Shown here: positions 1 to 64,000 of the stretch, in pieces
Numbering within the stretch: position 1 is the first letter of the stretch
How the letters are laid out: the number at the start of each line of letters is the position of its first letter
Assembly: GCA_009773455.1 (NCBI GenBank)
Contig: WSXU01000002.1
Span: 248,001-312,000, forward strand
Direction of reading: 5' to 3'
DNA length: 64,000 bases
Origin: Bacteroidota bacterium
GTDB lineage: Bacteria > Bacteroidota > Bacteroidia > Bacteroidales > Lentimicrobiaceae
Translations under genes and position numbers: made by a program
Notes under the pieces: generated by a model
Database searches by the model: none
The model's input: only the letters and a program-made list of their open reading frames with translations
Told to the model about the DNA's origin: nothing

Positions 1-1043
1 TTAAACTCGTTATTGAAAAAAGGGATGCGAAAAATAACTTTGTTGCGATATGGTCAACCGTGATTGATCCGGAATCAAGAATAGTGAACCCTTCCCTGCT
101 GAAGAGCCCGTATACATCTTTTTCATATTTTGAAAACGGGTCGCCCAACAATCACGTTGATATAGTAATCCTTGGTGATGGCTATACGGAAGCTGAAATG
201 CCCAAATTTCACAAGGATGTGGCCATGCTCACTGATGAATTGTTCACTGTTGAACCCTTTAGGTCAAGAAAGTCCGATTTTAATGTCAGGGCTGTTGAAA
301 CTCCTTCGGTCACCAGTGGTGTGAACAAGCCTCATCCGGGCGTATTTAACCGCACCCCGCTTTCAATGTCTTACGGGGCATTCGATTCAGAAAGGTATGC
401 TTTGACTTACGACAACCGCACCATCCGGGATGTAGCCGCCACCGTTCCCTACGATTATATGTTTATCCTTATCAACGAAAGAACCTATGGCGGAGGTGGT
501 ATATTCAATCTGTACTCCACGGTTGCAGCCGATAATAAGTTTTCACGATACATTTTTGTCCATGAATTCGGTCACTCTTTTGCTGCCCTGGCCGATGAGT
601 ATTACACTTCGGATGTCTCCTACCAGGCACCGGAAATCACGGTGGAGCCTTGGGAACCCAATGTAACAGCATTGTTCGACCCGGCAAACCTGAAATGGAA
701 AGAACTGGTAAAACCGGGAACCCCCATCCCCACCCCCTGGGGAAAAGAAGAATTCGATACATACAGTTTCGGAATACAGAAGGAACGCCGTGCCCTGCGT
801 GCCGCCAATGTTGCGGAAACGGAAATGGAGAACCTGTTTGAAAGGGAAAAGAAAACCTCTCAGGAGATGTTTGATAAAAACAAATACAGGGATGCCACCG
901 GAGCATTTGAAGGCGGCAACTATATGCAATTCGGCATTTACCGTTCAGCTCTTGACTGCATTATGTTTACCCGCAATAAGCAGGCCTTCTGCCCTGCCTG
1001 CAGCAGGGCGATATCTCAGGTGATTGAATTGTATTCAAGGTAA
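1..1043 (+). CDS. M64 family zinc metallopeptidase (IgA-peptidase-like), 5' end outside window
   Basis: The reading frame is open to the left edge (codons read from base 3), so the N-terminus is missing and the GTG at 60 is an internal Val codon rather than a start. The C-terminal catalytic domain is complete. It carries the zinc motif HEFGHSF at bases 561-575, followed by LADEYY, matching the HExxH-xx-F...DEY pattern of peptidase family M64. Upstream text (VDIVILGDGYTEAEM) is the usual start of the M64 catalytic domain. Four Cys near the end (DCIM, FCPAC) may form disulfides. The family is secreted or lipid-anchored; the substrate is unknown, and the name IgA peptidase comes from one Clostridium member. 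No T9SS sorting domain is visible at the C-terminus. Confidence 0.88.
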   Translation, partial: KLVIEKRDAKNNFVAIWSTVIDPESRIVNPSLLKSPYTSFSYFENGSPNNHVDIVILGDGYTEAEMPKFHKDVAMLTDELFTVEPFRSRKSDFNVRAVETPSVTSGVNKPHPGVFNRTPLSMSYGAFDSERYALTYDNRTIRDVAATVPYDYMFILINERTYGGGGIFNLYSTVAADNKFSRYIFVHEFGHSFAALADEYYTSDVSYQAPEITVEPWEPNVTALFDPANLKWKELVKPGTPIPTPWGKEEFDTYSFGIQKERRALRAANVAETEMENLFEREKKTSQEMFDKNKYRDATGAFEGGNYMQFGIYRSALDCIMFTRNKQAFCPACSRAISQVIELYSR

Positions 1044-1509
1044 CCATCTCACCTGTGGAGAGCCAGGAATGGTCTGGCTTCAGCAGATTCTGATTAACAA
1101 GACCGGATAGTAAATAACATTATCTGATAACCTTTACGCATGCTTTTGTCAATGTCCTCTCCGGAAAGCAACCCGAATCAGGCAGGAGCAACGTAAAAAC
1201 CGTTCATCACCCTGTTTCAACATTTCACCATTCTGATCCGGCTTTTCACCTTATTTGGTTTCCAATTGCTTAAAATTAAACTGAGTTTTGTAACTCCAAC
1301 GGACATTTTACGTCTGATCGGATACGCACACTTTAATTTACAGAACTGGACACTATAATTTCCTGCTTGAACGTTATTTAGTTTTATTCTACTGTATATT
1401 AGGTGTTTATCTGTTTGGCACAATAAATGTAAACGCAGGAAACAAGTGATTTGACAACCAGCGATATGCTCTGGCTTCATTTCTCAGGTTCACCAAAAAC
1501 CACAACGGC
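1044..1509. other. Intergenic region, no gene recognised
   Basis: 466 bases. A small hairpin (AGCCAG at 1061-1066 with CTGGCT at 1074-1079) follows the M64 stop but lacks a T-tract, so it is a weak terminator at best. The rest is AT-rich. An 87-codon minus-strand frame at 1217-1480 has no recognisable domain or signal and looks spurious. Confidence 0.5.
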
Positions 1510-2205
1510 ATGATCCGGCTTAACGGCATTCATAAATCATACATCACCGGCAACAACACATTGCATGTGTTAAAGGGCATCGACCTGAACATCGGAGCCG
1601 GCGAATTTGTCTCCATCATGGGCTCTTCCGGTTCGGGGAAGTCTACGCTGCTTAATATCATCGGGATTCTTGATGAATACGACAACGGGGACTATTACCT
1701 CGACAATACACTGATCCGGAATCAGAGTGAAACCAAAGCGGCAGGCCTGCGAAACCAATACATTGGATTTGTATTCCAGTCATTCAATCTTATTTCCTTT
1801 AAGAATGCTATGGAGAATGTTGCCCTTCCGCTATACTACCAGAATGTAAGCCGAAAGAAGCGCAACCGCATTGCCATGGAATACCTTGAACGTATGGGGC
1901 TGGCCGAGTGGGCCGAACATATGCCCAATGAACTATCGGGAGGTCAGAAACAGCGCATCGCCATCGCCAGGGCACTGATTTCAAAACCAAAAGTGATCCT
2001 GGCCGACGAACCTACCGGCGCCCTCGATACAACCACCAGTTATGAGGTGATGCAACTACTCAAAGAGATCAACCAGGAAGGCATCACCATCATCATTGTA
2101 ACCCATGAAAACGACATCGCCCATATGACCAACCGCATCATAAGGCTGAAAGACGGGCTGATAGAAAGTGAGGTACTGAATGGGAAAGCACCGGTGCTTT
2201 CATAA
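1510..2205 (+). CDS. ABC transporter ATP-binding protein (MacB/LolD-type)
   Basis: 231-residue nucleotide-binding subunit of a MacB/FtsE/LolD-class ABC system. Walker A GSSGSGKS is at residues 38-45, signature LSGGQ at 142-146, Walker B ILADE at 163-167 followed by PTGALD, then the switch His in TIIIVTHE. Length and motifs fit the stand-alone ATPase type. It begins a run of four genes (ATPase, permease, permease, adaptor) that forms a tripartite-like efflux or mechanotransmission system; no TolC-type outer membrane factor is in the window. The substrate cannot be told from sequence; such systems in Bacteroidetes export peptides, lipids or drugs. Confidence 0.93.
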   Translation: MIRLNGIHKSYITGNNTLHVLKGIDLNIGAGEFVSIMGSSGSGKSTLLNIIGILDEYDNGDYYLDNTLIRNQSETKAAGLRNQYIGFVFQSFNLISFKNAMENVALPLYYQNVSRKKRNRIAMEYLERMGLAEWAEHMPNELSGGQKQRIAIARALISKPKVILADEPTGALDTTTSYEVMQLLKEINQEGITIIIVTHENDIAHMTNRIIRLKDGLIESEVLNGKAPVLS

Positions 2206-2289
2206 AACACTTTTAAATTATCAGAATTCATCGGACACCATTTTTCATTTAAACTTTGAGCTTGGAACTTTAAACTTTAGACTTGAACG

Positions 2290-3522
2290 ATGTTTGACAC
2301 GGATAAATGGCAGGAAATCTTCAGTACCATCAAAAAGAACAAGCTCAGAACTTTTCTGACCGGGTTCAGTGTAGCCTGGGGCATCTTTATGCTGATGATT
2401 CTTCTCGGATCAGGCAATGGCCTGCAGAACGGGGTTAAGAAAGAATTCGAGTCATCGGCTACAAATACCATCTGGGTATGGAGCGGACAAACCAGCCTGC
2501 CCTATAAAGGCATGAAGCCCGGCCGAAATGTTCAGTTGGTGAATGAGGATTATGATGCAGTTAAAACAAGGGTTAAGGGCATTGATCTGAGTTCATCCCG
2601 TTACAATATCTGGGGAACAAATACACTTAGTTACAAGAAGGAATCGGGGAGTTTCAATGTAAGCAATGTCTATCCGGATTATGGTGAGATTGAAAAAGTG
2701 AAAATGATCAGGGGGCGGTATATAAACCAGCCGGATATTGATCAGTTCAGGAAGGTTACAGCCATCAGTAAACTGGTTGAAGAAGCCCTGTTTAAAGGCG
2801 AGGACCCGATGGGGAAATATATTAATGTGAACGGAGTTCCCTTCAAAGTGGTTGGTGTTTTTACGGATGATAACAATAATGACGACAATAACAGGATCAT
2901 CTATCTTCCCATAAGCACAGCCCAGCGTGTTTTCTCAGGCGATAACCGCATCAATACAATTGCACTTACCGTTGGAAAAGCTTCGGTTGAGGAAAGTAAA
3001 CAGATTGAGCAAGAGGTGCGTACGAAACTTGCTTCCCTGCATAAATTCGATCCGAACGACCCAAGGGCAATTTTTACGTGGAACAGCCTTGAAGAGTTGC
3101 AGAAGTTCCTGAGGCTGTTCGCCAGTATCAAGTTGTTTATATGGATCATAGGGTTCGGGACGATCATTGCCGGCATTGTAGGTGTGAGCAACATCATGAT
3201 GATTGTTGTTAAAGACAGGACCAAAGAGATTGGCATCCGGAAAGCCATGGGGGCAACGCCATGGAGCATTGTAAGCCTTATCCTGCAGGAAGCGGTACTG
3301 ATAACTTCCTTTGCCGGTTACCTCGGACTAGTTCTCGGGGTTGTTGTTCTTGAAACCATCGGAAGCAAAATAGAATCACAATTTTTTTCACAGCCTTCGG
3401 TTGATTTGAATATAGCTCTCTATGCACTGCTATTGCTTGTATTCAGCGGGGCCATGGCCGGGTTTATTCCTGCCCGGAGAGCAGCAGCCATCAAGCCGAT
3501 AGAAGCGCTGAGGGACGAATGA
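2290..3522 (+). CDS. FtsX-like ABC permease (MacB type), first of two
   Basis: 410 residues. It has an N-terminal transmembrane helix (about residues 20-42, LRTFLTGFSVAWGIFMLMI), a large periplasmic MacB_PCD domain, and three C-terminal helices forming the FtsX domain, ending with the typical PARRAAAIKPIEALR. The motif DRTKEIGIRKAMGA before helix 3 is the classic FtsX/MacB coupling segment that contacts the ATPase. It lies 84 bases after the ATPase gene. It is clearly related to, but not identical with, the next permease, so the pair could form a heterodimer driven by the single ATPase. Confidence 0.92.
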   Translation: MFDTDKWQEIFSTIKKNKLRTFLTGFSVAWGIFMLMILLGSGNGLQNGVKKEFESSATNTIWVWSGQTSLPYKGMKPGRNVQLVNEDYDAVKTRVKGIDLSSSRYNIWGTNTLSYKKESGSFNVSNVYPDYGEIEKVKMIRGRYINQPDIDQFRKVTAISKLVEEALFKGEDPMGKYINVNGVPFKVVGVFTDDNNNDDNNRIIYLPISTAQRVFSGDNRINTIALTVGKASVEESKQIEQEVRTKLASLHKFDPNDPRAIFTWNSLEELQKFLRLFASIKLFIWIIGFGTIIAGIVGVSNIMMIVVKDRTKEIGIRKAMGATPWSIVSLILQEAVLITSFAGYLGLVLGVVVLETIGSKIESQFFSQPSVDLNIALYALLLLVFSGAMAGFIPARRAAAIKPIEALRDE

Positions 3523-3784
3523 AAATATGACAAGGAGACAAAGAGAAAAGGAGACAAGGGGAAACAGGAATTTCTAATTTCTAAAGAAAGACACCAATAG
3601 CAGCTTTCTTTTTACTTTCTTTTACAATTGTTAGCTTTTTAATATTTGAATCATTGAACGGACAACATTGAATTATTGAACCTTTGAGGTCTGATCCCGA
3701 AAACTGTCGGGATTGCACTTGGAGCCCGCCAAAGGCGGGTAAACTTTGAACTTTACTTTAGACTTTTTACTTTTTACTTGAACT
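3523..3784. repeat. Repeat-rich intergenic segment between permease genes
   Basis: Contains several word-like repeats: a GGAGACAAGG-type purine run followed by AATTTCTAATTTCTAA (3529-3586), which reappears in inverse orientation near 47180-47237; ATTGAAT/ATTGAAC tandems (about 3648-3682); a perfect hairpin ATCCCGA-N6-TCGGGAT (3694-3713); a second hairpin CCCGCC-AAA-GGCGGG (3725-3739); and AAACTTTGA/ACTTTAGAC words (3740-3784) that resemble the leader of the preceding permease gene at 2250-2289. Short intergenic words like these are common in Bacteroidetes; their function is unknown to me. Confidence 0.7.
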
Positions 3785-5050
3785 ATGTTCGATCTTGACC
3801 GTTGGCACGAAATTATGAGCGCACTGAAGAAGAACAAGCTTCGTACGTTCTTCACGGCATTTGGTGTGTTCTGGGGCATTTTTATGCTGGTGATCATGCT
3901 TGGTTCCGGCACAGGTTTGCGCAACGGCGTAACCAGCGATTTCGGTGACTTTGCCACCAACAGCGTATTTATGTGGACCCGGCCGACAAGTGTGCCGTAC
4001 AAAGGATTACCCCGGGCAAGAAATTTCAATTTCAGGAATGATGACATTGAGGCGCTCCGGCGCGAGGTCCCTGAAATAGATATCCTGGCTCCGCGTACCC
4101 AGGGAGGCGATTTTGAGGGTGCAAACAATGTGATCAGAGGTATAAAATCTGGTGCTTTCTCGGTTATGGGTGATTACCCCGAATGGAACCTGATTGATCC
4201 GGTAATCATTGACCACGGTCGTTTTCTGAATCATGCCGACCTGAAGGAAAAACGTAAGGTCGCCGTTATCGGCAACAAGGTTTATGAAGTACTTTTTAAT
4301 CCGGGCGAAAAAGCCATTGGCCAGTATATTCAGATTCAGGGTGTCTATTTTCAGGTGGTCGGAGTGTTTAAGCCCAGAAATAATGGCGTAAACTTCGGTG
4401 GGGAAAAGGCACAGAGCATTTTTATCCCCCTTACCACTTTTCAGCGGGTATACAACTGGGGTGATATCATTGGCTGGTTTGCATTCACTTCCAAACCGGG
4501 AATTGCTGCCTCCGAAGTGGAAGAAAAAGCGGCTGCCCTGCTAAAACGCAGACATACCGTTGCCCCGGAAGATACCCAGGGGATAGGGTCTTTCAATATG
4601 GAAAAACAATACAAACAAATGACAGGTCTCTTTGCCGGAATCAACGGACTGATCTGGATTGTCGGAATCGGCACGCTGCTGGCAGGTGTAATCGGTATCA
4701 GCAACATTATGCTGGTGATTGTGAAGGAGAGGACCAAAGAAATTGGCATTCAACGCGCCATCGGGGCAAAGCCCTGGAACATCATCTCGCAGATCATCAC
4801 CGAATCGGTATTCCTGACCACCTTTGCCGGATACTTCGGCCTGGTTATCGGGGTTGCCATTCTTGAAGGCGTAAACTATGCCCTGGTTTCAAGCGGGGCT
4901 GAATCAAATATGTTCAAGAATCCAAACATAGATTTCAATATGGCCATGACTGCCCTGGTAATCCTCGTGATCTCAGGTGCGGTTGCGGGCCTGATTCCGG
5001 CACGCAAGGCGGTCAGCATCAAACCCATTGATGCACTCAGATACGAATAA
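3785..5050 (+). CDS. FtsX-like ABC permease (MacB type), second of two
   Basis: 421 residues with the same architecture as the upstream permease: N-terminal helix (LRTFFTAFGVFWGIFMLVI, about 18-40), periplasmic MacB_PCD domain, three C-terminal helices and the ending PARKAVSIKPIDALRYE. The coupling segment ERTKEIGIQRAIGA is present. The start MFDLDRWHEIMSALKKNKLR aligns with MFDTDKWQEIFSTIKKNKLR of the first permease, confirming both starts and indicating gene duplication. The adaptor gene follows closely. Confidence 0.92.
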   Translation: MFDLDRWHEIMSALKKNKLRTFFTAFGVFWGIFMLVIMLGSGTGLRNGVTSDFGDFATNSVFMWTRPTSVPYKGLPRARNFNFRNDDIEALRREVPEIDILAPRTQGGDFEGANNVIRGIKSGAFSVMGDYPEWNLIDPVIIDHGRFLNHADLKEKRKVAVIGNKVYEVLFNPGEKAIGQYIQIQGVYFQVVGVFKPRNNGVNFGGEKAQSIFIPLTTFQRVYNWGDIIGWFAFTSKPGIAASEVEEKAAALLKRRHTVAPEDTQGIGSFNMEKQYKQMTGLFAGINGLIWIVGIGTLLAGVIGISNIMLVIVKERTKEIGIQRAIGAKPWNIISQIITESVFLTTFAGYFGLVIGVAILEGVNYALVSSGAESNMFKNPNIDFNMAMTALVILVISGAVAGLIPARKAVSIKPIDALRYE

Positions 5051-5083
5051 GCAGTTTTGTTAACCCAAAAAGAAGAGCATACA

Positions 5084-6193
5084 ATGAAAAAGGCTTTGAA
5101 AATAGTTATTGGCGTCATTATCCTTGTGGTATTTGCAGGTACCATCGTTTACCTGTACCGGAAATCACAGGCAAAACCTGTAGTTTATGAAACAACCACA
5201 GCACAGGTCACCAATATTGTGAAGAAAACGGTAGCAACCGGTAAAGTCGTTCCCCGTAAAGAGATCGAAATCAAACCCCAGGTTTCAGGTATCATTTCAG
5301 AACTGTATGTTGAAGCAGGCCAGAAGGTTAAAAAGGGAGATATGATCGCCAAAGTGCGCATCATCCCCAATATGATTAATCTGAACGAAGCAGAATCCAG
5401 GGTAAACAGGGCAAAGATCAACCTCGACAATGCCCGGCAGAATTATGACCGTCAGAAAACGCTGTACGACAGTCGGGTCATAGCCATTGCTGAGCTTCAG
5501 AACTATGAAGTGGCCCTGAAAACTGCCCGTGAAGATCTGGATGCTGCCGAAAACAACCTGCAGCTGATCCGCGAAGGCATCACCAAAACCGCCGGGGCAG
5601 CAAGCAATACCATCATCAGATCAACGATCGAAGGTATGGTGCTGACGGTGCCGGTTGAAGTCGGCAACTCTGTGATCGAAAGCAACACGTTCAACGATGG
5701 TACCACCATTGCCACCATCGCCGATATGGGAGAAATGATTTTCAAGGGAAAAGTTGATGAGTCAGAGGTGGGTAAACTGCACGAAGGCATGGAACTGATT
5801 ATGACAGTGGGTGCTATTGATACAGAGAAATTCACAGCAAAACTCGAGCATATTTCCCCTAAAGGTGTGGAAGAAAACGGCGCCATTCAGTTTGAAATAA
5901 GGGCCGCTGTCGAACTGAAGGAAAATATGTTTATCCGTGCCGGGTACAGCGCAAATGCTGATATTGTTCTCGAGCACCGCGACAGTGTGTTGGCTGTCCA
6001 GGAAAGCCTGATCAAATATGAAGGCGACACGGCATCGGTTGAGGTAGAAACCGCCCCACAAACCTTTAAGAAGAAAATAATCAAAACCGGCCTCAGCGAT
6101 GGGGTGAATGTGGAAGTACTATCAGGAATTACTAAAAAAGATAAACTGAAGATACAGAACGCGCCGGAAGCTGGTCCTGAAGAGAAAAAATAA
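5084..6193 (+). CDS. HlyD/AcrA-family periplasmic adaptor of the MacB-like system
   Basis: 369 residues from the ATG at 5084, preferred over a TTG at 5057 because it directly precedes the membrane anchor (KKALKIVIGVIILVVFAGTIVYLY) and has a purine-rich AAGAAGAG upstream. After the anchor come a barrel-sandwich (lipoyl-like) half motif (IKPQVSGIISELYVEAGQ), a coiled-coil hairpin (about 95-170), the return lipoyl half (STIEGMVLTVPVEVG) and a beta-barrel domain; this order is that of MacA-type membrane fusion proteins. It links the inner-membrane permeases to an outer-membrane channel not encoded here. The tail is charged (PEAGPEEKK). Confidence 0.9.
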   Translation: MKKALKIVIGVIILVVFAGTIVYLYRKSQAKPVVYETTTAQVTNIVKKTVATGKVVPRKEIEIKPQVSGIISELYVEAGQKVKKGDMIAKVRIIPNMINLNEAESRVNRAKINLDNARQNYDRQKTLYDSRVIAIAELQNYEVALKTAREDLDAAENNLQLIREGITKTAGAASNTIIRSTIEGMVLTVPVEVGNSVIESNTFNDGTTIATIADMGEMIFKGKVDESEVGKLHEGMELIMTVGAIDTEKFTAKLEHISPKGVEENGAIQFEIRAAVELKENMFIRAGYSANADIVLEHRDSVLAVQESLIKYEGDTASVEVETAPQTFKKKIIKTGLSDGVNVEVLSGITKKDKLKIQNAPEAGPEEKK

Positions 6194-6216
6194 CTGTTAA
6201 TCAATACTCAGTATAT

Positions 6217-6254
6217 AGCAAACCCGGAGCATTAAAAGCCCGGGTTTGCTGTTT
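6217..6254 (+). terminator. Rho-independent terminator after the efflux operon
   Basis: 11-bp stem AGCAAACCCGG (6217-6227) with CCGGGTTTGCT (6240-6250), 12-base loop, followed by GTTTT. It lies between convergent genes. Confidence 0.8.
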
Positions 6255-6437
6255 TATCAGTTGACCGGTATCCGGATTTATCGGAATCCCGGACATCATA
6301 TTAATATGCATTTCTCTATTCAGATCATGCACTGATAAATCATGAAACGAAAAAATAACTATGACATATTGGGGATGAAATTGTTAATGAAGACCACTAA
6401 TCCGGTAAATAGCATACCGAACTGAAGCCGCTATCCA

Positions 6438-9101
6438 TCACTTTGTTGATTGCCTGATCTGCTTCATTAACTGATCGCCCAGCCCGATGCTGTACCCCTC
6501 CGAATGCCAGACAATCTCCCCTTTTCCGTTGATCAGTACAACAACCGGGTACTGTGGAATACCCTCTATGCTGCATGCTACGCTTACAGAAGCAGAAACT
6601 TCGGCTTTTTCATCCGAGCCAAATGCAGATTTCACCGGAATACCCTTATAGATGGTATGGTTAAAACCCGGAGTGAGCTTATCTTTTGCAACCAGGAAGA
6701 GCAACTGACCACCCCAGATGTCCAGCCCGCTCTTCACGGTCCTGATGTCTTCCATCAGGTGTCGGGTTGGTTCCTTCCCGGGGTCAATAATGGCAATGAC
6801 CATCCCTTTTTCCGAAGTGAAATCAGCAAGTTTTACAGATCCTCCCGCCTGAAGTTTCCGGAAACCTGCTTGCATGTCTGCCTTGCCCAGAATACCCGAT
6901 TGTTGTTTTTCAGAGGCCAGACTGACTGTTACCCTGGTTGTCTCATTCAATCTGATACGAAAGTAGTTTATGCTGCAAACAACCGACCCGTCAGCCTGCC
7001 TGTTTCCGGTCATCAACCGGTAAAGTCCGGTATCAACCGTCAGATTGCACGGGAATGTCCTGAGAGACTCGTCTGACTCATAGTCAAGGGTGATAAACCG
7101 GCCTTTATCAAGCCGGGCCAGGGTATAATGAATATAATACTGTGGAATAAAAGATTTATCATCCGATTTGTTCTCTAGTAAAATATTTCCCTTAGCACCG
7201 GGAGAGACAATCCTTCCTGAAAAATAAACTTCATTCCACAACCCGTTTCGGAAAAACTGGGGTACACGGGTTGCCGGTTCAAGTCGGGATGGAATGCCGA
7301 AACTCCTGCATATGGCCACAAATAAAACATCACGTGAGTATCTGTCGGACCGCTTCAACTGGAGCACTCCTTCCGGACTTAAAGGCACATTGTAATAATT
7401 TGAAACTGTATCAAGCACGATGTGATCAGTGATCCAGTTTACGATTTCAACGGGATTTTTCCTGAACAATTCAGCCATTTCAGGAGCAAACAATTGTTGT
7501 GTCCGGCTCCGCCATTTTGTTACGAATTCCCTGCCAATCCTGGGTGAAAGCACATACCGGTCAATATACTCCTTTCCTGAATTTTCCACCATAGAAGGAT
7601 ACTTTCCAAATGCATTCAAATGATCATTCATAACAGAAGCCTGAATGTCATGCAGATCCTTTTCTGAAATGTTGGCCAGGAGAGCCATTCCTGTACCTGA
7701 ATTTTCATCTGTAAATCCGTTTACAAATGCCGCGATCTCCTTCCAGTTGCCACGGCTGTTCATGAGGTAACCCCATAATTCGCGGCCATCCAGGCCCTTT
7801 CCGGTTGCAATTTTAACTGCAGAAACCGAATCAATAAATGTTGCGATATAGGCATTCCGTATTGAATCTTCCTGCTTTAGCCTGTGGTTGTTGATTTCAG
7901 CTTTCGACTGATCGGCTGGCGGCAACTGCTTTCTGGCCGGTGGAATCAGGGTGAATATTTTATCCGGAAGGTTGTAATCAGCTGAATTCAATTGAATTAC
8001 GATGGTATCAGTGTCCTTTGTCTTAACAACCTGATGTCCAAAAAAGCCATCCTTTGATGCCCACACCACCAGATCACCAAAACCTGTGGTTACATCACAA
8101 AATCCTTGTTTATCTGTGAATTTGGTTGCTATCGGGTAGAATTCGGCATAATTGTAAAGCGAATATTCAACCCTCACATTCTCAACCGGTTTACCTTTTC
8201 TGTCATTGATCTTCACCGGGACTTTTCTGGTATCTGTATAATTCCTGAGCAGGTTCAGTCTGGTAAATCTGTCATTTCTTTCTAACACTTCCTCATCACC
8301 CCTATACTGACCATAAACGAACGTATGAGTCATCATAGCCCGTTTCACAGGTTCTGCAAACCAGGCCATATCAAGGGCCGGTTCCGGCTCACAGGCTCCC
8401 ATAAAATGCCATTTACCGTCAATCCAGATTTCTACCCAGGCATGGTTGTCATCGGTATGAGCCCATCGGGGGGTATATACCTGTCTGGCCGGAATGCCGA
8501 CAGCCCGCAAGGCGGAAACGGTGAAAGTGGACTCCTCTCCGCATCGGCCAAAAGCAGTTCTCACTGAAGTTAACGGACCGGATGTCCGCTCATCGGTCGA
8601 TTTGTAATTCACTTTTTCGTGACACCAGTGATTGACTTCAAGGGCTGCTTCAGCCATGTCCATTCCCTTTAGGCGGTCCTTCAGCTCTCTGAGGAAAACC
8701 TGCCGGGCCGTATCGGTATATTCATTGTTGACACGGTATGGAAGGACAAAGTGAAGAAACACCTCCTCAGGGATCTGCTTTCCCCACTTAAAAAACGCTC
8801 TTGCTTCCAGTGCACTTCTTACCTGTTTAAGATTGTATTCCCCGTCATTCATGGCCAGATCGCTCAGTGGCATAAAGGCATAGAGGAATTCAAGTCCTTC
8901 TGTCTCAGCTATCGTGAGTTGCTGATTAAAAACGGAAAAAAGCACTGAATCCCGGCCTTTGGCCAGTTCCTTTTGAATCAGGAATTGACTATGCACCTGT
9001 TTTCTGAAATCTTTATCAACAATGAGATGCTTATTATCTGATATCTTACAGGACATTAAAAAACCCAACGAAACGAAAATGACCAGGATAGAATATTTCA
9101 T
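6438..9101 (-). CDS. Transglutaminase-like lipoprotein with thioredoxin-like C-terminus
   Basis: 887 residues. Signal peptide with lipobox LMSC (Cys18) predicts a lipoprotein. The transglutaminase-like core has the catalytic Cys in GRCGEES (Cys187) and the His in DNHAWVEIW (His220). The canonical third residue (Asp) falls in WHFMGACEPE, where Gly stands at the expected place, so activity may use another residue or be altered. A carboxypeptidase-regulatory-like beta domain follows (about 295-345). The last ~120 residues look like a thioredoxin fold: cis-Pro segment YPVVVLINGKGEIVWHSEGY, but no CxxC. It faces the efflux operon tail to tail. It probably cleaves or crosslinks peptides outside the cytoplasm; the substrate is unknown. 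Confidence 0.8.
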   Translation of the reverse strand: MKYSILVIFVSLGFLMSCKISDNKHLIVDKDFRKQVHSQFLIQKELAKGRDSVLFSVFNQQLTIAETEGLEFLYAFMPLSDLAMNDGEYNLKQVRSALEARAFFKWGKQIPEEVFLHFVLPYRVNNEYTDTARQVFLRELKDRLKGMDMAEAALEVNHWCHEKVNYKSTDERTSGPLTSVRTAFGRCGEESTFTVSALRAVGIPARQVYTPRWAHTDDNHAWVEIWIDGKWHFMGACEPEPALDMAWFAEPVKRAMMTHTFVYGQYRGDEEVLERNDRFTRLNLLRNYTDTRKVPVKINDRKGKPVENVRVEYSLYNYAEFYPIATKFTDKQGFCDVTTGFGDLVVWASKDGFFGHQVVKTKDTDTIVIQLNSADYNLPDKIFTLIPPARKQLPPADQSKAEINNHRLKQEDSIRNAYIATFIDSVSAVKIATGKGLDGRELWGYLMNSRGNWKEIAAFVNGFTDENSGTGMALLANISEKDLHDIQASVMNDHLNAFGKYPSMVENSGKEYIDRYVLSPRIGREFVTKWRSRTQQLFAPEMAELFRKNPVEIVNWITDHIVLDTVSNYYNVPLSPEGVLQLKRSDRYSRDVLFVAICRSFGIPSRLEPATRVPQFFRNGLWNEVYFSGRIVSPGAKGNILLENKSDDKSFIPQYYIHYTLARLDKGRFITLDYESDESLRTFPCNLTVDTGLYRLMTGNRQADGSVVCSINYFRIRLNETTRVTVSLASEKQQSGILGKADMQAGFRKLQAGGSVKLADFTSEKGMVIAIIDPGKEPTRHLMEDIRTVKSGLDIWGGQLLFLVAKDKLTPGFNHTIYKGIPVKSAFGSDEKAEVSASVSVACSIEGIPQYPVVVLINGKGEIVWHSEGYSIGLGDQLMKQIRQSTK

Positions 9102-9207
9102 TTTTTAAAATTTTTAACTTCTGCCGAAATTAAAAAAGATTTGGGTTAATTGATACAGCTGCTTTGGAAAATTCTTTCCGAAATACCCGATGAACAATCA
9201 TTTTCGT

Positions 9208-9215
9208 TACCTTTG
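9208..9215 (+). promoter_or_regulatory. Promoter -7 element of the asnB leader
   Basis: TACCTTTG is a perfect match to the Bacteroidetes -7 consensus TAnnTTTG. No good TTG is present 19-20 bases upstream, so the -33 element is weak. Transcription would start near 9222, about 16 bases before the leader-peptide ATG. Confidence 0.65.
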
Positions 9216-9237
9216 CGTTAATAGGTTAGAGAATTTT

Positions 9238-9288
9238 ATGACAAATTACAGCAATTCGGTTTTAAACAATAATCCTGTCGCGGATTAG
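9238..9288 (+). CDS. Asn-rich leader peptide of asnB attenuator (16 aa)
   Basis: An ATG at 9238 opens a 16-codon frame, MTNYSNSVLNNNPVAD, ending in TAG at 9286-9288. Five of 16 residues are Asn, including three in a row at codons 10-12 (9265-9273). It sits between a consensus -7 box and an intrinsic terminator, directly upstream of asparagine synthetase. This is the layout of amino-acid biosynthetic leader peptides such as those of trp or his operons: stalling on Asn codons when charged tRNA-Asn is scarce would spare the terminator. That it is translated is inference; the amino-acid match with the downstream enzyme is the main support. Confidence 0.75.
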   Translation: MTNYSNSVLNNNPVAD

Positions 9289-9323
9289 GAAAGCTGTTTT
9301 GTTGACCATAAAAAAAGGCTTTC
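9289..9323 (+). promoter_or_regulatory. Predicted antiterminator of asnB leader
   Basis: GAAAGCT (9289-9295) plus TTTT (9297-9300) can pair with AAAA (9313-9316) and GGCTTTC (9317-9323), with G9296 bulged and one G-U pair. This would occupy the left arm of the terminator. The 5' arm starts immediately after the leader stop codon, so a ribosome that finishes the peptide would cover it and favour termination, whereas a ribosome stalled at the Asn run would leave it free. Confidence 0.65.
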
Positions 9324-9344
9324 ATGATCGGGAAGCCTTTTTTG
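9310..9344 (+). terminator. asnB: Attenuator terminator upstream of asnB
   Basis: Stem AAAAAAGGCTTTC (9311-9323) with GGAAGCCTTTTTT (9331-9343), 13 pairs with one G-U, loop of 7 bases, T-run built into the 3' arm. No gene ends just upstream on this strand, so its natural role is attenuation of asnB, which starts 49 bases later. Confidence 0.85.
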
Positions 9345-9392
9345 TTTTCCTTTAATGATTGGGGCCAGGAGTCTAATTAAAACAATGTTACT

Positions 9393-11059
9393 ATGTGCGG
9401 AATCGTAGGTGTATTTGATCTGAAAGCAGGATCCGGGGATTTAAGGGTACAGATATTGGAGATGTCAAAAAAACTCCGGCATCGCGGACCGGACTGGTCC
9501 GGAATTTATTGCGGCGAAAAAGCCATCCTGGCCCATGAACGACTCTCAATCGTCGACCCGCAGTCGGGTGGACAACCCCTGAAAAGCAGCGACGGAAATC
9601 TTATACTATCGGTTAACGGGGAAATATACAACCATATGGAACTCCGGAAAGATCTGGTTCAGGATTATCAATTCCTTACCCATTCTGACTGCGAGGTAAT
9701 TCTGGCTCTATACCGGCAAAAAGGCATCGGGTTTCTCGAAGATCTGAATGGTATCTTTGCCTTTGCACTTTATGATGCAGAAAACGATTGCTACCTGATT
9801 GCGAGAGATCACATGGGCATAATTCCCCTGTATATGGGCTGGGATCAATCGGGTAATTTTTATGTGGCATCTGAACTCAAGGCCCTCGAAGGCTATTGTA
9901 ACCGGATTCAGGAATTTTTGCCCGGACATTATCTTTACAGCAAAGACGAGAAATACGACGCTGGTATAGTCGAGACTGGACCGATTATGCAAATGTCATA
10001 GGGAACAGGACAAACCTTCATGATCTGAGAAATGCGCTCGAAGAATCGGTTCACCGGCAGCTGATGTCGGATGTGCCCTATGGTGTTTTGTTATCCGGAG
10101 GGCTCGATTCATCGGTAATCTCAGCCATCGCCAAGAAATATGCCGCACGCCGCATTGAATCGCACGATCTTCAGGAAGCCTGGTGGCCACAGCTCCATTC
10201 ATTCGCCATAGGATTAAAGGGGTCACCTGACCTTGCAGCAGCAAGTATCGTAGCACAACATATCGGGTCAATCCATCATGAGATTGAGTTTACCATCCAG
10301 GAGGCATTGGATGCGTTACGTGATGTCATTTACCATCTCGAAACCTATGATGTGACGACGGTCAGGGCTTCAACACCCATGTACCTGATGGCTAGAGTAA
10401 TTAAATCCATGGGGATCAAGATGGTTCTTTCCGGTGAAGGCGCCGATGAGGTATTCGGGGGGTACCTTTATTTCCATAAAGCGCCGGATGCACAAGCCTT
10501 TCACGAGGAAACTGTCAGGAAACTATCAAAACTTCATTTATACGATTGCCTCAGGGCAAACAAATCGCTGGCAGCCTGGGGTGTCGAGGGCAGAGTGCCC
10601 TTCCTGGACAAGGAATTCCTGGATGTTGCCATGCGCCTGAATCCGGAGGATAAAATGGCAAAAGACGGCAAGATGGAGAAATGGATACTCCGGAAAGCAT
10701 TCGAGGATTATCTTCCCGAAAGTGTTGCATGGAGACAGAAAGAGCAGTTTTCAGATGGAGTCGGGTATAGCTGGATCGACACACTGAAAGAGATGGCTGC
10801 TTCTCAGGTGACCGACGACCAGCTTGCCAATGCCGGGCACCGATTCATTGTTAATCCACCCATGTCGAAGGAGGAATATTTCTACCGTTCAATTTTCACG
10901 GCTCATTTCCCTTCGGATGCGGCAGCAAGGTGTGTTCCCTCGGTTCCTTCAGTCGCCTGCAGCACACCGGAAGCCCTTGCCTGGGATGCTTCTTTTCAGA
11001 ACCTTAACGATCCTTCAGGCAGGGCAGTTAAAAACGTGCACAACCAGGGCTATAAATAA
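9393..11059 (+). pseudogene. asnB: Asparagine synthetase B (glutamine-hydrolysing), frameshifted
   Basis: The two halves together match full-length AsnB (about 555 residues). Part 1 (9393-10001) has the N-terminal nucleophile in MCGIVG and the class-II glutaminase domain. Part 2 has the ATP-binding SGGLDSS motif and the synthetase domain through the conserved end DPSGRAV. The frame breaks near 9957-9962: after KDEKYD the correct continuation WYSRDWTDYANVIGN is read from 9962 in the other frame, so one base appears to be missing relative to a functional gene. No homopolymer explains slippage there. All active-site motifs survive, so this is either a very recent inactivating mutation or a sequence error. 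It converts Asp, Gln and ATP to Asn, and is preceded by an Asn-rich attenuator. Confidence 0.9.
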
Positions 11060-11211
11060 GAACGTCAGGCCATGACGCCACCTCCGTTTAGATGGATATT
11101 TTTAAAATTCAAAAACGGAATCTGAATACCCGGCTTTTCTGTTTATGCTCCGCTCATATCAATAATAATCGGGCATACCGGCATAATGATGTCCCGGTAA
11201 GGATGAATATA

Positions 11212-11241
11212 TTGTTTACTGGATTGAAGTCATTAATTTTG
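11212..11241 (+). promoter_or_regulatory. Promoter of CNNM/CBS gene
   Basis: TTG (11212-11214), 19-base spacer, TAATTTTG (11234-11241): a good -33/-7 pair of Bacteroidetes type. The predicted start of transcription near 11248 favours the ATG at 11259 over a GTG at 11241, which lies in the -7 element. Confidence 0.7.
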
Positions 11242-11258
11242 TGTTTCATAAGCAGCCT

Positions 11259-12539
11259 ATGGAAATCCTGATCATTACACTTCTTCTGATCCTTAACGGC
11301 ATTTTCGCTATGTACGAAATTGCCCTGGTTTCTTCCAGTAAAGCAAGACTGGAAACATTATCGCAAAAAGGTGACAAGAGGGCAAAAGTCATTCTCCGGA
11401 TGTTGCTCGAACCGGAGAAAATACTGTCAACCATTCAGGTTGGAATCACACTTATCGGTATTATTTCAGGAGCATTCGGTGGCATAGCACTGAGCGATGA
11501 CCTTAAAAATATTCTGTTGAATTATCCTGTCACGGAAACTTATGCAGGAACAATCTCGATTGTAATCGTAATCGGCCTGATAACCTATTTTTCCCTTGTG
11601 ATCGGAGAATTGGTCCCTAAATCGCTGGCACTTGCCAATCCTGAAAAAATAGCACTATTTCTTACTCCTTTTATTGTTATCATTACGAAAGCAGCTTTCC
11701 CTTTTGTCTGGCTCCTGAGTATTTCAACAATTCTGGTTAAAAAACTGATCGGAATGAACAGGGCAAATGAAAGAACCATCACTGAAGAAGAATTGAAATT
11801 CCTGTTGAAACAGGGTGCTGACCAGGGCATTATTGATGAACAGGAAACCCGGATGATAAAAGATGTATTTCGTTTCACGGACAAAAAAGCCATTGAGCTG
11901 ATGACACACCGTAAAGATGTGGCCTATATGCTTACAGACGGGACAAAAGAAGAAACCATCAATCTGATCAGCAGCAAGCAATTCAGCAGGTACCTGCTCT
12001 GTGACGGAAGTATTGAAAATGTAACAGGTGTTGTTGCAGTTAAAGATATTATCACCCTGATGAATGGCGAACAGGCATTCAATCTGAAAAAAGTTTCAAC
12101 ATCACCACTGTACATTCCTGAAAATATGTCGGCAAACCGGGTATTGGAAATATTCAGGGACCAGAAAACCAATTTTGGTATTGTGGTAAGTGAATATGGC
12201 GTGGTGGAAGGTATAATCACCCTACACGACCTTACTGAGGCCATTCTGGGTGAATTACCTGAAGAAAATGAGACAATCGCTTATGATTTGATTGTCAGGA
12301 AAGACGGCTCCATTCTTGTTGACGGATCAATGAACATCGATGATTTTATGGATAAAATGGGGATTCTGTCTTATGCAGAAATTGAAAACGAAGGCTTCAC
12401 GACACTGGGAGGAATGGCCATGTACTTTCTTGATAAGGTTCCGACTGAAGGGGACATCTTCAACTTCAGGGAGTACATTTTTGAAGTGGTAGATATGGAT
12501 AACAGCAGGGTAGATAAAATGCTTGTCAGAAAAGAGTAG
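11259..12539 (+). CDS. CNNM/CorC-family membrane protein with CBS domains (hemolysin-like)
   Basis: 426 residues from ATG 11259. The N-terminal DUF21/CNNM domain has four hydrophobic segments (about 1-25, 60-85, 92-115, 130-150) including the motif GELVPKSLALANPEKIA typical of the family. Two CBS domains follow (about 215-330), and a C-terminal transporter-associated CorC/HlyC domain (about 345-425, ending FEVVDMDNSRVDKMLV). Members are linked to magnesium or cobalt efflux in bacteria and eukaryotes; older annotations call them hemolysins without direct evidence. It is monocistronic, with its own promoter. Confidence 0.9.
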   Translation: MEILIITLLLILNGIFAMYEIALVSSSKARLETLSQKGDKRAKVILRMLLEPEKILSTIQVGITLIGIISGAFGGIALSDDLKNILLNYPVTETYAGTISIVIVIGLITYFSLVIGELVPKSLALANPEKIALFLTPFIVIITKAAFPFVWLLSISTILVKKLIGMNRANERTITEEELKFLLKQGADQGIIDEQETRMIKDVFRFTDKKAIELMTHRKDVAYMLTDGTKEETINLISSKQFSRYLLCDGSIENVTGVVAVKDIITLMNGEQAFNLKKVSTSPLYIPENMSANRVLEIFRDQKTNFGIVVSEYGVVEGIITLHDLTEAILGELPEENETIAYDLIVRKDGSILVDGSMNIDDFMDKMGILSYAEIENEGFTTLGGMAMYFLDKVPTEGDIFNFREYIFEVVDMDNSRVDKMLVRKE

Positions 12540-13027
12540 GAATACTCCAAAAGCAGGATATAAAGCAGCGCCTTTTGTCAAAATTCATAAAAAATATTAA
12601 ATTCACAATTGCCGGGCTTGATTTGCACAGAATAGTATTATCTTTAGGTCACGAAAGCAGATGTGATTTTGGCTGGAAAACAGGAATCTCTGTTGTTGAT
12701 TTTTTTTGGTATATATGCCCCGGAATTGTCACGATCCGCATCGGATGATTAATAAAATCCGCATTCTCCTTGCAGGAAACAACAGGATTTTTATTTCACC
12801 GGAAAATTATCCCTAATTGTTCGTTTGCCTTTCAAATGGACACTTTTCTTTCGAAGGAGGAAAGCTTTTGCTGATTTCCGGGTTTGTTTCTTTTTGCTCA
12901 GTTGAACAGGAATAATTGAAGGTTGATAACTAAATATAACATCCTAAAATATAATCAGGCCGTCTGAAGTTATACATTTTTAAAATTACTTCTATCCGGA
13001 TTCAATAATTGCGATTCTAAATCAGAC
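12540..13027. other. Intergenic region, no gene recognised
   Basis: 488 bases, AT-rich. A short hairpin ATCCG-CAT-CGGAT (12734-12746) is visible. No clear terminator for the upstream gene and no perfect TAnnTTTG box for the downstream kinase; TATCTTTA near 12640 is one base off the -7 consensus. Confidence 0.5.
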
Positions 13028-15508
13028 ATGGACATCACTCTTGAGAATAATACTGCTGACATGCCTTCCGGGAACACATCCGGACAGGATTCTGCCGGTG
13101 GATTTGTTTACAGCAATTCTGAGATTCCCCATTTTAACCCGATATTACACAGCGAACTTTGCATCTCTGATCAGTTTCTCGAATCGCTTCCTTTTCCACT
13201 ATTTATCAAAGACCTGAAGGGCAACTACATCGCCTGCAATAAACATTTCTGCGATATGTTCGGACATACCTCCGATCAGATCATTGGCAAAAACATCAGC
13301 TGCCTTTTCGATCAGGAATCAGCTGAGGTTCATATCTCTGCCGATCAGCAGCTTATTAAATACGGAATCAGGGTTGTATATGAAACCAGGATTTCTGGCC
13401 CGGAAATCAGGTATGGCCTGATCCGGGTTATCAAATCGCCTTTGAGCGACAAAAAAGGAAACCTTCATGGCATCATTGGCCTGATCAGTGAGATAAATTC
13501 CAACGATGACAAAGCTGAATTATTCGACAGCCAGCATTCTGACATTGAGGCATTTCTAAAACTAACCTCCACCGAAATCGCTGATGAGGAATTAACAGTT
13601 GCATCAACGATTAAGATTTCAGGTAAACACGAATCCGGAAAGCTCAATTTCGAGAACCGCTTTGATATTCTTCTTAAAACACTGAATGCAGGGCTTTGGG
13701 AATGGCATCCCCAACCAGAAATTCTGCACTGGAGTGATAAATGCTTTGAAATATTCGGGATCGAAGAAGGTCCCGTTGAGCCGGAACAATGGATATCGGT
13801 TGTTTTTCCGGATGATGTTTCAAGGGTGAAGGAGATGTGGTCAAGGATTACTTTAAAGACAGGCTGGTTTGAGCTAGAATTCAGAATTCTTGTTGATGGC
13901 CGTGTGCGGTGGATAAAGAAATCGGGCTATTACATAAAAGGTAAGGATGCCGGATCTGATAAGGTTACCGGAGTTATGGCCGATATAACAGATGAAAAGG
14001 ATTTCAGTGAGCGCCTTTTCAATAGCCAGCGGTTTTTCAAGACCATCATCGAGGATCAGTCAGAATTGATCTGCCGCTTCAGACCTGACGGTACCGTTAC
14101 ATTTATCAACCGGGCATTTGCAAAATTTTTCGCTGTTTCAGCCGATGGATTTATTAACCATTTGCTTACTGAAGTTTTTTCGGAAAAGGAATTTCAGAAA
14201 ATCAGGAAATCACTGAAATGCATCAGACCTCCGAAGCAGTTTGTAAATCATGAGCAGAGAATCTCTACAGAAGAAGGGAAGGATGCGGTAGTACAATGGA
14301 CTATCAGGGCTATTTACGGAAAGGATGATTTACCCGAAGAATATCAGCTTGTAGGCCGGGACGTTACAGAAATAGAGGCATCGCGCGAAGCCTTGAAAAG
14401 GAGTGAGGAGATGTTCAGGCTGATTGCCGAGAATTCGAACGACATCATCTCCATCCACCACGAAGACGGCATAGTTGAATATGTTTCTCCGAGCGTGAAA
14501 CACATTCTTGGTTATAACCCTGAAGACCTGACCGGAAGCCTGGGATTAAATCTGGTTTATGAAAAAGATCTGAATCAGATTTTTATCAGCAGCAAAAATA
14601 TGATTCAGAGTATCGATCCGGTTTTGCTGACTTTCAGGCTGAAGGATTATCATGGCAATCTGATCTGGTTCGAAAGTATGGTCCAACGCCAGTATAACAA
14701 CGATGGCGAAGCAACCGGTAAAGTGATCGCTGTTTCAAGAAATATCCAGCAGCGGAAACTCGTCGAAGAACAGCAGAAGCTTACCGAGCAACAGTTGAAA
14801 GAGGCCAACATTACCAAGGATAAATTCTTTTCAATCATAGCCCACGATTTAAGAAGTCCCTTTACTTCAATCCTCGGGTTTACACGTTTGCTCAACGATG
14901 AATACGACGATTTCTCAGATGAGGAACGTAAATCGATGGTTAAGCAGATTCAGAACTCAACAGAATCAACTTTTCAACTTCTTGATAACCTGCTTGCATG
15001 GGCCAAAACCCAACTCGGGCGGACAATCTATAACCCGGAAACCTTTACTCTGGAAAGCCTGGTAACTGAATCGGTGAAACAAACCACGCCTCAGGCGCAG
15101 ATAAAGAATATAACCATTTCGAGCGAAAAAATTGAAGATGTGACGCTGTATGCTGATCAGAATATGATCCGCACTGTCTTGCGCAATCTGCTTTCGAATG
15201 CTGTAAAATTTTCATTTCCGAAAGGGAATATTGAACTTGAAACCAATCTGCGAAACCACCAGCTTACAATTTCTGTTACCGATCATGGAACCGGTATAAA
15301 CCCTGATGTTCTGAATAAGCTTTTCAGTCTTACCGAACAGGCCACCACCACCAAAGGCACTGCCAATGAGAAGGGTACCGGCCTCGGTCTCATCCTCTGC
15401 AAAGAGTTTGTTGAAAGGAATGGTGGCACCATCAATGTGAAAAGCAAGGTTGGTAAAGGCAGTACCTTCAGTTTTACCCTGCCTGTCAGGACCAAACCGG
15501 TACATTGA
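13028..15508 (+). CDS. Multi-PAS sensor histidine kinase
   Basis: 826 residues with no transmembrane segment, so probably cytoplasmic. Four PAS-like domains in order: about 50-155 (PFPLFIKDLKGNYIACNK), 215-325 (PAS_3 type, GLWEWHPQPEILHWSDKCFE), 330-440 and 455-570 (FRLIAENSNDIISIHHEDG). Then HisKA with phospho-acceptor His606 in FSIIAHDLRSPF, and HATPase with N-box NLLSNAVKFS, G1 DHGTGI and G2 GTGLGL. No receiver domain and no adjacent response regulator, so it is an orphan kinase. Ligands of the PAS domains are unknown. Confidence 0.92.
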   Translation: MDITLENNTADMPSGNTSGQDSAGGFVYSNSEIPHFNPILHSELCISDQFLESLPFPLFIKDLKGNYIACNKHFCDMFGHTSDQIIGKNISCLFDQESAEVHISADQQLIKYGIRVVYETRISGPEIRYGLIRVIKSPLSDKKGNLHGIIGLISEINSNDDKAELFDSQHSDIEAFLKLTSTEIADEELTVASTIKISGKHESGKLNFENRFDILLKTLNAGLWEWHPQPEILHWSDKCFEIFGIEEGPVEPEQWISVVFPDDVSRVKEMWSRITLKTGWFELEFRILVDGRVRWIKKSGYYIKGKDAGSDKVTGVMADITDEKDFSERLFNSQRFFKTIIEDQSELICRFRPDGTVTFINRAFAKFFAVSADGFINHLLTEVFSEKEFQKIRKSLKCIRPPKQFVNHEQRISTEEGKDAVVQWTIRAIYGKDDLPEEYQLVGRDVTEIEASREALKRSEEMFRLIAENSNDIISIHHEDGIVEYVSPSVKHILGYNPEDLTGSLGLNLVYEKDLNQIFISSKNMIQSIDPVLLTFRLKDYHGNLIWFESMVQRQYNNDGEATGKVIAVSRNIQQRKLVEEQQKLTEQQLKEANITKDKFFSIIAHDLRSPFTSILGFTRLLNDEYDDFSDEERKSMVKQIQNSTESTFQLLDNLLAWAKTQLGRTIYNPETFTLESLVTESVKQTTPQAQIKNITISSEKIEDVTLYADQNMIRTVLRNLLSNAVKFSFPKGNIELETNLRNHQLTISVTDHGTGINPDVLNKLFSLTEQATTTKGTANEKGTGLGLILCKEFVERNGGTINVKSKVGKGSTFSFTLPVRTKPVH

Positions 15509-15641
15509 TCCTTGTTTTTCCGGATATGAAGTTTCGGTCGCTCATCCGGTGCTTTCCCTGGTGAAAGATTTTAGCTGCATTCTATTAAAATCCATATTTT
15601 AGCAGCTGTTTTCAATATAAACCACTTAATACATAATCATT

Positions 15642-17339
15642 ATGTTGCGAAAAGCAATGACTGTAGCAGCAGTTATAAGCATGCTGGCTTTGGTAGCCGG
15701 ATGCTGTAAAAGCAATAAAAGCGAGGAAGAAATGGAAAACAAATACCAGGGTGTAATTGCACCGGGCAAAGCACTTCAGCCGGCCCCTGCCGCTGAGGTT
15801 GCCAAACGGCTGGCAACTTATGCTACCGTGAGGCTAACCGCCGACATCAGCCATTTGTCCGACAAGGAAAAACAGCTTCTTCCTCTTTTATTTGAAGCGG
15901 CTCAGCTGATGGATGATATCTACTGGCAACAAGCCATCGGCAATAAAGAAGCGTTCCTTTCGGGAATCGGAGATGAAGCTACCCGAAAATTTGCAGAAAT
16001 CAATTACGGCCCGTGGGACAGGTTGAACGGCAATGAGTCGTTTATAGAAGGCATTGGCGAAAAACCGCTTGGTGCTAATTTCTACCCGGTCGATATGACC
16101 AAAGAGGAATTCGATTCACTGAAGAATCCTGATAAAACAAGCCTGTACACCCTTATTCGCCGCAATGAAGACAGTTCACTGCGTGTTGTATGGTATCATG
16201 AAGCGTATGCTTCGAAAATCAAAAAGGCTGCAGACCTTCTGAAACAGGCAGCCACCCTTGCCGAGAACGCAGGGCTTAAAAAATACCTTGAACTCCGTGC
16301 TGAAGCATTACTTACCGACAAATACCAGGAGAGTGACTTTGCATGGATGGAAATGAAGACCTCCAATATAGATTTTGTTGTTGGCCCGATTGAAAACTAT
16401 GAAGATGCCCTCTATGGCACGAAAGCTGCTCAGGAGGCTTTCATTCTTATCAAGGACGTTGAATGGAGCAATCGACTGGCCCATTTTGCCACCCTGCTGC
16501 CGGAGCTGCAGAAAGGCCTGCCGGTTGACCAGAAATACAAAAACGAAGTGCCTGGCTCTGATGCCGATCTGAACGCCTATGATGTTGTTTATTATGCCGG
16601 CGACTGCAATTCAGGCAGCAAGACCATTGCCATCAACCTGCCAAACGACGAAGAGGTTCAGCTGAAAAAAGGATCCCGCAAACTTCAGCTTAAGAATGCC
16701 ATGAAGGCAAAGTTTGAAAAAATTCTGTTACCCATCTCCGGCATTCTGATCGATGAGTCGCAGCGGGGTTTCATCAAATTCGATGCTTTCTTCGGAAATA
16801 CAATGTTCCATGAAGTAGCTCACGGCCTTGGTATCAAGAACACCCTCGATGGAAAAGGAACCGTGCGCGAAGCACTGAAAGAACAGTATTCAGCGCTGGA
16901 AGAAGCCAAGGCAGATATCCTTGGACTCTATATGGTGACAAAACTTTATGAAATGGGAGAATTAAAAGATGGCGTTGTGATGGACAACTATGTGACCTTC
17001 ATGGCCGGTATATTCCGCTCAGTGCGATTTGGCGCAGCCAGTGCCCATGGTAAAGCCAACATGCTTACATTCGCTCATTTTGCTGAAAATGGTGCATTCA
17101 CAAAGCAGGAGAACGGCACTTACCTCGTTAATTTCGATAAAATGAAACTGGCCGTCGAAAGCCTTGGAGGAATGATTCTCGCACTTCAGGGTGAAGGAGA
17201 CTATAACAGAGTCAAGGAATTGATACTTACCAAATCTGTTATTCCTACCCAGTTGCAGACTGATCTCGACAAACTGAAAGGAGCCAGCATACCTGTTGAC
17301 ATTGTTTTTGAGCAGGGGAAAAGCGAACTTGGACTATAA
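15642..17339 (+). CDS. M49-like (dipeptidyl-peptidase III family) lipoprotein peptidase
   Basis: 565 residues. Signal peptide with lipobox VAGC predicts lipid anchoring. The zinc site is HEVAHG (His390, Glu391, His394) with the downstream EEAKAD motif (Glu420/Glu421). Together with SALEEAKADILGLY this matches the DPP III-like domain also seen in plant Nudix-3 proteins (HExxHG ... ALEEAKAD), rather than the longer HExxxH of classical DPP III. It likely removes dipeptides or acts on another small substrate at the cell envelope. It is followed by a DPP7-type S46 gene, which suits a joint role in peptide breakdown, though the 428-base gap argues against one operon. Confidence 0.82.
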   Translation: MLRKAMTVAAVISMLALVAGCCKSNKSEEEMENKYQGVIAPGKALQPAPAAEVAKRLATYATVRLTADISHLSDKEKQLLPLLFEAAQLMDDIYWQQAIGNKEAFLSGIGDEATRKFAEINYGPWDRLNGNESFIEGIGEKPLGANFYPVDMTKEEFDSLKNPDKTSLYTLIRRNEDSSLRVVWYHEAYASKIKKAADLLKQAATLAENAGLKKYLELRAEALLTDKYQESDFAWMEMKTSNIDFVVGPIENYEDALYGTKAAQEAFILIKDVEWSNRLAHFATLLPELQKGLPVDQKYKNEVPGSDADLNAYDVVYYAGDCNSGSKTIAINLPNDEEVQLKKGSRKLQLKNAMKAKFEKILLPISGILIDESQRGFIKFDAFFGNTMFHEVAHGLGIKNTLDGKGTVREALKEQYSALEEAKADILGLYMVTKLYEMGELKDGVVMDNYVTFMAGIFRSVRFGAASAHGKANMLTFAHFAENGAFTKQENGTYLVNFDKMKLAVESLGGMILALQGEGDYNRVKELILTKSVIPTQLQTDLDKLKGASIPVDIVFEQGKSELGL

Positions 17340-17767
17340 AGCATTGTGCAAAGGAGCCCTGGATGAAAGTCCCTGTAATAAGCAGATAAGGAAAATGTGC
17401 TGAGAATCAGATGCTTTTTGCTTCTTTTTCCTCCTGACTTCCGGTTCTATGGACAGGAATACGCCTAAATCAGGCCCGGCCATTTGCACCAGTCCACTTT
17501 CGTAAGGTTAATCCTTCAACCCAGGGACCATTTAACTCAATCATTCATTACTGACAATACCTATGTTCGAAAACGAACACTGCCGCAGCAAAACCGTACA
17601 AGACAATGGATAAGGTCACCCATTCAACTTACTATTTACTTGATTTTGTGAGCCTTGTATTAATGGCACGGTTTTGGGCATACCGGATTCCTCAACCCGG
17701 CATCCCGGGTAAATGAGCATTGTGAAAGGCAGTAACAACTTTAAACAAATTAAACATCAAAACCAAA
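17340..17767. other. Intergenic region, no gene recognised
   Basis: 428 bases. Contains small GC dyads such as CCCGG-CAT-CCCGGG near 17696-17709 and a near-consensus -7 (TGATTTTG, near 17640), but no convincing promoter, terminator or RNA gene. Confidence 0.45.
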
Positions 17768-19942
17768 ATGAAGAAAATCCTCTTTACATTGATTTTAATG
17801 GCTGGCTTCGTCACCGGCCTCAAAGCAGAAAACCCGCCCGACGAGGGCATGTGGCTCCCAATGTTTGTTGAGAGACTCAACTACGTTGACATGCAAAAAA
17901 TGGGACTGAAATTAACCCCTCAGGAGATTTACGACATCAATCATTCTAGTCTGAAAGATGCCATTGTAAATCTTGGCGGATTTTGTACAGCAGAGGTTGT
18001 TTCAAACCAGGGATTGCTTTTTACCAACCATCATTGCGGTTATGATGCCATTCAGAAGCACAGTTCCATCGATCACGATTACCTGACCGACGGTTTCTGG
18101 GCAAGAAGCCTTGAAGAGGAACTTCCGAATGAAGGCCTTACTGTTTCCTTTCTTGTGAAAATGGATGATGTTACCGGCCGTGTTCTTGAGAAAGTAAAAC
18201 CTGAAATGAGTGAAAGCGAACGGTCGGCTGCCGTAGGTAAAGCTATTGAAACACTTAAGGAAGAAGAATCCGCTGAAGGCAAATATGAAGTCTCGGTGAA
18301 AGGATTCTACAATGGTAATGAGTATTATCGCTTTGTTTATGAAGTTTATGAAGATGTTCGTCTGGTAGGTGCACCGCCTTCAGCCATCGGTAAATTCGGT
18401 GGTGATACCGACAACTGGATGTGGCCTCGTCATACCGGTGACTTCTGTGTTATGAGGGTTTATTCAGGTCCTGATGGAAAACCTGCTCCTTATTCAAAGG
18501 AAAACATTCCACTCAGACCGAAACATTATCTGAAGATTTCAGTTGACGGCGTTGAGCGGGGTGACTATGCCATGATCTGGGGTTACCCCGGAAGTACAGA
18601 CCGTTACCGCACTTCACATGGCATTCAGGCCACCCTGAGTGAAATTGACCCGGCCATTGTGAAAGTAGGTGGTAAGATTCTGGAAATTATGAAATCAGAT
18701 ATGGACAAAAGTGATGAAGTCCGCATCAAATATGCATCAAACTACGCAGGTCTTGCCAACTTCTGGAAAAACAAAATCGGTGAAAGCCGCGGATTGAAGC
18801 GCCTCGATGTTTATGACAAGAAAAAAGCCATCGAAGACAAATTCAGTGCATGGGTAAATGCCGAAGAAAGCCGGAAAGCCACTTATGGTACAGCCCTTCA
18901 GGACATTTCGGATGTTTATGCAGCTTATGCTGATGTTAAATACAACACGAAACTCTGGTATCTCCAGATCTCTTTTTTCGGTTCCCAGATGATGCAGTTC
19001 CCGATGCAGACACAGGGAATTATCAACATTCTGAAAAGCGGACAAAAGGGTGATGAACTGCAGGCATCACTGGCCCCTTTCTATGAAATGGGGGATGGAC
19101 AGTTCAAGAATTACAATCCGGCCACCGAAGAGAAGATCGTTGCTGCCATACTTGAGTTGTACCGTCAAGACGTTCCAAAGGATGCACTGCCTGATATTTT
19201 TAACCTGATTGATAAAAAATTCAAGGGGGATGTCCATCTTTTTGCAAAGAAATTATTTGAAACCTCCGTACTCGCAACTGAAGAAAATTATAAAGCATTC
19301 CTGGCCAAGCCATCCATCAAGGCATTTGAAAACGACCTTGGTTATAAAATGACCAACTCCTTCTATAACTCATTTATGACCCAGAATATGGCTGTTGCAC
19401 CGCTCGGCGAAAAGCTGAAGAAAGCACAGCGTTTATTTGTCGACGGGCTGAGAAAGTCAAATCCGGATAAGGTATATTACCCCGATGCCAACTCAACTAT
19501 GCGCGTTACTTTCGGTCAGGTACTTGACTATTTCCCGGCCGATGCCATCCATTATGATTTCAGAACCTATATGGAAGGTATTATCGAGAAGGAAGACCCG
19601 ACCAACGATGAGTTTATTGTTCCGGCTAAACTAAAGGAACTGTATGCGAAAAAAGATTACGGCAGATGGGCAGATAAAGACGGACGGCTTGTTGTTTGTT
19701 TCCTCAGCAACAATGATATTACAGGAGGGAATTCAGGCAGCCCCATTCTCAATGGTAACGGTGATCTCATCGGCCTCGCTTTTGACGGGAACTGGGAAGC
19801 CATGAGTGGCGATATCGCCTTTGAACCTGAACTTCAGCGCACTATAAATGTTGATATCCGTTATGTGATGTTCATCATAGACAAGTTCGCCAACGCGCAG
19901 AACCTGATTGATGAAATAAAAATCGCACAAAAGACCAGGTAA
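17768..19942 (+). CDS. S46 family dipeptidyl-peptidase, DPP7 type
   Basis: 724 residues with a signal peptide (KKILFTLILMAGFVTGLKA). S46 is a chymotrypsin-fold exopeptidase family with a helical cap. Visible catalytic elements: His89 in TNHHCGYD, Asp in DTDNWMWPRH, Ser656 in GGNSGSPI. The specificity position 18 residues after the Ser is Gly674 (AFDGNWEAMSGD); in known enzymes Gly here means DPP7 (hydrophobic P1) and Arg means DPP11 (acidic P1), so DPP7 is predicted. It releases dipeptides in the periplasm for uptake. A terminator follows directly. A paralogue lies at 32914-35121. Confidence 0.93.
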   Translation: MKKILFTLILMAGFVTGLKAENPPDEGMWLPMFVERLNYVDMQKMGLKLTPQEIYDINHSSLKDAIVNLGGFCTAEVVSNQGLLFTNHHCGYDAIQKHSSIDHDYLTDGFWARSLEEELPNEGLTVSFLVKMDDVTGRVLEKVKPEMSESERSAAVGKAIETLKEEESAEGKYEVSVKGFYNGNEYYRFVYEVYEDVRLVGAPPSAIGKFGGDTDNWMWPRHTGDFCVMRVYSGPDGKPAPYSKENIPLRPKHYLKISVDGVERGDYAMIWGYPGSTDRYRTSHGIQATLSEIDPAIVKVGGKILEIMKSDMDKSDEVRIKYASNYAGLANFWKNKIGESRGLKRLDVYDKKKAIEDKFSAWVNAEESRKATYGTALQDISDVYAAYADVKYNTKLWYLQISFFGSQMMQFPMQTQGIINILKSGQKGDELQASLAPFYEMGDGQFKNYNPATEEKIVAAILELYRQDVPKDALPDIFNLIDKKFKGDVHLFAKKLFETSVLATEENYKAFLAKPSIKAFENDLGYKMTNSFYNSFMTQNMAVAPLGEKLKKAQRLFVDGLRKSNPDKVYYPDANSTMRVTFGQVLDYFPADAIHYDFRTYMEGIIEKEDPTNDEFIVPAKLKELYAKKDYGRWADKDGRLVVCFLSNNDITGGNSGSPILNGNGDLIGLAFDGNWEAMSGDIAFEPELQRTINVDIRYVMFIIDKFANAQNLIDEIKIAQKTR

Positions 19943-19965
19943 TCTTTTATTTGTATCCCTGTTGT

Positions 19966-20002
19966 AAAAAACCCGGCTCAGGAAAACTAAGCCGGGTTTT
20001 TT
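19966..20002 (+). terminator. Rho-independent terminator after S46 gene
   Basis: AAAAAACCCGGCT (19966-19978) pairs perfectly with AGCCGGGTTTTTT (19990-20002), 11-base loop. Its position within the upstream extension of the next reading frame excludes the far upstream start of that frame. Confidence 0.92.
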
Positions 20003-20136
20003 ATGCAACGGTGTTTCATCTCAGCGGTTCAGGCGGGCAGATGCCTGCCAATACTTATGTAATTCTACGAACAAAGCGGGGTTACGTATGTTATCTATTG
20101 CGATTAATCCTTTTAACCGGAACCCATCACAGGAAT

Positions 20137-22098
20137 ATGATAAAAATCGTCCCAGCCCTGATTCTTGCCATTTTTATCCATAAGTATTCCTGCTCACAGA
20201 ATCCTGTTGCTGACAGCCTTGAAAAAGCCATCAGATCGGGAGCGGCTAAAGACACCAACCTCGTCAATGCCCTGAACCGCCTTTCAATCAATTATTGGTA
20301 TAACGACACCGAAAAAGCCTATACGCTAACCCGAAGGGCATTAAAGGAGGCCGAACGAATTGATTTCAGGCGGGGCCGGGCAGTCTCAAACAACTTGCTG
20401 GGTGTGGTTTTCGACATCAAATCAGAATTCGACAGTGCCCTGTATTATTATCAGCAATCTGTAAAATTCAGCAAGGAAACCGGATACCTGAAAATCCTTG
20501 CAAGTGCCTACAACAATATCGGGATGGTGCATAAGAACCGCGGCAATTTCAGTCCGGCCATCAAAGCGTATTACGACGCACTACGCATTTTTGAAAAACT
20601 GAAAGATCAGAAGGGAATCGGGAATGCCTACAATAACCTGGGTCTGGTATATTCCGACATGAAGCAATACCAGCTGGCACTTGATCTACATATGAAATCG
20701 CTGAAGATCAGAGAAAAGATAAGTGATAAATACGGAATCGGGGCATCCCTCACCAACCTTGGACTTGTATATTCTCAGCTGAATGATCAGGAAAAGGCCA
20801 TGGACTGTTATCTGAAATCACTCAGAATCAAGGAAGAACTGGGTGACAAATATGGGCTGGGCATTCTCCTGAATAACCTGGCCCTGATTTATATGGATAA
20901 AAAAGAATACCGCAAAGCCATTGATATGTACCGGCGTTCGGCAATTTATCATCATGAAGTTGAAGACCATAACGGTTTGATCTTTACCTATATCAATACG
21001 GGGGCCGCCTATACCAGAACAGGCAACTACAGGATGGCCGAGATGGAAATTGATTCGGCAAAACAGATTGCGATTGAAATCAAATCGGTGCTCAGACTGG
21101 CCAAGGTTTACTCTGCCTATGCCACACTCTACAATAGTTCAGGCAATTATTACAAAGCAACCCAGGCATACCGGGTTTTGGATTCACTAAAGGATTCAAT
21201 CTATTCGGAAAACATGAGCCGTAACACTGCAGAGATGCGTGAGTTGTATGAAACCGAGAAAAAAGAAGGTGAAATCAAACTGTTGCAGAAAGAAAACCGG
21301 ATCAAAAATCTGGAAATCGCACAGCAAAAAAACCGTTTCCGGAACCAGTTGATGCTGGTAGCCATTCTGTTGATGCTCATTCTTTCAGGAATCACCCTCT
21401 GGTATATCAGATCAAGATACCGGCTGAAAGTTCAGGCTGAAAAGGACAAGATTAGGATACAAAAAGAGGGTTATGCCGCTGTGGTCAATGCCGAAGAAGG
21501 AGAACGAAAGCGCATAGCCATGGAATTGCATGATGGGCTTGGCCAATTGCTTTCTGCAGCCAGGCTGAATGTCTCGGTGCTGGAGGATATCGCTCAGGAA
21601 CCCGACAGGGAAGCTGTTGAGAATGCCGAATCACTGATAGATCAGGCCATCGCAGACCTGCGAAACATCTCACACAACCTGATGCCTTCTGCCCTTATAA
21701 GACTTGGACTTGTTCCAGCGCTTAACGACATGGCGTCTAAAATAAACTCGGGCCGTCAGGTCATCGTGGAAGTAAAGACTTCCGGCATTGATCATCGATT
21801 GCCCGAAGATTTTGAAATTGCCCTTTACCGCGTTGTACAGGAAGCTGTCAATAACATACTCCGGCATGCGAACGCCTCACTTATTAGCATCCGACTAAGC
21901 AAGGTTAAGGAAACTCTCAATCTTGAAATATCGGATAATGGAAAGGGAATGCCTGAAAATGCCGAGAAAAACAGCAAAGGCATCGGCTGGAACGACATAC
22001 GAAGCCGGGTTTCATTGTTTAACGGAAATATGATTCTATATTCCGATCCCGGTACCGGAACGCATATCAATATTAATTTCAGTAAACTTAGTTTATGA
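20137..22098 (+). CDS. TPR-containing NarL-type sensor histidine kinase
   Basis: 653 residues from ATG 20137; this start gives a signal-like N-terminus (IKIVPALILAIFIHKYSCS) and avoids the terminator at 19966-20002. About six tetratricopeptide repeats (NLGLVYSDMKQYQLALDLHMKSL and relatives) fill the periplasmic half, then a coiled coil, one transmembrane helix (LMLVAILLMLILSGITLWYI), HisKA_3 with His465 in AMELHDGLGQ, and HATPase (NNILRHANA, DNGKGM). It overlaps the response regulator gene by ATGA, so the two are translationally coupled partners. Bacteroidetes kinases of this type sense unknown extracytoplasmic cues, perhaps through protein contacts of the TPRs. Confidence 0.92.
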   Translation: MIKIVPALILAIFIHKYSCSQNPVADSLEKAIRSGAAKDTNLVNALNRLSINYWYNDTEKAYTLTRRALKEAERIDFRRGRAVSNNLLGVVFDIKSEFDSALYYYQQSVKFSKETGYLKILASAYNNIGMVHKNRGNFSPAIKAYYDALRIFEKLKDQKGIGNAYNNLGLVYSDMKQYQLALDLHMKSLKIREKISDKYGIGASLTNLGLVYSQLNDQEKAMDCYLKSLRIKEELGDKYGLGILLNNLALIYMDKKEYRKAIDMYRRSAIYHHEVEDHNGLIFTYINTGAAYTRTGNYRMAEMEIDSAKQIAIEIKSVLRLAKVYSAYATLYNSSGNYYKATQAYRVLDSLKDSIYSENMSRNTAEMRELYETEKKEGEIKLLQKENRIKNLEIAQQKNRFRNQLMLVAILLMLILSGITLWYIRSRYRLKVQAEKDKIRIQKEGYAAVVNAEEGERKRIAMELHDGLGQLLSAARLNVSVLEDIAQEPDREAVENAESLIDQAIADLRNISHNLMPSALIRLGLVPALNDMASKINSGRQVIVEVKTSGIDHRLPEDFEIALYRVVQEAVNNILRHANASLISIRLSKVKETLNLEISDNGKGMPENAEKNSKGIGWNDIRSRVSLFNGNMILYSDPGTGTHININFSKLSL

Positions 22099-22760
22099 GT
22101 GAGTCCGAAAACAAACCTGTCAGCATACTGATTGCCGATGACCACCAGATGTTCATTGATGGCCTGAAAGTTTTGCTCAGAAGAGAAAAAAACATTGTAA
22201 TTGCAGGCGAAGTCAGTAATGGTCTTGATGCATTGGAATTTATAAAAAAACAGCAACCGGATTTGCTGATTACCGACATCAGCATGCCGGGTATGTCCGG
22301 GGTGGAACTCACCCGCCAGGTAAAGCTGCATTACCCTGAAATTAAGGTACTTGTACTCTCTATGTATAACGACCGGGAGATTGTAAGTGAAATTCTCATG
22401 TCGGAAGCTGAAGGATATATCCTTAAAAATACGGGAAGGCAGGAACTCATGAATGCCATTCACCGTATAGCGGACAACAGCACATATTATAGCAATGAGG
22501 TCCTGAACATCATGATGACCCGGCTGAAGAAACAAAAGATCATTGAAAAAAATACCGCCCAGCTTACAGCACGAGAGATTGAAATTGTGAAACTGATCAT
22601 GGAAGAGTTTTCGAGTGAGGAGATTGCCGACAAACTCTTTATCAGCAAACGCACAGTGGATACCCACCGGAAAAACATCATTCAGAAAACAAATGCACGC
22701 ACCCTGGTAGGTTTGATCAAGTTTGCCATCGAAAACAACCTGGTTGAGTTTAATCCGTAG
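22095..22760 (+). CDS. NarL/LuxR-family response regulator
   Basis: 221 residues: receiver domain with phospho-acceptor Asp61 (LLITDISMPGMSG), acidic pocket DD near residues 16-17 and Lys in YILKN; C-terminal LuxR/GerE helix-turn-helix (TAREIEIVKLIMEEFSSEEI ... RTVDTHRKNI). Cognate partner of the TPR kinase with which it overlaps by four bases. Its HTH resembles that of the small LuxR protein encoded next. It is a candidate to bind the 16-bp dyads found at the next two promoters. Confidence 0.94.
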   Translation: MSESENKPVSILIADDHQMFIDGLKVLLRREKNIVIAGEVSNGLDALEFIKKQQPDLLITDISMPGMSGVELTRQVKLHYPEIKVLVLSMYNDREIVSEILMSEAEGYILKNTGRQELMNAIHRIADNSTYYSNEVLNIMMTRLKKQKIIEKNTAQLTAREIEIVKLIMEEFSSEEIADKLFISKRTVDTHRKNIIQKTNARTLVGLIKFAIENNLVEFNP

Positions 22761-22776
22761 CATTGCGTAGAAAAAA

Positions 22777-22792
22777 TACCGAAAAATCCGTA
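22777..22792 (+). promoter_or_regulatory. Operator-like dyad, copy A
   Basis: TACCGAAAAATCCGTA, an imperfect inverted repeat that abuts the -33 element of the LuxR-solo promoter. It shares consensus TACCGAnAAnTC(C/G)G with copy B at 23204-23219, at the same distance from the -7 box. The preceding TGCGTAG (22764-22770) is also shared. Confidence 0.6.
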
Positions 22793-22823
22793 TTTCAGCC
22801 AACCCGGGATGATGGTAGTTTTG
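22793..22823 (+). promoter_or_regulatory. Promoter of stand-alone LuxR HTH gene
   Basis: TTTC (22793-22796), 19-base spacer, TAGTTTTG (22816-22823). Predicted transcription start near 22830, 12 bases before the ATG. Confidence 0.65.
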
Positions 22824-22841
22824 TAAAAAACAGGACTACCA

Positions 22842-23123
22842 ATGGATCATATCACCACAATCAGCAATATTACCACACGTGAGAAGCAGATACTGAAACT
22901 GGTAGCCAGGGAATACAGTACCATTGAAATTTCTTCCATCCTGCGCATCAGTGTAAGAACAGTAGAAACCCACCGCAAAAATATTCTCAGGAAAATAAAT
23001 TCCAGATCACTTGCCGGTCTCACCAAACATGCCATTAAACTTGGCCTGCTTGAAGATTATATCTACAGACCTGTCATTGATACTAAAGTTCTCAGAAAAC
23101 CGAACAAATTAAACCCGGACTAG
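22842..23123 (+). CDS. Stand-alone LuxR/GerE helix-turn-helix protein
   Basis: 93 residues consisting almost only of a GerE HTH (TTREKQILKLVAREYSTIEI ... RTVETHRKNILRKINSRSLA) plus a short basic tail; no receiver or ligand-binding domain. It is closely similar to the HTH of the response regulator just upstream, including HRKNI and the helix GLTKHAIKLGLLE versus GLIKFAIENNLVE, suggesting origin by partial duplication. It has its own promoter, carrying a dyad also found before the next gene. It may compete with, or relay the output of, the response regulator. Confidence 0.85.
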   Translation: MDHITTISNITTREKQILKLVAREYSTIEISSILRISVRTVETHRKNILRKINSRSLAGLTKHAIKLGLLEDYIYRPVIDTKVLRKPNKLNPD

Positions 23124-23203
23124 ACTGGCTTGCTGGAAGTAAATATACACTCCTGGTGTTAACGTTTCCCGCATTATCCATACCTAACAATGCGTAGTCA
23201 GAT

Positions 23204-23219
23204 TACCGAGAACTCGGGA
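23204..23219 (+). promoter_or_regulatory. Operator-like dyad, copy B
   Basis: TACCGAGAACTCGGGA contains the perfect palindrome CCGAG-AA-CTCGG. The dyad ends one base before the -33 element of the lipoprotein promoter; TGCGTAG lies at 23191-23197. Spacing from TGCGTAG to the -7 box is 52 bases, as in copy A. Confidence 0.6.
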
Positions 23220-23250
23220 TTGCAGCTACGGAAACCAGAGCATACTTTTG
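23220..23250 (+). promoter_or_regulatory. Promoter of lipoprotein gene 23306
   Basis: TTG (23220-23222), 20-base spacer, TACTTTTG (23243-23250), followed by TAA as in the LuxR-solo promoter. Confidence 0.65.
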
Positions 23251-23305
23251 TAATTGCTTTCGCAAGATCTGAAACAGTCAAACACTAACCAACACATCAA
23301 TTTTT

Positions 23306-24055
23306 ATGAAATCAAAATTTATTCCTGCTATCCTGACAATTTCTTTGGCTTCATTCCTGTTTGCAGGGTGCGATAAAGAAGATGAAACACCTGAAAACAC
23401 CAATAACAATAATGCCGTCAACACTTTTTCATATGATGATGCCTTTGGGGTACTTGTCGCTGTAAAAAGCGTTTCTTATACTTCAGTGGGCGGATTTGAA
23501 GTTCCGGTTGAAGTAAATTCTGGCTCTGCTTTTTTCCCGACAGATGCCGGAGCCCAGACTTTTTCAGATGCCGGAACAGTTTCACTTGAAGGGAAAAACC
23601 TGAAAAGGCAGTCGAACAACATCTATATGTATGATGATTATCTGAATCCGCTCACTCTTTCAAACATAACATGGAATGTATCCGGGAATGGGAGCATTCC
23701 GGCGTTCTCTAAAACTGTCAGCCGTCCATTGCCTACATTCAGCGGTTACAGTTCACTTCCGGTCTCCATCAGCAAAGCCACGGGAGTCAGCATTTCACTG
23801 GGGTCTTCCGTTTATGCCGCAGATTCCGTAATTGTGATGATAACCAGCTCAAATGAAGCGGTTTTGAAATCAGTTGCCGGGGGAACAGGCAGTGTAACAT
23901 TCTCCTCGTCTGATCTTTCCAAACTGGCAGCCAGCAATGTTGGTTCAATCTCTATCAGTCCTTACAACCTTTCAGATGAAACCATCGGCGGAAAGAAATA
24001 CTATTTCGTGAACGAATCCAGCTACGTGAAGATGTTCATCAATATAACCGAATAA
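23306..24055 (+). CDS. Lipoprotein of unknown function, probably surface exposed
   Basis: 249 residues, not recognised. Signal peptide with lipobox FAGC; the residues after the Cys are DKEDE, an acidic run after Lys that resembles the lipoprotein export signal described for Bacteroidetes surface lipoproteins. An Asn-rich linker (PENTNNNNAVN) follows, then a Ser/Gly/Val-rich, beta-type sequence without Cys. It ends in a strong terminator. Its promoter shares a 60-base architecture with that of the neighbouring LuxR-solo gene, so it is a likely output of the TPR-kinase system. No enzymatic motif is visible. Confidence 0.75.
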   Translation: MKSKFIPAILTISLASFLFAGCDKEDETPENTNNNNAVNTFSYDDAFGVLVAVKSVSYTSVGGFEVPVEVNSGSAFFPTDAGAQTFSDAGTVSLEGKNLKRQSNNIYMYDDYLNPLTLSNITWNVSGNGSIPAFSKTVSRPLPTFSGYSSLPVSISKATGVSISLGSSVYAADSVIVMITSSNEAVLKSVAGGTGSVTFSSSDLSKLAASNVGSISISPYNLSDETIGGKKYYFVNESSYVKMFINITE

Positions 24056-24081
24056 AGATCTTTCGTGTGTTTTTCTCCCTC

Positions 24082-24114
24082 AAAAGGTGCCCGTTCTCAG
24101 GGCACTTTTTTTTT
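24082..24114 (+). terminator. Rho-independent terminator after lipoprotein gene
   Basis: GTGCCC (24087-24092) pairs with GGGCAC (24100-24105), extended by A-T pairs, loop of 7, followed by nine T. Confidence 0.88.
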
Positions 24115-24139
24115 GATATTACCGAATGCTTTGGTTCCG

Positions 24140-24147
24140 TATATTTG
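24140..24147 (+). promoter_or_regulatory. Promoter -7 element of GH16 gene
   Basis: TATATTTG matches TAnnTTTG. The nearest TTTG upstream (24112-24115) is 24 bases away, longer than usual. Confidence 0.5.
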
Positions 24148-24169
24148 ACCGTTGACTTAAAATCGTCCC

Positions 24170-25060
24170 ATGAGGCAGGCTGTTATATTGATTAAATTAT
24201 TGTTCATATTTCAATTTCAACCAATTGCCCAGAATGATACTACCATCAACCATCAGATAAATTGCCCAGACGGGGATTGGGAGCTTGTTTTTTCGGAAGA
24301 ATTCAATGATACGACATTGAATCATGACAGGTGGCTCACCTGGTTTCCCTATTCAGATGACGGCAGCGACCAGTGCGCATTCTGCCGTACCCACGGGAAA
24401 GAAGGACAGATATACAGGGATGCGAATGTATTGCCGGATAACGGCATCCTTCGATTGATAGCAAGACGTGAACAAGGCAACTGGCTTGGTGAACAGAGGG
24501 ATTATTCATCGGGAATGATTCATTCACGGCAATCATTCGGAATCGGAAAGTATGAAGTCCGGTGCCGCCTGCCTGTTGGTCGCGGCTTCTGGCCAGCCAT
24601 CTGGGCCTATGGCCGTACCACCTCAGAACTAGATATAATGGAAGCCGGGATGCAACGTCCATACCGTTTTCATATGAGCATCCATAACCGTAAAATTAAA
24701 AAGATGCTGCATCGCCGCCATTGCGGATTTAAAAACCTTTCTTCAGGATTCCACACCTATTCGATGGAATGGGATACAAATTTCATCCGTTTCTATATCG
24801 ATAGTCATGTCGTATGGCGAATCACCCCATATCGCTCGGTTTTAGGTTGCAGAATAAAGAAATGCTCCCTAAGACCAGGCAGATACCTGACAGAGCCTGT
24901 TTTTCCGCCTTCGGACGAAACATTACACCTGATCCTTAACCTTGCCGTTGGAAATGACCATACACCTTTTACAGGCTCTCCGGATGCAGAAACAGTTTTC
25001 CCCGGCCAAATGGAAATCGACTGGATCCGATATTACAAGCGAAAACCCGGAAGTGAATGA
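24170..25060 (+). CDS. Glycoside hydrolase family 16 (beta-glucanase/laminarinase-like)
   Basis: 296 residues with a signal peptide (QAVILIKLLFIFQFQPIAQ). The active-site signature ELDIME (Glu153 nucleophile, Asp155, Glu158 acid/base) is the GH16 ExDxxE motif without the extra residue typical of some laminarinases (ExDxxxE). The context YEVRCRLPVGRGFWPAIWAYG and the end GQMEIDWIRYYKR are standard GH16. It should cleave beta-1,3/1,4-glucans or a related galactan outside the cell. It is not in a SusC/D locus but is flanked by two NarL-type two-component systems. Confidence 0.93.
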   Translation: MRQAVILIKLLFIFQFQPIAQNDTTINHQINCPDGDWELVFSEEFNDTTLNHDRWLTWFPYSDDGSDQCAFCRTHGKEGQIYRDANVLPDNGILRLIARREQGNWLGEQRDYSSGMIHSRQSFGIGKYEVRCRLPVGRGFWPAIWAYGRTTSELDIMEAGMQRPYRFHMSIHNRKIKKMLHRRHCGFKNLSSGFHTYSMEWDTNFIRFYIDSHVVWRITPYRSVLGCRIKKCSLRPGRYLTEPVFPPSDETLHLILNLAVGNDHTPFTGSPDAETVFPGQMEIDWIRYYKRKPGSE

Positions 25061-25129
25061 CCGATAATCTTCCTGTTTTGCATTCATCCCTGATTTATTA
25101 AATTTACCGGTTCACAATGTATTTATAAA

Positions 25130-28129
25130 TTGAACACAAACAGGCCACCGGCATATCCTTACTTCTGTTTCCGGAAGAGTTTTGTTCTTCTTGTGCTTTT
25201 TCTTTCGACTCTGTTGCTTTGCGAAGGTTATGGCCAGCCTTCCACCCGTAAGGAGAACCTGTTTATCACCGTTTATGGTCCTGAGGACGGTCTTCGTCAA
25301 AGTATGGTCAGTCAGGTTTTTCAGGATCACAATGGCTTGATCTGGATGACGACAGGAGATGGTCTGCATTGTTTTGACGGAAGTAAGTTCAGGTTATACA
25401 GGATGCCTTCAAATCATATTAATACTCACGCTGACAACCTCATGCGCGAAATCGCATATTATGACACCAGCACCCTGACCATTTCCTCCAGTTCATCCAT
25501 TCTGAATTTCAATGTCAACAAAGGTGAATTTAATATAATTTACCGCAAAGACGGAAGTTTTCCGGAACTTCTGAAGACGCGTGATAATAATAAACCACTT
25601 GCCTGGCTACCCGGACAGAAACTTTTCCGGGTTGAAAAAGGATCCGTGATTCCCCTGAATCTGGCTTTTTCAAATAACAATGAACCTCCGTCAGGCTTTT
25701 CACCCATCTCTTCTGTCAGGCACAACCAGGCTGAACTGCTGATTTCAGGGGAACAGGGCATCATATCAATCAGGCAGGATGATAAAAATAAAAACAACAC
25801 ACTCAGGGCACAATGGATACCGCTGAAAGATTGTCAGGACCTTGCGAAAGACAGAATGGGAAGGACTTTTATTCTGACCAGTGGTAGAATAAAACAATAC
25901 CTTGGAAACGGGAAGACGGCCGATTTCCATGATACCCGGATTGCGGAAAGTATGCATATGTTCATCGACAGCAGGGACAACATCTGGTTGTCAGGCAAAA
26001 ATAACCACAGGCTTTTCAGATTAACCGGAGGAGTGCTGAGTGAGATAAAATTTCAGATGATTTCCGGTAAGCATATTGACTCAATTTCTCCAAATATAAA
26101 ATGTATATACGAAGACAATCATGGAAACCTCTGGTTTGGCACTGACGGAGATGGTGTAATGGTGTATTCTCCTGACCAAATATATTTTGACCGGGCTTCC
26201 ATCGGATTTACCCGTTGTCTGACATGGTACAACAATTCTGTATGGGCCGGAACCTATAACAATGGCCTCTGGAAACTCTCGTCTGATTTGTCCCGCTATG
26301 AAAGAATCCTGCCTGACCGCCTCCTCGACAACATTTATTTTCTGGACTTCGGTACCGACAAAGCCGGCAGGCTCTGGATAGCTGCGCGTAGCGGGATTGT
26401 AGTGCTGAGTCCTTACGGAGACATTATTTTCAGTTACAAATATAAATGCAGCAGTGCCGGATTCCTCAAAATAAACCGGGACACCATATCAATCGTGTGT
26501 GACAATAGGCTCCTCAGGTTCAACTCCGGGAAAGAGATATCATTTATTAATTCCACTGCCTTTGTTCAGGTTTCGTCCTTTCTGATTGCAGGAGATTCCT
26601 ATTGGGTCGGGAACCCCTTCGGATTATACAAGGCACCGAAAGAACCGGGAGTTGATAAAATTGTACCGGTTTTATCCAGCAATCGCTTGCTATACAGTCA
26701 GGTATATTGTCTCCTGTTACACGATGGAAATATCTGGGCCGGAACAGGGAATGGGATTGAGTTGTTCAGTCAGTCAGGGGAACCCCTGCCAAAGAAGGCA
26801 GGTATCAGGGAACTTCGCGATGAAGTAATCTATGCGATGTTTGCTGACCATCAGGGAAGGGTCTGGTTTACATGTAACCAGGGTATCGGATGCATCTCAT
26901 CACGGGATGATGAAGTTGTTTTCTTCACTGTCAGGAATAATCTTCAATCGCTCGAATTTAATTACAACGCTGCCTGTCAGTCACCAGATGGTAAAATATT
27001 CTTCGGAGGAATAAAGGGTGTGAATGGTTTTGAACCATCCCGTTTTCACCAGAAAAAAGAAAGTCCCGAAGTCAGGATGCTTGAACTTTTTGCAGGGGAT
27101 TCTTCTATTACCAGGGGGATTCCACCCCGATATACCAAAATCAATCTGAACCGCAAAGCACCGCATCTTAGTGGCAAAGTTTATTCTACGGATGTTATCA
27201 ATGCCGGTGACGGACTTTACTCTTTTTTTCTTGAAGGCTACCAGCAGACATGGAGTAAACCATCAGTATTTTCAGAGTTCAGCTACCGGGATCTTCCTCC
27301 CGGAGAATACCGGCTGATGGCGAAATGTGCCGATGCCTGGCATAACTGGAGTGAACCGGTTCTGTTACTTTCCGTTTCACTTAAACCCCCGTACTGGAAA
27401 ACAAGATGGTTTCTTGTAATACTAGTGGCTGTAATTATAACTTCCACTGCACTTATTGTTAAAAGAATCAATTCTTTACGCTTCCGCCGGAAAATCAAAG
27501 AACTTGAGCAGCAACATGCCATTGAAAAAGAGCGCCTGCGGATCTCAAAGGACATGCACGATGAAGTCGGGGCAAGTCTGACAAGAATTTCAATTCTCAG
27601 CGAGTTGGCCAGAAGAAGAAACATTGAACCCGGACAATCGCTGAAGGTTATTGCGCAGATTTCAGAAATCGCAGGTAATGTTGTTGACGAAATGAGTGAA
27701 ATCATCTGGGCCATGAATCCCAGGAACGACCGGCTCGACAGTTTTGCAGCCTACATTCGTCAGTATGCTTCTACTTACCTTGAAACGGCTGAGATACAAG
27801 TGGCATTTGATTTTCCTGATGATGTGCCTGCATTACCGATGAGTTCGGAAATGCGTCGAAACCTGTTTCTTACCATTAAAGAAGCTCTTCACAATGTGGT
27901 TAAACATTCAGGGGCAGATTCAGTCAGACTGAAACTCAGGACTGATAAGAATAGTGTGTTCATTTCCATAAAGGATACGGGAGCCGGATTCGATACAGGC
28001 AGCCTGAAAACAAGCGGAAATGGTCTCCACAATATGAGGCGCAGGGTTGAAGACTGCGGAGGTAAGTACAGGCTGAATTCAGAACCGGGAATGGGAACAT
28101 TGATAGAACTGACCCTAACTTTATCTTAA
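25130..28129 (+). CDS. Propeller-type NarL-family sensor histidine kinase (Y_Y_Y)
   Basis: 999 residues. No in-frame ATG is near the N-terminus; the TTG at 25130 precedes a good signal segment (SFVLLVLFLSTLLLCEGYG). The periplasmic part is a series of two-component-regulator propeller repeats (MVSQVFQDHNGLIWMTTGDG, IYEDNHGNLWFGTDGDGV) followed by a Y_Y_Y domain (about 660-745). One transmembrane helix (WFLVILVAVIITSTALIV, about 760), HisKA_3 with His810 (KDMHDEVGAS) and HATPase (NVVKHSGA, DTGAGFD) follow. Unlike PUL-type hybrid two-component proteins it lacks receiver and AraC domains; its output is the separate regulator at 28203. Confidence 0.92.
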   Translation: MNTNRPPAYPYFCFRKSFVLLVLFLSTLLLCEGYGQPSTRKENLFITVYGPEDGLRQSMVSQVFQDHNGLIWMTTGDGLHCFDGSKFRLYRMPSNHINTHADNLMREIAYYDTSTLTISSSSSILNFNVNKGEFNIIYRKDGSFPELLKTRDNNKPLAWLPGQKLFRVEKGSVIPLNLAFSNNNEPPSGFSPISSVRHNQAELLISGEQGIISIRQDDKNKNNTLRAQWIPLKDCQDLAKDRMGRTFILTSGRIKQYLGNGKTADFHDTRIAESMHMFIDSRDNIWLSGKNNHRLFRLTGGVLSEIKFQMISGKHIDSISPNIKCIYEDNHGNLWFGTDGDGVMVYSPDQIYFDRASIGFTRCLTWYNNSVWAGTYNNGLWKLSSDLSRYERILPDRLLDNIYFLDFGTDKAGRLWIAARSGIVVLSPYGDIIFSYKYKCSSAGFLKINRDTISIVCDNRLLRFNSGKEISFINSTAFVQVSSFLIAGDSYWVGNPFGLYKAPKEPGVDKIVPVLSSNRLLYSQVYCLLLHDGNIWAGTGNGIELFSQSGEPLPKKAGIRELRDEVIYAMFADHQGRVWFTCNQGIGCISSRDDEVVFFTVRNNLQSLEFNYNAACQSPDGKIFFGGIKGVNGFEPSRFHQKKESPEVRMLELFAGDSSITRGIPPRYTKINLNRKAPHLSGKVYSTDVINAGDGLYSFFLEGYQQTWSKPSVFSEFSYRDLPPGEYRLMAKCADAWHNWSEPVLLLSVSLKPPYWKTRWFLVILVAVIITSTALIVKRINSLRFRRKIKELEQQHAIEKERLRISKDMHDEVGASLTRISILSELARRRNIEPGQSLKVIAQISEIAGNVVDEMSEIIWAMNPRNDRLDSFAAYIRQYASTYLETAEIQVAFDFPDDVPALPMSSEMRRNLFLTIKEALHNVVKHSGADSVRLKLRTDKNSVFISIKDTGAGFDTGSLKTSGNGLHNMRRRVEDCGGKYRLNSEPGMGTLIELTLTLS

Positions 28130-28140
28130 ATATACCATAT

Positions 28141-28149
28141 AAGGGTGAT
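28141..28149 (+). promoter_or_regulatory. Operator-like AAGGGTGAT at response regulator promoter
   Basis: AAGGGTGAT begins 31 bases upstream of the -7 box of gene 28203, just before the -33 position. The same word at 29078 begins 31 bases upstream of the -7-like box of gene 29149. The 9-mer also occurs by chance inside coding sequence elsewhere, so the spacing is the real evidence. Confidence 0.4.
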
Positions 28150-28171
28150 GGCATCAGCTGGTATTTCGCAT

Positions 28172-28179
28172 TAACTTTG
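28172..28179 (+). promoter_or_regulatory. Promoter -7 element of response regulator 28203
   Basis: TAACTTTG, a perfect -7 match; the -33 is weak, compatible with an activator-dependent promoter. Confidence 0.55.
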
Positions 28180-28202
28180 TCTGTCATTAAATAATAGGAA
28201 TA

Positions 28203-28835
28203 ATGTCAGAACTGATCAGGATAATTATTGTAGAGGACGACGATGACGTGCGTGAAGGGCTTCGCATACTCATCAACGGATCAGAAGGCTATTCCTGCCC
28301 AATGGCCTGCAGCACCGGAGAAGAAGCCCTTAAGGTGATTCCGGTTCACCAGCCACAGGTGGTGCTGATGGATATAAACCTGCCCGGAATGAACGGTATT
28401 GAATGCGTTGTTTGCATCAAAAACACCTGGCCTGAAATTCAGGTGATGATGCTGACGGTTTTCGACAATACCGATGATATTTTCAAGTCGCTGACCGCCG
28501 GGGCAACAGGATATCTGCTAAAAAAGACACCTCCGGCAAAACTGCTGGATGCCATCAGCGAACTGGTGAATGGTGGCTCCCCCATGAGTGGTGAAATCGC
28601 CAGAAAAGTGGTACAGACGTTTTCAAACCCTGCCATTCACAGGATCCCGGAGTCAAATCTCACTGCCAGGGAGGAAGAGATACTATCCTATCTTTCAAAA
28701 GGATTTCTTTATAAGGAAATCGCAGCGGAACTGTTTATTAGTATTGAAACTGTGAGAACACACATCCGTAAAATATACCAGAAACTTCAGGTCCGCACCC
28801 GCACCGAAGCCCTTCTTATGTGCATGAAGCACTGA
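28203..28835 (+). CDS. NarL/LuxR-family response regulator
   Basis: 210 residues. Receiver with acidic residues EDDDD near 12-16, phospho-acceptor Asp57 (VLMDINLPGMNG), Thr/Lys switch (LLKKTPP); LuxR HTH at the C-terminus (TAREEEILSYLSKGFLYKEI ... ETVRTHIRKIYQKLQV). It follows the propeller kinase by 73 bases and has its own -7 box, so it can be expressed separately. Probable target genes include itself and the T9SS protein at 29149, based on a shared promoter word. Confidence 0.93.
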   Translation: MSELIRIIIVEDDDDVREGLRILINGSEGYSCPMACSTGEEALKVIPVHQPQVVLMDINLPGMNGIECVVCIKNTWPEIQVMMLTVFDNTDDIFKSLTAGATGYLLKKTPPAKLLDAISELVNGGSPMSGEIARKVVQTFSNPAIHRIPESNLTAREEEILSYLSKGFLYKEIAAELFISIETVRTHIRKIYQKLQVRTRTEALLMCMKH

Positions 28836-29054
28836 GTTCAGAGTTTATTACCTGTAAACAAAAAGCAGGTTAACATTGAACAGAAATGCCCGATTTTTAT
28901 CCCTTGTGCCTTCCGGTGTGGAAGAAGCCGGCCAGCCGGCGAGGCAGGATTTCTGATCAGGGTTTCCACTTATCTTACAATGGCATTGCTCTTCCGGCAG
29001 GTCATCGGCCACTCATCCGAAACGAATCTACTGAATTCCCGGCTTCTTAAGTAT
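28836..29054. other. Intergenic region, no gene recognised
   Basis: Part of a gap of about 310 bases before gene 29149. A GC-rich dyad GCCGGC-CA-GCCGGC lies near 28930-28943, with no T-tract. No RNA gene seen. Confidence 0.45.
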
Positions 29055-29086
29055 AAGGGTGATCAAATATCACATGAAAGGGTGAT
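29055..29086 (+). promoter_or_regulatory. Tandem AAGGGTGAT sites before T9SS gene
   Basis: AAGGGTGAT at 29055-29063 and 29078-29086, 23 bases apart (about two helical turns). The first is part of a dyad GTGAT-N5-ATCAC (29059-29073). The second abuts the -33 element. Confidence 0.45.
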
Positions 29087-29116
29087 TGACAGGGTTATCT
29101 CTCAAAGCGACCTTTG
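29086..29116 (+). promoter_or_regulatory. Promoter of T9SS gene 29149
   Basis: TTG (29086-29088), 20-base spacer, GACCTTTG (29109-29116), one base off TAnnTTTG. Confidence 0.5.
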
Positions 29117-29148
29117 CAGGAGGAGAACTAACCTTTAAACCGATCCAT

Positions 29149-30201
29149 ATGAAAAGAATTTTACTCATTGTTTTCGCCGTTTCTGTGATGCTTATCAATC
29201 AGACCTCCGCACAGATAACGATCACCACAGACGACTTGCCCACCATAGGATTGCAGGTTATCAGGGCCGTTGACAATACCACCCAGATAATTCCGGGGGA
29301 TCCTGGTTTAAACCAGGTCTGGGACTTTACCAATCTGGTTCCATCTTCTTATGATACCACGCTCTATCTCCCTCCGCAAGGGCAACCCAATCACCAGAAC
29401 TATCCGGAAGCGGAGGTAGCCATACGTCATAAGAATGGGAATCTTCAACCCTACTGGGATTATGAATATGCCAGATATGACAATCAGGGTATGCGGTATG
29501 TAGGCGACGAGGATATGTTAACCATTTTTGGCGCTTATACAATGTCGGTTCACATTACCTGCAATCCAAACCCGCTTAGCCTTCAGCTTCCCTTTACCTA
29601 TGGCGACAACTTCACTCAGGTATCGACCTATGAATGGCACATGGCAACCCGTAATGAAGGAGTGCTGATGGACTCAGTAAAACAGATCAGTCGTATGAAC
29701 ATCACCACAACCGGAGATGCAAGCGGAATAATGTCAACACCCTATGGCTCTTTTCAGGTACTCAGGGTGAGAAACGATATTATATCGGAGGATTCGGTGT
29801 ATAACTGGTCGTCGGATGGATGGGTTTTTAACAGCTTTGACATCAATAACTATTCAAATTACAGGTGGTATACCAACGATTTTTACGAAGTTGGATTATA
29901 CCAGTTTGAAGAAGGCAAAGGAAATAGCATGACTTTTTTCAAATCGGAAACCGTTGTAGGTGTTCAGAACAATACAATAGGCAAACAGACAAAAATCTAC
30001 CCGAATCCTGCTCATAACCTGGTTTACATTGACATTGAAACAATTCCGGACCGGGTTGAAATCCTGGATATAACGGGAAGGGTAAAACAAATTTCAGGGC
30101 CGGCAACGACCGTTGATATTTCTTCTCTTACGCCAGGCTTGTATTTACTCAGGGTCTATGTAAAAGAGGAAATATTGAGCAGCATGCTCGTTAAGCAATA
30201 A
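29149..30201 (+). CDS. Secreted protein with T9SS type A sorting domain
   Basis: 350 residues from ATG 29149, which precedes a clear signal peptide (KRILLIVFAVSVMLINQTSA); the earlier in-frame ATG at 29086 lies in the promoter. The middle is a beta-rich domain of no recognised function. The last ~75 residues (KIYPNPAHNLVYIDIE ... LDITGRV ... TPGLYLLRVYV ... SSMLVKQ) form a Por secretion-system type A C-terminal sorting domain, so the protein is exported by T9SS and anchored or released at the cell surface. It is convergent with the MutS-like gene across a shared terminator. Confidence 0.87.
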   Translation: MKRILLIVFAVSVMLINQTSAQITITTDDLPTIGLQVIRAVDNTTQIIPGDPGLNQVWDFTNLVPSSYDTTLYLPPQGQPNHQNYPEAEVAIRHKNGNLQPYWDYEYARYDNQGMRYVGDEDMLTIFGAYTMSVHITCNPNPLSLQLPFTYGDNFTQVSTYEWHMATRNEGVLMDSVKQISRMNITTTGDASGIMSTPYGSFQVLRVRNDIISEDSVYNWSSDGWVFNSFDINNYSNYRWYTNDFYEVGLYQFEEGKGNSMTFFKSETVVGVQNNTIGKQTKIYPNPAHNLVYIDIETIPDRVEILDITGRVKQISGPATTVDISSLTPGLYLLRVYVKEEILSSMLVKQ

Positions 30202-30434
30202 ATACTCACTCTTGTATTATACTTAGCACGTTCTTCTGCATTTCGCCGGAATAAACCAAACAAAAGTCTGATCTACAGTCTACCCATAAGTTCTTGAGAA
30301 TAGTTCTACCGAAACTAATTCCTTTACTTATTGAAAGTTTCGGAAGGATAGAGTTTAAAATTGTCGTTCAAGCATAAAATATCAATCAGATCCAAAGTCC
30401 TTAATAACAATCAGATATAATTATACCAAGCCGG
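30202..30434. other. Intergenic stretch with long-loop dyad
   Basis: CCGAAACT (30309-30316) pairs with AGTTTCGG (30336-30343), 19-base loop. No coding potential seen; role unknown. Confidence 0.4.
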
Positions 30435-30482
30435 AAAAAGATAAGGTGAATCAGGAAATTCCTGCTTCACCTTATCTTTTTT
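30435..30482. terminator. Bidirectional terminator between convergent genes
   Basis: AAAAAGATAAGGTGAA (30435-30450) pairs with TTCACCTTATCTTTTT (30466-30481); an inner CAGG/CCTG stem caps it after one T-C mismatch. A-run on one side and T-run on the other serve both strands. Confidence 0.92.
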
Positions 30483-30494
30483 CATAACCCGGGA

Positions 30495-32291
30495 TCATAA
30501 AGTAATCCCCATTTTCTTCATCAGGAAAGTTGCATTCATATTGCGGGCTACACCATGCTTGAGCTTATAATCGAAATGAAGTTCATCCCCGTTGATCTCA
30601 GCTTCAAAACTATAATTCCCGATATCCCCGGGGAATGATTTTTCCAGGTTGCCAAGTTCAAGGTCATGGGTGGCAATAAAACCGGCGGCACCAAGTCCGA
30701 TCAGTTGGGAGAGCAATGCCCTGGATCCGGCCTGTTTGTCGGCCGAATTGGTTCCTTTAAGAATCTCATCCAGCAATACAAACAATTCTTCTCCCCTGTT
30801 AAGCCTGTCGATCAGGTCTTTGAGACGCAGCAATTCAGCATAAAAATAGGATTGGTTCGAGCTCAGCGAGTCCGTGGTCCGGAGGCTGGTATAAACAGGT
30901 GCCGGATAACAATAAAAACTGGTGGCACAGACAGGGGCACCGGTCAAAGCCAGTATCATATTCACCCCGATTGTCCTGAGATATGTGCTTTTACCAGCCA
31001 TATTGGCTCCGGTAACAATATTGAAGTGTCCGTGGTGAGTAACCGAAATGGGATTATTTACCCTTTGCCTGGCCGCAATCAGCGGATGCCCGGCATTTTC
31101 AGCGTGGATAACAAACCGGTCGGTAACAATTTCCGGAAAAACAAAACCAGGATTTGCATAAGCAAGCGCTCCAAGTGAGGCTATGGATTCTGTATCAGCC
31201 AATACACCAAACCATAGGGGGAGACTTTCTCTGTGTTCTTCCTGCCACTGCTCCAATCGTCTCATTTGTCTGATATCCCAAAGCAGGTAAACATTAAGAA
31301 CAAATCCCGCCAGGATGTTCAGCCGTGTATCCAGTGATGCGGTGATCTTTCCAAGTTTCCGTATTCCAAAGCTGGCCGGCAAAGTGCCTGATTTAAGCTT
31401 CTTTACGAGCCCCGTCATAAACTCCGAAGCAAATCCCGCATCTTCAATCATCCTGAACCGGATTGAATACTTTTGAAGCAGGTCAACTTTCTTCGACAAC
31501 ATGGCATGCCGCCGGCTAATTGCCTTGGTGTGAAACCCTGTGATGGTCAACGGGATAACAAGGTAAAGTAAAAATAACTGGGCGGATATCATTCCCAGAA
31601 TAAAAAAAGTGGTGGCGGTAAAAGATGCCAAAGGGATGAAGATTTGAGCTACCCTGAAAAGGGCCGGTCTGAAGAGGGGTTCACTTGCAAGCCAGCTATA
31701 AAGAAGCTCCAGATCTTTCTTTTCTTCCCCGGCAGCCATTCCATGGGATCTCAAATATATACGCCATTCAGGCATTTTAGCCAGTTCAGCAACCGCTTCC
31801 TGCCTGCTGATAATCTCCTGCCTGTTATGCAAGGGTGTTTTAAGCCATGAAGCCAACCTGTTCTTACCAGAATGAGTCGCAGTCCGGTTTAAAGCCTGGA
31901 ATAGCGAACCGCTGCCGAAAAAATCAAGATCGGTAGTGTAAATATGTTCGGGATCAATGAATTCCCCTCCCCCGTCAAATGAACTGTATTGTCCGTTTAA
32001 TGCTTCTGTTTCATGAGTAAGCGCTGCAATACAGCTTTCATTGAATTTCTGCCTGTTGACTGATTTTTCATGAAGTATCACGAGTATAATAAAAATGGCA
32101 AGAGACAGGATAGCCGGAATCCACCAGAAGGGGTTATAAACAATGGCCAATGCAACGGCCGGGAGGAAGAGCAAAAAAGAAAAAAAGCGGGTCATTGAGA
32201 AATAACGCGCATCTCTCAGTAATCTGAGTTTGAGCTTAAGCTTGTCTGACAGCATTGCTGCATATACACCACCGGGATCAACCTCATTCAT
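30495..32291 (-). CDS. Membrane-anchored MutS-like ATPase
   Basis: 598 residues. The C-terminal MutS-type ATPase has Walker A TGANMAGKST (427-436), then Walker B LLDEILKGTNSADKQAGSR and the signature His in FIATHDLELG. The N-terminus lacks mismatch-recognition and connector domains; instead there are two hydrophobic hairpins (about 35-75 and 215-255), so the protein probably sits in the membrane. It is therefore not a canonical mismatch-repair MutS; its role is unknown. The start codon overlaps the stop of the upstream CYTH gene (ATGA). Confidence 0.88.
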   Translation of the reverse strand: MNEVDPGGVYAAMLSDKLKLKLRLLRDARYFSMTRFFSFLLFLPAVALAIVYNPFWWIPAILSLAIFIILVILHEKSVNRQKFNESCIAALTHETEALNGQYSSFDGGGEFIDPEHIYTTDLDFFGSGSLFQALNRTATHSGKNRLASWLKTPLHNRQEIISRQEAVAELAKMPEWRIYLRSHGMAAGEEKKDLELLYSWLASEPLFRPALFRVAQIFIPLASFTATTFFILGMISAQLFLLYLVIPLTITGFHTKAISRRHAMLSKKVDLLQKYSIRFRMIEDAGFASEFMTGLVKKLKSGTLPASFGIRKLGKITASLDTRLNILAGFVLNVYLLWDIRQMRRLEQWQEEHRESLPLWFGVLADTESIASLGALAYANPGFVFPEIVTDRFVIHAENAGHPLIAARQRVNNPISVTHHGHFNIVTGANMAGKSTYLRTIGVNMILALTGAPVCATSFYCYPAPVYTSLRTTDSLSSNQSYFYAELLRLKDLIDRLNRGEELFVLLDEILKGTNSADKQAGSRALLSQLIGLGAAGFIATHDLELGNLEKSFPGDIGNYSFEAEINGDELHFDYKLKHGVARNMNATFLMKKMGITL

Positions 32292-32758
32292 TTATTCCAG
32301 CTATTAAATGGGTTTCTCGAAAGGCTGGAGTTAAGGTATTCCGGCTGATGGGTCACTTCAGCACCCACCCATTCAGGCTTCATAAACGTTTGATGTTCCT
32401 CCCTCACTTCAATCTCAGCAATAATCAGTCCTGCATTTTCACCTAAAAACTCATCCACTTCCCAGTCAAAACCCTGATAAGGTATTCTGTACCGGAGTTT
32501 TTCAATAATTCTTCCGTTGCATAATTCGCTTAACATCTCTTCCGCATCGTTCAGTGGAATTTCATATTCATACTCTTTGCGGATAAGGTTGGAGACACTT
32601 GCTTTCACTGTAATAAATCCCTTGTCTCCGGCTATCCTGATCCGGATTGTTTTGCCCGGAAGAATGGAAAGATATCCCTGCCTGTACCGGACAGGTTCAG
32701 CAAGGCTTCTGAATAAGGTTGAATTTACAAGGAATTTATGCTCAATTTCCAGTGCCAT
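32288..32758 (-). CDS. CYTH domain protein (triphosphatase-like)
   Basis: 156 residues. The diagnostic ExExK motif is at Glu4-Glu6-Lys8 (EIEHKF); further tunnel residues include RIR, KEYEYEI and the acidic EIEVRE. This matches CYTH/triphosphate tunnel metalloenzymes, which hydrolyse inorganic triphosphate or related substrates with Mg. Translationally coupled to the MutS-like gene downstream. Confidence 0.9.
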   Translation of the reverse strand: MALEIEHKFLVNSTLFRSLAEPVRYRQGYLSILPGKTIRIRIAGDKGFITVKASVSNLIRKEYEYEIPLNDAEEMLSELCNGRIIEKLRYRIPYQGFDWEVDEFLGENAGLIIAEIEVREEHQTFMKPEWVGAEVTHQPEYLNSSLSRNPFNSWNK

Positions 32759-32870
32759 AGGAAAATAAATGATAAGAAGTTTTTATGAGAAATTAATTTT
32801 TGAATAAATAACCCTGCTTCCAATTCGCAGGCAGACTGGTCAGAAAAATGGTTGCCGGTATATTGAAATA

Positions 32871-32902
32871 TAAAAACAGGGCCTGGAAAACCAGGCCCTG
32901 TT
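32871..32902 (-). terminator. Rho-independent terminator of S46 operon
   Basis: AACAGGGCCTGG (32875-32886) pairs with CCAGGCCCTGTT (32891-32902), AAAA loop; on the minus strand it is followed by a T-run. Confidence 0.88.
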
Positions 32903-32913
32903 AAAATTAAGAT

Positions 32914-35121
32914 TTAATTCACAGTTTCTGTTTCCGATGGTGCCTTCACCGTTTCAGTGGCAGGCTTAACCCTTTCTTTAGGGGCAATTGTCAGTTCTTT
33001 GATAATATTTCCGGCCCCTGCAAATTTATCTATGATAAAGAGCACATACCTGATATCGACACTGATGGTGCGCTGTAATTCCGGTTCAAATGCGATATCA
33101 CCACTCATGGCTTCCCAGTTTCCGTCAAAAGCAAGTCCAATCAGCTCACCATTGCCATTCAATACCGGGCTCCCGGAGTTGCCGCCGGTAATATCGGTGG
33201 TAGAAAGAAAAGCAACAGGCATTTCACCATTCACCCCATAATCACCGAAATCCTTCTTTTCGTAAAGTTCTTTCAGCCTTGCAGGAACAACAAACTCCCA
33301 GTTATCGGGATCTTCTTTTTCCATGATGCCTTTCATAGTTGTGTAATATCTGTAATGGACGGCATCGGCCGGGTAATAATCCAGAATCTTACCATAAGTC
33401 AGACGCATGGTTGAATTGGCATTGGGATAAAACTTCCGGTCGGGTTGCATTTCGCGCAAACCGGCTACAAAGAGCCTGTTTCCCCTGTCAACCATTTCAT
33501 TCGGAACATCCATCATTTTCTGGTTTTCCCTGTATTTTTCAATCATCATCTTCATGAGGTTGTAAGCAGGGTCTTTTTCAAGCACTTTCAGCGACGGCTT
33601 GTTGATGAAAGCATCAACTTTTGCTTTATCCGCAAAAATTGACTTTTTAAAGATGTTGGCGCCGATCTTACCAAAGTCGTTTTTGTTTTTCGCAACCATC
33701 TCTCTGAAAGCGGCCGGTTGCTGATCTGCCGGAACATTTTCATAATACATTTCCAGCATTGCAATTAAAAGCTTCAGGTCGGTAGGTGTATTGTAATTCT
33801 TAAAGTGTTTATCCACACTTTTTCTGAGGTTCTCCTGAAGACGGGTCATTTTTTCAGCTGAGGGTTGCTCCGCTTTCAGCTCAGTGGCCAGTGATGAAAA
33901 AGACTGGGCAAGTGTCATAATCTCTGCTCCCCTGACAATCGACTCAACAAAATACCAGCGCTGGAGTGTATATTCCCCGATTGTCCTGTAGGCCGATTCG
34001 ATATCACTGAGTGCAGACCCGTATTTTTCCTTGCGGGAAGCATCGCCATTCATCCAGTTTGTAAAATCAGTTTCGATTTTCTGTTTATCATCAAGAACTT
34101 TCAATTTTTTCAAACCCCGTGTCTGACCAATGAAATACTTCCAGTAATTCGAAATCTGAGCATATTTCGAAGCATATTTGATACTCACTTCACGGTCAGC
34201 ATCCATATCCTGACGCATAATGCCCAGTTTTTTCTCACGAATCTTAACAATGGCAGGATTGCTGGTTTCAATGGCCAGTTTTACACCCCATGAGGTCAGG
34301 TAACGGTCGGTACTGCCGGGATAACCCATAATCATGGCAAAATCTCCTTTTTCATACCCGCTGATTGAAACCGGGAGGTGGTGTTTGGGTTTTAAAGGAA
34401 CATTACTTTTTGAAATATCTGCCGGTTTGCCATCGGCATCAGCATAAACCCTGAACAGAGAAAAATCACCGGTATGTCGGGGCCACATCCAGTTATCGGT
34501 ATCGGCTCCGAATTTACCTATAGATGAAGGGGGCGCTCCAACAAGCCTGACATCGCGAAAAACCTCGTAAACAAACAGGTAGAATTCATTACCGTTATAG
34601 AAACTGGCAACCCTGGCTTCATAACCGGTCCCCTTCGTAGCATCATTCTGAATGGTCTTCGATAATTCGGCAATTTTAGCATTGCGGTCAACTTCGGTCA
34701 TCTTATCGGTAAGCTGGGCCAGAATCGTCTGGGATACATCCTCAATCCTGACAAGAAAACGGGCTGTAAGACCTTCATTGGGTAACTCCTCATTCATATT
34801 CATTGCCCAGAATCCATCGGCCAGGTAGTCATGATCGATGGTACTGTGTGATTGAATCGAGCCATAGCCACAATGATGATTGGTCAATACAAGTCCCTGG
34901 TTGCTGATCAGTTCACCGGTACAACCATTGCCAAACTGAATGATGGCATCTTTAAGGCTTGAATGATTTACACTGTAGATTTCTTCCGGTGTAAGTTTCA
35001 GCCCTTCTTTCTGCATATCAACATAATTGAGCCGCTCAATAAACAGAGGCAGCCACATACCTTCATCGGCCTTTGAAAAGCCGGCAGCCAGAACAAAAAA
35101 CAAAATCAGTATTTTTTTCAT
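32914..35121 (-). CDS. S46 family dipeptidyl-peptidase, DPP7 type (second copy)
   Basis: 735 residues with signal peptide (KKILILFFVLAAGFSKA). Catalytic His in TNHHCGYG, Asp in DTDNWMWPRH, Ser649 in GGNSGSPV. Residue +18 is Gly667 in AFDGNWEAMSGD, so hydrophobic P1 specificity (DPP7-like) is predicted, as for the paralogue at 17768. Compared with that copy it has a Pro/Glu/Thr-rich tail of about 20 residues (RVKPATETVKAPSETETVN). It follows manC by 24 bases and ends the minus-strand operon at a strong terminator. Confidence 0.93.
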   Translation of the reverse strand: MKKILILFFVLAAGFSKADEGMWLPLFIERLNYVDMQKEGLKLTPEEIYSVNHSSLKDAIIQFGNGCTGELISNQGLVLTNHHCGYGSIQSHSTIDHDYLADGFWAMNMNEELPNEGLTARFLVRIEDVSQTILAQLTDKMTEVDRNAKIAELSKTIQNDATKGTGYEARVASFYNGNEFYLFVYEVFRDVRLVGAPPSSIGKFGADTDNWMWPRHTGDFSLFRVYADADGKPADISKSNVPLKPKHHLPVSISGYEKGDFAMIMGYPGSTDRYLTSWGVKLAIETSNPAIVKIREKKLGIMRQDMDADREVSIKYASKYAQISNYWKYFIGQTRGLKKLKVLDDKQKIETDFTNWMNGDASRKEKYGSALSDIESAYRTIGEYTLQRWYFVESIVRGAEIMTLAQSFSSLATELKAEQPSAEKMTRLQENLRKSVDKHFKNYNTPTDLKLLIAMLEMYYENVPADQQPAAFREMVAKNKNDFGKIGANIFKKSIFADKAKVDAFINKPSLKVLEKDPAYNLMKMMIEKYRENQKMMDVPNEMVDRGNRLFVAGLREMQPDRKFYPNANSTMRLTYGKILDYYPADAVHYRYYTTMKGIMEKEDPDNWEFVVPARLKELYEKKDFGDYGVNGEMPVAFLSTTDITGGNSGSPVLNGNGELIGLAFDGNWEAMSGDIAFEPELQRTISVDIRYVLFIIDKFAGAGNIIKELTIAPKERVKPATETVKAPSETETVN

Positions 35122-35145
35122 TTTACAATTGGTATTGGTTCTTAT

Positions 35146-36237
35146 TTACACGTATTTTTCTCCTTTTTCAATCATCACATCATTCACAAACTGGCGAATC
35201 TGCTGTTCATCTCCCTTGCGGCAAACCAGGAGTATTCCTTCATCTTCCACCACGATGTAATCGTCAAGTCCCTGAAGCACAACAAGTTTCTCTTTCGGCA
35301 TATTCACTATGCAGTTCCTGCTGTCATACATCAAAACATTCTGACCAACTATAGCATTGGCATTTTCATCCTTAATCCTTGTATCGTAAAGCGAACCCCA
35401 GGTGCCAAGATCACTCCATCCAAAATCAGAAGACAGTACATATACATCTTCTGCTTTCTCCATTATGCCGTAGTCGATGGATATACTTTTGCATACCGAA
35501 TAGGTTTGCCTGATAAAAGCGTCCTCCGATGCAGTCCCGTATTTCCCGGTGCCTTCCCTGAACAACTGATCAATCTCGGGAAGATACTTCTCGAATGCAG
35601 CCATGATGGTTTTAAGCTTCCAGATAAATATGCCGGAATTCCACAGAAAATCTCCGCTGGCCAGAAATTCTCTGGCCATTTCAAGCTGGGGCTTTTCAGT
35701 AAAGGTTTTTACTTTCTTTATTCTGGAATCTGATTTGCAGGTTATGCCTTCGTCAAACTGGATGTATCCGTATCCGGTATCGGGCCTGCTGGGCTGAATA
35801 CCAAGGGTAAGCAGCCAGTTGTTCTTCTCTGAAGCATCCAGCGCAGCAGTAATAACCTCGGTAAAAATGTCTTCTTTCAGGATGATGTGATCTGAGGGGG
35901 CCACCACCACATTTGCTTCCGGATTTTCGCGCAGAATACGGTAATTGGCATAAGCTATGCAAGGAGCGGTATTCCGGCGTGACGGTTCACATAGCACCTG
36001 CGATTCTCTGATGGCTGGTAACTGCTCAAGTACCTGTTTCTTATATATTTCGTTCGTAACAATATATATATTCTCTGCCGGGCACACCTTGCGGAACCTG
36101 TTAAACGTAGACTGAATAAGGGTTTCACCGGTACCAAGAATATCGATGAACTGTTTCGGATGGTTCTGACGGCTCATGGGCCAGAATCGGGCACCAATGC
36201 CACCGGCCATGATTATACAATAGTTGTTTTTATTCAT
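35146..36237 (-). CDS. manC: Mannose-1-phosphate guanylyltransferase
   Basis: 363 residues. Nucleotidyltransferase signature GGIGARFWPMSR near the N-terminus, followed by HPKQF; later VAPSDH and TFTEKP match GDP-mannose pyrophosphorylases. It has only the catalytic domain, without the fused isomerase domain of bifunctional ManC/AlgA. It makes GDP-mannose from mannose-1-phosphate and GTP for glycan synthesis. A class I mannose-6-phosphate isomerase is encoded separately at 59016-60008. It lies between sprT-like and S46 genes in one apparent operon. Confidence 0.93.
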   Translation of the reverse strand: MNKNNYCIIMAGGIGARFWPMSRQNHPKQFIDILGTGETLIQSTFNRFRKVCPAENIYIVTNEIYKKQVLEQLPAIRESQVLCEPSRRNTAPCIAYANYRILRENPEANVVVAPSDHIILKEDIFTEVITAALDASEKNNWLLTLGIQPSRPDTGYGYIQFDEGITCKSDSRIKKVKTFTEKPQLEMAREFLASGDFLWNSGIFIWKLKTIMAAFEKYLPEIDQLFREGTGKYGTASEDAFIRQTYSVCKSISIDYGIMEKAEDVYVLSSDFGWSDLGTWGSLYDTRIKDENANAIVGQNVLMYDSRNCIVNMPKEKLVVLQGLDDYIVVEDEGILLVCRKGDEQQIRQFVNDVMIEKGEKYV

Positions 36238-36303
36238 TGGATGCTATATTGGTTTCAGTTATCATGTGTATGTTCGGATGTTAATGTACTAAACCCTATA
36301 TGG

Positions 36304-36933
36304 TTATGTAACACTACTGTCAACCTGAAGAATTTCAGCCAGAGGACTGAAAAGGTAGATCCGCTTATTATTCAGGCAAACACAACGGAAACGCTTTCTG
36401 AGCTTAATACCCCGTCTGAATACACGACCATCAGGAAGGGCGAAGAGGGCTTCTTCAGGCAGGTCGCTGATCAGTGTTTTACCGGTAGCAACATCATATT
36501 GACGAAGTGCACCGGCCAGATGAATATCCGAAGTACTGGAAGCTGCCGGGTTTTTAAGATAAGCCGCAAACGGTTGCCTGATATCGTCGGGTAAAAGTCC
36601 CGGTTTAAGAAACGGAGCAGCCAGCAGGCGGTATGTTTGCTTCCATTGCTCCCCATGAGGTTTTATTCTTCCCGCTTTCGACAAAAACAACTCAGCATGG
36701 GCCATTTCATGAATAAGTGTAATCAGAAAACTGTATGGATTCAGATCATGGTTCACCGAAATGCGGGGATAAGCCACCTGACTTCCTCCCCGGAAATCAC
36801 CCAGCTTCGAACGCCTGTTACGGGTAATACGCAGAATAACCCGGTGGTTTCCAAACCACTCAGCTACCGGCTCTGCGCACCCTACAGGCAGATATTCAGT
36901 AAGTATATCATTCAGTGTTTTACCGCGGATCAT
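36304..36933 (-). CDS. SprT-like zinc metallopeptidase domain protein
   Basis: 209 residues. The SprT motif HEMAH (His75-His79) is followed by HGEQWKQTYRLLAAPFL, as in SprT/Spartan-like proteins. No signal peptide, hence cytoplasmic. The C-terminal half contains a possible ligand-poor beta domain (DGRVFRRGIKLRKRFRCVCL). The eukaryotic relative Spartan removes DNA-protein crosslinks; the bacterial role is uncertain. Its start overlaps the end of the small lipoprotein gene upstream by 14 bases. Confidence 0.87.
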   Translation of the reverse strand: MIRGKTLNDILTEYLPVGCAEPVAEWFGNHRVILRITRNRRSKLGDFRGGSQVAYPRISVNHDLNPYSFLITLIHEMAHAELFLSKAGRIKPHGEQWKQTYRLLAAPFLKPGLLPDDIRQPFAAYLKNPAASSTSDIHLAGALRQYDVATGKTLISDLPEEALFALPDGRVFRRGIKLRKRFRCVCLNNKRIYLFSPLAEILQVDSSVT

Positions 36934-37105
36934 TCAGGCTTAGCATTGACTTATTGTCCCTTACCTTATTGTAACAACCGCAATCGCGGGATCGTTTCGC
37001 AGATTTATATTTATTCTGCTTGTAGGGGGGTGTGGAGCAGGATGCTGAAATGAATATTAATGTGAAGGCAATCAGTGTTAGCCTCAATGATATCATCGCT
37101 TTCAT
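36920..37105 (-). CDS. Small lipoprotein, unknown function
   Basis: 61 residues. Signal peptide with lipobox SASC (ISLRLTLIAFTLIFISASC), then a basic, polar stretch (STPPYKQNKYKSAKRSRDCGC) with a CxC-like pair. A consensus -7 element lies at the right distance upstream (37144-37137 on the minus strand), and the reading frame overlaps the SprT start, both of which support a real gene. Function not recognised. Confidence 0.65.
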   Translation of the reverse strand: MKAMISLRLTLIAFTLIFISASCSTPPYKQNKYKSAKRSRDCGCYNKVRDNKSMLSLNDPR

Positions 37106-37136
37106 TCTGAGGTTGATTTTTAGGTTTTTAGAACTC

Positions 37137-37169
37137 CAAAAATAGTAAAAATGACAGGTATAGTTTCAA
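37137..37169 (-). promoter_or_regulatory. Promoter of small lipoprotein-SprT-ManC-DPP7 operon
   Basis: On the minus strand: TTG (37169-37167), 22-base spacer, TATTTTTG (37144-37137). Predicted start near 37131. Confidence 0.55.
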
Positions 37170-37229
37170 TAATATGAAATTAAAAGAGGTTTCATTCCGG
37201 CGGTTGCAGGTATTTGCTGAAAAACCTGC

Positions 37230-37246
37230 TTTAAAGTATAATTACA
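37230..37246 (+). promoter_or_regulatory. Near-palindromic 17-mer, copy 1
   Basis: TTTAAAGTATAATTACA, 15 of 17 bases identical to copy 2 located exactly 80 bases downstream; both upstream of gene 37421. Confidence 0.45.
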
Positions 37247-37309
37247 CAGCAAATTTTCCAGCTATCGGGTACATAAATTAGTATAAATACCCATTGATAT
37301 TCGCAAATC

Positions 37310-37326
37310 TGTAAAGTATATTTACA
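37310..37326 (+). promoter_or_regulatory. Palindromic 17-mer, copy 2
   Basis: TGTAAA-GTATA-TTTACA, perfect 6-bp inverted repeat with 5-base spacer, 95 bases before the lipoprotein ATG. The rest of this 315-base gap is AT-rich with no gene recognised. Confidence 0.5.
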
Positions 37327-37420
37327 AGTTGTTTACGTAATCTCCGGTTTCCCCAAAACTATAGATTTTTTAACAAAAAGAAAGATTCAATCATTTAACA
37401 GTAACCCAAAATCAGACGAC

Positions 37421-38473
37421 ATGAGAAAACAATTCAGCAATCTAATTTTACTTCTGATGGCAGTTCCCCTACTGCTGATCAGTTGTGCAAAAAACGAAAC
37501 AGGCGACAAGCCGGTAGTTCCCAATGGAGCGGAAGATAGTCAGTTTAAAACAGACATCATCTACTGTGGAAGCCCGGTTGTTGCACCAATGATTGATTTT
37601 GAGCAAACAATGTCTCCGGCTACCATTTCCATCGGTAACGATCAGACCAGCCTTCTGATAAAATACCAGCTCGACAACCCGGAATGGTACATTTATCATG
37701 CAGCCTTGTTTGTAGGGACTGAAGAACAATTGCTGACCGGTGGGACAAGCGGACCTTATGCTGAATCAATTAACCCTGATGGCACAGGCCATTTCTTCCC
37801 CTGGCGGTTCCCCTTACAGTCATATCATTCAGCAACCGCAAATGTTAACTACAAAGAATATCTGTTTGACCTGACGACTTTGCCTGAGTGCTTTATCGTT
37901 GTTGCACAGATTCAGATCCGCAATGCAGCAGGCGAAAGGGCTTATCTGTGGGGCAAGAGCGCCCTGAAAACACCGGGCTTCTATATCAATTACTGCGTGC
38001 AGGAATGTCCTCCTCCACCACCACCTCCTCCTTTGGGCGGCTGTGAAACCGGCTATGCTTATGGCTTGTCATACGCCAACTGCTTCCTGACTATTCCCGG
38101 GGTAAATTCAAACAACTGGGGCTGGTCAAACGGATTGCTGGGACCCGGAAATTATACCTGGCCAATGTATGCAGGCGCAGGGCAGTGCAACATAGGAAAC
38201 GGAATAAATGTCGGAACACTAACCGTGAATTATACACCACCTACAGCCACGGTAACCTATACTGTGCTTGACGGTTATGTTCTGAATGCTACCCATTTGT
38301 ATGTGGGCAACCGGATATTGCCAATGAAAAACGGAAGGTATACTACCGCTCCGGGGCAGTTCCCGTATAAACATGAAAACCTGAATGGAGTATCCACCGA
38401 CACATATACAATCACCGGCCTCTCCGGAAGTATTTATGTTGCTGCCCATTCGGAAGTATGTGATGATATCTGA
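37421..38473 (+). CDS. Lipoprotein of unknown function with polyproline linker
   Basis: 350 residues, not recognised. Signal peptide with lipobox LISC. Two parts are joined by a CPPPPPPPPLGGC linker (about 201-213): an N-terminal beta-rich domain with a Cys pair region (YCGSPV ... YCVQEC) and a C-terminal Gly/Tyr/Asn-rich domain (GYAYGLSYANC, NNWGWSNGLLGPGNYTWPMYAGAGQC). The latter repeats beta-strand patterns common in secreted Bacteroidetes proteins. Single gene with a strong terminator and paired palindromes upstream. Role unknown, probably envelope associated. Confidence 0.72.
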   Translation: MRKQFSNLILLLMAVPLLLISCAKNETGDKPVVPNGAEDSQFKTDIIYCGSPVVAPMIDFEQTMSPATISIGNDQTSLLIKYQLDNPEWYIYHAALFVGTEEQLLTGGTSGPYAESINPDGTGHFFPWRFPLQSYHSATANVNYKEYLFDLTTLPECFIVVAQIQIRNAAGERAYLWGKSALKTPGFYINYCVQECPPPPPPPPLGGCETGYAYGLSYANCFLTIPGVNSNNWGWSNGLLGPGNYTWPMYAGAGQCNIGNGINVGTLTVNYTPPTATVTYTVLDGYVLNATHLYVGNRILPMKNGRYTTAPGQFPYKHENLNGVSTDTYTITGLSGSIYVAAHSEVCDDI

Positions 38474-38493
38474 TCAGATTAACTGATCACCAT

Positions 38494-38529
38494 AGAGGCA
38501 GGTTCACTAGAGCCTGCCTCTTTTTTTTT
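38494..38529 (+). terminator. Rho-independent terminator after gene 37421
   Basis: AGAGGCAGG (38494-38502) pairs with CCTGCCTCT (38513-38521), 10-base loop, followed by T8. Confidence 0.92.
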
Positions 38530-38689
38530 GAATTTCCACATCATCATGAATCGCTAATTCGCTGATTCATTTGTATTGACCGGATCTGATTTAAAAACAA
38601 AATAACTTAGGTTGGTTCAGAAAGATTTTTATCCGGCAGGGGATCTCATGGCAAAAGTTATAAGAAAATCCGGTTTTGGCACCAGCAGA

Positions 38690-38713
38690 TTATGCAACCA
38701 AAATATTGCATAA
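38690..38713 (+). promoter_or_regulatory. Inverted repeat upstream of mlaE
   Basis: TTATGCAA-N8-TTGCATAA, perfect 8-bp arms, 22 bases before the GTG start. Could be an operator or a 5'-UTR hairpin. Confidence 0.5.
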
Positions 38714-38734
38714 ATTAGCAGAAATGTTTCGACC

Positions 38735-39481
38735 GTGATCAGAGGATTTCTTTTTCAGCTTGGACGCTATATTCTGCTCATCCGGCAGGTTTTCAAAAGG
38801 CCTGAAAAACAGTCTATTTACTTCAGGCAGATAATGATTGAGATGGAGAACCTCGGCCTCGACTCACTTGGAATCGTTGCCTTTATTTCTGTTTTCATGG
38901 GTGCTGTCCTGTGCATCCAGATGGCTTTCAATGTTGACACCCCGCTAATCCCGCTTTATACCATAGGTTTTGCTACCCGGCAAAGTGTGGTTCTGGAATT
39001 TTCACCTACCATCATCAGCCTGATCCTTGCAGGAAAAGTTGGTTCACGAATTTCATCTGAAATAGGGACCATGCGTGTTACCGAACAGATTGATGCCCTT
39101 GAAATCATCGGAATAAACCCGGCTACATATCTGATTTTTCCTAAAATTGTGGCCAGCATGTTCATTAATCCGATCCTGATCATGATGAGTATGATACTCG
39201 CTGTATTCGGTGGCTGGCTAGCCGGTTCGCTTACCGGACTGGTACCCAGTAGTGAATACATATACGGTATTAAAGCCTTCTTTGAAGTATACGACATCTA
39301 TTATGCGCTCATAAAAGCAGTGGTATTTGCCTTCCTGATCGTTTCCATATCCGGTTATCATGGGTTCTATACCAAGGGTGGTGCGCTGGAAGTCGGTGCA
39401 GCCAGTACCAAAGGCGTAGTGCACAGCAGTATGGCCATCATCGTGTTCAACCTGATTCTCACCAAAATACTGCTTGCATGA
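38735..39481 (+). CDS. mlaE: MlaE-family ABC permease (phospholipid transport)
   Basis: 248 residues with a GTG start; an ATG 12 bases upstream is out of use because its frame stops after four codons. Five to six hydrophobic helices and the MlaE signature GSRISSEIGTMRVTEQIDALEIIGINPATYL. MlaE with MlaF moves phospholipids between inner and outer membranes with an MlaD/MCE protein; no MCE gene is in this window. The stop overlaps the ATG of mlaF (ATGA). Confidence 0.93.
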   Translation: MIRGFLFQLGRYILLIRQVFKRPEKQSIYFRQIMIEMENLGLDSLGIVAFISVFMGAVLCIQMAFNVDTPLIPLYTIGFATRQSVVLEFSPTIISLILAGKVGSRISSEIGTMRVTEQIDALEIIGINPATYLIFPKIVASMFINPILIMMSMILAVFGGWLAGSLTGLVPSSEYIYGIKAFFEVYDIYYALIKAVVFAFLIVSISGYHGFYTKGGALEVGAASTKGVVHSSMAIIVFNLILTKILLA

Positions 39482-40227
39482 TCGAAGCCAGTAATGTTTC
39501 CAAATCATTTGGCGACCATCTTGTACTGGATGGGATATCGGTGAAATTCGAAACCGGTAAATGCAATCTGATCATCGGACAAAGCGGATCCGGGAAAACA
39601 GTACTCATGAAATGTATGGTTGGCCTTTATGAGATCGACAGCGGAAAGGTGATGTACGATGATCGGGTATTTTCGCGCATGTCGTTCGACGAAATGAAGC
39701 TAATCAGGCAGGAATTGGGGATGCTCTTCCAGGGAGGTGCATTGTTCGATTCCATGACTGTAGAAGAGAATATTATTTTCCCGCTTTCTATGTTTACCAA
39801 CCAGTCCCCGGAACAAAAACGGGACAGGGCCAATTTTTGCCTTTCGAGGGTTAAACTTGAAAATGTAAACAAACTCTATCCCTCCGAACTCAGTGGAGGA
39901 ATGAAAAAAAGGGTCGCCATTGCCAGGGCTATAGGGATGAACCCAAAGTACTTGTTCTGTGACGAGCCCAATTCAGGCCTTGACCCCCATACGGCCAATG
40001 TAATTGATAACCTGATCAGTGAACTGACACAGGAATACAACATGACCACCGTGATCAATACACATGATATGAATTCAGTGATTGAGATCGGTGATAAAAT
40101 CGCCTTCATTCATAAAGGGAAACTCTGGTGGGAGGGAGATAAGGATACTATTCTGAAAAGCGATAATGAGGTTTTGAATGAATTCGTTTTTGCCACTGAA
40201 CTCACCCGGAAGTTGAAGCAGAAATAA
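39478..40227 (+). CDS. mlaF: MlaF-family ABC transporter ATPase
   Basis: 249 residues. Walker A GQSGSGKT (34-41), signature LSGGMKKR (138-145), Walker B LFCDEPNSGLDP (Asp162-Glu163), switch His in VINTHDMNSV. LSGGMxKR and the P(N)SGLDP loop are typical of Mla/Ttg2A ATPases. Coupled by a four-base overlap to mlaE, and followed 10 bases later by a CvpA-family gene, forming a three-gene operon. Confidence 0.93.
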   Translation: MIEASNVSKSFGDHLVLDGISVKFETGKCNLIIGQSGSGKTVLMKCMVGLYEIDSGKVMYDDRVFSRMSFDEMKLIRQELGMLFQGGALFDSMTVEENIIFPLSMFTNQSPEQKRDRANFCLSRVKLENVNKLYPSELSGGMKKRVAIARAIGMNPKYLFCDEPNSGLDPHTANVIDNLISELTQEYNMTTVINTHDMNSVIEIGDKIAFIHKGKLWWEGDKDTILKSDNEVLNEFVFATELTRKLKQK

Positions 40228-40237
40228 TCGAAATTAC

Positions 40238-40765
40238 ATGAATTATATTGACCTTATCATTCTGATTTTTTGCATTCTATCAGCCATAAAGGGATTTTCA
40301 AAGGGGTTGGTGATTGGATTGGCATCCCTGGCCGGTCTGGTATTGGGCATCCTTTTCTCACTCCGGTATGCCGGCCGCCTGGAAATCATCCTTGAACAGA
40401 TATCCGGGAGTCATTCTGAATTTCTCCTTGTTGCCGCTTACATCATTTGCTTTGCTTTGGTTGTGCTTTTTGTCAACCTGATAGGCAAATCCATTGAGAA
40501 AGTGGTGGAAATTGCCGCTTTGGGCATTGTAAACCGAATGGCCGGCGCTGCATTTGGGATTCTGAAAGCGCTTTTTGTCTTTTCCGCAATTATTTACCTG
40601 TTGAAGATTGCCGATCCCGGAAATCACCTGATTAAAAAGGAAACCAGTCAGAAATCCTTCCTCTACAGGCAACTTGAATATGTACTACCCTCATCGCTGC
40701 CATTCCTGAAAAGTCAGCTTGAAAAAATCAATCAGGAATTTGAAAACCAGGCAAATACCGAATAA
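40238..40765 (+). CDS. CvpA family membrane protein
   Basis: 175 residues with four hydrophobic segments (about 3-20, 25-45, 62-85, 100-120). The start NYIDLIILIFCILSAIKGFSKGL matches the CvpA family (colicin V production), whose Bacteroidetes members are widespread and of uncertain role in envelope maintenance or purine-linked traits. Adjacent to mlaEF, which suggests an envelope role. Confidence 0.87.
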   Translation: MNYIDLIILIFCILSAIKGFSKGLVIGLASLAGLVLGILFSLRYAGRLEIILEQISGSHSEFLLVAAYIICFALVVLFVNLIGKSIEKVVEIAALGIVNRMAGAAFGILKALFVFSAIIYLLKIADPGNHLIKKETSQKSFLYRQLEYVLPSSLPFLKSQLEKINQEFENQANTE

Positions 40766-40924
40766 TATCAAGTACTCTGGATCTTCTCCCTTTCACCCCA
40801 TGAGACCGCCACTCGCCAACCAGGGACGATTTGCCGATGACTGATCTGTTTCATTGATCATTTATTCTGCCATAACCAATGGTTTTGGCCGTTTCGGTAC
40901 ATTACATGATGTTATGGAGCTATT

Positions 40925-40956
40925 TTTGCAACATTATTTGTTGATGATTATTTTTG
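40925..40956 (+). promoter_or_regulatory. Promoter of hybrid histidine kinase gene
   Basis: TTTG (40925-40928), 20-base spacer, TATTTTTG (40949-40956). It rules out the TTG start at 40954 and supports ATG 40975. Confidence 0.72.
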
Positions 40957-40974
40957 ATTTTTCAATCAATTCCT

Positions 40975-43149
40975 ATGAAAATTTCTACCCGCCCCAACGT
41001 TCTGGCAACCATGGCTATTGCCTTACTTATACTGATGGCTGCAGCCACAATCCTATCACTGGTTATCAGGCACCGACAAAAAAATGAAATCAATGGAGCA
41101 CTGGCTATTCTGGAGAGGAATAACCTCCCCCTGATGAAAGTTGAGCAAACCCTGGGTACACTTTTCAATGCAGAAATTGAATTCCGTGAATACACGATCA
41201 GTTATGATAAAATCCATCTGAAAAAATATCATGAGCATATCAACCATTTGGTAACCAACATAGACACGCTTCAACAAATTGCCATCACGTTCAACGGCGA
41301 TGGATCCGGGAAAGCCATTGAAACGCTGAGGGAGCGTGAAAAGCAGGCTGTAAACTATCTCAGGTTGAAGAGGCTCACCGATTCCCTGATGGTGGTAGCA
41401 CTCTCATTCGATTCAGTATCCTATACACATATGGGTGATAATTTTTATCTCAGGAAGTTTAAACCCTCACCCGGAAGTCTGAGCATTGATACCCTGGATT
41501 ACTCCATGATATCCGGGAAAAGAAAAAAAGGTCTTCTTGGAAAAATCAAAACATTTCTTGTAGGTGAGGAAGAGAAGACAACCAGTAACACCAAGGTTGT
41601 GGTTAAGAGTGGTACACCGGAAGAAGAGCCGCAGTCAGAAGAAAGTGACTCTGCCTTCAGTCTTAAATGGTTCGCCACCAATATCATAGAAAAAACCAAC
41701 AGGCACTATCAGATCCAGTTAAAAAAACAGCTTGAAAAACGCAATGAATTGAGAAACCAGGAGCTGAAACTGGTAAAACTGAACAACAATCTTATCAACG
41801 AAATAAAAGCAATTCTGAACACTTTCAAACAGTTATCGCAGGAAACGCAGGCTCAGTATCAGATACGATCATCCAGGACAATAGCCCGGTCATCAACCAT
41901 CCTGCAACGTACCCTGCTGATGATTATCCTCATTTCATTCCCGCTGGCTGTATTTACCATTATTATGCTGCGAAGAAATCAGATTTATCAGCAAAGGATT
42001 CTCGAATCAAAACAGCAGGCATTGTATCAGGCTGAAGAAAAGAGCCGTTTCCTTTCCTATATGAGTCATGAATTCCGGACTCCGCTCGCTTCTGTTATCG
42101 GCTTTGCTGAGCAGATAGAGCAAACCCCGTTAAATCATGATCAGAAAAACTATCTTTCCGGTTTGATGTCTTCTTCTGAAATGCTGCTGGCAACGGTAAA
42201 TGATATACTTGACCTGTCGAAACTCGATGCCGGCAAAATGTCATTCCTGACCAATCCGTTCAGACCGGAAGAGGCCATTCAACAGGTGATGAAATCATTT
42301 AAAAAGATGGCAAGTGATAAATCCATCGGACTAACCTACAAACATGAAGGCAAAGTGCTGACCCTGCTTGGTGATGAGATACGTCTGAAACAGGTTCTCA
42401 ATAACCTGGTTAGCAACGCCATCAAATACACAACCAAAGGAAATGTCGACATTGTATCACGAATCATCGAAAACCGTGATAATGCCGAGCTCAGGGTTGA
42501 AGTAACCGATACCGGGATCGGGATCGATCCGGAAAAAATCGGGAAGATTTTTGACGAATACAGCCGTGTCCACCCGGAAAACCCGGAAAAATGGATCATC
42601 GGAACCGGCCTCGGTCTTGCCGTTACAAAGAAACTGGTTGACCAGATGGGTGGTCAGGTCACTGTAGCCAGCAGGAAAGGAAAAGGATCCGTGTTTTCAA
42701 TCATTATACCATATCCGGTAAGCAAAATTCAGCAGATCAAGCTCACCCCCCGTGAAAAGGAAATTTCATTGCCTGACTGCAACATCAGGATACTGGTAGC
42801 CGATGATAATTATTTCAATGTTGTGTTGCTTCAATCCATCTTCAAACGCGACAATGTTATCATTGACGTAGCTGAAAACGGAGTTGACGCTCTTGAAAAA
42901 CTCAACTCCGGCAGGTATAACATCCTTCTGAGCGACATGTACATGCCTGAAATGGATGGACTGGAACTGACCCGGCAAATCAGAAAAAATGCTTCGGAGG
43001 AATTGAAAAATTTACCGGTAATCATGCTTACCGGCAATATTTCACCCGAAGCCGGTGAACAGATGGGAACAGCCGGGGTAAGCGATTTCCTCATCAAACC
43101 ATTTCAGCGGAGAGACCTGATTGAAATTGTGTGTAAACACCTGTCCTGA
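40975..43149 (+). CDS. Hybrid sensor histidine kinase with receiver domain
   Basis: 724 residues from ATG 40975. Transmembrane helix 1 (NVLATMAIALLILMAAATIL), a largely helical periplasmic sensor domain of about 260 residues, transmembrane helix 2 (LLMIILISFPLAVFTIIM), HisKA with His365 (SYMSHEFRTPL), HATPase (NLVSNAIKYT, DTGIGI, GTGLGL), and a C-terminal receiver with Asp654 (LLSDMYMPEMDG). No DNA-binding domain, so a separate phosphotransfer protein or regulator must act downstream; none is adjacent. Resembles BarA/RcsC-type phosphorelay kinases in layout only. Confidence 0.92.
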   Translation: MKISTRPNVLATMAIALLILMAAATILSLVIRHRQKNEINGALAILERNNLPLMKVEQTLGTLFNAEIEFREYTISYDKIHLKKYHEHINHLVTNIDTLQQIAITFNGDGSGKAIETLREREKQAVNYLRLKRLTDSLMVVALSFDSVSYTHMGDNFYLRKFKPSPGSLSIDTLDYSMISGKRKKGLLGKIKTFLVGEEEKTTSNTKVVVKSGTPEEEPQSEESDSAFSLKWFATNIIEKTNRHYQIQLKKQLEKRNELRNQELKLVKLNNNLINEIKAILNTFKQLSQETQAQYQIRSSRTIARSSTILQRTLLMIILISFPLAVFTIIMLRRNQIYQQRILESKQQALYQAEEKSRFLSYMSHEFRTPLASVIGFAEQIEQTPLNHDQKNYLSGLMSSSEMLLATVNDILDLSKLDAGKMSFLTNPFRPEEAIQQVMKSFKKMASDKSIGLTYKHEGKVLTLLGDEIRLKQVLNNLVSNAIKYTTKGNVDIVSRIIENRDNAELRVEVTDTGIGIDPEKIGKIFDEYSRVHPENPEKWIIGTGLGLAVTKKLVDQMGGQVTVASRKGKGSVFSIIIPYPVSKIQQIKLTPREKEISLPDCNIRILVADDNYFNVVLLQSIFKRDNVIIDVAENGVDALEKLNSGRYNILLSDMYMPEMDGLELTRQIRKNASEELKNLPVIMLTGNISPEAGEQMGTAGVSDFLIKPFQRRDLIEIVCKHLS

Positions 43150-43390
43150 TTATTTTACCCACTTGCTTCATAATTTGAGCGAAATGCATTCATAATCTTT
43201 AGCTACCCGGCATCGTAGTGGCGAAACAAGCAGTAATCTGTTGCGGCTGAGTAATATGCAGTGGTCAGACAATATGCCATTTAATAAACTATTGCATTGC
43301 CCGATAACAGGATCATTCTGAACATACACAGCACTTCATAACCTTTATAAAAGGGACCGGATCCGATTGCCCTATAATCCTGATTGAATG

Positions 43391-43426
43391 AAAAAAAGGC
43401 CGGTTCCAGAATTGAAACCGGCCTTT
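43391..43426 (-). terminator. Terminator of T9SS/Omp28 gene
   Basis: AAAGGCCGGTT (43395-43405) pairs with AACCGGCCTTT (43416-43426), followed on the minus strand by a T-run. Confidence 0.88.
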
Positions 43427-43441
43427 AATAATTTTAGCGGA

Positions 43442-45316
43442 TTACCGGATAACAGAAATTTTTCTCGAAATGACCTGATTTCCGATTTTAAGTCTTAAAA
43501 CATACATTCCGTTTGCCAGATCATTACTGCTGACCCGAATCATGTTCTGACCCGAAGTATATTCATGGGCTTTTACCGTTAAGACCTTTTTACCGAAGAG
43601 GTCATAAACCTCAACCCCTGCGTTGCATGGTGAGTCGATGTTGAAGGAAACATTGGTGTAATCTCCCAAAGGATTGGGGTATACCGCAACACCTTTGTCA
43701 AAAGCCGGATTGTTAACACCAACATAAGTGCTTATAACATTATTTGCATTGATGATCTCTCCTGTTGTTACATCCAGCAGGAATCCAACGATGTGAAGTT
43801 TATCGTACTTCCAGTTATCAGGTAAGGTATAGGTGTAATTGTAAGTTATAACTGAACCTGTTGCTATGTTGAGCGGCAGACTTCCTTCTGTGCCAAAGGG
43901 GCTGTCGAGGATTTCCCTTGCGACATGGTCATAGTGCATCTGGGCAGCAGGAATGGTTCCGGCCATGTTTTCGAATCCGCACATAGCTCCATTTCCACCA
44001 CCGGCGTAATAGTTTGCTTGATTCCATTGTGAAGTTGTTCCCCAAAGGCTGTCTTCAACGAATATTACACCGAATCTGAGTTCTGAATTAATATCGGCTA
44101 CGAATTCTGACTGCAGGTCAAAAGTCACCTCTCTGGTTTCAGGATTCCAGCCATAATTAACAATCTCCAGCGTTGCCGGACTGATGGCCGTCAATCTGCG
44201 CTGATAACCGGTTTCCAGGTCTGAAGGATCAGAATCGCCGGCTGTACGGTCAGAGGTAACACTTGGATAACCGGCAAATCCTGGAATAATACCCGGTATT
44301 GCGTTATCATAGGCATCATTCACCATTGGATCTGCATTATGAACAGCAACACCAATCCAGGTCTCCGGATAGGTTTCGGCCATGTAATCCATAAAACAGA
44401 TCCCGCGTACACACCATCCGCACCAGGTTCCGGTAGCTTCTTCTGCCAGCACCTTCTTAACAGGAACAAAAGATACCGCACCAACGATCTTTGTCACAGT
44501 GTTATTTGACGGATCAAGGTCATCACCGCCATTTACGTTGGTGATGGTTGTAACAATCTCATGGCTGCCGATATCCGAGAGGGTAATCGGGGTATTGTGA
44601 GTAAAAGAGTAACTGTTTCCAAGTGTAATGTTCAAACCTACAAAAGACTGAACCTGCGGAACACCTCCGTCAACGGTATAGGTCGCTGTAAAAGAGCTGA
44701 TCGCTGTTGCACCTTCATTGGAAACTACACCTTTCAGATCAAACTGGTCACCGGCTTCAACATACCTTGGAATATTAACCGATGCAAGAGATGCATCCAG
44801 ATTAAGCGGGGTAAACAATTTGATATTATCGATAAACCAGTAGTCTACATTATAAAGGTTTCCAGTAATAAAAATGCAGAACTGAAAATCATTCTGACCA
44901 ATGTTATTTAATGAAACAATCTGTGTTTTAGGACCCTGGTTCCCCGTGGGGGATACCTGCCAGGCAACTGTCCAGGCTCCTGTGCCAAAACGGGTTGCAA
45001 CCCCAATCGTTGGGCCATTGGCATACCAGTCATAGAAATACTTGAACGACAGGGTTGCATTTGGCACACCGGTCATATCCACTACCGGTGATACAAATCG
45101 CGATGTTGTGTTCTGGTTGATATAACTAAACTTCGCCTCCGGAGCGACCCCTCCTGCATTGTTGCTCGGGCTGTTCGACCATTGATTGGGCAGGCCCTCG
45201 AAACTCCATCCTGCCGGTGGCATTGTTCCGGCACTGAAGTCTTCATAGAGGTACACCTGACTGTATGACAATGTCGTAAAAAGCATTGCCATGATAAGAA
45301 AGCAGACTTTTCTCAT
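43442..45316 (-). CDS. T9SS-exported protein with Omp28-like thioredoxin domain
   Basis: 624 residues with signal peptide (VCFLIMAMLFTTLSYSQ). N-terminal jelly-roll-like domain (about 20-175, DFSAGTMPPAGWSFEGLP ... YWFIDNIKLF), then an immunoglobulin-like stretch, then an Omp28-type thioredoxin-fold domain with Cys299-GW-Cys302 (TGTWCGWC), and a C-terminal T9SS type A sorting domain (AVYPNPLGDYTNVSF ... VEVYDLFGKK ... SRKISVIR). So it is secreted across the outer membrane and carries a possible thiol-disulfide site outside the cell. Monocistronic. Confidence 0.88.
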   Translation of the reverse strand: MRKVCFLIMAMLFTTLSYSQVYLYEDFSAGTMPPAGWSFEGLPNQWSNSPSNNAGGVAPEAKFSYINQNTTSRFVSPVVDMTGVPNATLSFKYFYDWYANGPTIGVATRFGTGAWTVAWQVSPTGNQGPKTQIVSLNNIGQNDFQFCIFITGNLYNVDYWFIDNIKLFTPLNLDASLASVNIPRYVEAGDQFDLKGVVSNEGATAISSFTATYTVDGGVPQVQSFVGLNITLGNSYSFTHNTPITLSDIGSHEIVTTITNVNGGDDLDPSNNTVTKIVGAVSFVPVKKVLAEEATGTWCGWCVRGICFMDYMAETYPETWIGVAVHNADPMVNDAYDNAIPGIIPGFAGYPSVTSDRTAGDSDPSDLETGYQRRLTAISPATLEIVNYGWNPETREVTFDLQSEFVADINSELRFGVIFVEDSLWGTTSQWNQANYYAGGGNGAMCGFENMAGTIPAAQMHYDHVAREILDSPFGTEGSLPLNIATGSVITYNYTYTLPDNWKYDKLHIVGFLLDVTTGEIINANNVISTYVGVNNPAFDKGVAVYPNPLGDYTNVSFNIDSPCNAGVEVYDLFGKKVLTVKAHEYTSGQNMIRVSSNDLANGMYVLRLKIGNQVISRKISVIR

Positions 45317-45577
45317 GATTTGTATTTGTTTGATGGTTTAAGATTAAGGTCGGTCAATGAATCAGACTAGGTAAAAGTAAACACGAAATTTAGTTTTTTA
45401 ATTTTTTCAAAAAGAATTGATATAATTTATATTGATTCTGAATAACAACAATACAAAGAGGTCAGTCAGAACAGGCTTTGTCCTGATTCCACAAAATTGC
45501 CGGGAATACTGAACGAACCTCTACCCATGAAAAGTTACTATCTAAATAACAAAAGAATCCAGACCAGAACCCAATAA
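45317..45577. other. Intergenic region, no gene recognised
   Basis: AT-rich gap (about 330 bases including the following terminator). TAAATTTC on the minus strand near 45389-45396 is one base off the -7 consensus for gene 43442; otherwise nothing evident. Confidence 0.4.
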
Positions 45578-45613
45578 AAAAGGGCATGATCCTGTGAACC
45601 AGGATATGCCCTT
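45578..45613 (-). terminator. Terminator of peroxiredoxin gene
   Basis: GGGCATG (45584-45590) and TCCTG (45592-45596) pair with CAGGA (45602-45606) and TATGCCC (45607-45613), bulged A, T-run on the minus strand. Confidence 0.8.
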
Positions 45614-45648
45614 CTGCTTTTCCCGGGAATGAATCCCGGTTTGTTGTT

Positions 45649-46278
45649 TTAATGTTTCGTCAGGTAATCTGCAACACCGGCATGGGTATCTTTCAGCCCG
45701 TCTTTACCAGGTTCCCAGTTGGCCGGACAAACTTCACCGTTTTCTTCGAAAAACTGCAAGGCATCCAGCATACGGAGTGTTTCATCAACATTACGGCCAA
45801 GGGGGAAATTATTTACGGTTTCGTGATGAACCAGACCGGTTTTATCGATCAGGAACAAGCCGCGGTATGCGATCATAGGTCCGGTTGAGATCATTTCACC
45901 ATTGTCGTTCCAGTCATAATCACCGGCCAGTACACCAAAATTTGCACTGATGGTTTTGGAGGTGTCGGCAACTACTGGGTAGGTTATTCCTTTTATACCG
46001 CCCTGGTTCTTCGACATCTGCAGCCATCCCCAGTGTGACTCTTCGGTATCGGTAGAACAGGCAACCACTGCGCAGTTTCGCTTTTCAAATTCAGCCATTT
46101 TCGACTGATAGGCATGCAATTCGGTTGGGCAAACAAATGTAAAATCCTTGGGATAAAAGAAGAATACTACATGCTTCTTACCCAGGAACTGGTCAAGTGA
46201 AAAATTCTCAACAATCTCTCCGCCGTTAACAACGGCACTGGCCTTGAATGAAGGCGCTTTTTTTCCTACTAATGACAT
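45649..46278 (-). CDS. 2-Cys peroxiredoxin (AhpC/Prx1 type)
   Basis: 209 residues. Peroxidatic Cys50 in DFTFVCPTELHAY, resolving Cys184 in GEVCPANW; the GGIKG loop (93-97) and C-terminal extension are typical of Prx1/AhpC proteins, although the tail ends DYLTKH rather than a YF motif. It reduces hydrogen peroxide and organic peroxides in the cytoplasm. No AhpF or thioredoxin reductase is adjacent. Single gene with its own terminator. Confidence 0.95.
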   Translation of the reverse strand: MSLVGKKAPSFKASAVVNGGEIVENFSLDQFLGKKHVVFFFYPKDFTFVCPTELHAYQSKMAEFEKRNCAVVACSTDTEESHWGWLQMSKNQGGIKGITYPVVADTSKTISANFGVLAGDYDWNDNGEMISTGPMIAYRGLFLIDKTGLVHHETVNNFPLGRNVDETLRMLDALQFFEENGEVCPANWEPGKDGLKDTHAGVADYLTKH

Positions 46279-46489
46279 TCGTCTTAAAAATTTATATTGT
46301 TAATAACTGAACGATTCTTCAATCAGAAATCGTGATAGTATTAACAAGGATAGAACGGCGATGTTTCAGGAAGAAACAATTTTTACCTGAAGTTAACTTT
46401 CTGTTACTATTCAATAAAAGAGGATGAAATCCGGAATCAAAAGAGAAGGATATTCTTTCCTGGTTTCAGACAGAAAAACCTGAAGATCA

Positions 46490-46981
46490 TCATTGTTTCT
46501 CATACTTCATCACATCCTCGCTCACATAATCCAGCTTTATCCCGGCTTCCCTGAACATCTCTTCCGACTCGCTCCCGGCATGATATTTCATTTCACAGAC
46601 TACCCTGTCGATACCGCAATTGATGATGAGCATGGCACAGGTGCGACAGGGGGTCATACGGCAATAAAGGGTAGCACCTTCAAGGGCTATACCCAAACGG
46701 GCTGCCTGGCAAATGGCATTCTGCTCCGCATGAACGGTACGGACGCAATGATTGGTCACCTTTCCGTCTTCGTGGGTCATCTGCTTGAACAGGTGCCCTA
46801 CTTCATCGCAATGAGGCAATCCGATGGGCGAACCCACATAACCGGTTACCAGTATCTGTTTGTTCCTTGCAATCACACACCCGCTGCGGCCCCGGTCACA
46901 GGTGGCACGTTTGGCAATGGTGTTGGCCACTTCCATAAAATATTCATCCCAGGTAGGGCGGATGTATTTACTTTCTTCCAT
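46490..46981 (-). CDS. dCMP deaminase/ComEB-like cytidine deaminase family protein
   Basis: 163 residues. Zinc site: His84-Ala-Glu86 (TVHAEQNA) and PCRTC (Cys112, Cys115). The insertion CDEVGHLFKQMTHEDGK and NHCVRTVHAEQNAI match the deoxycytidylate deaminase (ComEB) group, which deaminates dCMP to dUMP for dTMP synthesis. A further C-H cluster (C28, C35, H57, C58) could bind a structural zinc. Confidence 0.92.
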   Translation of the reverse strand: MEESKYIRPTWDEYFMEVANTIAKRATCDRGRSGCVIARNKQILVTGYVGSPIGLPHCDEVGHLFKQMTHEDGKVTNHCVRTVHAEQNAICQAARLGIALEGATLYCRMTPCRTCAMLIINCGIDRVVCEMKYHAGSESEEMFREAGIKLDYVSEDVMKYEKQ

Positions 46982-47340
46982 AGTTCTGTTTCTGGTTTGC
47001 CGATTCGTTAATTAGCAAATTTGCTGATGAGTTGATTGGCGAATTGATGATTAGTGTCCAGTATTTCATTCTTACACATGCAAAGGGTTAAGTTGACTTC
47101 GATACGAATTGAAGTATGTCTTTAAAATAAAAGTAATATGATAAAAGTAAAACTCTCAGCCACATCAGACAACCCATCAAAATTAGAAATTAGAAATTCT
47201 CCTGTTATCCCCATGTCTCCGGGTCTCCTTGTCAATTGAAGCATCATCTGCGTCCCTCGTCCCTCCTTTCGTCCCTCGCCCTCTCTTCACAAAGATAGCA
47301 TCTTAATTCTTAACCGGTAGACACGAAAATTCTAAAATAT
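46982..47340. repeat. Word-repeat-rich intergenic region
   Basis: Contains GATTCGTTAATTAGC-type words (47002-47053) that echo AATCGCTAATTCGCTGATT at 38549-38567; AATTAGAAATTAGAAATT and CTCCnnGTCTCC words (47180-47237), inverse of 3529-3586; and CGTCCCTCGTCCCTC tandems (about 47250-47283). No gene recognised. Confidence 0.65.
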
Positions 47341-47352
47341 TTTAAAAAATAC

Positions 47353-47383
47353 TTGACTAACTAAGTTTTTAGTTGTAACTTTG
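47353..47383 (+). promoter_or_regulatory. Promoter of blaI-like operon
   Basis: TTG (47353-47355), 20-base spacer, TAACTTTG (47376-47383); predicted start near 47390. Confidence 0.78.
47359..47374 (+). promoter_or_regulatory. Predicted BlaI-type operator 1
   Basis: AACTAA-GTTT-TTAGTT, perfect dyad lying between -33 and -7 of the operon promoter. BlaI/MecI repressors act as dimers at such palindromes. Confidence 0.72.
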
Positions 47384-47394
47384 ACACAATTTTA

Positions 47395-47410
47395 AACTAA
47401 ATAATTAGTT
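47395..47410 (+). promoter_or_regulatory. Predicted BlaI-type operator 2
   Basis: AACTAA-ATAA-TTAGTT, same arms and spacer length as operator 1, 36 bases downstream centre to centre, just after the predicted transcription start. Confidence 0.72.
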
Positions 47411-47429
47411 ATTATATAAAGTCTGAAGG

Positions 47430-47810
47430 ATGAAAGAACTAACACGGGCGGAAGAGCAGGTAATGCAGATACTCTGGCGCATCGGCAAAGGTCATGTAAA
47501 CGATTTGCTTGAGTATTTCCCTGAACCTAAACCGGCATACAATACTGTTTCAACCATTATCCGCATCCTGGAGAAAAAGGAATTTGTGGATCATGAGGCC
47601 ATAGGAAAATCGCACCGGTATTTCCCGAAAGTCAGCAAACGCGACTACACCCGATTTACTATGAAACAGATGCTCAACGGCTACTTCAGCAATTCACACA
47701 AACAGATGGTCTCCTTTTTCACCCGTGAAAATGACCTGTCGGTAAAGGAAATGGAAGAAATCAGACAAATGCTTGACAAGCAGATCATCGAAAAAACAAA
47801 GAAGCCATGA
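47430..47810 (+). CDS. BlaI/MecI/CopY family transcriptional repressor
   Basis: 126 residues: winged HTH (LTRAEEQVMQILWRIGKGHV ... YNTVSTIIRILEKKEFVDHE) and a dimerisation tail. Family members repress a following M56 sensor protease gene and are inactivated by proteolysis. The gene overlaps the M56 gene by ATGA, and two perfect matched dyads flank the promoter, so autoregulation of the two- or three-gene operon is expected. Confidence 0.93.
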   Translation: MKELTRAEEQVMQILWRIGKGHVNDLLEYFPEPKPAYNTVSTIIRILEKKEFVDHEAIGKSHRYFPKVSKRDYTRFTMKQMLNGYFSNSHKQMVSFFTRENDLSVKEMEEIRQMLDKQIIEKTKKP

Positions 47811-49915
47811 ACGCATTATTTCTCTTCCTCTTAAAAGCAGCCGTGATCAATGCCCTGATGCTGGGCTTTTATCATTTTGCAATCCGGCCGGGCAGAAATT
47901 TCAGGTTGATGCGGATGGTCCTCCTGCTGGCCATTATACTGCCCCTGTTGTTGCCGCTTGTTCCTCAGCCAAAAATTGAGCGGGGAAACGCGGTGGTTCC
48001 CATCTATGTATTTTCCCTTCCTGTGGTATCAGATGCCGTTGTAATAACCCCGGAAGAAAACACAAGCCTGATGCCGTTGTTACAAAACTCTCTTTATCTC
48101 TCTGTAACCATTGTCCTTCTGCTCGGCACCCTGCTATCTGTTTTTTCCGTAATAAGAAAGTACCTGAAAACCACAGAAAAACCAACACCCTATGGAAAAG
48201 TGCTGATCGACAATACTGCCGGGAGCCCCTATTCATTCTTCCGATGGGTTTTTTTCTCTGAGAAGGGATTGCTTCATCCGGCCGCTAACTGGTTACTGAA
48301 ACATGAATTCAGCCATGTAAAACACGGACACAGTTTCGACAGGCTGCTTTCTGCCATGTTCAGGGCATTCTTCTGGTTCAGCCCTTTTGCTCACTTCAAT
48401 AACCGGTTACTGGCCGAAGTGCATGAGTTTCAGGCTGATGCCGATGCCATTGGAGCCATTGAAGATAAAACCATTTATAGTAACCTGATTTTCGACTTTG
48501 CAGGTCTGCACGGCCGGCATCAGATTTCCAATCCATTCAGCGCCCACCTTAAAAAAAGAATGATCATGTTAAACAACTTTAAACCAGGGAAATTAAGCAT
48601 TGTCCGCTTGCTTTCAGGAATAGCTGTAATTCTTACTGTGGCATTATTCTCATCAATGATAAGGCCTGCAATCAACCCGGAAAACATAAGATTAACCCAG
48701 AAGGAGAGTCTTGCCGGAACAGATACCTCACAGGTCAAAATGGAGATTGTTTATGACAGTCCGGATGAAAAACTGGATCCCGGAGCTTTTGGATCATTAC
48801 CAATGACGCCGCCTGCCTTCCCGGGTGGCGATGAAGCCAGGCTGGCATTCTTTCAGAAAAACATCCACTACCCTCCGACTGCCCGTGAAAAAAATATCCA
48901 GGGAACAGTTTTCTACAAGGTAATTATCGACAAATACGGCAAGGTAACAGAGCCGTCAATCGAAAAGGGAATCGGAGGAGGCTGTGATGAGGAAGTATTA
49001 AGGGTGGTAAAGATGATGCCCGACTGGAAGCCGGGTATGGTTAACGGAGAATCTGCAAAAGTAGCCATGATTATACCGGTGGCTTTCAGATTGAATGAAG
49101 ACAAGGGAAATCTGCAAAAAGATCAAAAATATGTTTATCAACCGGTTACTGATTCTGAATCAAAGGGTCAGCCTGATGTTCAGAATGATCCTGCAAAGAA
49201 AAATGGAAATAGCAAAAATGATGTTTTTACCGTTGTTGAAAATCCACCAAAATTTCCCGGTGGAGAAGAAGCAAGGATCGCTTATATGCTGAAAGCCATA
49301 TCATACCCTGAGCAAGCCAGAAAAAATAAGATTGAGGGAACCGTTTATGTCACTTTTGTTGTGGAGAAAGACGGCAGGGTCAGCAATGTAAAAATTCTCA
49401 GGGGGATTGGAGGCGGGTGTGATGAGGTTGCCCTGAAAGCTGTCCAGAATATGCCAGCATGGATTCCAGGCACGCAAAAGGGTGAACCGGTAAGGGTCCA
49501 GTTCAACCTGCCGGTCAGTTTCAAATTTGGTGAAAAGGAACAGGCAATGGCCTACAAAGAACCTGTTACCGACAAAAACCAGGAGGTTTTTACTGTTGTG
49601 GAGGACCCACCTTCATTCCCCGGAGGGTCCGATGCCCAGATGGATTATTTGTTAAAAAACATTGCTTATCCTGAAGATGCCAGGACCAAAGGAATCCAGG
49701 GCACAGTGTTCGTCACCTTTGTTGTGGAAAAAGACGGGAGTATTACCAATGCAAAGGTTTTAAGGGGCGTAGCCACTTCGCTCGACAAGGAAGCCTTAAG
49801 GGTAATCAGCAGTATGCCCCGATGGGTTCCCGGAAAACAGCGCGGAGAGCCTGTAAGGGTCAGTTTCAATATCCCTATAAAATTCAACCTAAGTGAAAAA
49901 AACAAGAAGAAATAG
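47807..49915 (+). CDS. M56 (BlaR1-like) membrane peptidase with three TonB C-terminal domains
   Basis: 702 residues. The N-terminal M56 part has about four transmembrane helices and the zinc motif HEFSHVKHGHS (His166, Glu167, His170). Instead of a penicillin-binding sensor domain, the periplasmic part carries three TonB_C-type repeats starting near residues 337, 483 and 603, each with FPGG..A ... YP..AR...I.GTV ... VVEKDG ... W.PG and separated by charged linkers. M56-TonB fusions are known in Bacteroidetes, usually with fewer copies. Likely senses an envelope signal and cleaves BlaI; ligand unknown. The end overlaps the next gene by 23 bases. Confidence 0.9.
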   Translation: MNALFLFLLKAAVINALMLGFYHFAIRPGRNFRLMRMVLLLAIILPLLLPLVPQPKIERGNAVVPIYVFSLPVVSDAVVITPEENTSLMPLLQNSLYLSVTIVLLLGTLLSVFSVIRKYLKTTEKPTPYGKVLIDNTAGSPYSFFRWVFFSEKGLLHPAANWLLKHEFSHVKHGHSFDRLLSAMFRAFFWFSPFAHFNNRLLAEVHEFQADADAIGAIEDKTIYSNLIFDFAGLHGRHQISNPFSAHLKKRMIMLNNFKPGKLSIVRLLSGIAVILTVALFSSMIRPAINPENIRLTQKESLAGTDTSQVKMEIVYDSPDEKLDPGAFGSLPMTPPAFPGGDEARLAFFQKNIHYPPTAREKNIQGTVFYKVIIDKYGKVTEPSIEKGIGGGCDEEVLRVVKMMPDWKPGMVNGESAKVAMIIPVAFRLNEDKGNLQKDQKYVYQPVTDSESKGQPDVQNDPAKKNGNSKNDVFTVVENPPKFPGGEEARIAYMLKAISYPEQARKNKIEGTVYVTFVVEKDGRVSNVKILRGIGGGCDEVALKAVQNMPAWIPGTQKGEPVRVQFNLPVSFKFGEKEQAMAYKEPVTDKNQEVFTVVEDPPSFPGGSDAQMDYLLKNIAYPEDARTKGIQGTVFVTFVVEKDGSITNAKVLRGVATSLDKEALRVISSMPRWVPGKQRGEPVRVSFNIPIKFNLSEKNKKK

Positions 49916-50345
49916 GTTTGGCATCCTTGTTCTGATATCCTGCTTTTTCCTGCCCTCATTCTGCGTTGCTTCCTGGCCATTAAAGCGTGAAGTGAACCGT
50001 TACGATTCTCAGGGTCGCCGCCAGGGCAAATGGGTCTCCTGGTGGGATAAAGAACTGAAAATCCCTATGAACATTGAGCGCTACAAAGACGGTCGTGAAA
50101 GGGGAAGATGCCGGTACTATTATTTGGATGGCACCAAACGCTTGCAGTTCAATGCCAGGAAAGACGGTCGCATGAAGGTGAAATATTACCTTGAATCAGG
50201 CAAGCTGGAGAAAAAAGGATGGGCTGTAATGATCTACGACCCTGAAGAAATCAGGTACAGTTGGAACGGACCCTGGAAATTCTATGAGGATGGTAAACTG
50301 GCTAAAAAGTCAGTCTATAAAATGGGGGAAGAAGTTGAAGAATAA
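49893..50345 (+). CDS. Secreted MORN/YwqK-like repeat protein
   Basis: 150 residues with a signal peptide (FGILVLISCFFLPSFCVASW). The rest is made of short aromatic repeats such as YDSQGRRQGKWVSWWDK, YKDGRERGRCRYYYLDG and SWNGPWKFYEDGKLAKK, similar to MORN/toxin-antitoxin YwqK-like repeats. Overlaps the M56-TonB gene by 23 bases in another frame, so it belongs to the same operon. Function unknown; may be a periplasmic partner or target of the M56 sensor. Confidence 0.78.
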   Translation: MKKTRRNRFGILVLISCFFLPSFCVASWPLKREVNRYDSQGRRQGKWVSWWDKELKIPMNIERYKDGRERGRCRYYYLDGTKRLQFNARKDGRMKVKYYLESGKLEKKGWAVMIYDPEEIRYSWNGPWKFYEDGKLAKKSVYKMGEEVEE

Positions 50346-50497
50346 CCCCGGGAAGCCTTGACGGTGATTCTGAAAGGACTTTTTAACAGGCGGCTTACCG
50401 GATGGCAGGCCGCTTATTAATTTTTGTTAAATCGGTCAGTAAAATTAAACCAGATCCATTGCTGTATTGTTTATAATTTAATTAAAAATCCACAATC

Positions 50498-50761
50498 ATG
50501 AACTGTCCTGTCTGCAACGTATCCCTGAATATCACCGACCGCTCCGGCGTAGAAATCGATTATTGCCCAAAATGCCGTGGTATCTGGCTCGACCGCGGTG
50601 AACTTGACAAAATTCTTGAACGATCGGTTCAGGCTGAAGTACGGCCGGCTCCCGGTCCACAGGTGAAATACGAGGATGACCACTACAAACGTCATCCTCA
50701 GGGGTATGGTTATCCACACAAAAAGAAGAAAAATTTTCTTGAGGATATTTTTGACTTTTAG
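50498..50761 (+). CDS. Zinc-ribbon protein (zf-TFIIB domain)
   Basis: 87 residues. Four Cys ligands: Cys3, Cys6, Cys23, Cys26 in CPVC and CPKC, followed by RGIWLDRGELDKIL, the diagnostic zf-TFIIB pattern. The tail is basic and aromatic (HYKRHPQGYGYPHKKKK). Small soluble protein of unknown role; single gene, followed by a terminator. Confidence 0.92.
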   Translation: MNCPVCNVSLNITDRSGVEIDYCPKCRGIWLDRGELDKILERSVQAEVRPAPGPQVKYEDDHYKRHPQGYGYPHKKKKNFLEDIFDF

Positions 50762-50828
50762 TTAACCTGCTTCCGCTTGAGATTGGTTCAGCCAGACTGA
50801 ACCGTTACCCCTTTTTGAAATTAAAAAT

Positions 50829-50857
50829 AATCCGGTAAACCATCCACCGGATTTTTT
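50829..50857 (+). terminator. Rho-independent terminator after zf-TFIIB gene
   Basis: AATCCGGT (50829-50836) pairs with ACCGGATT (50846-50853), 9-base loop, T6 run. Confidence 0.85.
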
Positions 50858-50889
50858 GTTTAGTTTTTACACTCATTCTTTCAACAATA

Positions 50890-51558
50890 ATGGCAGCAAA
50901 ATCGAACAAAATAAAACCTGAGGATATGGAACAGGACCTTCAGGACAGAATAACAGATGCCTACATTGACTTTTATCTGAACCAGGGTAAAAAGCCAGCT
51001 TCAGTGCATGCGTTTGTAAAAAAACTCAGGATTGAAGAAAAGGAATTTTATAAGTATTTCGGTTCATTCGAAGGACTTGAAAAGAACATCTGGTCGGGAT
51101 TTATAAAAACCACACTGGAAACACTTGACGCCTCAGAAGAATACAAATCATATCCTGTAATGGAAAAACTGTTGTCGTTCTACTACACCTTTGCCGAGGT
51201 ACTGAAGAATAACCGCAGTTTCATTCTGGTCAGCACAGCAAAGGAAACCGAACTCCTTAAAAACCATACGCTTTCAAAAGCACGGAATGTTTTTAAAGAG
51301 TATGTTACCCAACTGATGGCAGAGGGCACTGAATCGGGAGAAATTGTCAAACGTCCTTACATTACTGAGAAGTATCCTGAAGGATTATGGCTTCAGTTGC
51401 TGTTTGTACTCCGATTCTGGTTAAAAGACGATAGTCCCGATTTCGGTAAAACCGATGCAGCCATCGAAAAAGCGGTTAAATTATCGTTCGATCTGATGGG
51501 CCCCGGAACGGTGGACTCACTGATAGATATGGCAAAATTCCTTTATCAAAACAAATAA
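50890..51558 (+). CDS. TetR/AcrR family transcriptional regulator
   Basis: 222 residues. N-terminal three-helix HTH (DRITDAYIDFYLNQGKKPAS ... FYKYFGSFEGLEKNIW) of TetR type; C-terminal helical ligand domain with the hydrophobic end VDSLIDMAKFLYQNK. Followed 36 bases later by an ABC1 kinase gene, probably its operon partner. The ligand is unknown. Confidence 0.85.
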   Translation: MAAKSNKIKPEDMEQDLQDRITDAYIDFYLNQGKKPASVHAFVKKLRIEEKEFYKYFGSFEGLEKNIWSGFIKTTLETLDASEEYKSYPVMEKLLSFYYTFAEVLKNNRSFILVSTAKETELLKNHTLSKARNVFKEYVTQLMAEGTESGEIVKRPYITEKYPEGLWLQLLFVLRFWLKDDSPDFGKTDAAIEKAVKLSFDLMGPGTVDSLIDMAKFLYQNK

Positions 51559-51594
51559 TTCCATCACTCTTTAACTAATTCAGCTCTCTAACCG

Positions 51595-52902
51595 ATGAAG
51601 GAACAATTCAGCATCCCAACAGGGAAAGTACAGCGTGCATCCAGATTTTTAACCACCGGTGTTAAGGTTGGAGGCAACTACCTGAAGCATTATGCCCGCA
51701 AATCGATGAATGGTGACACCGGTAAAGACCAGTTGCACACCGACAATGCCCGCGACATTTATGAAACCCTCAGCGAACTCAAAGGCAGTGCCCTGAAGGC
51801 TGCCCAAATGATGAGCATGGACCGCAACATGCTGCCGAGGGCCTATTCTGACAAATTCGCCATGGCACAATACAGTGCCCCACCCCTTTCTTATCCACTG
51901 GTGGTTAAGACGTTCAGGAGTGCTTTCGGGAAGGCGCCATCTGAAGTATTCGACAGTTTCAGCCACAACGCTGCGAATGCAGCCTCTATTGGTCAGGTAC
52001 ACAAAGCTGCACTGAAGGGAAAACAGCTTGCAGTAAAAGTTCAATACCCTGGTGTAGCCGACAGTGTGTCATCTGACCTTAAACTGGTCAAACCTTTTGC
52101 ACTCAGGTTAATGAATATCACTGAAAGCGATTTTAAACTTTATATGACAGAAGTTGAGGAACGACTGCTCGAAGAAACAGACTACAGGCTCGAATTGCAG
52201 CGGTCGGTGAGCATTTCAGAAGCTGTTTTAAAGGAAGGTATAAAGGGAATTTCCTTCCCGGTCTACTACCCTGAACTTTCAGGAAACCGCATTATAACCA
52301 TGGACTGGGTGGAAGGAATGCATCTCAGGGAATTTCTTGAAACCAATCCGGACCAGCAGGTGCGCAACCGCATTGGCCAGGCCCTTTGGGACTTCTATGA
52401 TTTTCAGATGCATAAGCTCCGGATGGTACATGCCGACCCGCATCCCGGCAATTTTCTCTTCAGAAATGATGGAAACCTTGGAATCATCGACTTTGGATGT
52501 GTCAAGGTGGTTCCTGATGACTTTTATGAAAATTATTTCAGGCTCCACACACCCGGTGTACTGGAAAATCAGGCATTAATGACTGAACTTTTTTACCTGA
52601 ACGAGTTTATCAGTGAAAAAGACAGTGAAGCGGATAAAAGATTGTTTATCCCGCTTTTCAGGCAGATCATAGGACTTATGGGTAAGCCCTTTTTTGCCGG
52701 TGAATTTGATTTCGGTGATGATGAATTCTTTCAAAGTATCTATACTTTAAGCGAATCGCTATACAATAACAAGGATCTGCGCAATTCCAGAACAGCCAGG
52801 GGTTCAAAGCATGCGCTGTATATCAACCGGACATATTTTGGACTGTATATGCTGTTGCATGAACTCAGGGCAAGTATTGTCACAAGGAGCAGATACAGGT
52901 AA
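51595..52902 (+). CDS. ABC1/UbiB-family atypical kinase
   Basis: 435 residues. UbiB/ADCK features: an N-terminal KxGQ-like motif written KAAQ (SALKAAQMMSMD), Ala-rich loop NAASIGQVH, ATP Lys in LAVKVQYPG, acidic ETDYRLE, catalytic loop VHADPHPGNF and IIDFGCVK. Family proteins support quinone or isoprenoid lipid metabolism through an unusual ATPase activity. Substitution of Gly by Ala in the KxGQ motif is notable. Likely co-transcribed with the TetR gene. Confidence 0.9.
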   Translation: MKEQFSIPTGKVQRASRFLTTGVKVGGNYLKHYARKSMNGDTGKDQLHTDNARDIYETLSELKGSALKAAQMMSMDRNMLPRAYSDKFAMAQYSAPPLSYPLVVKTFRSAFGKAPSEVFDSFSHNAANAASIGQVHKAALKGKQLAVKVQYPGVADSVSSDLKLVKPFALRLMNITESDFKLYMTEVEERLLEETDYRLELQRSVSISEAVLKEGIKGISFPVYYPELSGNRIITMDWVEGMHLREFLETNPDQQVRNRIGQALWDFYDFQMHKLRMVHADPHPGNFLFRNDGNLGIIDFGCVKVVPDDFYENYFRLHTPGVLENQALMTELFYLNEFISEKDSEADKRLFIPLFRQIIGLMGKPFFAGEFDFGDDEFFQSIYTLSESLYNNKDLRNSRTARGSKHALYINRTYFGLYMLLHELRASIVTRSRYR

Positions 52903-53077
52903 ACCTACAGGGTCTGATGATTGGATTCAGAATGCCTTCAGAAAGGAAAACAGAGGAATAAAATAAATTCTGTCTTCCCTTTGACACAATTATCCTTGCT
53001 TGTCAAACATTCCAAGAAAGACATAATCTCATCCTGTAAGGAGGATTACCTTTAGTTGTCAGTTCAAGATCCCTCTG

Positions 53078-54808
53078 TCAGGAATGCCCCAGGTCATTGT
53101 CCTCATCACCTGAAACATTATAGTGATAGAGACCATCCAACAGGCGTTTCTGTTTTTCTTCGGGTGTTAACTTCTCATATTCGAGTTTTTCCGCTTCAAA
53201 TTTTGCCCTCTTTATTTCTTCTACGCGGTGTATCTCGTCCATATAGGTTTGTTCAACTTTTCGCTTCAGGAAATCGGCGGCAACAGAAGGAAACAATTCA
53301 AGCAATAACTCTTCCTTTTCGTCAGCTGCGAGTTTTACCTCTCCGTATTCATGAAAAACGGTGTTTTCCTGCTTCTTGTAGAAACGGGTATCATATGGTG
53401 TTTCCTCCCTGACGCCGGCAATCTTATATCTGAATTCAGGATCCACAGCCATGGGTGTTTTTCCGTAAATACCCTTGACAAGATTAACAAACTGAATTGA
53501 TTTCGTAGTATAAGGCGCATTGCCTTTGGCCTCATCAATGGCACAATTGACGGCCTGAGCACCAACAATCTGGCTGGTAGGTGTGACAAGAGGCGGACAA
53601 CCGGCATCCATTCTGACTGAAGGGATAATTTCGAGGGTACGGGGCAGCAGTTTCTCCAGCTTCAATTGTTTCAGCTGAGCCAGCATATTGGTATACATCC
53701 CCCCGGGAACTTCAGCTTCCTTCACTTTTTCGTCAGGTTCAGGGAAATTAAAGTATCGTTCAATGGCAGAACATGTATTCAGCAGATCTTCTTCCTTATC
53801 AGATTTGGCGTAAGCTATGGCCAGCTCAAATAATTCATCTATATCCTTTGGCAGACGGTCCTTCGAGATGTCAAATTCCTTCGGAATCTTTTTACAGGTA
53901 TCGAAATCAGCCAGTTCACGCCTGATATCACGTAAAACCATATCAATCTTCACAACTGCTTCACGGTTTACCCCGGTATCGATTCCCATTTTATCACAGA
54001 ACAACTGGATAATTTCATAAGATGTAGCGGCAGGTCCGCCGGCAAATGACATGATGTTGGTATCAACAATGTCAGCGCCGTTTACAATTGCCATCAGCGT
54101 TGAGGCCAAACCATAGCCGGGCGTGCAATGGGTATGGAAATCAATAGGGACTTTCAGGTTTTTCTTTAACAACCTAATCAGCCTTCCTGCCCTGATCGGG
54201 GGAATCAGTCCGGCCATATCCTTGATGGAAACCATATCGGCGCCCATCTCTTCAAGCCTGAGCGCAATATTGAGATAGTACTCATCCGTAAATATCCGGG
54301 TATTCAGCGGCTTTGCATGCAGCAGTGCCTTCAGTTTTTTAAATCTGGAAAAATAGGGATCTACGGTATAGCAAACAGCGCAATCAGCGATTCCACCATT
54401 CTCTTTAACCGATTTGATGGTGGAGCCAATGTTGTCGGTGTCGTTCAACGCATCAAAAATGCGCATTATATCTATACCGGATTTTATGGCATTCCTGTTA
54501 AACCCATCAATAACATCATCAGGATAAGGATTATAGCCAAAAAGGTTCCGGCCACGGGAAAGAGCAGTCAGTTTTGAAACATCACCGATTACTTCCTTGA
54601 TTTTTTCCAGCCGGTTCCAGGGATTCTCATTCAGATAACGCATGATTGAATCAGGAACCGCACCTCCCCATACTTCCATGGCATAGAAATTTGCTTCCCT
54701 GTAAAGAGGCAGTACACGGTCAACCTGCTTCTGAGTCATACGGGTCGCGAACAACGACTGTTGTCCATCGCGGAGGGTCAAGTCTCTGATTAATACTTTC
54801 TTACTCAT
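53078..54808 (-). CDS. Oxaloacetate decarboxylase/pyruvate carboxylase carboxyltransferase subunit
   Basis: 576 residues. HMGL-like TIM barrel with metal-binding IRDLTLRDGQQSLFATRM at the start and HTHCTPGYG (His ligands) midway, then the PYC_OADA conserved domain (about 300-470). No biotinylation motif (MKM) or lipoyl-like domain is present at the C-terminus, which ends in a charged helical tail (EEIKRAKFEAEKLEYEKLTP). So it needs a separate biotin carrier. It transfers carboxyl between biotin and oxaloacetate/pyruvate. Single gene here, with a distal -7 box. Confidence 0.9.
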   Translation of the reverse strand: MSKKVLIRDLTLRDGQQSLFATRMTQKQVDRVLPLYREANFYAMEVWGGAVPDSIMRYLNENPWNRLEKIKEVIGDVSKLTALSRGRNLFGYNPYPDDVIDGFNRNAIKSGIDIMRIFDALNDTDNIGSTIKSVKENGGIADCAVCYTVDPYFSRFKKLKALLHAKPLNTRIFTDEYYLNIALRLEEMGADMVSIKDMAGLIPPIRAGRLIRLLKKNLKVPIDFHTHCTPGYGLASTLMAIVNGADIVDTNIMSFAGGPAATSYEIIQLFCDKMGIDTGVNREAVVKIDMVLRDIRRELADFDTCKKIPKEFDISKDRLPKDIDELFELAIAYAKSDKEEDLLNTCSAIERYFNFPEPDEKVKEAEVPGGMYTNMLAQLKQLKLEKLLPRTLEIIPSVRMDAGCPPLVTPTSQIVGAQAVNCAIDEAKGNAPYTTKSIQFVNLVKGIYGKTPMAVDPEFRYKIAGVREETPYDTRFYKKQENTVFHEYGEVKLAADEKEELLLELFPSVAADFLKRKVEQTYMDEIHRVEEIKRAKFEAEKLEYEKLTPEEKQKRLLDGLYHYNVSGDEDNDLGHS

Positions 54809-54890
54809 ACAATTTTAAATATATGTAATAAATATTAGTATGTAATTATCTGATTAAGATATGCTTACAAAACCAACACAACTGTTCAGG

Positions 54891-54898
54891 CAAAAGTA
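54891..54898 (-). promoter_or_regulatory. Promoter -7 element of carboxyltransferase gene
   Basis: On the minus strand TACTTTTG, matching TAnnTTTG; about 83 bases before the ATG. The -33 is not evident. Confidence 0.45.
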
Positions 54899-54978
54899 AA
54901 GAGTTTAAAATTCAGGATAATACAGTATTGAAAATTTATTTTTGCGATTTTTTTGATTTGGTCCGGGCCAGAAAACGG

Positions 54979-55008
54979 AAACTATAACCAATCCATTTGT
55001 TATAGTTT
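54979..55008 (+). promoter_or_regulatory. Inverted repeat overlapping promoter of gene 55057
   Basis: AAACTATAAC (54979-54988) and GTTATAGTTT (54999-55008), perfect 10-bp arms, 10-base spacer. The right arm overlaps the -7 element, as a repressor site would. Confidence 0.6.
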
Positions 55009-55010
55009 TG
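55003..55010 (+). promoter_or_regulatory. Promoter -7 element of DUF3267 gene
   Basis: TAGTTTTG matches TAnnTTTG, 47 bases upstream of the ATG; no clear -33. Confidence 0.6.
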
Positions 55011-55056
55011 CATTTTCACCCAAACACACCTACTGAAATTTATAAAAGCTGAAATC

Positions 55057-55689
55057 ATGAATCTATCGCCCGAAGAACTTGAATCCAATGGTTATAAGCT
55101 TATTGAAACCCTGGAGCATAAAGAACTGGTTCCCTTTGTTAAAAGGTATCTTTACCGCTATGGATTCTGGCCATTGGGTTATCTGGCGTTTCTCCTGTTG
55201 ATGTTGCTGACTATCGGAGCCCTGGCCGGTTATATGATTGCAATGAAGCAGAGTATCCATTTTCAGGATATTCTGGGAAAAACCTTCATTGGATTTGCCC
55301 TTTCTTTTCTTTTAATACCTCTGCATGAGTATATACATGCCATTGCATACAGGGTATGCGGTGCGAGGGAAGTATCGTACGATGCCGACCTGAAGAAAAT
55401 GGTATTTATGGCCATAGCGCACCGGTTTGTCGCCGGTGCAAAGGAGTTCCGGGTCGTGGCCATCGCACCTTTTGCGGCTATCTCTATACTTGCCTTTGCA
55501 GTTACTCCCTTTTTGGGTGGTCATTATATCTTTACGGCAATGGGCCTGATTTTCATGCATGCCGCATTCTGCGGGGGTGATTTTGCCATGCTGTCATATC
55601 TGGATCTCCATAAGGATAAGGAAGTGGTAACCTGGGATGACAATGAAAACAAGGTAACCTATTTTTACGGTAAATCTACAACAGGGTGA
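55057..55689 (+). CDS. DUF3267 family membrane metalloprotease-like protein
   Basis: 210 residues, four to five hydrophobic helices. HEYIH (His90, Glu91, His94) sits at the end of helix 2 (PLHEYIHAIAYRVCG) and a possible third ligand is Asp in GGDFAMLSYLD; this fits the DUF3267 group of intramembrane zinc proteases. The substrate is unknown. Controlled by a promoter with a large inverted repeat over the -7 box. Confidence 0.85.
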   Translation: MNLSPEELESNGYKLIETLEHKELVPFVKRYLYRYGFWPLGYLAFLLLMLLTIGALAGYMIAMKQSIHFQDILGKTFIGFALSFLLIPLHEYIHAIAYRVCGAREVSYDADLKKMVFMAIAHRFVAGAKEFRVVAIAPFAAISILAFAVTPFLGGHYIFTAMGLIFMHAAFCGGDFAMLSYLDLHKDKEVVTWDDNENKVTYFYGKSTTG

Positions 55690-55694
55690 AGTCC

Positions 55695-55726
55695 AAAAAA
55701 AAGGCCGGAACAATCAATGTCCGGCC
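55695..55726 (-). terminator. Terminator of Omp28 operon
   Basis: GGCCGGA (55703-55709) pairs with TCCGGCC (55720-55726), 10-base loop; the A8 run on its left gives a T-run on the minus strand. Confidence 0.82.
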
Positions 55727-55746
55727 CGGTTAAAATATCTTTTAAC

Positions 55747-56649
55747 TTATTCAATCACTGCTGATTCAATAGCCTGAAGCACTTCTTTGGTATCATCGTC
55801 ATAGACGAAAGCCACAACGGAGCAGTTTTCAGCCACATATTCAGCGGGAATGATATACTTGAAGCTTTTAACCAGCGATTCACCGTTGGGGGTTCCGGCT
55901 GTTGCCACACTGTTGCCCCAGGTGCTGGTAATGGCAGCCCTGAGTACGTGGTTATGTTCGTAGTCCATGATAATCGGCACTTCGCCGGCTTCCGCATCGT
56001 TGTTTTTCTGTGGCTGAATTATACCGCTTTCAGTCAACACAACAATCAGTTTCAGGTTTCGGTTAACCGTTGATACAAAACGGGTATTTACATGGGTGCA
56101 TAACTTGCGCTCCACAGCATCAAATTCATTAATCATCTGAAGATCGACCAGCGGCTGGGTCGCAAGCGCACTGGAAACTGCGGCACCCCAGCCTGCAGGT
56201 GCTGTAATATGGTTGTTTGGATAACCAATTCTGTTGATCAGACCATTCGGATTCCCCACCTGACCTACCCCAAAAAAAACATCCCAGGCCGTACCGGCTT
56301 CAGAACGGAAATCATAGGTAAAATCACCTGATACTGTTGGATTGGCAAAAAAGCCGGCATGAATGGCGAGCAAAACCAGTTGTTCGCCATAGGTTTCCTT
56401 CAGGCCATGAGCAGTAAGCGCAGCTTTCGGGCAGTTTACACAGGTATGGCCCGTGTAATCCTCCAACAATACCCGCTTTTGCAGCACAGTAACGGCAGGA
56501 AATTCAGGTACCGGGCAGGCAGCCGTATCAGGAGCTACGATTGTTTTTGAATACGGTTCCTCAATTTTGTCGCAGGAAACCAGGCAAAACAGGCCTGCTG
56601 TCATCGCCAGCAGCGAATATATGAGTCTGTATTTTATCGCATTCATCAT
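55747..56649 (-). CDS. Omp28-related lipoprotein with CxxC
   Basis: 300 residues (start could also be the second Met, 56646). Lipobox LVSC (Cys26). Omp28 domain with thioredoxin-like active site Cys70-VN-Cys73 in DYTGHTCVNCPKAA. Residues after the lipidated Cys (DKIEE) are acidic, compatible with outer-membrane or surface location. It is the last gene after manA, tlpA-like and DUF6029 genes, 21 bases after DUF6029; a joint redox role with these is inferred. Confidence 0.87.
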   Translation of the reverse strand: MMNAIKYRLIYSLLAMTAGLFCLVSCDKIEEPYSKTIVAPDTAACPVPEFPAVTVLQKRVLLEDYTGHTCVNCPKAALTAHGLKETYGEQLVLLAIHAGFFANPTVSGDFTYDFRSEAGTAWDVFFGVGQVGNPNGLINRIGYPNNHITAPAGWGAAVSSALATQPLVDLQMINEFDAVERKLCTHVNTRFVSTVNRNLKLIVVLTESGIIQPQKNNDAEAGEVPIIMDYEHNHVLRAAITSTWGNSVATAGTPNGESLVKSFKYIIPAEYVAENCSVVAFVYDDDTKEVLQAIESAVIE

Positions 56650-56670
56650 TTTATGTTTTAGATTGTCGGG

Positions 56671-58347
56671 TTAAAAGGAACTTGTCAGGGTAATGGTTAA
56701 ACCGTTGGAGGCGGGAACATTGCGGCATACACCACCAACACAAACTATTCCTTCGCGCTGTTTACCATAGGTTAACGACAACCTGTTGGACCCCTGGGTG
56801 TAACCCATTGCGAGGGTCGGATAATGAAACCTGCGGTCCTGATCAGGGTTACCATAATTATACTGATCGGATACCGTAAAGAACCATTTGGGCGCTATAG
56901 TGTACTCTGCCATAAACTGCAGCCAGTCTCCCTCATCCTCTTTTGTGTATAATTGCTGGAGTTCAATCTTCAATGCATTTGTCTGATTAAATTTGAAGGT
57001 CATGTCAGCAATCAGGATATGCGCTTTGACCATAGGTTCTCCGGGGTGCCCTTCAATCACATCAATGTTATAATTGAGATACATATAGGAAATCAATAAC
57101 TTGTAGCTGCTGCTGAATTTCCGCTGGATTTCAATATTGAGATCCTGAAAATACAGATCATCACCAAAGGCAAGGAAAGGAGATTTGTAACCAAGGGTTC
57201 CGGATTGTAAAAACGTGGATTCACCATCGGCCGCCTCCCTTTTTATAGAAGTAATCCTTGAATAGTTGAGGGCAATATCGGTTCCGTATTTGCCGCCGAT
57301 CAGGCTTTCCTTTTTTATTTTATAATTGATCTGACCCTGTAAGGCCATTTCGCCATTGGGTTGGGTGGCATAGGGATACATGGCCGAGAGGCTGTAGGCA
57401 TGCTGCCTTGTAAGGGCAGGCAGATAGTTGATATCGAGTGAATTCCCCGTTTCAGTACGTTTTGATTTAAAACTCATATTGTCGGTACGTTTCCCTGATA
57501 CAATCACGCCAAAACGTTTCACCGAATAGGATGCCTGAACAAGCATCGACTGCCCGTTTTTATATATAAGATTATTGACAGAGGACGGGTCGTTCAGTTT
57601 ATTGGCATATTCGCCATCCAGGTTGAAACCTCCGCGGTTGATATTGAACCTTGCGGCCCATGAAGCGACGTTGGCCGGAAGAATCAACTGGCTGGTATCA
57701 TTTACTACAATTTCCTCCAGCGGCTGGTATTTACTGACGAAACTTCCACCCAGTGTAACCCTGGTTTTGCATTTTCCCTTTTTATCAAACATATCGTTCA
57801 GTGCAAATTCTCCGTCAAGCCCGCGGACGATGCCCGGACCCTGTTCCCAGAAAAACCGCTGTGTGCCAATCAGACCTTTCAAGGTAACTCCGCTGTAGGG
57901 TGAAAATCTTACCCGGGCCCCTTTAAAGGCATTATCGTAACCCAGGTTCCGTTCTTCATAGCTTCGCAGAACCATCCCGCTGCCAAACTGTTCGTAGAAA
58001 TTGCCCACGGTTATTTCGAACTGCTCATTTTTCCATGAACCGAACCAGTAAGGCACCCCGCTGCCCTTATAGCGCGGGTCATATCCCAGGATCGGATTCA
58101 GGTAGGTTTCAAAACGAAGACCCGCATTGAAATTTCCATTAGAATAAAGGAGATTCGCAAAAGCATTCATGCGCATTTTCTCTTCAACTTCATAAGCGCC
58201 AATGGCCGAATCTGCCTTATAAACCTGGGCATCAAGCTGAAAGTTCCCGGTAACCCGGCCTCCTTCAAGAAAACCCTGAGCTTTTACACTTGCACCGCAC
58301 AATAAAAGCACGGTAACGAATCCTGGAAGTAATACTTTTAAGTTCAA
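56671..58347 (-). CDS. DUF6029-type outer-membrane beta-barrel protein
   Basis: 558 residues with signal peptide (LLPGFVTVLLLCGASVKA). Alternating aromatic/polar strands throughout (YWFGSWKNEQFEITVGNFYEQFG, LSLTYGKQREGIVCVGGVCR) and a C-terminal strand ending in Phe (LTITLTSSF) indicate an outer-membrane beta-barrel. I associate it with the DUF6029 family of Bacteroidetes. Two Cys near the end (VCVGGVC) are unusual for a barrel. Flanked by TlpA-like and Omp28 thiol proteins on the same strand. Confidence 0.82.
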   Translation of the reverse strand: MNLKVLLPGFVTVLLLCGASVKAQGFLEGGRVTGNFQLDAQVYKADSAIGAYEVEEKMRMNAFANLLYSNGNFNAGLRFETYLNPILGYDPRYKGSGVPYWFGSWKNEQFEITVGNFYEQFGSGMVLRSYEERNLGYDNAFKGARVRFSPYSGVTLKGLIGTQRFFWEQGPGIVRGLDGEFALNDMFDKKGKCKTRVTLGGSFVSKYQPLEEIVVNDTSQLILPANVASWAARFNINRGGFNLDGEYANKLNDPSSVNNLIYKNGQSMLVQASYSVKRFGVIVSGKRTDNMSFKSKRTETGNSLDINYLPALTRQHAYSLSAMYPYATQPNGEMALQGQINYKIKKESLIGGKYGTDIALNYSRITSIKREAADGESTFLQSGTLGYKSPFLAFGDDLYFQDLNIEIQRKFSSSYKLLISYMYLNYNIDVIEGHPGEPMVKAHILIADMTFKFNQTNALKIELQQLYTKEDEGDWLQFMAEYTIAPKWFFTVSDQYNYGNPDQDRRFHYPTLAMGYTQGSNRLSLTYGKQREGIVCVGGVCRNVPASNGLTITLTSSF

Positions 58348-58430
58348 TTCGTTGATTTTTAGATGTTTATATCTGAATTACCAAATCCTGAAATATTTCT
58401 TCAAATCCGAAAAAATCATAGCAGAAAACA

Positions 58431-58958
58431 TCAATGAGATTCAATGGCTTCGCCGGCATTCAGTTTTCTGACCATATCGATAAGCTGTAATTCACTTCCT
58501 TCACTGAATGAGGTATGCTGCCATACGATATCACCCTGACCATTGATCAGAAAGGTATGAGGAATCATATTCACATTCATGGCTCGTTTCAGATCCCCGT
58601 TAACATCAAGCAATACTTCATATTCCCAGCCTTTTCCATTGACGGTTGGGCCTACCTTGGGCGATGAACGTGAATCGTCGATGGACACTGCGATCAGTTT
58701 AACACCTGTTTCCTTGACCCAGTCGTCGTATACATCAGCAATGGTGGTAAGCTCATTGATGCAGGGCTTGCACCACAATGCCCAGAAACTGATAATCATA
58801 GGCTTGCCGTCATTGTTTAAATCGGCAGTATTGATGGTCTTACCATCAAGGGTCCTGACGGAGACCGAAGGAAGTTTTTTACCGGTTGCTGCAGATTCCT
58901 GGGCAAACGCTGTCGTAAAAAGAAATGCGATAAAGAGCAGAAGAACGGTTTTTTTCAT
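58431..58958 (-). CDS. TlpA-family thioredoxin-like protein
   Basis: 175 residues with a cleavable signal peptide (KKTVLLLFIAFLFTTAFA). Redox site WCKPC (Cys63, Cys66) in SFWALWCKPCINEL, cis-Pro in MIPHTFLING, and the TlpA insertion. Periplasmic thiol-disulfide oxidoreductase. It is followed by an outer-membrane barrel and an Omp28 lipoprotein, which together make a plausible periplasm-to-outer-membrane redox set. Confidence 0.92.
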   Translation of the reverse strand: MKKTVLLLFIAFLFTTAFAQESAATGKKLPSVSVRTLDGKTINTADLNNDGKPMIISFWALWCKPCINELTTIADVYDDWVKETGVKLIAVSIDDSRSSPKVGPTVNGKGWEYEVLLDVNGDLKRAMNVNMIPHTFLINGQGDIVWQHTSFSEGSELQLIDMVRKLNAGEAIESH

Positions 58959-59015
58959 GGTTAGTGTGTTGAAATAGTTTTAAACGTCAGGGAATTATTC
59001 AATTATCGTGCCTAT

Positions 59016-60008
59016 TCAGGCAATATAGACTTCAATAATTTTTGATGGCAGTGATGGAATAATATCGGCCCGATCGATGGCAGCCGGCAACAATAAGGCT
59101 TCTCCCTGTGAAATCTTTACCTGAGCTTCTGTCATTCCATTGTGAACGATCGTAACGGATCCTTCTACACAGACATAAATAACGAATGAGTCAAGTTCAC
59201 TGTAATCCTTGGCCAGGGCTTTATCAAGCTCAATCAGGTTGGTCGTAAAGAAAGGACTGGTAACCAGATTGGCTGTTCCGTTCTTTTTTGGTTCATAAGC
59301 AGACTTATAATCATCATAAACATTGAAATCGATGGCATCCAGGGCTTCTTCCACATGAAGCTCGCGCGACTTCCCTTCACTGTCAACCCGGTCCCAGTCA
59401 TAGATACGGTAGGTGGTATCTGAAGTCTGCTGGATTTCTGCCAGGAAGATGCCCGGTCCCAGGGCATGAACCCTTCCTGCCGGCATATAAAAAACATCCC
59501 CTTTTTTGACTTTCTCAAAATTCAGAATTTCGCGGAGTGATTTATCTTCCAGTTTTTTCAGGTAAACATCCTTATCAACCTTCCGGTTGAAGCCGCTGAT
59601 AAGTTCCGAACCGGGATCGGCATCAATGATATACCACATCTCAGATTTGCCGTACCCTATGTTTCTCTTTGCGGCAAGTGCATCATCGGGGTGAACCTGA
59701 ATTGACAAATACTCAGCAGCATCGATAAATTTAACCAGAATCGGAAATTCATTGCCAAAGCGTTCATAAACAGCATCGCCTACCAGGTCTCCCATATAGA
59801 TTTCAACCAGTTCGTTCAGGTCGTTACCAGCCAGAAAACCATTGACAATACCGGTCTGGTTTCCCTCCACCCCTGACATAACCCATGCTTCCCCACAATT
59901 CGGCAGGGGCGCAAAATCAATACCCAACACCGTCCTGATTTTACTCCCCCCCCATATCTTGTCTTTAAGAACCGGTTGAAATTTGAGCGGATAAAGCTGA
60001 TTCTCCAT
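59016..60008 (-). CDS. manA: Mannose-6-phosphate isomerase, class I
   Basis: 330 residues. KIWGG near the start, zinc-binding QVHPDD, and MPAGRVHALGPG match class I phosphomannose isomerases; it converts fructose-6-phosphate and mannose-6-phosphate, feeding ManC. The KIWGGSK codons contain a run of eight G (59946-59953 as C8 on the plus strand), a possible slippage site. The TlpA-like gene starts 57 bases downstream; lipA is divergent. Confidence 0.93.
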   Translation of the reverse strand: MENQLYPLKFQPVLKDKIWGGSKIRTVLGIDFAPLPNCGEAWVMSGVEGNQTGIVNGFLAGNDLNELVEIYMGDLVGDAVYERFGNEFPILVKFIDAAEYLSIQVHPDDALAAKRNIGYGKSEMWYIIDADPGSELISGFNRKVDKDVYLKKLEDKSLREILNFEKVKKGDVFYMPAGRVHALGPGIFLAEIQQTSDTTYRIYDWDRVDSEGKSRELHVEEALDAIDFNVYDDYKSAYEPKKNGTANLVTSPFFTTNLIELDKALAKDYSELDSFVIYVCVEGSVTIVHNGMTEAQVKISQGEALLLPAAIDRADIIPSLPSKIIEVYIA

Positions 60009-60100
60009 TATTTAGCCCTACTTATTAGATTGTGTTTTTCTTCAATACGGGGTAAAATTACAATTAAATTCATTCATACAAATAGACATTCACTTATTGG

Positions 60101-60108
60101 TATTTTTG
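60101..60108 (+). promoter_or_regulatory. lipA: Promoter -7 element of lipA
   Basis: TATTTTTG matches TAnnTTTG, 74 bases before the ATG; no clear -33. An AT-only dyad TTATTAAA-N4-TTTAATAA (60130-60149) lies in the untranslated leader. Confidence 0.5.
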
Positions 60109-60181
60109 CAATGGGAATGACCTGAATGATTATTAAATATTTTTAATAAGTATTTTCTTCACGTCGCCCGATTTTCATAAG

Positions 60182-61045
60182 ATGTCAGAAGAGCAAACGA
60201 AACACCTTAAAAAGCCTGATTGGCTGAAAATAAGACTTCCGGGTGGAGAAAATTTCTCGGGGATCAGGGAAATCATTGAAAGCAGGGGTTTGCATACCAT
60301 TTGCAGCAGTGGAAACTGCCCAAATCTGGGGGAGTGCTGGAATGCCGGAACCGCTACCTTTTTAATCCTTGGCGATATTTGTACCCGATCCTGTGGTTTT
60401 TGTGCTACCCAAACCGGACGCCCATCGCCGCCCGACCCGGAAGAACCAGCCCGGGTGGCTGAATCCATAAAACTCATGAAGCTCAGGCATTGTGTAATTA
60501 CTTCTGTTGACAGGGATGACCTGAGCGATGCCGGAGCCACGCACTGGGCAAAAACCATCAGGGAGGTCAAACGCATCAATCCGGGCATTACCATAGAAGT
60601 GCTTGTCCCGGATTTCGAAGGCTCTCTGACTGATCTTGATCTAATTATTGCTGAAAAGCCGGATATTGTCTCCCATAACCTGGAAACTGTCAGAAGGCTG
60701 ACCCCCCGTGTGCGCAGTGCAGCGAAGTACGACAGGAGCCTTAGGGTACTCCGTCACACAGCCTCATCAGGATCAATAGCCAAATCAGGTATCATGGTAG
60801 GTTTGGGCGAAACAGAAGCAGAAGTCCTGGAAACCATGGACGATCTCCTGAAGGCTGGTGCAAAAATCATGACCATCGGTCAATACCTCAGACCCACGCT
60901 GAATCACCTTCCTGTATTAGAATACATTCATCCCGATCAATTCGAAAAATACCGTCAGGCAGGCCTTTCAAAAGGATTCAGACATATCGAAAGCAAACCA
61001 CTGGTCAGGTCATCGTATCATGCTGAAAAGCACATTGAAAAATAG
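60182..61045 (+). CDS. lipA: Lipoyl synthase (radical SAM)
   Basis: 287 residues. Auxiliary cluster CX4CX5C at Cys41, Cys46, Cys52; radical-SAM CX3CX2C at Cys67, Cys71, Cys74 (CTRSCGFC); C-terminal RSSYHAE supplies the conserved Ser ligand. Inserts sulfur at C6 and C8 of octanoyl groups on lipoyl domains of pyruvate dehydrogenase-type complexes. Full length; no lipB nearby. Confidence 0.96.
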   Translation: MSEEQTKHLKKPDWLKIRLPGGENFSGIREIIESRGLHTICSSGNCPNLGECWNAGTATFLILGDICTRSCGFCATQTGRPSPPDPEEPARVAESIKLMKLRHCVITSVDRDDLSDAGATHWAKTIREVKRINPGITIEVLVPDFEGSLTDLDLIIAEKPDIVSHNLETVRRLTPRVRSAAKYDRSLRVLRHTASSGSIAKSGIMVGLGETEAEVLETMDDLLKAGAKIMTIGQYLRPTLNHLPVLEYIHPDQFEKYRQAGLSKGFRHIESKPLVRSSYHAEKHIEK

Positions 61046-61121
61046 AAATTCCATTTACCGGTATTAAAAACCCGGAAATTCCCTGGTGTGGGGATCTCTG
61101 GATTTTAGAGATAAGGCTATA

Positions 61122-62597
61122 CTACCACACAATAGTCGCCACCGATTTAGCCGGTATCGTGTAACTGATATTGTTCTTATCCTGCCGCACGTTCAGTGAT
61201 TTTTCGGTATCGTTGTAATTGCAGAGAACCAGCACCTTGCTTCCGTCGGTGTTTTGAAAACCTACAGCCCCGGTATTCTGAAGCGACTGCGGAATTGTTG
61301 TGGCAATGCGAACAGCACCCGGTCTGACAAATTTTGAAAAATGGGCAATGGAATAATATTCTTCATTCCTGGTAATCAACCCTGTAATTGAATTGATGGT
61401 AATTACACCGCGACAGTTACTGCATCCGTTGTTCTGTGGTCCATAATTCTGGTCCAGCGCCAGATTCCAGAGCAAGGCATTTTTTGACCAGTTCCGGGCA
61501 GTCCCGATAAAAATGTTCTCCATATTCCACATAAGGTTTCCTGAAAAGTCAGTAGCCCAGGCACCTCCTGAAATTTCGGTGAAGTAAAGGCCTTTATCAG
61601 GATGGGCATTGTGCACAGTACTCATGGCTCCCACATTTCCGGCATAGGCATGAAATGCCGAACCTGCCACATATTTTGCAGCCTCTGCATCGTTCAATAT
61701 GGTTATCGGATACTGCGGATTGTCCCAGTTATGATCATACAGAATGATTTTTGATGATATTCCGGCAGCTTCAAACCGGGGACCCAATGCGTTCTTTATG
61801 AAGGCAAGTTGTTCTGATGGCTGCATTTCCATACAAGGATAACCGGCCGTAAAGTAAAGTGGTTCATTCTGGGGGGTAATGGCATCGATGGTTATTCCCT
61901 CGTCTTTCATCGCCTGAATGTATTTCACAAAATAATCAGCATACACACCATAACAGTCGAGTCTGAGCTTCCCGCCTTTGAGGTTTCCGTTGGTTTTCAT
62001 CCAGGCCGGTGGACTCCAGGGTGTTCCCATCAATCTGATTCCCGGAGAAATCTGAATTATCTCCCTCATTACAGGAATAACATCCTCCATATCCTGCGCA
62101 AGTGAAAACTGTTGAAGATCATAGTCTGTCTGACCAGCAGGCAGATCGTTATAGGTAAAATCGGAGACCGAAAAGTCGGAGGCCCCTATGGTAAGCCGGA
62201 GGTAGGAAACCCCGATACCGGTTCCGGGGTCGAAGAGTTCTTTCAAAACTTCCTGCCTGACAGACGGGCTGAGTTTATTATTCAACAGGTATGCAGAAGA
62301 TCCGGTAAGGGCTGCACCATAACCTTCAATCTCCTGAAAACGAAAGGTTGTATCAAGGGTGATTACCGGGTTTGAATTGTTTACATTTGATTCAATTACC
62401 AGAGACTCCTGTTTGGAAAATAGCTGGCTTTTATCCCCTTTGGTCAGATAAACCTGAGCTTTACCGGGTTCGGGTTGAACCTGAGGATCGGGGTTGTCTT
62501 TCCCATTACATCCCGATAGGGAAACAACCATCACAAAGGCCAGCATGAGTGAGAGGGGTAGCAGGGTATCAGTAAATGATTCGGTTTTAGTTGCCAT
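61122..62597 (-). CDS. Glycoside hydrolase family 30 lipoprotein
   Basis: 491 residues with lipobox LSGC. GH30 acid/base Glu245 in TPQNEPLYFT and nucleophile Glu341 in YFTEISGGAW; C-terminal beta domain (RPGAVRIATT ... VLVLCNYNDTEKSLNV) typical of GH30 subfamily 1/3 enzymes (glucosylceramidase or beta-1,6-glucanase-like). Follows the SusD gene by 96 bases; part of a polysaccharide utilisation locus extending past the right edge. Lipid-anchored, so likely at the outer membrane. Confidence 0.93.
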   Translation of the reverse strand: MATKTESFTDTLLPLSLMLAFVMVVSLSGCNGKDNPDPQVQPEPGKAQVYLTKGDKSQLFSKQESLVIESNVNNSNPVITLDTTFRFQEIEGYGAALTGSSAYLLNNKLSPSVRQEVLKELFDPGTGIGVSYLRLTIGASDFSVSDFTYNDLPAGQTDYDLQQFSLAQDMEDVIPVMREIIQISPGIRLMGTPWSPPAWMKTNGNLKGGKLRLDCYGVYADYFVKYIQAMKDEGITIDAITPQNEPLYFTAGYPCMEMQPSEQLAFIKNALGPRFEAAGISSKIILYDHNWDNPQYPITILNDAEAAKYVAGSAFHAYAGNVGAMSTVHNAHPDKGLYFTEISGGAWATDFSGNLMWNMENIFIGTARNWSKNALLWNLALDQNYGPQNNGCSNCRGVITINSITGLITRNEEYYSIAHFSKFVRPGAVRIATTIPQSLQNTGAVGFQNTDGSKVLVLCNYNDTEKSLNVRQDKNNISYTIPAKSVATIVW

Positions 62598-62633
62598 TTT
62601 AGTTCATTTTTGTGAGCCTTTGATGAATAAATA

Positions 62634-62661
62634 GCAGAGACGCGTTGTATCGCGTCTCTGC
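62634..62661. repeat. Palindromic repeat between susD and GH30
   Basis: GCAGAGACGCG (62634-62644) and CGCGTCTCTGC (62651-62661), perfect 11-bp arms, loop TTGTAT. It has no adjacent T-run on the minus strand. It resembles AGAGACGCG...CGCGTCTCT palindromes that I recall from many Bacteroidetes and cyanobacterial genomes, probably a small mobile repeat family. Confidence 0.75.
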
Positions 62662-62693
62662 GGTATTTTTAATATACAGATTCAGTACCTGAA

Positions 62694-64000
62694 TTAATAA
62701 TTCGGGTTTTGCACCAGGAGTTCGTTTTTATCCAGTTCAGACTGAGGAATTGGCCAGACGAGTCCGGTTTCAGCAAGATTATAGCCATATGGAGAGCCTT
62801 CAGGGCCTATTGCGCTGTTAATCACATCTATTGCACGGCCTGTGCGTTTCAGATCATACCAGCGGTGGCCTTCAAAAGCAAGTTCAAGTCTGCGCTCTTT
62901 CTCAATGGCCAGACGCATAGCATCCTGGCTTGAAGCCGTAGTATTGGGCAGATCAACCCTTGAACGAATCTGATTTACCAGCTCAGCGGCACCAGTAACA
63001 TCTCCCTGCTCATTTAATGCTTCAGCCTTCAGCAACAGGATGTCAGCAAGACGCAGGAGAATATAGTTCTGTGGGCTGGGTGATGTAAATATCCTGTATT
63101 TATTCATAAATGGGTAGTTGGTCTGAGGCCAGTTGGCATCGGACCATTTACCGGTGACGTCCAGAAAAACCACTGAAGCATTTTTGCGGATAACATCGTT
63201 TTCATCATCAAATGCCTTGATGAGATCGTTGCTCGGTATATTGAATTTTTTCCAGTCGAGACCACGGAACATACTGGCACCCCAGTTGGCATCAGTATTG
63301 GTGCCTTCATAGTTGATTTCGAAAATGGCTTCGGATGAGTTTTCATTCTGGTTGTCCCACAACATATCGTATTCGGGCAACAGACTATAGCCCCCATTGA
63401 TGACGGCATCACAATACTGAACAACTTTGCTCCAGTCCCTGGGTTCTGCAGCAGCATAAACCTTGGCAAGCAGGGCATTGGCAGCGCCTTTGGTGGCATA
63501 GCCCTTGTGGGGCTGGGTAGCTTTAACATTGGCTATGGCATATTCAAGGTCTGCAATAATCTGAGCATACACCTCTTCTTTAGGTGCCCTTGCAGGGAAC
63601 AACTGCGGATAAATCTCGGGCAGCAGTTCTGCACTTACGACGGTAACCTCTTTCAACTGAAGGGGTGTATCACCCCATAGCTGGACTGCCTGAAAGTACA
63701 TCATTGCCCTGATGAAAGAAGCCTCACCCTTGATTTCCCTTTTTCGTTGTTCACTCAGTGAGGGGTCAGGAACGATTTCTACGTTATTAATGACCACATT
63801 GGCGCGTCCGATGGTACCGTAAAGATAGGCCCAGTCACGGCTTACATTGCTGTTGGTCGCATCCAGACGGTAATCGTCGATCTGGAAATTGGCAGGATTA
63901 TCGGCACCGGCATAGGCATCATCAGACTGTGCATCACCATTGACAAAATAGTCAAGTTCCCAATATTCGTTCTTGTAATCACTGTAAACACCGGCCAAAG
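62694..64000 (-). CDS. SusD/RagB-family nutrient-binding lipoprotein, 5' end outside window
   Basis: At least 434 residues, open at the right edge (N-terminus and lipobox missing). Typical SusD text: RDWAYLYGTIGRANVVINN, GEASFIRAMMYFQAVQLWGDTPL, TPR-like central helices, and the C-terminal block LLRLADILLLKAEALNEQGD ... VNQIRSRV ... ERRLELAFEGHRWYDLKRTGRA. SusD proteins sit on the cell surface and cap a SusC porin, expected just beyond the window. Upstream partner of the GH30 gene. Confidence 0.95.
   Translation of the reverse strand, partial: LAGVYSDYKNEYWELDYFVNGDAQSDDAYAGADNPANFQIDDYRLDATNSNVSRDWAYLYGTIGRANVVINNVEIVPDPSLSEQRKREIKGEASFIRAMMYFQAVQLWGDTPLQLKEVTVVSAELLPEIYPQLFPARAPKEEVYAQIIADLEYAIANVKATQPHKGYATKGAANALLAKVYAAAEPRDWSKVVQYCDAVINGGYSLLPEYDMLWDNQNENSSEAIFEINYEGTNTDANWGASMFRGLDWKKFNIPSNDLIKAFDDENDVIRKNASVVFLDVTGKWSDANWPQTNYPFMNKYRIFTSPSPQNYILLRLADILLLKAEALNEQGDVTGAAELVNQIRSRVDLPNTTASSQDAMRLAIEKERRLELAFEGHRWYDLKRTGRAIDVINSAIGPEGSPYGYNLAETGLVWPIPQSELDKNELLVQNPNY

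Follow-up and report, generated by a model that had tools for sequence, protein, structure and literature searches.

The trp and his attenuators of enterobacteria are ribosome-mediated switches built from alternative hairpins (1:2, 2:3 and 3:4). In Firmicutes, asn genes are regulated by Asn-specific T-boxes. For Bacteroidetes and Chlorobi, Vitreschak reportedly predicted some attenuators in 2004, for other amino acids. Naville and Gautheret wrote in 2010 that, the ermC leader aside, they knew of no demonstrated leader peptide system from beyond Proteobacteria and Actinobacteria until their own Bacillus case (PMC2965389); their text is free of the terms Bacteroid- and asparagin-, as is an Actinobacteria survey (PMC1262725). 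According to a leader-gene survey, the distance to the structural gene peaks at 11–14 bp in Bacteroidetes, and the term asparagin- is absent from it (PMC4833913). Among the matches listed in the open-access literature no Asn leader was found, in line with an earlier note on this DNA that was aware of none in Bacteroidetes; the papers likeliest to list one, Vitreschak 2004 (FEMS Microbiol Lett) and Lopatovskaya 2010 (Mol Biol), were not covered. The mechanism of attenuation is known; Asn specificity, use before asnA and asnB and a tandem form appear to be undescribed in the literature searched.

We analysed a stretch of 64 kb from a Bacteroidota genome, called the window in the following. Judged by sequence, the element upstream of its asnB gene is very probably a ribosome-mediated transcription attenuator of the trp/his type that is specific for asparagine.

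Results

The asnB gene of the window, coding for a glutamine-hydrolysing asparagine synthase B, is located on the forward strand (9393–11059). A gap of 291 bases separates it from a transglutaminase-like gene on the reverse strand (6438–9101; open reading frame and domain match). Because this neighbor is divergent, a terminator in the gap can act only on a transcript begun within the gap. All features of the element are on the forward strand. The Bacteroidetes −7 box has the consensus TAnnTTTG, and the box claimed in the earlier note was found as TACCTTTG at 9208–9215; by eye, no good −33 box precedes it at the usual spacing, the −33 region being weak. The leader frame MTNYSNSVLNNNPVAD and its stop codon occupy 9238–9288. 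Five of its 16 codons encode Asn, three of them consecutively, making it by sequence an Asn-rich leader, and it has counterparts in 13 other asnB loci. The stop codon TAG (9286–9288) adjoins the 5′ arm of an antiterminator (region 2, GAAAGCT, 9289–9295), which can pair with GGCTTTC at 9317–9323. The latter lies within the left arm of an intrinsic terminator (9311–9343) with 13 pairs and a U run, formed by region 3 (9311–9323) and region 4 (9331–9343). Computed pairing, together with covariation and geometry in 33 loci, indicates that the antiterminator excludes the terminator. As in trp/his-type attenuators, the terminator is placed between leader and structural gene by sequence and fold, and asnB starts 49 nt downstream of it. 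Leader frame, adjoining stop codon, competition for the left terminator arm and distance to asnB are thus present as the earlier note had described them.

Leader codons at 9249–9263 (region 1) are predicted to pair with 9290–9304 in a 1:2 hairpin, an anti-antiterminator, based on folds of the window and seven relatives and on synonymous recodings. A small hairpin UAAUCC/GGAUUA within this structure (9270–9287 in the fold) begins at the last Asn codons and reaches the stop codon; it is also present in the folded f1 and f119 relatives L003, L004, L006, L095 and L097. Segment 9238–9346 folded with −33.5 kcal/mol (z −4.1), and none of 200 shuffled sequences was as stable; for the longer segment 9208–9400 the z-score was only −1.63, with 15 of 200 shuffles as stable. 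Leader and region 2 together exceeded all 300 synonymous recodings in stability (z −3.94). The terminator hairpin (−12.2) outweighs the antiterminator prefix (−9.0) in stability, so that the outcome of the switch would hinge on which structure folds first. For comparison within the window, 1279 ATG frames of 7 to 45 codons were evaluated on both strands, with nested starts counted apart. The MTNYSNSVLNNNPVAD frame, listed twice due to nested starts, was the only one with a given amino acid three times in a row, present in four or more copies and as 25 % of the frame, and with a terminator downstream. The window element exceeds chance.

The C-terminal part of AsnB scored 584.5 bits against a cut-off of 499 for NF006949 (NCBIfam asparagine synthase B; E 2.1e-175), and the N-terminal part had the same family as best match (287.6 bits, E 1.8e-85). 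The parts also matched the Pfam families GATase_7/GATase_6 and Asn_synthase. The NCBIfam match assigns to the structural gene the synthesis of the amino acid that the leader would sense. The gene is broken in this assembly: one frame covers 9393–10001, while the remainder of AsnB is in another frame, with the junction near 9947–9950. The break could mark the attenuator of the window genome as a decaying relic, though one that works in relatives, and the lack of matches to hisG (PF01634) and ilvD (PF00920) in this 95 % complete genome would agree with a loss of amino-acid genes in the lineage. We regard such a decay as improbable. The asnB genes of two relatives (L003, L006) are single open frames of 555 amino acids with 84–89 % identity to both window pieces, and the alignments of the halves contain no further stop or gap; the leader is intact and asnA had no match in the genome at E ≤ 1e-40. 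A single shift is explained by an error in the assembly, a draft of 4.81 Mb in 159 contigs, which is probably its origin. The absence of hisG and ilvD, which were searched for as internal controls, points to a possible auxotrophy for His and branched-chain amino acids with asparagine synthesis kept. A search for trpE in the window genome yielded two chorismate-binding matches.

Related asnB genes were searched for an upstream Asn-rich frame with terminator, a check named in the earlier note, and the arrangement proved conserved in 14 asnB loci, counting that of the window, which belong to three families of the order Bacteroidales. In the genus of the window, three of 19 genomes had asnB (E ≤ 1e-40), all three with leader and terminator. 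Family f119 had asnB in nine of 16 genomes (E ≤ 1e-70) and the element in eight of these nine, and in family f58 it was present in all three asnB genomes. Across the order, an asnB match (E ≤ 1e-50) was obtained for 93 of 393 genomes; three of these (G241, G022, G278) were left out, and five of the 90 upstream regions in this order-wide sample contained a leader. The element is patchy, most asnB orthologues sampled across the order being without it. L007 and L008, with AsnB at 81 % identity, have no leader upstream. The leader peptides diverge yet retain Asn (MIHNINSAINNNPFTG, MAYINNTVSNNNPCRD, MAQNFNTVFNNNNPFPD, MFSPNTLFNNNNPVPD, MFTYNTFSNNYNPVPG, MLNHNTLFNTNNPLAD, MYLLNNNNLFNYNPFQW and others). 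In 13 of 13 asnB leaders tabulated, a TAnnTTTG box was found 27–41 nt upstream of the leader ATG, and the terminator preceded asnB by 46–89 nt; at the fourteenth locus, L098, the leader is placed further upstream. A covariance model built from ten leaders (R1) recovered L098, L009, L010 and L012, all outside its alignment, with 47–118 bits, and gave nothing at E ≤ 1 in five leaderless asnB loci (L007, L008, L013, L014, L015).

Asn leaders were also obtained upstream of asnA, which was present in 155 of the 393 genomes of the order at E ≤ 1e-40. Nineteen of 90 upstream regions examined had one (13 of the 30 best matches, six of 60 further ones). The asnA loci with an Asn leader were L132–L136, L138–L142, L144, L145, L161, L175, L194, L205, L214, L217 and L220 and, in named genomes, L233, L257, L273 and L267. 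Of 385 genomes sampled across the phylum, 19 had asnA at E ≤ 1e-60; four of 20 asnA loci had Asn-run frames, those of L294 and L295 being leader-like and those of L303 and L307 being judged to be without leader form. A pattern scan blind to the downstream gene was applied to 84,980 species genomes and returned 70 matches, ten of them upstream of asnA or asnB. Nine matches combined a T tail with a short in-frame ATG frame. Eight of them preceded asnA or asnB, and the remaining one, L225 (Pedobacter), was not upstream of an asn gene. Taxa with scan matches before asn genes included Hymenobacter duratus, Hymenobacter sp. HSC-4F20 and H. psychrotolerans (Cytophagales) as well as Vicingus serpentipes (Flavobacteriales). 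Asn codons in 33 asnA and asnB leaders were AAT (191) and AAC (43).

Within the genus of the window, genome G012 has an asnA gene (L214) with the Asn leader MILFAQNNNNLFNHFSLNNGLKREAFV, while the window's species has an asnB with one.

A+T-rich DNA commonly yields Asn codons, and a short frame might coincide by chance with an unrelated small RNA or with a terminator that is constitutive. A frame with at least four Asn, 18 % Asn and an NN doublet stood ahead of a terminator in 38 of 214 unique asnA and asnB upstream regions. The same rule for the other 19 amino acids gave five cases for Leu, two for Lys, one each for Ile, Phe, Ser, Thr and Ala, and none for the rest. In each of 20 dinucleotide-shuffled sets of the 214 regions, no Asn case was observed. 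Five of the 38 positives (L233, L257, L267, L273, L114) had been chosen by a match to a leader pattern or model; 33 of 209 are left once these are removed. Locus L099 has a leader and misses the rule for lack of an NN doublet; the listing of upstream leaders contains three Asn-containing frames without terminator. The frames of L027 and L298, marked positive in this listing, were discounted as leaders by judgement. Given these counts, and conservation and covariation besides, a chance frame is hardly credible and in our view refuted by the comparative data.

The attenuator reading was examined further at 33 loci (15 asnB, 18 asnA), with leaders of a second type left out. From 34 chosen loci L273 was dropped, as no stem could be fitted; L010 and L105 in the set encode the same peptide. 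Folding of eight asnB loci revealed a hairpin of leader and post-stop sequence followed by the terminator, which at most one of 200 shuffled sequences equalled in stability (z −3.1 to −5.1). Over the 33 loci, pairing of the antiterminator arm with the terminator arm of the same locus averaged −13.2 kcal/mol, compared to −6.7 for the shuffled arm. Permuted partners reached −10.9 kcal/mol (sd 0.35), and none of 20,000 permutations was as low, with kinship between loci not removed. Paired changes were GGAAAGC/GCUUUCC, GGAAGGC/GCCUUCC, CGGAGG/CCUCCG and GGGGAGG/CCUCUCC. The covariation of the two stems that the earlier note had asked about was thus borne out by partner permutation, but not by RNAalifold: from a plain MAFFT alignment of 13 sequences the latter retained no more than the terminator and three inner pairs, and covariation was slight. 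The 1:2 arms involve differing codons in MAFFT alignments, hence per-sequence folds, partner permutation and synonymous-codon tests were used instead. A median of 14 nt separated the last Asn codon from the start of the antiterminator arm (10–90 %: 11–16.8 nt; 33 loci), the 6 nt of L095 being off since its best duplex is not the core helix. When the 10 nt after the last Asn codon were masked, the best fold of 33 of 33 prefixes up to region 3 contained the antiterminator. Leader and region 2 were more stable than their synonymous recodings (mean z −2.25 over 33 loci), an effect absent in L010, L105 and L119 (z above 0) and weak in L003, L106 and L135. Conserved spacing, covariation and the fold of the leader with region 2 are marks of a stalled-ribosome switch. 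Parts, conservation, covariation and spacing of the putative attenuator are established by sequence and comparison.

Twelve loci carried two units of Asn leader and terminator in series: L132–L136, L140, L161, L175, L205, L220 and L267 before asnA, and L114 before asnB. The second terminators of L175, L205 and L220 were identified by eye. In five f32 genomes (L138, L139, L141, L144, L145; all asnA) the second leader type was seen alone. In leaders that come second or stand alone, the Asn run is often followed by Pro-Pro, and in several of them the stop codon comes directly afterwards. By eye, the Pro codons of the f32 leaders (CCACCU and similar) can pair with AGGCGG, which can also pair with CCCGCC of the terminator.

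R1 was also run over the 393 genomes of the order. The five known asnB leaders and 25 weaker matches (L107–L131, E 3.7e-5 to 6.7e-3) were inspected, the weak matches not being counted as asnB leaders. By eye, 11 of the 25 were attenuators, four for Asn, four for His, two for Ile and one for Trp, and 14 resembled unrelated terminators. The Asn leaders preceded asnA (L108, L111, L119) or a distant asnB (L114); the genes of L111 and L114 pass the NCBIfam cut-offs for asnA and asparagine synthase B, respectively. His leaders were located before hisG (L109, L120, L127, L130) and Ile-rich leaders before ilvD (L107, L110), with hisG of L109 and ilvD of L107 above the NCBIfam cut-offs. For the Trp leader (L128), trpE was the best NCBIfam match, under the cut-off (425.7 of 517.7 bits). 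One gene per kind was tested against NCBIfam, and for the remaining four His and Ile cases the assignment was made by eye. Judging from these His-, Ile- and Trp-rich leaders with terminators, attenuation of the classic kind seems to be used for several amino acids in the order. The correspondence of leader and gene also bears on what the asnB leader senses. Queuosine is relevant to the codons AAY, UAY, CAY and GAY, and Tyr, His and Asp codons are adjacent to Asn in several leaders (NYNP, NHN), so the signal might be queuosine modification of tRNA or generally slow translation in place of charged tRNA-Asn. Such a signal is very improbable, as Asn dominates with five of 16 codons here and runs of three to seven in many other leaders, and as the other leaders of the order match their own genes (His/hisG, Ile/ilvD, Trp/trpE). 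Control by charged tRNA-Asn, the proposal of the earlier note, is favored by the comparison, Asn leaders preceding 14 asnB loci and asnA genes as well. Asn codons and alternative stems recur in relatives, as this proposal requires.

A T-box or another ligand- or tRNA-binding riboswitch could control asnB by the same signal, Asn T-boxes being known from Firmicutes. No Rfam family reached its threshold in the window, including T-box and the His, Trp, Thr, Leu and Phe leaders; the best leader family below threshold was Phe_leader with 24.4 of 55 bits. The sole Rfam match over 13 related loci was a tRNA gene in L136. With a 5′ region that is moreover short and coding, a riboswitch at this locus is extremely unlikely.

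Discussion

We infer transcription and translation of the element, ribosome stalling and a response to asparagine from its organization as an attenuator. Transcription would start just past the −7 box, and a ribosome would translate the 16-codon leader. With ample charged tRNA-Asn, the ribosome would reach the stop codon and cover region 2, thus the 3:4 terminator could form and transcription would stop before asnB. With scarce charged tRNA-Asn, it would stall at the Asn codons and mask region 1, leaving region 2 free; region 2 could then pair with region 3 as antiterminator and RNA polymerase would continue into asnB. Without translation, the leader codons would sequester region 2 in the 1:2 hairpin and termination would be the default. 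The 14-nt spacing can be read against the size of the ribosome footprint: a ribosome held at a starved Asn codon would have its leading edge immediately before the antiterminator arm, and one at the stop codon would cover this arm. The near-constant spacing between the last Asn codon and the antiterminator offers a checkable estimate of the ribosome leading edge in these bacteria.

The loci probably represent a widespread, undescribed class of Asn-specific ribosome-mediated attenuation in Bacteroidota, controlling the non-homologous enzymes AsnA and AsnB in Bacteroidales, Cytophagales and Flavobacteriales and including a dozen tandem loci. If true, asparagine joins the amino acids sensed through leader-peptide attenuation, and two attenuators in series would give a steeper response to the charging of tRNA-Asn. 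One sensor design before two unrelated enzymes, sometimes doubled, would present a natural series on the origin, transfer and tuning of attenuators. The element is also evidence that the classic mechanism serves several amino acids in Bacteroidota. The 1:2 structure, the asnA cases, the tandem attenuators and the frameshift in asnB are additions to the earlier note.

Among known systems, the Asn T-boxes of Firmicutes have the signal, charging of tRNA-Asn, and the target genes in common with the window element. Unlike the latter, they bind tRNA directly without translation of a leader, and a T-box match was not obtained here. The enterobacterial trp and his attenuators (Rfam Trp_leader, His_leader) share the leader rich in the cognate amino acid, the alternative hairpins and the terminator before a biosynthetic gene; the window element differs from them in its specificity for Asn, its position before asnB and the lack of an Rfam leader match at threshold. 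The His, Trp and Ile leaders of the same order resemble the asnB leader in the order of parts and differ in amino acid and gene. The asnA leaders are likewise Asn-rich and followed by a terminator, with the antiterminator arm about 14 nt past the last Asn codon in 18 asnA loci. In contrast to the asnB leaders, they precede a non-homologous enzyme, the leader frame often extends over region 2, some are in tandem, and Pro-Pro is frequent in second or sole leaders.
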